23,753 nucleotides of DNA. It comes from a virus. This document shows positions 1 through 23,753 of this stretch, one piece after another. Under the pieces are notes generated by a model that saw nothing but the letters and a program-made list of their open reading frames with translations, was not told the DNA's origin and made no database searches. Position 1 is the stretch's first letter. Every line of letters starts with the position of its first letter. The translations under genes were made by a program, and so were the position numbers. The DNA lies in IMG/VR virus record IMGVR_UViG_3300047319_001385, positions 1-23,753 of that record. One strand, 5' to 3'.

Positions 1-105
1 GACGTAAGCAATCCAACCGCACCGCAGGCGCCCGATCCAAATGCCACGCCGGCGCCGGCGGCGACATCGCCGAGCGAGCCGCCGCCGCCAAACTTGGAGG
101 AATAA
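1..105 (+). CDS. C-terminal end of upstream phage tail/baseplate gene (partial)
   Basis: The frame is open from the first base and ends at TAA 103-105, giving 34 residues of a Pro/Ala/Asn-rich tail that finishes PPPPNLEE. The end sits three bases before the next ATG and contains its Shine-Dalgarno (GGAGG at 96-100), so the two genes are co-translated. In Mu-like phages the gene just before the gp45 spike encodes the gp44 baseplate hub, so this is probably its C-terminus. The visible piece has no diagnostic motif, so the identity rests on gene order alone. Confidence 0.6.
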   Translation, partial: DVSNPTAPQAPDPNATPAPAATSPSEPPPPNLEE

Positions 106-107
106 AG

Positions 108-1028
108 ATGCACCGCGCTACGCCGCTCAATACCAGCTTCCGCGCCTACTCGTCGGGCGGCGCCCGCACCATGATCAGCGGGGCCGACGACGGCAAAATG
201 ATGCAGGAGATGGCCGGCAACTTTATGAAGGGCGAAACGCGCGACAAGGTCGAGTCGCCGCAAAACTATGGGTTCTCGTCGGTGGTGCGCGCCGCTACCA
301 AAGACGCGCAGGGAATGATCAAGGAAGCCGCCGAGGGCTTCGTCAGCTTCATGGGCGGCAACCGATCGTTTCCGGTCTGCGCCATCATGGACGACCGGCG
401 GCATCGCCCGATGGGTTTGAAGGAAGGCGAGAACGCGCAATATGACGATCTTGGGCAGATGACTTTGTTGCGCCGCGCCGGGCTGTTCCTGTTGTCGCTC
501 GACGGGCCGGACGACAGTCAGAAAAGCCAAGGCGGCCAGGGCGGAAGCGGCTCGAGCGGCGGGCAGCAACAAACCGTCAAACGCTTTGTTTCGATCCGGC
601 ACGTCGAAAAGAAAAAGCAGCAACGCAAAGGCGGCAGCGTTTCCGGCGGCGGCGGCTCGAGCTCGAGCAGCGGAAGCGGCGGCATCGGTAGCGCGCGCGA
701 TACCAGCGGAGGAAGCGGGAGCGCCCAGAGCGGCGGGCAAGGTCAACAGGACTTCAAGCACGAAGGCGAGAGCGTCAATCACGAAATCCGCGTCAGCAAG
801 GGCCGCATCGAGTTCCGCTCGGGCGACAGCGTGGTCGGTTACTACGACGGCCAAAGCAAGACATGGGTCTTCATCGGCAAGATCAAGCTCGGCACCGAGA
901 GCGCCTCGCATCCCGTCTACGGCGTCAATCAAGGGGTCGGCATGACCACCGATCCAAACGGTAGCGATGCGGTGCTGGTCAACGCGCCGAAGCCGGGGCC
1001 GCCGACCTCGCTGGACACGAAGCCTTAA
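108..1028 (+). CDS. Mu gp45-like baseplate spike protein
   Basis: The 306-aa product matches the Mu gp45 (baseplate assembly V) pattern. It has an N-terminal region with FVSFMGG and YDDLGQMTLLRRAGLFLLSL (about residues 78-131), and a C-terminal beta-rich part with IRVSKGRIEFRSGDSVVGYY and KTWVFIGKIKLG (227-262). It ends HPVYGVNQGVGMT plus a Pro-rich tail. In Mu this protein forms the trimeric membrane-piercing spike under the baseplate. The usual Mu protein is near 200 aa. The extra length comes from two Gly/Ser/Gln-rich low-complexity stretches (about 138-157 and 175-213) around a short VKRFVSIRHVEKKK segment. The start follows a good GGAGG. It is followed after 4 bp by the gp46-like gene. 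Confidence 0.85.
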   Translation: MHRATPLNTSFRAYSSGGARTMISGADDGKMMQEMAGNFMKGETRDKVESPQNYGFSSVVRAATKDAQGMIKEAAEGFVSFMGGNRSFPVCAIMDDRRHRPMGLKEGENAQYDDLGQMTLLRRAGLFLLSLDGPDDSQKSQGGQGGSGSSGGQQQTVKRFVSIRHVEKKKQQRKGGSVSGGGGSSSSSGSGGIGSARDTSGGSGSAQSGGQGQQDFKHEGESVNHEIRVSKGRIEFRSGDSVVGYYDGQSKTWVFIGKIKLGTESASHPVYGVNQGVGMTTDPNGSDAVLVNAPKPGPPTSLDTKP

Positions 1029-1032
1029 AGCG

Positions 1033-1536
1033 ATGCCCGACATCCGGCTTGTCCAGCGCACCGATTTTCCGGGCCGCACATCGGTTTCGGTCGATTGGCT
1101 GTTGCTCGGCGACGGCACGCTCGACGATACCGAGGCGCTCGCGACCGCGGTCATCGTCGCGCTCGGCACCGATCGCCTGGCCGCGATCGACGACGAGCTG
1201 CCCGACCCGGACTCGACTGATCGCCGCGGCTGGTGGGGCGACCTCGACGCGCAGGAGATATGGAGCGGCTGGGAGATAGGCTCGCGCCTTTGGCTGATGC
1301 AGCGCGCCAAGATCACTGGCTCGAATGCCGCGGTCGGCTCAACGCTCGTTCGCGTCAAGCATTATATCCAAGAGGCAATCCAGCCGTTCCTCTCGCTGCG
1401 GATTGGCACGTCGATGGATGTGCAAGTCGAGCGGTTCGATACCCAGCGCATCGACGCCCTGGTGCGCCTCTATCGCGGGCCGTTCACAGCGGTCGAGCTC
1501 CGCTATCAAATTCTTTGGCAAGACATCATCGAGTGA
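1033..1536 (+). CDS. Mu gp46-like baseplate protein
   Basis: The 167-aa protein has the GP46 family layout: an early DWLLLGDGTLDDTEALATAV segment, then a Trp-rich RRGWWGD turn and the EIGSRLWLMQRAK helix (roughly residues 60-100). The C-terminus is VELRYQILWQDIIE. In Mu this small baseplate component is comparable to T4 gp25 (W gpW/gp25-like) and joins the hub region to the wedge. I chose ATG 1033, four bases after the spike stop, over an upstream in-frame start that would overlap the spike gene by about 60 bp. It sits in the conserved gp45-gp46-gp47-gp48 order. Confidence 0.85.
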   Translation: MPDIRLVQRTDFPGRTSVSVDWLLLGDGTLDDTEALATAVIVALGTDRLAAIDDELPDPDSTDRRGWWGDLDAQEIWSGWEIGSRLWLMQRAKITGSNAAVGSTLVRVKHYIQEAIQPFLSLRIGTSMDVQVERFDTQRIDALVRLYRGPFTAVELRYQILWQDIIE

Positions 1537-1542
1537 CGCCGC

Positions 1543-2631
1543 ATGCCGTGGTCAACGCCGACGCTCAAATCCGTTCGTAGCCAAGTCCGCGATTTCATCC
1601 GCGGCTCGCTGCCGGGCGCCGACGCGAGCGTGCCGAATTCGGTCTTGCGCGTCATGTCCGATACGCAGGGCGCGCTCTGCCATCTCAATCTGCAATATCT
1701 CGATTGGCTCGCGCTGCAATTGATGCCGGACACCGCCGAGACGGAATGGCTCGACCGGCACGGCGATATCTGGCTCACGAACGCCGACGGCTCGACCGGC
1801 CGCAAGTCGGCGACGCTGGCCGAGGGGACCGCGAGCTTTCAGGGCCTCGTCGATGGCGCGCTCCTCCCGATGGGGACGCAGCTCTCGGCGGGCGGCACGC
1901 CGGCGGTCAGCTACGAGACGACGCAGGACATCACTTGCTCGAGCTCGGCCCTGGTCGTCGGGCCGATCCGCGCGCTCGATCCCGGCTCGGCCGGCAATCA
2001 AGTGGACGGCGCGGTGCTGACGATCGCGCCGGCGGTCAATGGCATCGATAGTTCCGCGACGGTCGTTCATCTCACCGGCGGCGTCGATACCGAGACCGAC
2101 GACCAGCTTCGCGCCCGCATCTTGCTGCGCATTCGCCAGCCGCCGATGGGCGGCGCGCTGGCCGATTACGTCAATTGGGCGCTCGCGGTGCCGGGCGTGA
2201 CGCGCGCTTGGGCTGCGCCCGAGCAGGGTATTGGGACTATGACAACGCGCTTCCTGATGGATGATCTGCGCGCCGCCGATGACGGCTGGCCGACGCCGGA
2301 CGACGTGACCGCGGTGGCGACTTACATCGATCTGATGCGGCCGGTCACGGTGAAGGACTGCTACGTGGTGGCGCCGATTAAGGAGTTCATCGACATCACG
2401 ATCGCAAACCTCGAGCCGGACACGTCGGAGGCGCAGGCCGAAATAGAGCAGAGCGTCCGCGATATGCTGTTCGCCAAGGCCGCGCCTGGTCAGACCATCT
2501 ATGCGTCCTGGGTGAGCTACGCGATCATGAGCGCGCCGAGCGTCCAATCATTCCAGCTTGTGACGACCGCCGATTATGTGATGCCCTCGCTCGGCCACAT
2601 GGCGGTCCTTGAGACAATCCTTTACCAATGA
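1543..2631 (+). CDS. Baseplate J-like protein (Mu gp47-like wedge)
   Basis: The 362-aa product has the baseplate J signature. The N-terminus places an AE.EWLDRHGDIW.. helix (about 62-78), followed by a beta region with A..A.QG..DGALLPMGTQL. It also has GVDTETDDQLRARILLRIRQPPMGG (split here: GGVDTETDDQLRAR near residue 182) and ADYVNWALAVPGVTRAW near 207-223, which are typical of the family. The C-terminal half carries DITIANLEPDTSEAQAEIE. The length matches Mu gp47 homologues. It forms the baseplate wedge that triggers sheath contraction. The stop overlaps the next ATG by 4 bp (ATGA), showing translational coupling. Confidence 0.92.
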   Translation: MPWSTPTLKSVRSQVRDFIRGSLPGADASVPNSVLRVMSDTQGALCHLNLQYLDWLALQLMPDTAETEWLDRHGDIWLTNADGSTGRKSATLAEGTASFQGLVDGALLPMGTQLSAGGTPAVSYETTQDITCSSSALVVGPIRALDPGSAGNQVDGAVLTIAPAVNGIDSSATVVHLTGGVDTETDDQLRARILLRIRQPPMGGALADYVNWALAVPGVTRAWAAPEQGIGTMTTRFLMDDLRAADDGWPTPDDVTAVATYIDLMRPVTVKDCYVVAPIKEFIDITIANLEPDTSEAQAEIEQSVRDMLFAKAAPGQTIYASWVSYAIMSAPSVQSFQLVTTADYVMPSLGHMAVLETILYQ

Positions 2632-3428
2632 CGGCGCTCGGCTTCTGGGCAGAGCCGCTGCCGACCGACCGGCATATTCGCCGCAGCGGCGACGACTACA
2701 CGCGAGCCTTTCTCTCGCTCTTGCCGCAAGGCCAGGCGTGGCCCAAGCACGATCTCGGCGGCGTGTTGTTCGGCGTCTGCGACGGGCTATCGCAATATTG
2801 GGGCTTCGTGGACGGGCGCGCCGGCGATCTGCTTGAGCGCGAGAGCGACCCACGGCAGACGATCGAGCTATTGCCGGATTGGGAGCGCAATTTCGGGCTT
2901 CCCGATCCTTGCTACCAAAGCCCACAGACCATAGGGCAGCGGCAGCTCGCGCTCGTGATGCGCATGACGATGGAAGGCGGGCAGTCGCGCGCGTTTTTCA
3001 TCGAGGTAGCCGAAATGATCGGCTACCACATCACCATCAGCGAGTATCGCGTTTTCGTCGTCGGCATCGACCGCTGCGGTGACAATCGTGTCTACGGCGA
3101 CGGCTCCAACCCGATGATGAACGAGTGGAACCAACCGATCGTAAATCCGAAGGGCGTTCCCGTGGCTGGCGGCGAGCTCTCGGAATGGCCGAATTACGGG
3201 ATCGGCCCGCCGGAAAATCGCTTCTATTGGACGGTTCACGTCGATCAAGCCAGCTTGGTTTGGTTCCGTGTCACCAAGGGGCAGACCGGCGTCGATCCGC
3301 ATTTGCGCATCGGGCTCGCGAACGATCTCGAATGTTTGTTGAACCGTTGGAAACCAGCGCACACGCAGATCATCTTCGATTACTCAGGCTTGAGCGATCC
3401 GGGCGATCCGATGGAAGGGACGCCGTGA
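2628..3428 (+). CDS. Mu gp48/YmfQ-like tail protein (DUF2313)
   Basis: The 266-aa protein starts at the ATGA overlap with the baseplate J gene. The N-terminal half carries the DUF2313 pattern: LPQGQAWP near residue 32, then ERESDPRQTIELLPDWERNF and a GLPDPC turn near 75-100. A core with GQSRAFFIEVAEMIGYHITI and FVVGIDRCGD follows. The C-terminus has WFRVTKGQTGVDPHLRI and a final HTQIIFDYS strand. In Mu-type tails this protein caps the baseplate module before the fibres. The gene is followed by GAGAGGAG and the receptor-binding genes, exactly where a Mu-like map would put them. Confidence 0.85.
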   Translation: MTALGFWAEPLPTDRHIRRSGDDYTRAFLSLLPQGQAWPKHDLGGVLFGVCDGLSQYWGFVDGRAGDLLERESDPRQTIELLPDWERNFGLPDPCYQSPQTIGQRQLALVMRMTMEGGQSRAFFIEVAEMIGYHITISEYRVFVVGIDRCGDNRVYGDGSNPMMNEWNQPIVNPKGVPVAGGELSEWPNYGIGPPENRFYWTVHVDQASLVWFRVTKGQTGVDPHLRIGLANDLECLLNRWKPAHTQIIFDYSGLSDPGDPMEGTP

Positions 3429-3442
3429 GAGGAGATAGGTAG

Positions 3443-4477
3443 ATGCTCTACAATCAACCCTACGGGGTTTCCGATCCTAATGCCGCTTACATCAACGGCA
3501 ATCCGACGACTGGCACGATGGGCTCGATCCCGCCGGCGGCGTCGATCGAGTACGATCAACGCGAGATCGTTGCGGTGATCAAATGGGCTGCTGATCACGG
3601 CTATCATGATTATGCCAACGCGCTCTGCCAGCAGCCGAGCAATGCTGACTTGACGCAGTTGTTGAAAGCCATCTTCGGCATCATGAATTCGATGCGGCTG
3701 ACTGCGTCGAAGGTCTACTACGTGAACACGACGACCGGGAACGATGGCAACGATGGTTTGACGGCTTCGACTCCATTTAAGACCTTGCAGAGAGCGGCGA
3801 ACCAAGCGGTTCTTTTCAACCTCAATGGGTTCAGCGTCACCATCAATGTCGCCGATGGCGTCTACGGTCAGGTGCTTTTGCCTCCCGTCAACGGCTCGGG
3901 CAACATACGCTTTACGGGAAATGTTGCCGTTCCCGCCAATTGCCGCATTCATGCCAATGCCGGGCCTGCCGTGATTGTCACGGGCGGCCTCTACATATTC
4001 GAAGGCTTCCGGTACGAAAGCGACGCGCCGAGTCCCTTGCAGCCTGGGGCCGGCATCTGGTCGACGCCCGGCGGGCAAATTCAGGTGGGCGACACCACAA
4101 GCGCCAACGAATTTGGTTATTGTTTCGATGGGCATATGATAGCAGCAAAGGGCACGATCAGCATTGTTGGTACGGATCGGATTGCCGGCAATGCCAGAGC
4201 ACACATATCGAATTCCTCGTCGGGTTTCACTTTTACGACCGGGGTTCCAGGCCCAACGCTCACAATCCCAGCGGGCGTGAATATCACAAATTTCGCCCAA
4301 TCAACTGGCGGATCAACGATCGTTCCGGTCTACCAGGCAATCAACGGCGCAGCCAATGTCTTCGGACAAAAGTTTTTTACCGCCACGAATGGCGTGATTG
4401 ATACCAATGGAGCTGGCGCATCGTATCTGCCAGGGAACGTTGCCGGCACCAATCAGTCCGGCGGCCAATATGTCTGA
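3443..4477 (+). CDS. Beta-helix tail spike-like protein
   Basis: The 344-aa protein begins with a roughly 95-residue helical head (ASIEYDQREIVAVIKWAADH near 32-51), presumably the virion attachment part. Next comes a pectin-lyase-like entry motif, VYYVNTTTGNDGNDGLTAST, with PFKTLQRAANQA (about 91-122). After this the protein is short beta strands rich in Gly, Asn, Thr and Val, typical of a right-handed parallel beta-helix. No catalytic residues could be assigned, so an enzymatic depolymerase role is not shown. The DNA is visibly less GC-rich than the baseplate genes, as expected for an exchangeable receptor-binding module. ATG 3443 follows GGAG-type SD sequence. Function is inferred from position and fold pattern. 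Confidence 0.65.
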   Translation: MLYNQPYGVSDPNAAYINGNPTTGTMGSIPPAASIEYDQREIVAVIKWAADHGYHDYANALCQQPSNADLTQLLKAIFGIMNSMRLTASKVYYVNTTTGNDGNDGLTASTPFKTLQRAANQAVLFNLNGFSVTINVADGVYGQVLLPPVNGSGNIRFTGNVAVPANCRIHANAGPAVIVTGGLYIFEGFRYESDAPSPLQPGAGIWSTPGGQIQVGDTTSANEFGYCFDGHMIAAKGTISIVGTDRIAGNARAHISNSSSGFTFTTGVPGPTLTIPAGVNITNFAQSTGGSTIVPVYQAINGAANVFGQKFFTATNGVIDTNGAGASYLPGNVAGTNQSGGQYV

Positions 4478-4500
4478 TCAGCAGCGGAAGGCTCAAGCAA

Positions 4501-5058
4501 ATGCAATATTATGATCCGTTTGATTGGTACTGGCTGGCCGACGATGGCCGAGTCTTTACCAGCGCAAGGCAGATCATCGTCGATGGCGCTGACGCGGCTT
4601 ATGTGACGTGGAGCGCCAACTATACACCGACAATCTGGCCGCGCGACAATGCCGGCAACCAGACCGATGCCGCATTGCAGGCCGTGCTCACACCCTACAA
4701 TCTGTTCATCGACCTGGCCGCATATGCCGCATATGCGCGCTACAACAAGGCGAGCGGCGGATGCACTATCGGCGGCAACCCCTATCTGACCGATCCCGTG
4801 GCGCGCAACACGGTTAGCAGCGCGCACGATTATGCGATAGCAAATCCAGGGCACATCACCGATTGGAAACTAGCCAATGGCACGTTCATACAATTGGACG
4901 AGCCGGGGCTTGCGCACATCCTGCAGGAAATGGCGACGTTCGTGCAGTCCTGCTTCTCATGCGAGAGCAATACGCTGTCCGACATCAACGGCGGGACCAT
5001 CACAACGATGGCCGAGATCGACGCAGCGTTCGCCGCCATATCAAACGTGCTTCCGTAA
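4501..5058 (+). CDS. Tail fibre accessory protein with DUF4376-like domain
   Basis: The 185-aa protein has an N-terminal segment rich in aromatics (YYDPFDWYWLADDGRVFTS), as seen in fibre-associated proteins that read residues from the fibre tip. The C-terminal half matches the DUF4376 pattern: YARYNKASGGCTIGGNPYLTD (split: KASGGCTIGGNPYLTD, about 84-99), then DWKLANGTFIQLDEPGLAHI and VQSCFSCE. DUF4376 proteins are usually found next to phage tail fibres as fibre assembly or adaptor proteins. The position between a spike-like gene and a collagen-like fibre agrees with that role. The exact function is unknown. The SD is GGAAGG, about 10 bp before the ATG. Confidence 0.6.
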   Translation: MQYYDPFDWYWLADDGRVFTSARQIIVDGADAAYVTWSANYTPTIWPRDNAGNQTDAALQAVLTPYNLFIDLAAYAAYARYNKASGGCTIGGNPYLTDPVARNTVSSAHDYAIANPGHITDWKLANGTFIQLDEPGLAHILQEMATFVQSCFSCESNTLSDINGGTITTMAEIDAAFAAISNVLP

Positions 5059-5073
5059 AGAGGCGGCTCTGCA

Positions 5074-5421
5074 ATGGCGATCGTCAACATCACCGTCGAG
5101 AACGACGCCGACTTCTATCAGTTGTTCCAGTACGTCATGGTGACGAGCGGCGCGCCGATCAACATGACGGGCGCCTCGCTGGAAATGATGCTGCGGCGGC
5201 ACGCTTCGGACGAAACTGCGGTGCTGCGCTTGGCGACGGATACCGGCGACTTTACGTTGACCGATCCGATCAACGGCTTCTTCACGCTGCGGATCGGCCA
5301 GGACGTGCTTGAGCGTCTTGGTCTGGGTAGTTATGACCAATCAAACATCATGACGGTCGGCGGCCTGAAGACAAGGATTTGGAGCGGCACGCTCGTCAAC
5401 AATCCGGGGCCGACGCGATGA
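5074..5421 (+). CDS. Small tail/fibre connector protein, unknown
   Basis: The 115-aa protein has no motif I can name with certainty. It begins [20 protein letters not shown], followed by alternating strands ([31 protein letters not shown]), and ends just before the fibre gene. The pattern of a beta-sandwich with a polarised [13 protein letters not shown] strand resembles small baseplate-fibre adaptor proteins such as BppU N-terminal domains, but this is only a resemblance. AAAGAGG precedes the ATG, and its TGA overlaps the fibre ATG by 4 bp, so stoichiometry with the fibre may be coupled. Confidence 0.6.
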
Positions 5422-7355
5422 GCCTAGTCGAGGTCACAACCGATTACCCGATCGTCATCGCGGCCGACTCCGCGGCCGGCATCGTCGTGCTCTCGCCCGA
5501 TGACGTGGAGACGATCGCAACCGGCGAGCAAGGCCCGCCGGGGCCGGCGGGGCCGGCCGGCGGGCCGCCTGGACCGCCTGGACCGCCTGGACCGCAAGGG
5601 CCATTCGGCGGGCCGCCGGGGCCGCCGGGGCCGCAGGGAATTCAAGGGCCGGTTGGGCCAGCGGGACCGCAGGGCGCGGCTTCGACCGCGCCGGGGCCGC
5701 AGGGGCCGCCGGGGCCGCAAGGCCCCACGGGCGCGGCCTCGACCGTACCAGGGCCGCAGGGGCCGGCCGGCATACAAGGCCCGCAGGGCACGCCAGGTGC
5801 TCCGGGCGCCACCGGCGCCTCGGGCTCGCAGGGGCCGGCGGGACCGCAGGGGCCGGAGGGGCCACAGGGCAGTCCGGGAGCGGCATCCACGGTGCCGGGG
5901 CCAGCGGGGCCGGCCGGCAATACGGTGCTGTACGGAGCAACAAATCCGGTTGCCGGCACCGGCGTCGACGGCAACTTCTACATCAACACAACGACCGATT
6001 ATATTTTCGGGCCGAAGGCTGCCGGCGCGTGGCCGGCCGGCGCCTCGCTGATTGGGCCGCAAGGGCCGCAGGGCACCCAAGGCGTTGCCGGCAATACCAT
6101 TCTGTATAGCGCCGCCGACCCGAGCTCGGGCCAGGGCGTCGATGGCAATTTCTACATCAACACGACGAGCCACTTTCTATTTGGTCCGAAAGCCGGTGGC
6201 GCGTGGCCGGCCGGAACCTCGCTGGTAGGACCGCAGGGCATTCAAGGGCCGCAGGGCGTGCAAGGAGTTGCCGGCGCCGGCTCGCCCTCAACCATTCCGC
6301 CGCTTATGGACAGCACGGCGGCGGTTGGTACCTCAACCAATTTCAGCCGCGAGGATCACATCCATCCAAGCGACACGTCTCGCTATGCAGCCTCGAACCC
6401 AAATGGGTATCAGACAGCGGCGCAGGTTTCCGCCTCGCTCGGGTCGTATCTTCCGCTCATCGGCGGGACGCTGACCGGAACGCTCAACGGGACGGCCGCC
6501 ATATTCTCGGGCTCGTTACAAAGCGGCAGCACGATCGCCATGCAAGTGGCGACTGCCGGCATCGGCCATTCGATCCAAGCCAAAGTCGGGGCCAATAACC
6601 GCTGGGCTATGCTGATCGGTGACGGAGGGGCGGAAAGCGGTTCCAACGCCGGATCGAATTTCAGCATCAACAACTACACCGATGCTGGCGCGCCGATCGG
6701 CGCACCGTTTCAGATCATACGGTCGAATGGGCTCGCGCGGTTCAGCGGCTATGACGGTACGGTGCTCGGCGCATTCATCGCGATCGACGGGCCGGCTTCG
6801 CAACAGCGCGGGATTGCCGGCACCACTTCGGGCTCGGAGCGGTGGAACATGCTTCTCGGTTCAGCGGCAGCGGAAAGCGGCGGCAATGCCGGATCGAATT
6901 TTGTAATCAATAGCTATAGCGATGCTGGCGGCTATCTGGCGAGCCCGCTGCAGATCACGAGGTCGAGCGGCGTTGCCGCGTTCTCGCAGCCGATCGTCAA
7001 TGGTTCCGATCGCCGGATCAAATCAAATATTGAGCCGATAACGCAAGCATTGTCGATCGTCGCGAAGCTGCAAGGCGTGTTTTACCGGCATCAGGATGCG
7101 GTGAGGCGGCAAGTCGGACTTGTGGCGCAAGATGTGATCGGCCCTTTGCCGGAAGTTGTCTTCGATACGGGACAACCGCAAGATGCGCAAGGTAACGCGA
7201 TCGACGGCGAACCGCCCATGCTTGGGATCGCTTATCCAAACATGGTCGCGGTCTTGATCGAGGCGATAAAAGAACTGGCCTCCAAGGTCGCGGAGCTGGA
7301 AGCGCGGCCGACGCTGGTGGACGTCCTCGCAAAGATGACGAAGCCGCCGCCATGA
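5418..7355 (+). CDS. Collagen-like tail fibre with C-terminal S74 self-cleaving chaperone
   Basis: I start the 645-aa fibre at ATG 5418 (ATGA overlap) rather than 13 codons upstream. Residues 1-35 form a virion-binding head. Residues 37-167 are Gly-Pro-Pro/Gln collagen-like triplets broken by three GAAST inserts. About 168-285 holds two copies of a roughly 60-residue module containing [11 protein letters not shown] and [26 protein letters not shown] (309-322) is a common phage fibre motif. Two further beta repeats follow, around [11 protein letters not shown] (405-415) and [11 protein letters not shown] (485-495). The C-terminus is an intramolecular chaperone (peptidase S74) with the SDxRxK dyad intact: Ser530 and Lys535. 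By analogy with endosialidase fibres, the last 116 residues should be cleaved off after trimerisation. Confidence 0.9.
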
Positions 7356-7456
7356 CGCGCGATAGGCGCAATGCCTTGATCCTGATCGTCGGCTTTGTGC
7401 TGATCCTCGCGGCCGGGATCTGGGCGGTGCATACGCTAGAGGCGATGTACCCATAG
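7352..7456 (+). CDS. 34-aa single-helix membrane peptide
   Basis: A short frame opens at an ATGA overlap with the fibre stop and ends at TAG 7454-7456. It encodes a basic start (TRDRRN), one hydrophobic helix [19 protein letters not shown] (residues 8-26), and a short tail. Translational coupling, the positive-inside pattern and the place between the fibre gene and a second small membrane protein suggest a lysis-related peptide such as a holin or antiholin. No family was recognised, and a chance ORF is possible at this size. Confidence 0.55.
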
Positions 7457-7468
7457 GAGGGCAGAGCG

Positions 7469-7702
7469 ATGGCTCCGGTCGAGGAGGCGGGCAAGGCGGT
7501 GACGGCGACGCTCGACGCAATGAAATCGACGCCGCTCGCGATCGCGCTGCTCGTCGTCAACGTCGGCTTTCTGGGCTTTGCCGCCTATGTGCTCGGCGAG
7601 GTCGCGGCCAATGCGAGCGAACGCAACAAGTCGCAGCTCGAGCTCATCACCAATCTCGTCCGCGACATTCGCGATTGCCGGCAGACGCCGCCGAAGCTAT
7701 AG
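7469..7702 (+). CDS. Small membrane protein, holin/spanin candidate
   Basis: The 77-aa protein has one strong transmembrane helix, PLAIALLVVNVGFLGFAAYV (residues 22-41). It is flanked by an amphipathic N-terminus and by a charged helical C-terminus (ASERNKSQLELITNLVRDIR, 48-67). It is preceded by a near-perfect SD (AGGAGGG, 7455-7461, spacer 7) and is the last gene before the terminator. Similar one-helix proteins are common at the end of late operons in alphaproteobacterial phages. I infer a lysis or envelope role. The neighbouring endolysin needed to support this is not visible in the window. Confidence 0.7.
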   Translation: MAPVEEAGKAVTATLDAMKSTPLAIALLVVNVGFLGFAAYVLGEVAANASERNKSQLELITNLVRDIRDCRQTPPKL

Positions 7703-7734
7703 TCACACGTCAACCCAAACCCACGGCAGCTTTC

Positions 7735-7762
7735 GCCCTCGCGCAATGCGGGGGCTTTTTTT
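7735..7762 (+). terminator. Rho-independent terminator of the late operon
   Basis: An 8-bp stem, GCCCTCGC paired with GCGGGGGC (one G-U pair), encloses the 5-nt loop GCAAT and is followed at once by seven Ts (7756-7762). It lies 32 bp after the last tail/lysis gene. The reverse strand has no T-run after the stem, so it should act mainly on the plus transcript, insulating the convergent luxR-type gene. Confidence 0.9.
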
Positions 7763-7766
7763 GCCC

Positions 7767-8018
7767 TCACCGCAACAGGCCCTCGCGCATGGCGATGGCG
7801 AGGGCGTGCGCCCGATCGTTGGCGTGGAGCTTCGCCAAGATGGCGCGCATGTGGTAGCGCACCGTTGCTACGCTGACGCCAAATTGGCGGGCAATTTCCT
7901 CGGTCGACCTGCCCTGTGAGATCATCCGCAGCGTAATGATTTGTTGCTCGGTCAGCTCGCGCGACCGAGGCCGCCCACGCGGCGATTTAGCCATGCTGGT
8001 CTCATGTGATGAAAGCAC
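7767..8018 (-). CDS. Stand-alone LuxR-type HTH transcriptional regulator
   Basis: The 83-aa protein is almost entirely a GerE/LuxR DNA-binding domain. LTEQQIITLRMISQGRSTEE starts helix 1, IARQFGVSVATVRYHMRAIL (about 43-62) is the helix-turn-helix, and AKLHANDRAHALAIAMREGL follows. There is no sensor or receiver domain, so it cannot bind a signal in the usual way. Basic residues (SPRGRPRSR) precede the domain. The start is GTG at 8018 with GAGG 10 bp upstream; ATG 7994 is an alternative giving 75 aa. It ends 5 bp from the late-operon terminator and diverges from the XRE gene across a 236-bp spacer. A role in the lysis-lysogeny or late-gene switch is inferred. Confidence 0.85.
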   Translation of the reverse strand: MLSSHETSMAKSPRGRPRSRELTEQQIITLRMISQGRSTEEIARQFGVSVATVRYHMRAILAKLHANDRAHALAIAMREGLLR

Positions 8019-8254
8019 GGCAGAAATACCTCATAAATCCGGGTGATACCAAATGGGTGCCCGGCAAATGCTATCCATATTGCTAGGTAAATAGATTGTG
8101 ACGCCGGCCTGGAAATCAAGGCTTGACGCCTATTGGTTGTGGCCGTTCCGCGGACTCGTCCCAAGAGCTAGATACTAGGGGAATTGCCTATAAAAATTTC
8201 CAATGCCTATCCAAGTGGATAGCGTTTACTTGGCCGCTCGGGGAGCCCACGGCC
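8019..8254. promoter_or_regulatory. Divergent control region between luxR-type and XRE genes
   Basis: This 236-bp spacer should hold the promoters for both regulators. Visible structure sits close to the XRE start. CTATCC-AAGT-GGATAG (8207-8222) is a perfect 6-bp inverted repeat, and it interlocks with CCAAGT (8211-8216) and ACTTGG (8228-8233), a second 6-bp inverted repeat with an 11-bp spacer. Another CTATCC lies at 8071. An AT-rich CCTATAAAAATTT is at 8187-8199. These are plausible operators for either regulator. I could not place a convincing -35/-10 pair. Confidence 0.45.
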
Positions 8255-8527
8255 ATGGCGACTGTCAGCGAGCGCAACGCTGCGATCGGAAAACGGATCA
8301 CCGAGATACGCGAGGACCGCGGGCTCACGCAGGCGGCGCTCGCCGCGGCGATCGGCGTGAGCAAATACATGATCTGTCGTTTCGAGCACGGGCATACCCG
8401 CATCGCGGTCGAATATCTCGAGAAAATCGCCGCGGCGCTGCAATGCCGCGACAAGGAGCTCCGCGCGCCGCCTGGCTCGCCCTTCCGCAAGCGACGATTG
8501 AGGGGACGCAATGGCAATGACGTATGA
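8255..8527 (+). CDS. XRE-family (Cro/CI-like) HTH regulator
   Basis: The 90-aa protein is a single helix-turn-helix_3 domain. GKRITEIREDRGLTQAALAA (12-31) and AIGVSKYMICRFEHGHTRI (32-50) form the four-helix core, with the recognition helix at VSKYMICRFE. A closing YLEKIAAALQ helix and a basic tail (FRKRRLRGRNGN) follow. ATG 8255 has GGGGAG 10 bp upstream and begins just before the domain; the longer frame from 8123 adds sequence with no domain features. It is small, like Cro or a plasmid-type XRE regulator. It overlaps the next gene by 17 bp and heads the plus-strand small-gene operon, so it likely controls that operon and perhaps its own divergent region. Confidence 0.88.
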   Translation: MATVSERNAAIGKRITEIREDRGLTQAALAAAIGVSKYMICRFEHGHTRIAVEYLEKIAAALQCRDKELRAPPGSPFRKRRLRGRNGNDV

Positions 8528-8699
8528 TTTTTGGAAGACCACCGAGCTTGAACCTTACGACGATCGCCTGGCGCCGCTGCGGTGCCGCTACCATGCGGGC
8601 GTCTGCCGGTATGATTGCGCTAGCCGCGGCTCGCGCTGCCTGATCGATGGCCTCGTCGATCTGGCCTGGGCTCTGGGCGAGGACGAGGAGGCGGAATGA
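8511..8699 (+). CDS. 62-aa Cys-rich protein, unknown
   Basis: The start at 8511 overlaps the XRE gene by 17 bp and has GAGGGG just upstream; an in-frame ATG at 8517 is also possible. The product has four to five cysteines in a compact basic block (RCRYHAGVCRYDCASRGSRC, residues 24-43), then an acidic helix ending GEDEEAE. The spacing suggests metal binding or disulfides, but it fits no zinc-finger family I can name. It overlaps the following gene by 4 bp, so it is part of the same operon. Confidence 0.6.
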   Translation: MAMTYDFWKTTELEPYDDRLAPLRCRYHAGVCRYDCASRGSRCLIDGLVDLAWALGEDEEAE

Positions 8700-9007
8700 T
8701 GGGCGCATCGGCATATCACGGCTGGCGCGACAAGGACGGCACCGCGCACGTCGAGGCGGACGGCAAGCCACTCGCCCTGCGGCTCGATCTCGACAACCAC
8801 TCGCCGACCGGCTTCGAATGGGGATACGGCGGGTCGGGACCGGCGCAGCTCGCGCTCGCGCTCCTGGCCCATGCGCTCGACGACGACGAGCTCGCCTTGC
8901 GGCTTCATCAACGGTTCAAATGGAAAGCCATCGCGCCAATCCCGCAGCATCGTGAATGGTGGATGACCAACGAACAGGTGCGCGCGATCACCACCGAGAT
9001 TTTGTGA
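8696..9007 (+). CDS. DUF6166-like phage protein
   Basis: The 103-aa protein carries the pattern I associate with DUF6166: a YHGWRDKDG start, then SPTGFEWGYGGSGPAQLALA (about 36-55), LLAHALDDDELALRLHQRFK (56-75), and a final WWMTNEQVRAITTEIL helix. The family is common in phages and mobile elements but has no known biochemical role. It starts at the ATGATG overlapping the previous stop by 4 bp. The next gene follows after a 12-bp gap. Confidence 0.75.
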   Translation: MMGASAYHGWRDKDGTAHVEADGKPLALRLDLDNHSPTGFEWGYGGSGPAQLALALLAHALDDDELALRLHQRFKWKAIAPIPQHREWWMTNEQVRAITTEIL

Positions 9008-9019
9008 CCGAGCAGTAAA

Positions 9020-9355
9020 ATGGAAATTAAATGTTTGGAAATTCGCGATGCGGGGAAGTTCGTGCCGGTGATCTGCATTCGGCCCGTGCCGCTCAATGAA
9101 GCGCAGCGTTATCTACTTCGGCGCGACGGCTATAGCGGCGGGATCGACGAGAGCTGCATCATTTACATCAATGCCCAATGCCGCGGCGTGGCTTACGATC
9201 CTTATGATTGGCCGAGCAACCCGCGCACGCACCGGGTGGCCCACGACTACATCAGAAACAACTGGCCCACGCTGAAGGACGGCGATGTCATCGATGTGGA
9301 ATTCATCCTAGGCGAAACCAACGAGCGCAAGATCAGCGAGGCGCACGGGCTATGA
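9020..9355 (+). CDS. Conserved hypothetical phage protein (111 aa)
   Basis: The protein starts MEIKCLEIRDAGKFVPVICI, a beta-rich N-terminus. It then has a YLLRRDGYSGGIDESCIIYI segment (about 32-51), a DPYDWPSNPRTHRVAHDYI block (about 61-79), and an acidic strand DGDVIDVEFILGETNERK near the end. I recognise the general type (small beta proteins in rhizobial phages) but not a function. Its TGA overlaps the next ATG by 4 bp. The coding pattern and coupling on the downstream side make it a real gene. Confidence 0.65.
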   Translation: MEIKCLEIRDAGKFVPVICIRPVPLNEAQRYLLRRDGYSGGIDESCIIYINAQCRGVAYDPYDWPSNPRTHRVAHDYIRNNWPTLKDGDVIDVEFILGETNERKISEAHGL

Positions 9356-9705
9356 AAGGCACCATGCTGGTCATCCCGGTCGCCGGCCGGCCATCGGTGA
9401 CGGAATATAGGATGCCGATCGAACTGTCGGCGTTGCAGAAGGCGGTCGGCGGCCACCTCGAGGTCGTGCCCTATTTCAACGAGATATTTCATGGCGGCCA
9501 ATGGCGACGCTGCGTCGCGTTCGCCGATGAGGACGGCAAGCGCAAGCAGCTTCCCTACAATGGCGTGGCGCATATTTGCTGGGACGAGGCGCTGCGCCGC
9601 CGGCCACGGGCCAAGGGCCAGCCGCCGGCAACGTCCGCGCCGGACTATCTCTGCGGCCCGGTGGTCGTGCTGTTCGGCGACGAGGAATGGATGGCCGAGC
9701 TATGA
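9352..9705 (+). CDS. DUF3846-like protein
   Basis: The 117-aa product resembles DUF3846. It has IELSALQKAVGGHLEVVPYF (residues 23-42), a central VAFADEDGKRKQLPYNGVAH (55-74) with the typical LPxN, and a terminal CGPVVVLFGDEEWM. Such proteins occur in phages and plasmids, often beside anti-restriction or unknown small genes; the activity is not established. ATG 9352 overlaps the previous stop by 4 bp and was chosen over a longer upstream frame that would run inside that gene. It overlaps the following gene by 4 bp. Confidence 0.65.
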   Translation: MKGTMLVIPVAGRPSVTEYRMPIELSALQKAVGGHLEVVPYFNEIFHGGQWRRCVAFADEDGKRKQLPYNGVAHICWDEALRRRPRAKGQPPATSAPDYLCGPVVVLFGDEEWMAEL

Positions 9706-9962
9706 GCGACGACGACGTTGCCCTGGTCTGCATGCTGGCGCCGAAAGCCGGCGAGCCGCTCATCCTTGCCGACAACGTGCTCGACGTTTGCGGCTGCGGC
9801 GCCAGCGTGCAGCGCCGCCCGCATACGCCGAAGGGCGCGCGGATCGTGTGCGTCGGGTGCCTTGCAAAGCGCGGCGTGCAGCCGGGCGACGAGCTGTGCG
9901 TCACCAAACGATCGGTGCTCGAGCTGATCACCTATTTTGGTGCCCGCGGAAAAGCGAATTGA
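9702..9962 (+). CDS. 86-aa Cys-rich small protein, unknown
   Basis: The product contains VCGCGASVQRRPHTPKGARI followed by VCVGCLAKRG (about 29-58). The CxC and CVGC pairs are spaced about 18 residues apart, which could make a small zinc ribbon that binds nucleic acid or protein. The rest, PGDELCVTKRSVLELITYFG, is helical. It begins at an ATGA overlap with the DUF3846-like gene. No family is recognised, and the zinc-binding claim is inferred from cysteine spacing only. Confidence 0.6.
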   Translation: MSDDDVALVCMLAPKAGEPLILADNVLDVCGCGASVQRRPHTPKGARIVCVGCLAKRGVQPGDELCVTKRSVLELITYFGARGKAN

Positions 9963-9981
9963 AACGGAAAGGAGTGTTGCA

Positions 9982-10701
9982 ATGACCAGCTATAACCGCA
10001 GCGTTGATCTTGACCACATGCCGGAGCGCATCCGCAACCTGCCGATTTCCCCGGAAGGTTTCCCGGTGCCGTGGTTTGTGGAGTGGTTCGACAAGGGCAA
10101 GCCTTGCTCGCGCGGCTACGGCGTGCCCGATTTCCGCATCACCGATCCGAGCAAGATCACCGCTGCCGTCAGAATGAATTTGTGCTGGGTCTGCGGCAAT
10201 CGCGGCGGGACCAACAAGGCATTCGTCATCGGGCCGATGTGCGCCATCAATCGGGTGATCAGCGAGCCGGCGTCGCATCGCGAATGTGCGATCTATGCGG
10301 CGCGGGTCTGCCCGTTCCTGTCAAAGCCAAACATGGTCCGCAACGCCAAGGGCCTCATGCAGGACGGCGAGCTGATCGAGCATTTCATGCCGCCGCCGGG
10401 CTTCGGCCTGTTGCGCAACCCGGGCGCGGTGTGCGTATGGGTCACTAAGACTTTCAAGATGTTCCGGCCGCCGAGCATTCCAGGGAGCACGCCCGGAGTT
10501 CTGTTCTCGCTGGGCGATCCCATCGAAACGCTATGGTTCGCGGAGGGCCGACCGGCGACGCGCGCCGAGGTGCTCGCCTCGATCGACTCAGGCTATCCGA
10601 AGCTCGAGGAGATCGCCCGGCTGCAAGGGGCGGAAGCCTTGGCCGCACTTCCGGCCATGCGCGCGGAGGCCCTCGCGCTTCTGCCGGCGGCGGCGGGATG
10701 A
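9982..10701 (+). CDS. Conserved phage protein with PxPWFVEW and CWVCG motifs (239 aa)
   Basis: This is the largest of the small-gene operon and is preceded by a strong SD (AAAGGAG, 9968-9974, spacer 7), which fixes the start at 9982. The order of motifs is: PVPWFVEWFDKGKP (about 28-41), PDFRITDPSKITAAV, then LCWVCGNRGGTNKAFVIGPM (about 67-86), CAINRVISEPASHRECAIYA, and RVCPFLSKPNM. NPGAVCVWVT sits near residue 151. I know this arrangement from hypothetical proteins of rhizobial and actinobacterial phages. Function is unknown, but the conserved Cys and His residues (CWVC, HREC, C.FL) look like a structural metal site. The C-terminal 60 residues are Ala/Leu-rich helix. ATGA overlaps the next gene. 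Confidence 0.7.
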   Translation: MTSYNRSVDLDHMPERIRNLPISPEGFPVPWFVEWFDKGKPCSRGYGVPDFRITDPSKITAAVRMNLCWVCGNRGGTNKAFVIGPMCAINRVISEPASHRECAIYAARVCPFLSKPNMVRNAKGLMQDGELIEHFMPPPGFGLLRNPGAVCVWVTKTFKMFRPPSIPGSTPGVLFSLGDPIETLWFAEGRPATRAEVLASIDSGYPKLEEIARLQGAEALAALPAMRAEALALLPAAAG

Positions 10702-10979
10702 TCCGGGTTTTGCTCGGCGCCGAGGTCCGCCCTGGCATATGGCTCTATTCCGTTCCGGGGACGCCGCTGGTGGGCCGTTCGCGCCAGCCGCTCCTAGATG
10801 CCTGCCGGCAGCTAAAACGCATGGGCGCCGACCCACTCGACGGCGCAGGGCTATTCCGGGCGGGCAGGTCCGAGCCGGACATCACATGCTCGATCGAGGC
10901 CGGCGCCGCGGCGACCGTCCTCGAGACGGCGATCGTCCGCCCGCGCTTTGGCAAGTTCACGCCGTTCGATCCGTTCTAA
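10698..10979 (+). CDS. 93-aa hypothetical protein
   Basis: The gene starts at an ATGA overlap with the previous one and ends at TAA 10977-10979, the last gene before the 459-bp repeat region. The product has a beta start (MIRVLLGAEVRPGIWLYSVP), a helix PLLDACRQLKRMGAD (about 32-46), then strand segments ending ARPRFGKFTPFDPF-like residues (true end PRFGKFTPFDPF). The small alpha/beta arrangement is unassigned. It is supported as a gene by coupling and codon bias rather than by a known family. Confidence 0.6.
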   Translation: MIRVLLGAEVRPGIWLYSVPGTPLVGRSRQPLLDACRQLKRMGADPLDGAGLFRAGRSEPDITCSIEAGAAATVLETAIVRPRFGKFTPFDPF

Positions 10980-11013
10980 GAGCCCGCGCCCTGGGCGCCC
11001 GCCGGGCGCTCCG

Positions 11014-11050
11014 ACGTACCGGGTACGTTGGGAGGTACGTCGAGGTACGT
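11014..11050. repeat. Cluster of GGTACGT half-sites, operator-like
   Basis: ACGTACCGGGTACGT (11014-11028) is a perfect palindrome with 7-bp arms around one G. Two further direct GGTACGT half-sites follow at 11034-11040 and 11044-11050, each continuing CG. Spacing between successive direct half-sites is 12 and 10 bp. Dense half-sites in a non-coding region just downstream of one operon and upstream of the integrase suggest a regulator-binding array. Confidence 0.6.
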
Positions 11051-11063
11051 CGGCGCCTTGGCC

Positions 11064-11162
11064 CTTCTCCCTACCTTCTCCCTACCTTCTCCCTACCTTC
11101 TCCCTACCTTCTCCCTTCCTTTTCCCTTCCTTCTCCCCCCGTTTTCCCCCCGTTTCCCCCCC
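11064..11162 (+). repeat. Nine 11-bp tandem homopyrimidine repeats
   Basis: Four exact copies of CTTCTCCCTAC (11064-11107) pass into five degenerate copies, ending in GTTTCCCCCCC. All nine units are exactly 11 bp, giving 99 bp with almost no purine on the plus strand. The perfect phase despite decay shows it grew by tandem duplication. Such tracts can form triplex or unwound DNA or slip during replication. No coding reading is supported. Confidence 0.9.
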
Positions 11163-11213
11163 GCGTCCAAAGCGATATTTCTCTTTCGCCGGACCCGCCG
11201 GGGTCCACAGCTC

Positions 11214-11236
11214 TAGTGGACACTAAATGGACACTG
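11214..11236 (+). repeat. Left copy of 23-bp integrase-proximal direct repeat
   Basis: The copy reads TAG followed by TGGACACTAAATGGACAC and TG, itself two tandem TGGACAC boxes. It matches 11413-11435 with a single mismatch (A versus G). GTCCAC at 11203-11208 forms an inverted pair with GTGGAC 11216-11221 across 7 bp, the geometry of a tyrosine-recombinase core. This is a candidate integrase-binding site. Confidence 0.6.
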
Positions 11237-11412
11237 CAGCCTTTTTCTTTTGTATGTCTTTGATATTATTATCGTTTTTTAGATTTAGGGACGCTCCCTC
11301 GGGGCGTATTAATGCTAAACTGAGCAATGCCTTAAGATGCGAGAAGCCTTTGATTTATCGGTAAAACAAGTGCATATGAGTGCATAGCCGTCCACCGCCG
11401 TGCATAGCCGTG

Positions 11413-11435
11413 TAGTGGACACTAAGTGGACACTG
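11413..11435 (+). repeat. Right copy of 23-bp direct repeat at integrase start
   Basis: This copy differs from the left one by one base (TGGACACTAAGTGGACAC core) and ends three bases before the integrase ATG at 11439. It is preceded by the 12-bp direct repeat GTGCATAGCCGT at 11380-11391 and 11400-11411, with a further GTGCATA at 11370. The pair spans 199 bp. Binding here by integrase would block its own translation start or promoter, so autoregulation is possible. Confidence 0.6.
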
Positions 11436-11438
11436 GAC

Positions 11439-12707
11439 ATGCCGAAGCCTCGAAACCCCAAGCTCGACAGCCCGACCGCCCGCGCCAAGCTGGCGCCCGC
11501 CAAGAAGCCGTATTGGACGACGATCGCGCCTGGCATCTCGCTCGGCTACCGCCGCAACGAGGGCGCCGGCACTTGGTCGGTTCGCGTAATCGGCCACGGG
11601 GCGACTTGGATCAAACGCCTTGCCATTGCCGACGACCTCGAGAAAGCCGCGCCGCCGACCGTCCTAGGCTACTGGCAGGCCCTCGAGGAGGCGAGGAAGC
11701 TCGCGCGACAGGAACCGGGCGCGCCGGTGGACGATAGCCGGCCGGTAACGGTGGGCGAGGCCCTCGACGGCTACGAGCTCGATCTCAAGGCGCGCGGGGC
11801 CGACATCGCGAATGTGCGGCGCCCTCGGAAGGCCATGCCGTCCGCGCTCCTGGAGAAGCCGGTGCAGCTTCTCACCGCCGGCGAGCTCAAGCGGTGGCGC
11901 AACAGCCTCGTCGGAGGCATAGCCTCAAAGGGCCGGGCGGCGGCCAGCGTCAACCGCATGGTCAAGGGGCTGCGCGCCGCGCTCGTCCAGGCCGGCGAAA
12001 ACGATCCGCGCATCCGCAATCAGGCCGAATTCAAGATCGGGCTCAAGCCGCTGCCGGGCGCCGGCCGGGCGCGCAACATCATCCTAACCGACACCGAGGT
12101 CCGCGCCTTCGTCGCCGCGGCCTATGCGCTCGATCCGGCGCTCGGGCTACTGTTCGACGTGTTGGCGGTCACCGGGACGCGGCCGTCGCAGGCCATCAGG
12201 CTTACGGTTGCCGATCTGCAAGCCGACCCGCGGTCGCCGCGGCTTCTGATCCCGCGCTCGGGCAAGGGTGGGAGCCGCGATCGGATCGAGCGCAAGCTGG
12301 AGCAAGTCCCGGTCCCGATCACGCTTGGCCTGGCGCACCGGCTGCAAGCCGCGGCCGCGGGCCGCCCGGCAACCGCGCTTCTGTTGTGCCAGGGCGACGG
12401 CTCGACTTGGCCGCGCGAGCCGCTGAAGCATTATAACCGCCGCAAGCTCGTCCAAAGCATCGGGCTCGATCCCGCCGAGGTCACGACCTACGCGCTGCGC
12501 CATTCGGCGATCGTCCGGCAATTGCTCGCCAACGTCCCGATCCGGCTCATCGCCGCGCAATGCGATACGTCGGTCGCCATGATCGAGAGCAACTATTCCA
12601 AGCACATCGCCTCGCACGGCGACGAGCTGTCCCGGCGCGGCTTGCTGGCCGACGAGGCGCCGGCCGACAACATCGTCGCATTCCAAAAAAAGGAAGTTGA
12701 TCGATGA
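11439..12707 (+). CDS. int: Tyrosine-family site-specific integrase
   Basis: The 422-aa recombinase inserts and excises the phage by cutting att sites through a covalent Tyr-DNA intermediate. An N-terminal arm-binding region (WSVRVIGHGATWIKRLAIAD, about 47-66) is followed by a SAM-like core-binding domain (about 100-190) and the catalytic domain. Visible catalytic positions are Arg248 in VTGTRPSQ, Arg354 in TYALRHS and the nucleophile Tyr386 in MIESNYSKH. The usual first His of HxxR is Tyr351, and the usual third-box His lies at about Cys375 (AAQCDTS). I start at ATG 11439, since the longer GTG 11400 start would encode the direct repeat. Its TGA overlaps the following ATG. Confidence 0.92.
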   Translation: MPKPRNPKLDSPTARAKLAPAKKPYWTTIAPGISLGYRRNEGAGTWSVRVIGHGATWIKRLAIADDLEKAAPPTVLGYWQALEEARKLARQEPGAPVDDSRPVTVGEALDGYELDLKARGADIANVRRPRKAMPSALLEKPVQLLTAGELKRWRNSLVGGIASKGRAAASVNRMVKGLRAALVQAGENDPRIRNQAEFKIGLKPLPGAGRARNIILTDTEVRAFVAAAYALDPALGLLFDVLAVTGTRPSQAIRLTVADLQADPRSPRLLIPRSGKGGSRDRIERKLEQVPVPITLGLAHRLQAAAAGRPATALLLCQGDGSTWPREPLKHYNRRKLVQSIGLDPAEVTTYALRHSAIVRQLLANVPIRLIAAQCDTSVAMIESNYSKHIASHGDELSRRGLLADEAPADNIVAFQKKEVDR

Positions 12708-12916
12708 GCGAACCGGATTTGAATTTTATTGCTCGCCAGATCGAGCGTCTCGTTAGCGACGTCGCGGGCGTGCGCGATGATATGGCCGTGCTGACCTCCA
12801 TCGTGCTGCGGCAGGACGGAACCCTGACGGCGCTTTTGCAGGAGACCCGCGCGACGCATGCGCAAATCGCGCGGATGAATAATCGCATCCACAAACTTGA
12901 GGACACAGCACCATGA
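12704..12916 (+). CDS. 70-aa coiled-coil protein
   Basis: The frame begins at an ATGA overlap with the integrase stop, so it is translationally coupled to it. The product is almost fully helical: FIARQIERLVSDVAGVRDDM (residues 8-27), then VLTSIVLRQDGTLTALLQET and IARMNNRIHKLED with heptad spacing. Small proteins of this kind occur often in alphaproteobacterial mobile DNA without known function. Coupling to integrase might mean an accessory or directionality role, but it has no HTH and I see no direct support for that. Confidence 0.65.
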   Translation: MSEPDLNFIARQIERLVSDVAGVRDDMAVLTSIVLRQDGTLTALLQETRATHAQIARMNNRIHKLEDTAP

Positions 12917-13043
12917 TGCGCTTTGCTCCCGCTCTATTTGGCAGAGCCATCATGCCTCTCGGCTCTATCTGCTCGACTCGTTCAAGAACCAGCCTGAGCT
13001 ATTTCGCAAGCGCCTCGCCACCGCGACAGGAGAACCGAGATGA
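12913..13043 (+). pseudogene. Frameshifted small gene
   Basis: A start at 12913 (overlapping the previous TGA) opens MMRFAPALFGRAIM, then the protein-like reading moves to another frame: SRLYLLDSFKNQPELFRKRL plus ATATGEPR. This ends at TGA 13041-13043, an ATGA overlap with the next gene. The second frame has no ATG, GTG or TTG of its own in this interval. The neat coupling at both ends suggests a once-intact gene of about 43 codons broken by an indel near 12950-12965, or a sequence error. The unshifted frame runs on to 13161 inside the next gene and looks random. Confidence 0.5.
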
Positions 13044-13279
13044 CCCGCGAGCCAACTCATCACTTCATGCGCCGTTTGCTGCAAGCAGCACTGCGCGAAA
13101 AGGAGGCGGCCATAGCCGCACTCGTCGCCGAGGCAGACCCCATCCGCAAGAAGCTTGCTGATCTTGATAAAGTGCTTGTCTCGCGGAAAAGGGACGGCGC
13201 TTTGGTCAAACCCTGGGGCGCGGTGATTTCAGACGAAGAATCCCTCGCCAGGGCAACAAAGCGCAGGGCTTTGAAATGA
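13040..13279 (+). CDS. 79-aa helical protein, unknown
   Basis: The start at 13040 has GACAGGAGAACCGAG upstream (AGGAG, spacer about 8). The product has a long amphipathic helix, MRRLLQAALREKEAAIAALV (10-29), continuing ADPIRKKLADLDKVLVSRKR, then GALVKPWGAVISDEESLARA. The end is basic. The helical hairpin pattern suggests a dimeric or membrane-peripheral small protein, but no family is recognised. It is flanked on both sides by frames that look broken, while this one is intact. TGA overlaps the next ATG. Confidence 0.6.
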   Translation: MTREPTHHFMRRLLQAALREKEAAIAALVAEADPIRKKLADLDKVLVSRKRDGALVKPWGAVISDEESLARATKRRALK

Positions 13280-13432
13280 CCCGCGAGCAAGCGCTGGCCT
13301 ATATCGGACTCTGCGTCGACGACGCTTCTCGACCAACAAATCGATCGCGAGTTCGACCGCCTCGTCGCGATTTCTGTCGAACGTATCCCGACGACCGGGC
13401 ATGTCCCGGCAACCATTAGTTTGAAAGGGTAA
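13276..13432 (+). pseudogene. Second frameshifted small gene
   Basis: An ATGA-coupled start at 13276 encodes MTREQALAYIGLCVDDA, then becomes Arg/Pro-rich and stops at TAG 13417-13419 (47 aa). Moving to the +1 frame around 13323-13332 gives LLDQQIDREFDRLVAISVER and IPTTGHVPATISLKG, ending TAA 13430-13432, six bases before the next gene and with AAAGGG as its SD. The two halves together read as one acidic helical protein of about 51 aa. A single-base indel, sequence error or real frameshift would explain it. The final fate cannot be decided here. Confidence 0.5.
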
Positions 13433-13437
13433 CTGAA

Positions 13438-14001
13438 ATGCGTTTTGCTCAAGCTCTATTCCTCGCGACGTTGATCGTCGCATCCTCGCCCGCGCATGCG
13501 CTCGAAGTGGGCGAAACCGTCCAATTCAAAGGCGAGGTTCCCCAAGGCTGCACGTTTTATGGCGACGCACGCGAATTGCTGCGGCTGCGGACGCTAGGTA
13601 ATTATCGCGGCGCGCAGTTCTACGTGGACAGTCTCGCCATCGATCGCGAGATGGCGATCGTTCGAGCCGTGCGACCCAATCCGCTTCCATTGTACGTTGA
13701 CGGGAAGGTTCGTTATTGCGGCGAGCTCGGCGGTCTAACGAAGGAATATCTCGTTGTCCGAAAGTCTCCCGCCGAGACCCTCAAAAGCGCCGTCCCCTTG
13801 GCGCCTGGGCATACGGCATATGATCCGTTGCCGATGGCATGGTTTTGCGTCGTGCCGACGATGACATACGACATTCGTAAGATTGAACCCAACAAGCCGC
13901 GCGAGCCCGAGCCGGACCCGAAGACCTATTGCATCTGGGCCTTTCTGAGTGACACGCCGCCGGCTAAGCGCGTGACGGCATCGCCCGCAGGAGAGGAATG
14001 A
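13438..14001 (+). CDS. Secreted/periplasmic protein with signal peptide, unknown
   Basis: The 187-aa product starts MRFAQALFLATLIVASSPAH, a clear Sec signal peptide with probable cleavage after AHA (residues 20-22). The mature part has four to five cysteines: GCTFYGD, KVRYCGEL, AWFCVVP and KTYCIWAF, likely making disulfides in the periplasm. The C-terminus is Pro/Lys/Glu-rich (NKPREPEPDPK). It is not a recognised phage virion part. It looks like a lysogenic-conversion (moron) gene or superinfection-related envelope protein, which is inference from export and location beside the integrase. It sits 5 bp after the frameshifted gene and abuts the next. Confidence 0.7.
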   Translation: MRFAQALFLATLIVASSPAHALEVGETVQFKGEVPQGCTFYGDARELLRLRTLGNYRGAQFYVDSLAIDREMAIVRAVRPNPLPLYVDGKVRYCGELGGLTKEYLVVRKSPAETLKSAVPLAPGHTAYDPLPMAWFCVVPTMTYDIRKIEPNKPREPEPDPKTYCIWAFLSDTPPAKRVTASPAGEE

Positions 14002-14202
14002 ATGACCATTATGATGGCGAAGCTCTACGACGCGCTGCGGGCCGGCAACGTGCCGGACGACAAGGCGCGCGCCGCTGCCGAGGAGGCTGCGGGATACGAG
14101 AATAGAGCGGCGAAGATTGAAACCGATCTGACTTTGTTAAAGTGGATCGCCGGCACCAATCTCGCCATGACGATTGCAATCTTGTTCAAGACGTTCCTTT
14201 GA
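14002..14202 (+). CDS. Small coiled-coil protein with C-terminal membrane anchor
   Basis: The 66-aa product has an N-terminal KLYDALRAGNVPDDKARAAA segment, a coiled-coil stretch (AAEEAAGYENRAAKIETDL), then KWIAGTNLAMTIAILFKTFL as a terminal hydrophobic anchor (47-66). This order matches the short bacterial proteins related to DUF1640/CCDC90 (coiled coil then a single TM helix with a KW start). Its ATG directly follows the TGA of the secreted protein with GAGAGGAA as SD. Its last 17 bases overlap the end of the convergent minus-strand gene. Confidence 0.7.
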   Translation: MTIMMAKLYDALRAGNVPDDKARAAAEEAAGYENRAAKIETDLTLLKWIAGTNLAMTIAILFKTFL

Positions 14203-14377
14203 ATTCTTCGGTCTTTACAAATTCCCGTGGCGATTGGCCGGAGTCGGCGCAATCTGTCAGCCATTGGTTGAGCGCCTTGCCAATCGCCAATGGAACGGAC
14301 CGTTGATAATACCTTAGACGCCCCACGCGAATTAGCATCTCAACAAAATTGGCGCTCAAAGATACTTTAACTTTCAT
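14186..14377 (-). CDS. 63-aa small basic protein, unknown
   Basis: Read on the minus strand, the product is MKVKVSLSANFVEMLIRVGR then LRYYQRSVPLAIGKALNQWL and a polar tail (TDCADSGQSPREFVKTEEFK). The start lies 11 bp inside the end of the upstream 163-aa gene, with no obvious separate SD, so reinitiation is likely. The N-terminal beta strand followed by helix could be a ribbon-helix-helix-like or toxin/antitoxin-type DNA-binding fold, but the match is weak. It is the last gene of the long minus operon and ends tail to tail with the plus-strand gene. Confidence 0.45.
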   Translation of the reverse strand: MKVKVSLSANFVEMLIRVGRLRYYQRSVPLAIGKALNQWLTDCADSGQSPREFVKTEEFKGTS

Positions 14378-14858
14378 TTTCGATTATAGGGTGACGCGCC
14401 AGCGTTTCACCCAACTCCTTTTCAATGCGTGCGCGAGCTTCAGACAGTTGTTTACGAAGCTGCCGCGCCAAATCTTGCTCGCCGATGAACTCTGCTTCAC
14501 GAGCTTCGGATTCAAACCCCACTTCGAAATCGTCAATCATGCGTTGGCTAGCCAATCGCCGCTCTTTGATGTCTGGATGGTATTGTGAAATCAGCATGTC
14601 GGCGCATTTTTCGTCGCCTTTTCCGGCCCCACGGAGCGCGGCGAAAATTGTGCTGGCCATTATTTTTTCGTCCTTTCGACGCAAGACAGTTGCTATCTCC
14701 CGGCGAAAAAGAAATGCAAACTGGCTAGGCCGGCTAGCGCGACCTTTGAGGCATTCTACCAGTCGCTCGATCTCCGCAGCGGCTTCGTGACACCGCGGAT
14801 CAAATGGCGGATCGCGCAGTCGAGCGCAGAGCGTGTACCAGTCAGTCGAAGCGTTCAC
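14367..14858 (-). CDS. 163-aa helical protein, unknown
   Basis: The product starts TDWYTLCARLRDPPFDPRCH (residues 5-24), a region that I read as a small helical head. A basic stretch (FAFLFRREIATVLRRKDEKI) follows. The second half is strongly charged and helical: REAEFIGEQDLARQLRKQLS and EARARIEKELGETLARH. It overlaps the MazG-like gene by 4 bp (ATGA), so it is co-translated with it. No known family was identified; the charged helical end suggests oligomerisation or nucleic-acid binding. Confidence 0.6.
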   Translation of the reverse strand: MNASTDWYTLCARLRDPPFDPRCHEAAAEIERLVECLKGRASRPSQFAFLFRREIATVLRRKDEKIMASTIFAALRGAGKGDEKCADMLISQYHPDIKERRLASQRMIDDFEVGFESEAREAEFIGEQDLARQLRKQLSEARARIEKELGETLARHPIIENES

Positions 14859-15436
14859 GCGCCGTTTCCCTTTTTTGGCTCGCCGGCGTCGAGGCGCTCC
14901 TGCAACGCGCGGATCGTTTCGATGACGCTGGTCGAGCGTCCCACGAATTCGGCGACTTGTTCGCCGGCAATGCGCGAGTGCTCGCGCACGGCGGCGGCGA
15001 GCTTGCGCAGCCTCGAGGCAATCTCGGCGGCGCCTTCCTCGACTGCCGCCGCGGCCTGCTCGATCTCGTGCGCGGCCGACTCGCCGATTTGATCGACAGC
15101 TTGAACAGTGACGCCCGCAAGGGCGAGAGGGTCACGGGCGCGCGGCGGCGCGTCGTTTTTCCATGTCCCGACATTTATGGCCTCCGCTTCTACCTCTGCC
15201 TTGATCTGTTCGGCCTTGCGCATTTTTTTCCTGCGAAACACTTGTACCACTTCCGGCCGTAGCGGTAGGGCGTCGGCCACCCCGAGAAGATCACCAATCT
15301 CCTCTGCTAGAACCTCATGGTTCACGCCATAGTTTGGGTGGTTCCGGTCCCAACCAAACCGCAAGCATTTTGTGGCCGCCTGAATGACCTCACCGCATTC
15401 CTCTATAAGCAATATCAGGCATTCATCTCGTGTCAT
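14855..15436 (-). CDS. MazG-like NTP pyrophosphohydrolase with C-terminal helical extension
   Basis: The 193-aa protein starts at ATG 15436 with AGGTGA upstream; a 57-codon longer frame is rejected because that part lacks domain features. The N-terminal half matches all-alpha NTP pyrophosphatases. EECGEVIQAATKCLRFG gives EExxE (Glu12, Glu13, Glu16), and EVLAEEIGDLLGVADAL gives ExxD (Glu46, Asp49), the Mg2+-binding residues. In phages such enzymes hydrolyse dNTPs or alarmones such as (p)ppGpp during infection. Residues about 95-190 add a long alanine/glutamate coiled-coil (HEIEQAAAAVEEGAAEIASR) ending KKGNGA, which is not part of the usual enzyme and may tether it to a partner. Activity is inferred from intact motifs. 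Confidence 0.75.
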   Translation of the reverse strand: MTRDECLILLIEECGEVIQAATKCLRFGWDRNHPNYGVNHEVLAEEIGDLLGVADALPLRPEVVQVFRRKKMRKAEQIKAEVEAEAINVGTWKNDAPPRARDPLALAGVTVQAVDQIGESAAHEIEQAAAAVEEGAAEIASRLRKLAAAVREHSRIAGEQVAEFVGRSTSVIETIRALQERLDAGEPKKGNGA

Positions 15437-15581
15437 GTTGTCACCTACAAACCTGTTTGCGGCAATAGGTGTTGTGGCAGCACTGTGGATCACGCAGGCG
15501 ATTGCCGCTGATCTGCCGCTGCCATCAGATGATGAGCGTATTCCGTTTCGGTATCGGGCATGTTTTTCATGGCGCCGCTGA
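15435..15581 (+). CDS. Possible 48-aa secreted peptide antisense to the MazG leader
   Basis: The plus-strand frame from ATG 15435 to TGA 15579-15581 encodes a good Sec-like signal peptide (TNLFAAIGVVAALWITQAIA, cleavage near AIA-AD), then DLPLPSDDERIPF and a basic end. It overlaps the 33-aa minus frame completely and its ATG overlaps the MazG start codon. There is no clear SD, and the strand is opposite to the whole operon. The signal-peptide character is striking, so it is kept at low confidence. Confidence 0.3.
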   Translation: MLSPTNLFAAIGVVAALWITQAIAADLPLPSDDERIPFRYRACFSWRR

Positions 15582-15591
15582 TGTGGGTCAT
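15490..15591 (-). CDS. 33-aa translationally coupled small protein
   Basis: The minus frame starts at an ATGA overlap with the 95-aa gene's TGA and ends at 15490. It encodes THISGAMKNMPDTETEYAHH then LMAAADQRQSPA. The same GGTCATGGGG-TTTCTGCTCAAGGGCGGC context occurs at 16050-16080, where the ATG of the coupled Cys-rich gene is used, which supports the start here. No function is known. It competes with the plus-strand reading of the same DNA. Confidence 0.45.
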   Translation of the reverse strand: MTHISGAMKNMPDTETEYAHHLMAAADQRQSPA

Positions 15592-15875
15592 GGGGATTTC
15601 TGCTCAAGGGCGGCGTCTATTTTGTCTAGGGCGGCGCGGGCAACCTCTTTTGATCCGAATAAGCCCAAACCTCCCGACGTGATCTGTTTGAGCGCCGCCC
15701 GCAGCCGCTCGATCTCGGCCTCGCGGTTGCCGATAAGCGCGTGCAACAGCGCGTTGGCCTTCATCAGGTCATCGCGTTCGGCTCGCAGCCGTTCGATCTC
15801 GGCCCGCAACGCATGTTCTGTTTCAATGCAATGCCTATGGCGTTGCTGCGTTTCCCAAATAGGATCGTCGCTCAT
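15588..15875 (-). CDS. Coiled-coil protein with duplicated C-terminal module (95 aa)
   Basis: The product begins SDDPIWETQQRHRHCIETEH, then forms two coiled-coil helices: LRAEIERLRAERDDLMKANA and NREAEIERLRAALKQITSGG. The end is ALDKIDAALEQKSP. The EIERLRAALK and AALEQK(S/T)P elements recur in the 63-aa protein at 16054-16245, and the DNA shares a 35-bp exact repeat (15688-15722). Coiled-coil small proteins with this ending appear repeatedly in phage early operons; function is unknown. ATGA overlaps the Cys-rich gene upstream and the 33-aa frame downstream. Confidence 0.65.
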   Translation of the reverse strand: MSDDPIWETQQRHRHCIETEHALRAEIERLRAERDDLMKANALLHALIGNREAEIERLRAALKQITSGGLGLFGSKEVARAALDKIDAALEQKSP

Positions 15876-16057
15876 TGCCGAGCGTCATCGCCGAGGCAAC
15901 GAAGATACGCTTCCCATCGCTTGGCGTCGTCCTTCTCGAACAGGTCGGGCTGGCAACACGAGAAGTCCGGGCAGCATTCGTCGTCAATTCGATTGTGGTA
16001 CGGTGCTCCCATGGCCCATTTCAGGGTTTGGGCCTTTACCCGTTCCCGATAGGTCAT
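15872..16057 (-). CDS. Small CCPDFSCC-motif protein (61 aa), paralogue A
   Basis: The protein reads TYRERVKAQTLKWAMGAPYH then NRIDDECCPDFSCCQPDLFE and DDAKRWEAYLRC. Residues around 27-34 hold the CCPDFSCC core: four cysteines in two adjacent pairs, likely a metal or disulfide site. It is a clear paralogue of the plus-strand protein at 22436-22645, sharing WAMG.P.HN.IDDECCPDFSCC (split: IDDECCPDFSCC) and KRW..Y. Small proteins with this motif are frequent in phages but have no assigned function. It is coupled to both neighbours by 4-bp overlaps. Confidence 0.7.
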   Translation of the reverse strand: MTYRERVKAQTLKWAMGAPYHNRIDDECCPDFSCCQPDLFEKDDAKRWEAYLRCLGDDARQ

Positions 16058-16245
16058 GGGGTTTTCTGCTCAAGGGCGGCTTCTGCGTTCCGCAATGCGC
16101 ACTTGTCGGTATTACAGAACCTCATATCTTCGGTGCAGGTTGGGCAATGTCCGTCAGTTACGAAGTCCTTGAGCGCCGCCCGCAGCCGCTCGATCTCGGC
16201 CTCCATCTCATTAAGGCGCCTGAATAATACGCCTGTATCAATCAT
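16054..16245 (-). CDS. 63-aa coiled-coil protein with Cys pairs
   Basis: The N-terminal helix MEAEIERLRAALKDFVT (residues 14-30) is followed by DGHCPTCTEDMRFCNTDKCA (31-50), with CPTC and two later cysteines that could bind zinc, and a final RNAEAALEQKTP. The beginning and end match the 95-aa protein, with a different middle, so this is a shuffled or truncated relative. Its TGA overlaps the ATG of the CCPDFSCC gene. The 20-bp gap to the upstream gene holds no clear SD. Confidence 0.6.
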   Translation of the reverse strand: MIDTGVLFRRLNEMEAEIERLRAALKDFVTDGHCPTCTEDMRFCNTDKCALRNAEAALEQKTP

Positions 16246-16266
16246 CGCCGTGCCCGTTCGAGCCTG

Positions 16267-16647
16267 TCATCGGTTGCATCTCCAGTACCTCCATCCGTTG
16301 GCTTTCGTGTACCAAGTGCGTCCGCGCGGGCCGCAGACCGGATCGGGCTCTGCGCCTGGACGCTTACAGTCGTCCCTACAGTTTGAAGCACGTCGGTTCG
16401 TGCTAGGCGTAGGCGCCGCCGGCTCGATGTGCTCGATCGCCACCGGCTTCGGCTGCGGCGCTTCGACCGGGAGCTCGGCGACCGCGGGCGTTGGCAGCGG
16501 CAGCCGATCGGACTTGCCTTCGGCTATGACGGGCGCCTGGCGCTCGCCGGATGCGGCGGGCGCGACTGCGGCGGGCCGGCCGATGTAGACGCCGAGCACC
16601 GCAGCGGTCACCGCGATCCCAAAGCTGGCTGCGCCAAGATGAGTCAT
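16267..16647 (-). CDS. Membrane-anchored Pro-rich protein with Cys-rich end (126 aa)
   Basis: I start at ATG 16647, coupled by ATGA to the HTH gene, because an earlier frame has no protein character. Residues 5-23 (GAASFGIAVTAAVLGVYIG) form a membrane anchor or uncleaved signal. A Pro/Ala-rich spacer (LPTPAVAELPVEAPQPKPVA) follows, and then a compact end with CRDDCKRPGAEPDPVCGPRG and WYTKANGWRYWRCNR. The C-terminal cysteines plus aromatics look like a small disulfide or SH3-like periplasmic module. An envelope function such as superinfection exclusion is possible but only inferred from topology. Confidence 0.6.
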   Translation of the reverse strand: MTHLGAASFGIAVTAAVLGVYIGRPAAVAPAASGERQAPVIAEGKSDRLPLPTPAVAELPVEAPQPKPVAIEHIEPAAPTPSTNRRASNCRDDCKRPGAEPDPVCGPRGRTWYTKANGWRYWRCNR

Positions 16648-16847
16648 GTCATTTGCTGGACTGCTTGCCGCAACTTGCTGCGCGAGGCGACAAGAACTTT
16701 TCCGAGCTTGCCGATCGGCAATAGGTTGGCGCGATACAAGCGATAGATCGTGCCCTTGCTCATTCCCAATTCCGTGGCGATCGCATCGGCTCCAATGAGC
16801 AGATCGTCGGCGAGGCTCGCGTTGTTGCTGTCGGTGTCGGAGGTCAC
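16644..16847 (-). CDS. Excisionase/MerR-like HTH protein (67 aa)
   Basis: The product holds a compact winged-helix HTH: LLIGADAIATELGMSKGTIY (16-35), then RLYRANLLPIGKLGKVLVAS (36-55), and a RSKLRQAVQQ helix. This order (helix-turn-helix followed by a beta wing with GK) is typical of HTH_17/excisionase-type DNA-binding proteins. It is translationally coupled to another HTH gene upstream and to the membrane protein downstream by 4-bp overlaps. It could act as Xis for the integrase or as a regulator of the operon. Which of these applies cannot be read from the sequence. Confidence 0.75.
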   Translation of the reverse strand: MTSDTDSNNASLADDLLIGADAIATELGMSKGTIYRLYRANLLPIGKLGKVLVASRSKLRQAVQQMT

Positions 16848-17062
16848 TTGGCGTTCCCCTCATGCTCCCGGCGCCATTGATCGGCGGCCTCCATCGAAAT
16901 TACGATGTGAACCCCAAATCGCATCTCGCGTGGCCCGAGTCCTTGTCGCCGCAGGATATAATAGAGGCTCCTGCTTATCCCGAAGGCTTTGCAGAATTCA
17001 TCGATGGTCAAAGCGAGCCGCGGGCTCGCCTTTTCCTTTTGTTGTTGGTTCGAGCGCGCCAT
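16844..17062 (-). CDS. AlpA/excisionase-like HTH protein (72 aa)
   Basis: I use ATG 17062, which overlaps the upstream TAA by one base (TAATG). The N-terminus is basic (ARSNQQQKEKASPR). It is followed by LTIDEFCKAFGISRSLYYIL (17-36), RRQGLGPREMRFGVHIVISM and EAADQWRREHE. The helix-turn-helix then wing pattern matches HTH_17 or AlpA-like phage regulators. It shares fold but little sequence with the 67-aa protein directly downstream, so the two may form a pair acting on neighbouring sites. Regulatory target unknown. Confidence 0.75.
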   Translation of the reverse strand: MARSNQQQKEKASPRLALTIDEFCKAFGISRSLYYILRRQGLGPREMRFGVHIVISMEAADQWRREHEGNAK

Positions 17063-17916
17063 TATCTCGGCATGTCCTCTGCCGCCCCGGTCGGGGAGCT
17101 CTCGGCGGTCGCCGGCTGCGGCGCGGGCTGCTCGAGCGGCGGAAAGACCTCGTCGGTGGTCGCCATGCCATCGGCGATGCTTTTCATCATGGCGATGACC
17201 TGGGCGATGTCGGGCGCCAGCCAATCCTTGGCCGAGCGGCCGACCGTGCGCTCGACCCGGTTGACCGCGACCGGAATGCGAGCGAGGCCGTCGAGCGTGC
17301 GCTGCCGGTAGTTCGCCAGGTCTTTGCCGATCTTATCCACGAGCGAGTTGCGCGCGTGCTCGAAAGCGTAATCGGCATAAATCTGGAGGCTGTTGACGAT
17401 GCAGTTGCGGATACTTTTGCTTTGCCCAATTTGGTAGGCGATATCCAATTGGCGCTCTGCGTCCTTAGTCTTCATCGAGCCTTGCGATTTGCGCTGGCGG
17501 TAGGCGCGCTCCATCGAGAAGCCGGTCTCGATGTCGGTAAATCGCGCATAGAAGACCCAAGCGTCGCCGACATCGATCTCGCGGACTTCGTTTATGTTGT
17601 TGCCGAAGATGCGGGCTACGTCGTTGGCGAGCTTGATGCTCGGCCCTTCGATCCAGTCTTGCCCGCCATCCTTTTTTTTGACCGGGAAGCGATAAAACCA
17701 GTCGTTGCCGGCGGCGGCGGCGAGTTGGACGAGCTTCTGTAGGATCTTCGCTTCGTCGCGATGCACGGCGACGAGTTGCGCGCCGACGATGCGATCGGCG
17801 AGACCGGTGGTCGGGCGCACCAATGAGTGGCCGCTGGGGATAGGCTGATTTGGTTGCGCACCGGCATTGGCAAACGCCTCAAGGTCATGCGTGCGTTGGG
17901 TGATCTCGTTGGTCAT
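17062..17916 (-). CDS. Probable single-strand-annealing recombinase partner of YqaJ
   Basis: The 284-aa protein starts at ATG 17916 with GGATGA upstream. Key segments are WFYRFPVKKKDGGQDWIEGP (73-92), SIKLANDVARIFGN (93-106), ARFTDIETGFSMERAYR (124-140) and AERQLDIAYQIGQSKSIRNC (154-173) with IVNSLQIYADYAFEHA. The EGPS.KLA..A.A..GN and repeat-helix order resembles phage proteins found next to recombination exonucleases, and the helix after 154 resembles the conserved helix of Erf/Rad52-like annealing proteins. The same operon encodes the YqaJ exonuclease, the usual partner that makes ssDNA for annealing. The C-terminus is Pro/Ala-rich and disordered. The role is inferred, as no decisive family signature is visible. 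Confidence 0.5.
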   Translation of the reverse strand: MTNEITQRTHDLEAFANAGAQPNQPIPSGHSLVRPTTGLADRIVGAQLVAVHRDEAKILQKLVQLAAAAGNDWFYRFPVKKKDGGQDWIEGPSIKLANDVARIFGNNINEVREIDVGDAWVFYARFTDIETGFSMERAYRQRKSQGSMKTKDAERQLDIAYQIGQSKSIRNCIVNSLQIYADYAFEHARNSLVDKIGKDLANYRQRTLDGLARIPVAVNRVERTVGRSAKDWLAPDIAQVIAMMKSIADGMATTDEVFPPLEQPAPQPATAESSPTGAAEDMPR

Positions 17917-18413
17917 GCTTTCATCCTTTGCTGGTTGTGCCTCTGTTCGATAGAGGTTGCCCATCGGCAATTGGTGGGCTCGTAATTTCCGTTACCGTTG
18001 ATCCGATCGAGCGAATGCCCTGGAGGCCGCTCTCCCATATCGGCGAGGAAGTTTTCGAAACGCTCCCAACGTGGGCAGACTTTAATTCCGCGTCCACCAT
18101 AGAATTCGAAGCCGTTTGTAGCAGGGTGCGTGCATCGACCGCGCATCGCGAGCCATGATCGATATGTTGGTGACGCCTTCCCGTTAATCCAATGACCGTG
18201 TGTCTTTGAATTGCGCCCACGCTCGACAGCCCATTCACGATGAAAGCATCCGCAGGACTGACTGTTGCCTGTTCGTAGATTTGAACCTGTGGTGATAATC
18301 TCTCGGCCGCAGTCGCAGCGGCAATGCCAGACTCTCTTTCCGTTTTTAGTGCCAGCGAGGTTTATTACGGTGAGGCGTCCAAATCGCTCGCCGGCAAGAT
18401 TGATCGGTCTCAT
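17913..18413 (-). CDS. HNH/homing-endonuclease-like protein (166 aa)
   Basis: The N-terminal half has INLAGERFGRLTVI (4-17) and CRCDCGREIITTGSNLRTGN ending SCGC (about 32-56), a Cys zinc-binding region. The C-terminal half has YRSWLAMRGRCTHPATNG, FYGGRGIKVCPRWERFENF, and SLDRINGNGNYEPTNCRWAT. These motifs are typical of AP2-associated or HNH-type phage homing endonucleases, which cut DNA and spread within phage genomes. AAGGAAGG precedes the ATG. It sits between two recombination genes with a 31-bp gap upstream but ATGA coupling downstream, so any insertion has been tightly fitted to the operon. Nuclease activity is not shown by a full catalytic set. Confidence 0.75.
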   Translation of the reverse strand: MRPINLAGERFGRLTVINLAGTKNGKRVWHCRCDCGREIITTGSNLRTGNSQSCGCFHREWAVERGRNSKTHGHWINGKASPTYRSWLAMRGRCTHPATNGFEFYGGRGIKVCPRWERFENFLADMGERPPGHSLDRINGNGNYEPTNCRWATSIEQRHNQQRMKA

Positions 18414-18444
18414 GCCTTCCTTCCTACAAGGTGCGCGCCCGGCC

Positions 18445-18666
18445 TTAGCTTATGAGGCGGGCCGGGCGCGCGGGCGGTCGTCGCGCGGCGGACCCGAGTT
18501 GCACCGGGAGCGAGGCGACCGCATTCGATTGGCGTTTGCGCTTGCGCAGATCGGGCCAGACCTTGCTAGGCGCCGCGGGCGTGGCGACCGTCACCGGCAC
18601 GGGCTCGGCCCGGTATTGCTCGAGCTCGCGGCGCCAGGCTTTGGCGCGGTCCCCTCGCGGCTTCAT
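18445..18666 (-). CDS. 73-aa basic protein, unknown
   Basis: The start is ATG 18666, overlapping the YqaJ stop by 4 bp. The product is basic and Pro/Arg-rich: KPRGDRAKAWRRELEQYRAE (2-21), then PVPVTVATPAAPSKVWPDLR and a RRPPARPARLIS end. There is no domain I know. The charge pattern suggests a nucleic-acid-binding or protein-bridging peptide working with YqaJ, but the evidence is position only. GC-rich coding sequence of this type also gives false ORFs, so confidence is moderate. Confidence 0.5.
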   Translation of the reverse strand: MKPRGDRAKAWRRELEQYRAEPVPVTVATPAAPSKVWPDLRKRKRQSNAVASLPVQLGSAARRPPARPARLIS

Positions 18667-19601
18667 GCGCGCGACTCCTTGAGCACGCGCAGCACGCGAT
18701 AGGTCGAGGCTTCGACTGCGTATGCCTTTCGGCTTTGCTGCTTCCATGATAGCCGGCGGCCATCGGCCAGGCGCCCGTAGGTGTGCGCGCCGAGCTTGCC
18801 TATCAGCTCGGTCTTGAGCGCGGTCTCGGTCGCGTTCAACCGCTTTAGCGCGGCCTGCGTTTCGGTGAGCTCGTCCACGGCAACGAGCGCGCGGTTGTCT
18901 GTCGTCAGATCGATCTCGGTCCCGTCGTCGGCCGGATACAAGTGTTTAATCAGGCGCTCGTCCCGCTGCGGTTGGAAAACGGGCATGATGTTAGGGTCGA
19001 GGCTATCGCGCCAGAAAGCCGCGACATCGTCGAGGATCGCTTCCTCGATCACGGGGTCGCGCTCGACATCAATCAAATGAAAATCCCAGCCGAATTCGCC
19101 AACGACCAAAGCGACGACCGATGCCCAGCGGCATTCGGCGAGCATTGCAGTCGTGAGCACTTGGAGGAGGTAGTGCGGAGGCACGCGCGGCTCGCTGTCT
19201 TCGGCGTCATCGAGCCATCTCTCGCGAAAGACGCTACGCGCGACGGTCTTTGCCTCGACCAGACCAATCCCTTCGCGATCGGGCCGGAAAGCAAAGCCGT
19301 CCGGCGTGGCCGCGATCCGGCGTTCGCGATCGATCAGATGGATGGCGGCGCGCTGAAGTTGCCATTCCGGCCGCATGTCGGCGAGCGCCTGGAACGCGGA
19401 TGCTTCGCCCCAGCGACCGCGCCGCATGACCGCGTTGTCGATCTGCGGCGGGCGCAATCCCTTCTTTTCCGCGAACAATTGCGCGGCGCTGCCGTAGAGC
19501 GCGACGCCGCAGACGGTTGCGACCTCGCTCGCGTTGATGAATTGCGGGCGGACGCCGAGCCAATCGTAGTCCGGGGTAATGGAGATCCGTTCGACAGCCA
19601 T
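18663..19601 (-). CDS. YqaJ-family viral recombinase exonuclease
   Basis: The 312-aa protein opens the minus-strand early operon. Its core matches the YqaJ/lambda-exonuclease fold: INASEVATVCGVALYGSAAQ (22-41), then MRRGRWGEASAFQALADM (59-76) with Glu66, ATPDGFAF with Asp101, and GLVEAKTVARSVF with Glu116 and Lys118 (ExK). The PHYLLQVLTTAMLAE helix (142-156) carries the conserved Gln147. These residues form a PD-(D/E)XK two-metal active site that resects dsDNA 5'-3'. The remaining C-terminal 120 residues are helical. AGGGGA lies 9 bp before the ATG. It likely works with the protein at 17062-17916 in phage recombination or replication. Confidence 0.88.
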   Translation of the reverse strand: MAVERISITPDYDWLGVRPQFINASEVATVCGVALYGSAAQLFAEKKGLRPPQIDNAVMRRGRWGEASAFQALADMRPEWQLQRAAIHLIDRERRIAATPDGFAFRPDREGIGLVEAKTVARSVFRERWLDDAEDSEPRVPPHYLLQVLTTAMLAECRWASVVALVVGEFGWDFHLIDVERDPVIEEAILDDVAAFWRDSLDPNIMPVFQPQRDERLIKHLYPADDGTEIDLTTDNRALVAVDELTETQAALKRLNATETALKTELIGKLGAHTYGRLADGRRLSWKQQSRKAYAVEASTYRVLRVLKESRA

Positions 19602-19968
19602 TACGGGTTTCCCCTGAGTGTCGGTTGATAGTTGCGGTTAGTGTCGTTTGGTGGCGTTTAGTGTCGTTTGGTGCCGGATCGTAACCGTACGCGACGAAAC
19701 ATAGTTGATTGATCCGTTTGGTGATCTTGCCGCCCCGAAAATAAAGGTCAAGGCGTTGCGGCGTGACGGTATAGGGCATGTGTACTGCCCTTGTTTTGAA
19801 AACTGTTGCGCGTGCCGATGTATAGCTGCTGCGGAGTTGCAATTTCCGCCACCAACTTTTTTTTCGGCGCCGATTTTACCCGCGAGGGCGAGTCTTGACG
19901 CACGCAAGCGAGCGGGACCAAGGTGGGCGCTCGCGAACAACATCCCCATTTTGAACTCGGCGCGCACG
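19602..19968. promoter_or_regulatory. Divergent early control region with 20-bp-spaced repeats
   Basis: This 367-bp spacer separates the minus recombination operon from the plus replication operon and must carry both early promoters. TTAGTGTCGTTTGGTG occurs twice (19638-19653 and 19658-19673). Its CGTTTGGTG core appears a third time at 19715-19723, so the cores are 20 and 50 bp apart, close to whole helical turns. A weaker relative (AGTGTCGGTTGAT) starts at 19617. No convincing -35/-10 pair was placed. A frame on the minus strand from 19779 runs through the repeats and into yqaJ in another frame and is not accepted as a gene. No other gene is seen. Confidence 0.6.
19638..19723. repeat. Iteron/operator-like CGTTTGGTG repeats
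   Basis: Three exact 9-bp cores lie at 19645-19653, 19665-19673 and 19715-19723, all in the same orientation. The first two belong to a 16-bp identical repeat with a 20-bp period. Same-face spacing is what a cooperative repressor or origin-binding protein would need. Candidate ligands encoded in the window are the two HTH proteins of the minus operon and the XRE or LuxR-type regulator. Confidence 0.6.
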
Positions 19969-20808
19969 ATGACGAAAGCCAACGCGCTCGAATTGCTGCC
20001 GCCGAATTCGGGCGTCGTGCTCGACAACGATGCGATTGAAATTGGTGAGCTCTATCGTAACGCCCGCACATCGATCGTTGATAGCGTCAAATATTTGATT
20101 GAGGCCGGGCTGCGTCTGACTGCGAAGAAGAAATCAATGGATCACGGCGAATGGTTGCCGTGGCTTGCGGCGAATGAAGCGGAGCTTGGGTTCAAAGAAC
20201 GAGCAGCGCGCCTGCTTATGAAAGGAGCCGAGACAAATCGGCAGCTAGCTACCGATTTGGAAGTCCCGGAGGCGTTGCAACTTAGCCGCACGCTTTGGGG
20301 GCACGATAAAATCCGCGGCACGCAAGGCACCGGCGAGAACGAGTGGTTTACGCCGGCGGAATATATCGAACTGGCGCGCACGGTGCTCGGCGACATCGAT
20401 CTCGATCCGGCGAGCAGCGATGAGGCGCAGCGCATTGTCCAAGCCGCGCAGTATTTCACACGAGAGGACGACGGCTTGGAGCACGAATGGCATGGCCGTG
20501 TTTGGCTCAATCCGCCCTACGCACAGCCATACATTGCGAACTTTGCATCAAAGATGGTGGCCGAGTTGCGTGCGGGGCGCGTTGATGCGGCAATCATGCT
20601 CACGCACAATTACACGGATACGGCTTGGTTTCACGAGCTCGTCAGCGAAGCCGCGGCAATCTGTTTCACGCGTGGCCGAGTCAAGTTCTATTCCGGCGAC
20701 GAGATCGCAGCGCCAACGCAAGGCCAGGCGTTCTTTTATTTCGGCGGCGACGCGCAACTGTTCGCCGAGCGTTTCAAATCAATCGGGTTCGTCATGGTGC
20801 CAGCATGA
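19969..20808 (+). CDS. DUF3102-Dam type DNA N6-adenine methyltransferase
   Basis: The 279-aa protein has two parts. Residues about 22-110 resemble DUF3102 (IGELYRNARTSIVDSVKYLI, DHGEWLPWLAANEAELGF, KERAARLLMK), a helical phage module often in front of methylases or repressors. Residues about 118-275 match phage Dam: NEWFTPAEYIELARTVLG, IDLDPASSDEAQ (144-153), HGRVWLNPPYAQPY with the catalytic NPPY at 181-184, and GRVKFYSG then GQAFFYFGGD. It should methylate adenine, protecting phage DNA or setting replication timing. ATG 19969 is preferred; longer upstream sequence lacks domain features and SD evidence is weak. Its TGA overlaps the next ATG. Confidence 0.88.
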   Translation: MTKANALELLPPNSGVVLDNDAIEIGELYRNARTSIVDSVKYLIEAGLRLTAKKKSMDHGEWLPWLAANEAELGFKERAARLLMKGAETNRQLATDLEVPEALQLSRTLWGHDKIRGTQGTGENEWFTPAEYIELARTVLGDIDLDPASSDEAQRIVQAAQYFTREDDGLEHEWHGRVWLNPPYAQPYIANFASKMVAELRAGRVDAAIMLTHNYTDTAWFHELVSEAAAICFTRGRVKFYSGDEIAAPTQGQAFFYFGGDAQLFAERFKSIGFVMVPA

Positions 20809-21365
20809 TGACATTCGCCGAGGCGTTAAAATACGGTCGCCAGCGTGAGCATTTGGTGGCGTTTGCATTGCGCGAGCGCAAGTTCTTTACGCAAGAATTA
20901 GCAGCAATCAACGAGCCTAACGGCGGAGGGCCGCGGGCACATGGCCCTTACGGCGTTGGCATCGTGCTTCCCGACTTGCTCGTGAGCGGAAAAGGCAAAA
21001 CATTTCCCTTTGAGGTCAAAGCAAAAGGTGAAGCGACTTTCACCAAAACGACCTGCCAGCTCGAGCATGGAATTGGCCAGCGGCTTTATCTGCATTATCG
21101 GGCCTATCAGCGCGAAACCGGATTGCGGGTTGTTCTCGGCATATTCGAGGAAGATACCGGGGAATTGCTTGTCCGCAGTTTAGACAAGCTCAAGGCGCCT
21201 CGAGCATATCACGGCAACAAGATGGACCCTGGCGGCATGTTCTTCTGGCCGCGGGACGCTTTTCGCGTGTTCGCGCAAGTAGCACCGCCGACCGATGTTC
21301 CGCTATTCCGCGACGTGCCCATGCCGCCGACGCTGCCGCCAATTAATGATCTAGGTGACGCATGA
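20805..21365 (+). CDS. PD-(D/E)XK nuclease-like protein (186 aa)
   Basis: The gene begins at ATGATG overlapping the methyltransferase stop. The N-terminal helix (FAEALKYGRQREHLVAFALR) is followed by VGIVLPDLLVSGKGKTFPFE (51-70) and VKAKGEA. Here Pro56-Asp57 and Glu70-x-Lys72 make a PD-x12-ExK active-site pattern found in VRR-NUC or resolvase-type nucleases. HYRAYQRETGLRVVLGIFEE follows as the core strand. The C-terminus has FWPRDAFRVFAQVAPP and a Pro-rich end. A cutting role in phage recombination or DNA processing is inferred. It is not a recognised restriction enzyme even though it follows a methylase, so a restriction-modification pair should not be assumed. Confidence 0.6.
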   Translation: MMTFAEALKYGRQREHLVAFALRERKFFTQELAAINEPNGGGPRAHGPYGVGIVLPDLLVSGKGKTFPFEVKAKGEATFTKTTCQLEHGIGQRLYLHYRAYQRETGLRVVLGIFEEDTGELLVRSLDKLKAPRAYHGNKMDPGGMFFWPRDAFRVFAQVAPPTDVPLFRDVPMPPTLPPINDLGDA

Positions 21366-21568
21366 CCGACGTCCTCGCCCTCGCCCAATTCACCGCCGCG
21401 GAGAAGCACCGCGAGGCGCTGCGCGAGCTGGCAATGCGCAAGCGGCTTTACCCGCGATGGGTCGAGAAAGGCGCGATGACCGCGAAGGATGCCGCGCAGA
21501 AGATCGCGATCATCGAAGCGATCGCGGCGGACTACGGGAAGTTCGCTGAGAAAGAGCGGCTCATATGA
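21362..21568 (+). CDS. 68-aa helical phage protein, unknown
   Basis: The ATGA-coupled frame encodes AAEKHREALRELAMRKRLYP (residues 12-31), then RWVEKGAMTAKDAAQKIAII and EAIAADYGKFAEKE. The pattern of M.KR.YP.WV..G.M....A..KI.I.EAI..DY is one I know from small conserved phage proteins placed between recombination and replication genes, with no assigned role. Helical character throughout suggests a small scaffold or adaptor. It overlaps the RuvC-like gene by 4 bp. Confidence 0.7.
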   Translation: MTDVLALAQFTAAEKHREALRELAMRKRLYPRWVEKGAMTAKDAAQKIAIIEAIAADYGKFAEKERLI

Positions 21569-22113
21569 CCAACGTGTTGGCATTGGATTTGGCCACCGTT
21601 ACTGGCTATGCGCGCGGCGAGGTCGGCGGCAGGCCCGTCGCCGGCTCGATCCGCTTCGGCACGCGCGAGTCGGGCGACGGCGAGGTCTTCGGCCATGCCA
21701 TCGGCTGGTTTAGCAAGCTGATCGCGATGCAGCCGCGGCCGGACGTCATCGTGGTCGAGGCCATGCTGCCGCCCGGCGCCAAGGTGGGGGCAACCAATTC
21801 GAGCACGCGCGACCGGCTTGCCGGCCTGCACGCCATCGTCCGCGGCGTCGCACACATCCGCGGCGCCGGCGAGATCGCCTGCTATTCGGTCGGCGACATC
21901 CGGCATCATTTCATCGGCGAGCGCAGCTTGCGGCGCGCGCAGGCCAAGCAGGCGATCGTCTTGCGCTGCGAGATGCTCGGCTGGCAGGTGGTCGATAATA
22001 ATGCGGCAGATGCATGTGCCGCCTGGTCCTTCGCCTGCTCGATCATCGACCCGACGCAGGCGCTCAAGGTGTCGCCGCTGTTCAACAAGCAACTGCGGGT
22101 GCATGTGCAATGA
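21565..22113 (+). CDS. RuvC-like Holliday junction resolvase
   Basis: The 182-aa protein starts NVLALDLATVTGYARGEV, the RNase H-like first strand with Asp8. PRPDVIVVEAMLPPGAKVG gives Glu65, and DNNAADACAAWSFAC gives Asp144 and Asp149. These are the acidic positions of RuvC-type two-metal nucleases. KQAIVLRCEMLGWQVV separates the last two motifs as expected. The enzyme would cut four-way junctions made during recombination-dependent replication or packaging. Its neighbours (PD-(D/E)XK nuclease, ATPase, YqaJ operon) support that setting. ATGA overlaps occur on both sides. Confidence 0.85.
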   Translation: MTNVLALDLATVTGYARGEVGGRPVAGSIRFGTRESGDGEVFGHAIGWFSKLIAMQPRPDVIVVEAMLPPGAKVGATNSSTRDRLAGLHAIVRGVAHIRGAGEIACYSVGDIRHHFIGERSLRRAQAKQAIVLRCEMLGWQVVDNNAADACAAWSFACSIIDPTQALKVSPLFNKQLRVHVQ

Positions 22114-22439
22114 AACGCCGCGTCATCCTCGAGTCGCCTTACGCGGGAGACATTGAAGCTAACGTTGAATATGCGCGCTGCTGCGTCCGTGACTCACTGG
22201 CTCGCGGCGAGGCTCCGATCGCCTCGCATCTTCTCTACACTCAACCCAGAGTCCTACGCGACGAAGTTCCAGAAGAACGGCAATGGGGCATTGACGCCGG
22301 TTTGAGCTGGGCCGCGGTCGCGGATGCCACCGTTGTCTATATCGACCGCGGCATCAGCAAGGGAATGGAATACGGGATCGCCGCGGCCAAAAACGCAGGA
22401 CTGCCGATTGAAATCAGAACCATCGAGCCAATGCCATGA
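22110..22439 (+). CDS. DUF7768/SLOG-like nucleotide-binding protein (109 aa)
   Basis: The product carries VILESPYAGDIEANVEYARC (residues 5-24), GEAPIASHLLYTQPRVL and PEERQWGIDAGLSWAAVADA, then VVYIDRGISKGMEYGIAAAK. The SPYAG, HLLYTQ, and D.GIS.GM..G...A motifs define DUF7768, related in fold to SLOG/deoxyribosyltransferase domains that bind nucleotides or nucleotide-derived signals. In phages its function is not known; a nucleotide-metabolism or anti-signalling role is conceivable. It is coupled by 4-bp overlaps to RuvC-like and Cys-rich genes. Confidence 0.75.
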   Translation: MKRRVILESPYAGDIEANVEYARCCVRDSLARGEAPIASHLLYTQPRVLRDEVPEERQWGIDAGLSWAAVADATVVYIDRGISKGMEYGIAAAKNAGLPIEIRTIEPMP

Positions 22440-22645
22440 CCGAATTGCCCGAGTCGGTGATCGCATACGCCAGGCGCGAGAGATGCCGCTGCCAAATGCT
22501 TAATTGGGCGATGGGCAAGCCGGTTCACAATCTGATCGACGATGAGTGTTGCCCGGATTTCTCATGCTGCGAGCCGGAGATGTTTGAGATCGACGCTACT
22601 AAACGGTGGGCCTCCTATCATCGCGAGTACGGGAGACAGGCATGA
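22436..22645 (+). CDS. Small CCPDFSCC-motif protein (69 aa), paralogue B
   Basis: The protein reads LPESVIAYARRERCRCQMLN then WAMGKPVHNLIDDECCPDFS, CCEPEMFEIDATKRWASYHR. It matches the minus-strand 61-aa protein in the WAMG, HN, IDDECCPDFSCC and KRW elements, with an added CRC pair in the N-terminus. Two copies on opposite operons of the same early region point to duplication and divergence. The four clustered cysteines suggest metal or redox chemistry. ATGA overlaps both neighbours. Confidence 0.7.
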   Translation: MTELPESVIAYARRERCRCQMLNWAMGKPVHNLIDDECCPDFSCCEPEMFEIDATKRWASYHREYGRQA

Positions 22646-22851
22646 CCACATCAGCCGAAACAGCGGGACGCCTGCGGCCGGCCTATCATCGGTGGCGCAA
22701 ATGCCCTATTCGCCTCGAGGCCGACGACTTCGCGCGACTCTGCCATGCCGCCGGCATGCGCAATACGCTGCCGATCGTGCTGCTCGAGCGCATCGTCCAA
22801 GTCACGCTGCGCGCCAATCTCATCGATGCCGTTCTGGACGACAAGCAATGA
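22642..22851 (+). CDS. 69-aa hypothetical protein
   Basis: I use ATG 22642 (coupled to the previous TGA) rather than a start 36 bp upstream that overlaps the Cys-rich gene. The product has RPAYHRWRKCPIRLEADDFA (14-33), then RLCHAAGMRNTLPIVLLERI and VQVTLRANLIDAVLDDK, a mostly helical protein. No family is recognised. Its place directly before the ATPase genes and the coupling make it a real operon member. Confidence 0.6.
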   Translation: MTTSAETAGRLRPAYHRWRKCPIRLEADDFARLCHAAGMRNTLPIVLLERIVQVTLRANLIDAVLDDKQ

Positions 22852-23057
22852 CCGGCGGTCGCGTTGCGCCAATTCTGGCCTTGCGCGCTCGAGCCGAGGC
22901 GCGGTCTTTGCTCTTTCGCTGCGGCGAATTCACGCTCGGCGAGGCGCTCGACCCGCTGTTCGCCTATGCCTACAAGGCCGGCCTGGTCAACATGCTGGGC
23001 ACAGAAGCGATCGAGGACATCGTTTACGACGCATTTGGGATCGAGCATGCCGCATGA
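22848..23057 (+). CDS. 69-aa helical protein, unknown
   Basis: The ATGA-coupled start at 22848 gives GGRVAPILALRARAEARSLL (residues 3-22), FRCGEFTLGEALDPLFAYAY and KAGLVNMLGTEAIEDIVYDA. The pattern EAR.LLF.CGE..L.EALDPL..YA...GLV resembles small conserved proteins of rhizobial phages, always hypothetical. Being directly upstream of the AAA_25 ATPase, with a 4-bp overlap, it may be a loader or partner, but there is no motif for that. Confidence 0.65.
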   Translation: MTGGRVAPILALRARAEARSLLFRCGEFTLGEALDPLFAYAYKAGLVNMLGTEAIEDIVYDAFGIEHAA

Positions 23058-23753
23058 CAGAGCTCGGCCAATTCGAGAAAGGCTTTGCAGTCTGGAAAAG
23101 CATTCTGGCGCCGATCAAGGACATCGAGCGGCGCATGGTCATCTTTGTCAACATGGCGCAGGAGGTCGCCAGCTACGTCCACAAAGGTCTCGAGAAAGGC
23201 ACGGCGGTCGATGAGCTCTACTCGACCGCGCAAGCGTATGGCCTGGTCGGGCACTTCGGCGAGGACGACGTCCAACAACGCATCGTCGAGGCATTCGAGC
23301 ACGTCGAGGCGCATCGGCCAAACGGCGCCAACGGCTCGGCCAGGCCAGGCGCGATCCGCATTCTCAGCAAAGCGGAATTCACCATGGGTTTCGTCCCGCC
23401 CGACTATCTGGTCGATGGCATCTTTCAACGCCGCTTCATTTATGCGCTAACCGGCCAAACCGGCCACGCCAAGACCGCGGTCGCGCTCCACCTGGCCCAA
23501 CTCGTCAGCTCAACCGATTACAACGCCATGTTTGGATTGCACCGCGTCGAAAAGGGGCGCGTGATTTATCTCGTCGGCGAAAATCCCGACGATGTCCGCA
23601 TGCGCGTCATCGGCGGCGACGCCTTTCGCTCTGACGACCCAACGCAGGACAACATCACTTTCATCCCCGGCGTCTTCGACATCGCGCAGATGTGGAGCAC
23701 GATCGAGGCCGACGCTAAAGCAAACGGCGAAGCCAGCCTCGTCATCATCGATA
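23054..23753 (+). CDS. RepA/AAA_25-type RecA-fold ATPase (partial, runs off window)
   Basis: The frame is open to the end of the window. It starts at an ATGA overlap with the previous gene and gives 233 codons. Residues 1-100 are a helical N-terminal region (MTELGQFEKGFAVWKSILAP). VPPDYLVDGIFQRRFIYALT leads into the Walker A GQTGHAKT (134-141). KGRVIYLVGENPDDVRMRVI holds a conserved E after strand 3, and LVIID (229-233) is the start of Walker B. This is the pattern of AAA_25 ATPases (hexameric RepA-like helicases; some RecA-like Sak4 annealing ATPases). It likely acts in phage DNA replication initiation. The C-terminal part that would separate helicase from recombinase is missing. Confidence 0.85.
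   Translation, partial: MTELGQFEKGFAVWKSILAPIKDIERRMVIFVNMAQEVASYVHKGLEKGTAVDELYSTAQAYGLVGHFGEDDVQQRIVEAFEHVEAHRPNGANGSARPGAIRILSKAEFTMGFVPPDYLVDGIFQRRFIYALTGQTGHAKTAVALHLAQLVSSTDYNAMFGLHRVEKGRVIYLVGENPDDVRMRVIGGDAFRSDDPTQDNITFIPGVFDIAQMWSTIEADAKANGEASLVIID

Follow-up and report, generated by a model that had tools for sequence, protein, structure and literature searches.

A predicted Rad52-superfamily annealing protein of the phrog_3657 family, encoded with a YqaJ exonuclease in a 23.7-kb virus record

The minus-strand gene at 17062-17916 of IMG/VR virus record IMGVR_UViG_3300047319_001385 very probably codes for a Rad52-superfamily single-strand annealing protein (SSAP) that works without RecA and has a sequence family of its own, PHROG 3657 (phrog_3657); its function is a prediction, supported at the level of modelled fold and gene context. 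We further consider it likely that phrog_3657 stands alongside Rad52, Erf, Sak3, RecT, and Red-beta as an additional family within the Rad52 annealase superfamily, that it is common to alphaproteobacterial and actinobacterial phages, and that its partner is either a YqaJ or a DUF3799 exonuclease. The PHROGs library lists phrog_3657 as "unknown function", and a function is proposed for it here.

The stretch analyzed (the window; 23,753 nucleotides, positions 1 to 23,753 of the record) carries tail genes at its left and an integrase gene at 11400-12707; a cluster of leftward genes spans about 19601-16644. The gene under study consists of 284 codons and a stop codon, open throughout, with an ATG at 17916 preceded by an AGGA ribosome-binding site (17924-17927) and a 7-base spacer (together 17917-17927, minus strand). 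Comparison with eight close relatives gave dN/dS values of 0.12-0.21, which indicates that the frame is under purifying selection, and the frame is also kept in independent contigs. The two motifs quoted in an earlier sequence-only reading are both in place (EGPSIKLANDVARIFGN at residues 90-106 and QIGQSKSIRNCIVNSL at residues 162-177). With its open frame, ribosome-binding site, and conservation, the gene is real. Directly downstream of it, two adjacent genes (16644-16847 and 16844-17224, minus strand) encode small helix-turn-helix proteins with HTH_17 and weak excisionase PHROG matches. Other genes in the window encode a tail fibre that has collagen-like repeats and, at its C terminus, a Peptidase_S74 (endosialidase chaperone) domain (5424-7352, plus strand), a Dam-type adenine methyltransferase (PF05869; 19819-20808, plus strand), and a RuvC-like Holliday junction resolvase (phrog_159; 21565-22113, plus strand).

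The 284-aa protein matches phrog_3657 with an E-value of 2e-40 over residues 50-272, which take in the core. Pfam and NCBIfam searches gave no significant match, and when Pfam and PHROGs were searched at E-values up to 10, the sole reports besides phrog_3657 were two Pfam models at chance level. We collected 106 homologous proteins from viral and genome contigs, reduced to 55 by dereplication at 70%; every one of the 55 aligned relatives matches phrog_3657. They fall into two branches, one from alphaproteobacterial phages (42-100% identity to the 284-aa protein) and one from actinobacterial phages (about 18-26%), whose cores are joined at about 97% probability in profile-profile comparison. 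The earlier remark that the motif-bearing helix recurs in phage proteins from comparable gene contexts is borne out by these homologues across viral contigs; the lineage, which that reading expected to be useful for classifying alphaproteobacterial phages, is not specific to them, its diversity in actinobacterial phages being no smaller. The family is uncommon in cellular genomes: with the centre genome counted in each class, a member was found in 3 of 198 genomes of the class of one actinobacterial member and in 2 of 190 genomes of the class of one alphaproteobacterial member, and in 4 of 398 genomes of the latter's phylum. Our literature search found no paper naming phrog_3657 and no experimentally examined member.

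Outside the core the proteins are less uniform, and the tails vary between subgroups. Close relatives (L004, L009, L010, L019, and others) are longer at the C terminus by about 80-100 residues, an extension that includes an R/G/P-containing motif and is absent from the 284-aa protein and its nearest relatives L003 and L014. Two family members match ribosome modulation factor (PF04957; best E-value 0.002). Three copies are found in one genome of Streptomyces filamentosus (L118, L119, and L123). Two of these lie in inverted orientation near opposite ends of one 185-kb contig, and this placement suggests a linear element with inverted terminal repeats.

The gene context points to a recombination role. 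At 18663-19601 (minus strand) the window encodes a 312-aa YqaJ/RecE-like recombination exonuclease (PF09588, E-value 2.1e-12; phrog_434, E-value 1.6e-53), with the PD-(D/E)XK residues discernible as ATPDG...LVEAKT, in agreement with the earlier statement that the protein is encoded together with a YqaJ exonuclease. Here the two genes do not abut, since an HNH endonuclease gene (phrog_374, E-value 9e-64; 17913-18413, minus strand) separates them, its TGA overlapping the ATG of the 284-aa protein gene. A related HNH gene occupies the equivalent site in only 3 of 49 alpha-type loci (one of the three, L026, has an identical protein) and the exonuclease and annealing-protein genes abut in several relatives; the HNH gene looks like a mobile insertion. 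YqaJ is encoded upstream on the same strand, often directly adjacent, in 46 of the 49 alpha-type loci, or 23 of 25 after dereplication. Among the 32 remaining dereplicated loci (30 of the actinobacterial branch plus two others), 26 have a DUF3799 (PD-(D/E)XK) gene upstream, and in annotated actinophages the neighboring gene is named RecE or exonuclease VIII. Most loci of the family show the adjoining, same-strand exonuclease gene of a two-gene exonuclease/annealing module. None of the 46 phage records carrying the family has a match to the RecT, Erf, or Rad52 Pfam families (0/46 for each), an absence that is supportive, not conclusive, because several of these records are fragments. The overall pattern is the one that an annealing-protein gene would show as a component of a two-gene recombination module.

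At two loci, L055 (3252-3998) and L109 (2587-3663), YqaJ/DUF3799 is replaced by upstream proteins that share about 35% identity, that of L055 being without a Pfam match. These may represent a third type of partner.

Sequence comparison does not place the family in RecT, Erf, or Rad52. Even at an E-value of 10, the Pfam scan of the 284-aa protein gave no RecT, ERF, Rad52, or DUF1071 match, consistent with the earlier observation that it has none of the strong signatures of annealing proteins. The RecT (PF03837), ERF (PF04404), and Rad52_Rad22 (PF04098) profiles are not matched, each with an hhalign probability below 1%, and no profile match to Sak3/DUF1071, Gp2.5, or Sak4 was obtained in Pfam or PHROGs. 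Comparing either the complete family alignment or its core by hhalign with Rad52, RecT, and Erf alignments gave nothing, and when the core was scored by HMMER with models built here for Rad52, Erf, and RecT, it did no better than shuffled controls. (For the Rad52 comparison set, a single-sequence scan of viral contigs yielded one locus, and an alignment was required.) With the same profiles Rad52, Erf, and RecT likewise miss one another in hhalign, so the negative result bears on the family and not on the superfamily. The profile-profile comparison proposed in the sequence-only reading ties the family to none of Rad52, RecT, and Erf in particular. By eye, the family's DWIEG..IKLAN..RIFGN can be likened to DYIEGW.AIREAN.IFGF at the same place in Rad52; this visual likeness between DWIEGPSIKLANDVARIFGN and the Rad52 block DYIEGW..IREAN.IFGF is collinear with the fold and statistically not significant. 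A "RecT-like" match to phrog_4171 in 10 members was rejected as a direct link, since it covers only the variable C-terminal tail and not the core, as judged on members displayed individually.

We then turned to the predicted structures. The Rad52 superfamily is characterized by a three-stranded antiparallel sheet crossed by helix alpha3, against which alpha2 packs, together with a beta-hairpin and alpha1 (PMC9870868). An AlphaFold2 model of the 284-aa protein, made from a 55-sequence alignment, has a mean pLDDT of 86.5, rising to 90-98 over most of the core, whose elements in order are helix 55-73, strands 74-80 and 86-92, helix 94-104, strands 107-115, 119-128, and 134-142, and helix 153-176. 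The model of an actinobacterial member, built from a mostly actinobacterial alignment (pLDDT 90.4), has the same core order with short extra strands before alpha3. By order of secondary structure, all five elements (alpha1, beta-hairpin, alpha2, three-stranded sheet, alpha3) occur in sequence in both models. In the order of its elements the predicted fold is not the unrelated one that the sequence-only reading named as a refuter.

When the fold was searched with Foldseek against predicted viral structures, ranks 1-5 were apparent family members (E-values 1e-12 to 5e-8), and at ranks 6-50 all 21 functionally named matches were Rad52, Erf, or RecT, at E-values of 1e-3 to 4e-2 and low TM-scores (about 0.15-0.36). 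The clear match to a non-recombination family that could have overturned the sequence-only reading did not appear. Against solved structures (PDB), Foldseek found nothing significant with either model. The only SSAP in the list for the 284-aa protein is 80alpha Sak (8qe9; rank 22, E-value 0.51), and the list for the actinobacterial model contains no SSAP. The top PDB matches, phosphatases and porphobilinogen deaminase, were rejected as chance (E-values above 0.1, TM-scores about 0.2). Weak structural matches would be expected in this superfamily, since even a superposition of LiRecT on RAD52, which are 14% identical over it, covers 83 residues at no better than 5.5 A (PMC9772228).

These fold neighbors also bear on how the protein might otherwise be explained. 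The narrowest alternative is a version of the Rad52-superfamily assignment itself, with overlapping confidence: a true RecT/Red-beta member that has drifted beyond recognition. It gains from the RecT or RecT-like annotations of relatives in Gordonia, in Mycobacterium Sparky, and in prophiGD43A-5, from the RecE type of the partner, and from the phrog_4171 resemblance in some tails; we regard it as unlikely in view of the unmatched RecT profile, the plain layout of beta-hairpin and three strands, and the named viral matches, which are mostly Erf and Rad52 with just one RecT. Less probable still is a replicative ssDNA-binding protein of SSB or Gp2.5 type, which would coat strands and aid the exonuclease without catalyzing annealing. 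The "ssDNA binding protein" label on some actinophage relatives and the position linked to the exonuclease would suit such a protein, but it matches no SSB or Gp2.5 family, its predicted helix-hairpin-helix-sheet-helix with long helices is not a beta-barrel, its named fold neighbors are SSAPs, and the exonuclease-bearing records would be left without any detected SSAP. That the protein is an accessory or nuclease-control factor of the YqaJ exonuclease (end-binding or Gam-like) and not a recombinase is very improbable, for all the strict exonuclease linkage, given its Rad52-superfamily layout and fold neighbors and its retention when the partner switches between YqaJ and the DUF3799 nuclease.

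Conservation within the family is compatible with a Rad52-superfamily annealing protein. The most conserved block, EGPSIKLANDVARIFGN (17599-17649, minus strand), covers the end of strand beta2 and helix alpha2 in the model, with G91, P92, S93, and L96 invariant among the 55 members. Helix alpha3 (residues 153-176; 17389-17460, minus strand) contains QIGQSKSIRNCIVN with K167 and R170; R170 is present in 100% of the family alignment and position 167 is basic in 98%. Residues R53, R102, G105, N106, D128, and W232 are also among those that are invariant or nearly so, and the most conserved columns fall on alpha2 (block 91-106) and alpha3. In LiRecT and RAD52 conservation is highest at the alpha2-alpha3 interface, and the inner DNA strand is contacted from alpha3 by K206, R210, N211, and S214 of LiRecT and by T148, K152, R153, and R156 of RAD52 (PMC9772228). 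The invariant R170 on the modelled alpha3 fits the known DNA-binding face, and by position it may correspond to R210/K152.

On the combined evidence we infer DNA binding, oligomerization, annealing, and physical coupling to the exonuclease. In the mechanism we propose, the YqaJ exonuclease would resect double-strand ends of phage DNA, and the annealing protein would oligomerize on the strand so exposed, gripping its backbone in a groove formed by the beta1-beta2 hairpin, alpha2, and the basic alpha3 (K167, R170). The strand held in this way could then be annealed to a complementary one, with recombination, repair, or the formation of concatemers as the outcome while the phage replicates.

Among known systems, phrog_3657 shares with Rad52/Rad22 and Erf (the Rad52/22-Erf-Sak3 superfamily) the five fold elements in order, and these supply most of its named fold neighbors, without significant sequence similarity. 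The gene neighborhoods differ: the usual neighbor of erf, rad52, and sak3 genes in Firmicutes is ssb (PMC8093625), whereas the phrog_3657 family adjoins an exonuclease. The operon logic of exonuclease plus annealing protein and the basic residue on alpha3 are RecT/Red-beta-like; the unmatched profile and the single RecT among the fold matches are not. Precedents by name are Mutzi gp54, Sparky gp57, and prophiGD43A-5 gp17 ("RecT-like ssDNA binding"), which belong to the same family by tblastn and alignment, are 23-26% identical to the 284-aa protein with different tails, and adjoin a RecE-like exonuclease, the usual partner in this actinophage branch being of DUF3799 type versus YqaJ here. Annotated actinophages call members "RecT", "RecT-like ssDNA binding protein", or "hypothetical". 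The distinct annealing-protein lineage proposed in the sequence-only reading is supported as to its own family, predicted fold, and exonuclease pairing, and corrected as to rank: it is a distinct, unnamed lineage inside a known superfamily, not a new kind, and some of its actinophage relatives already bear a RecT-like label.

A 2024 structural survey of annealases, based on five families, pointed to thousands of candidates that lack annotation and anticipated further unannotated families; the phrog_3657 family is not named in its available text (PMC11783212). If the prediction is correct, a family of "unknown function" would receive one, and phages infecting rhizobia and actinobacteria would have the missing partner of their exonuclease identified. 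The family would also provide candidate annealing proteins for recombineering where existing host tools are limited, and a divergent point from which the kinship of Rad52, Erf, and RecT may be traced.
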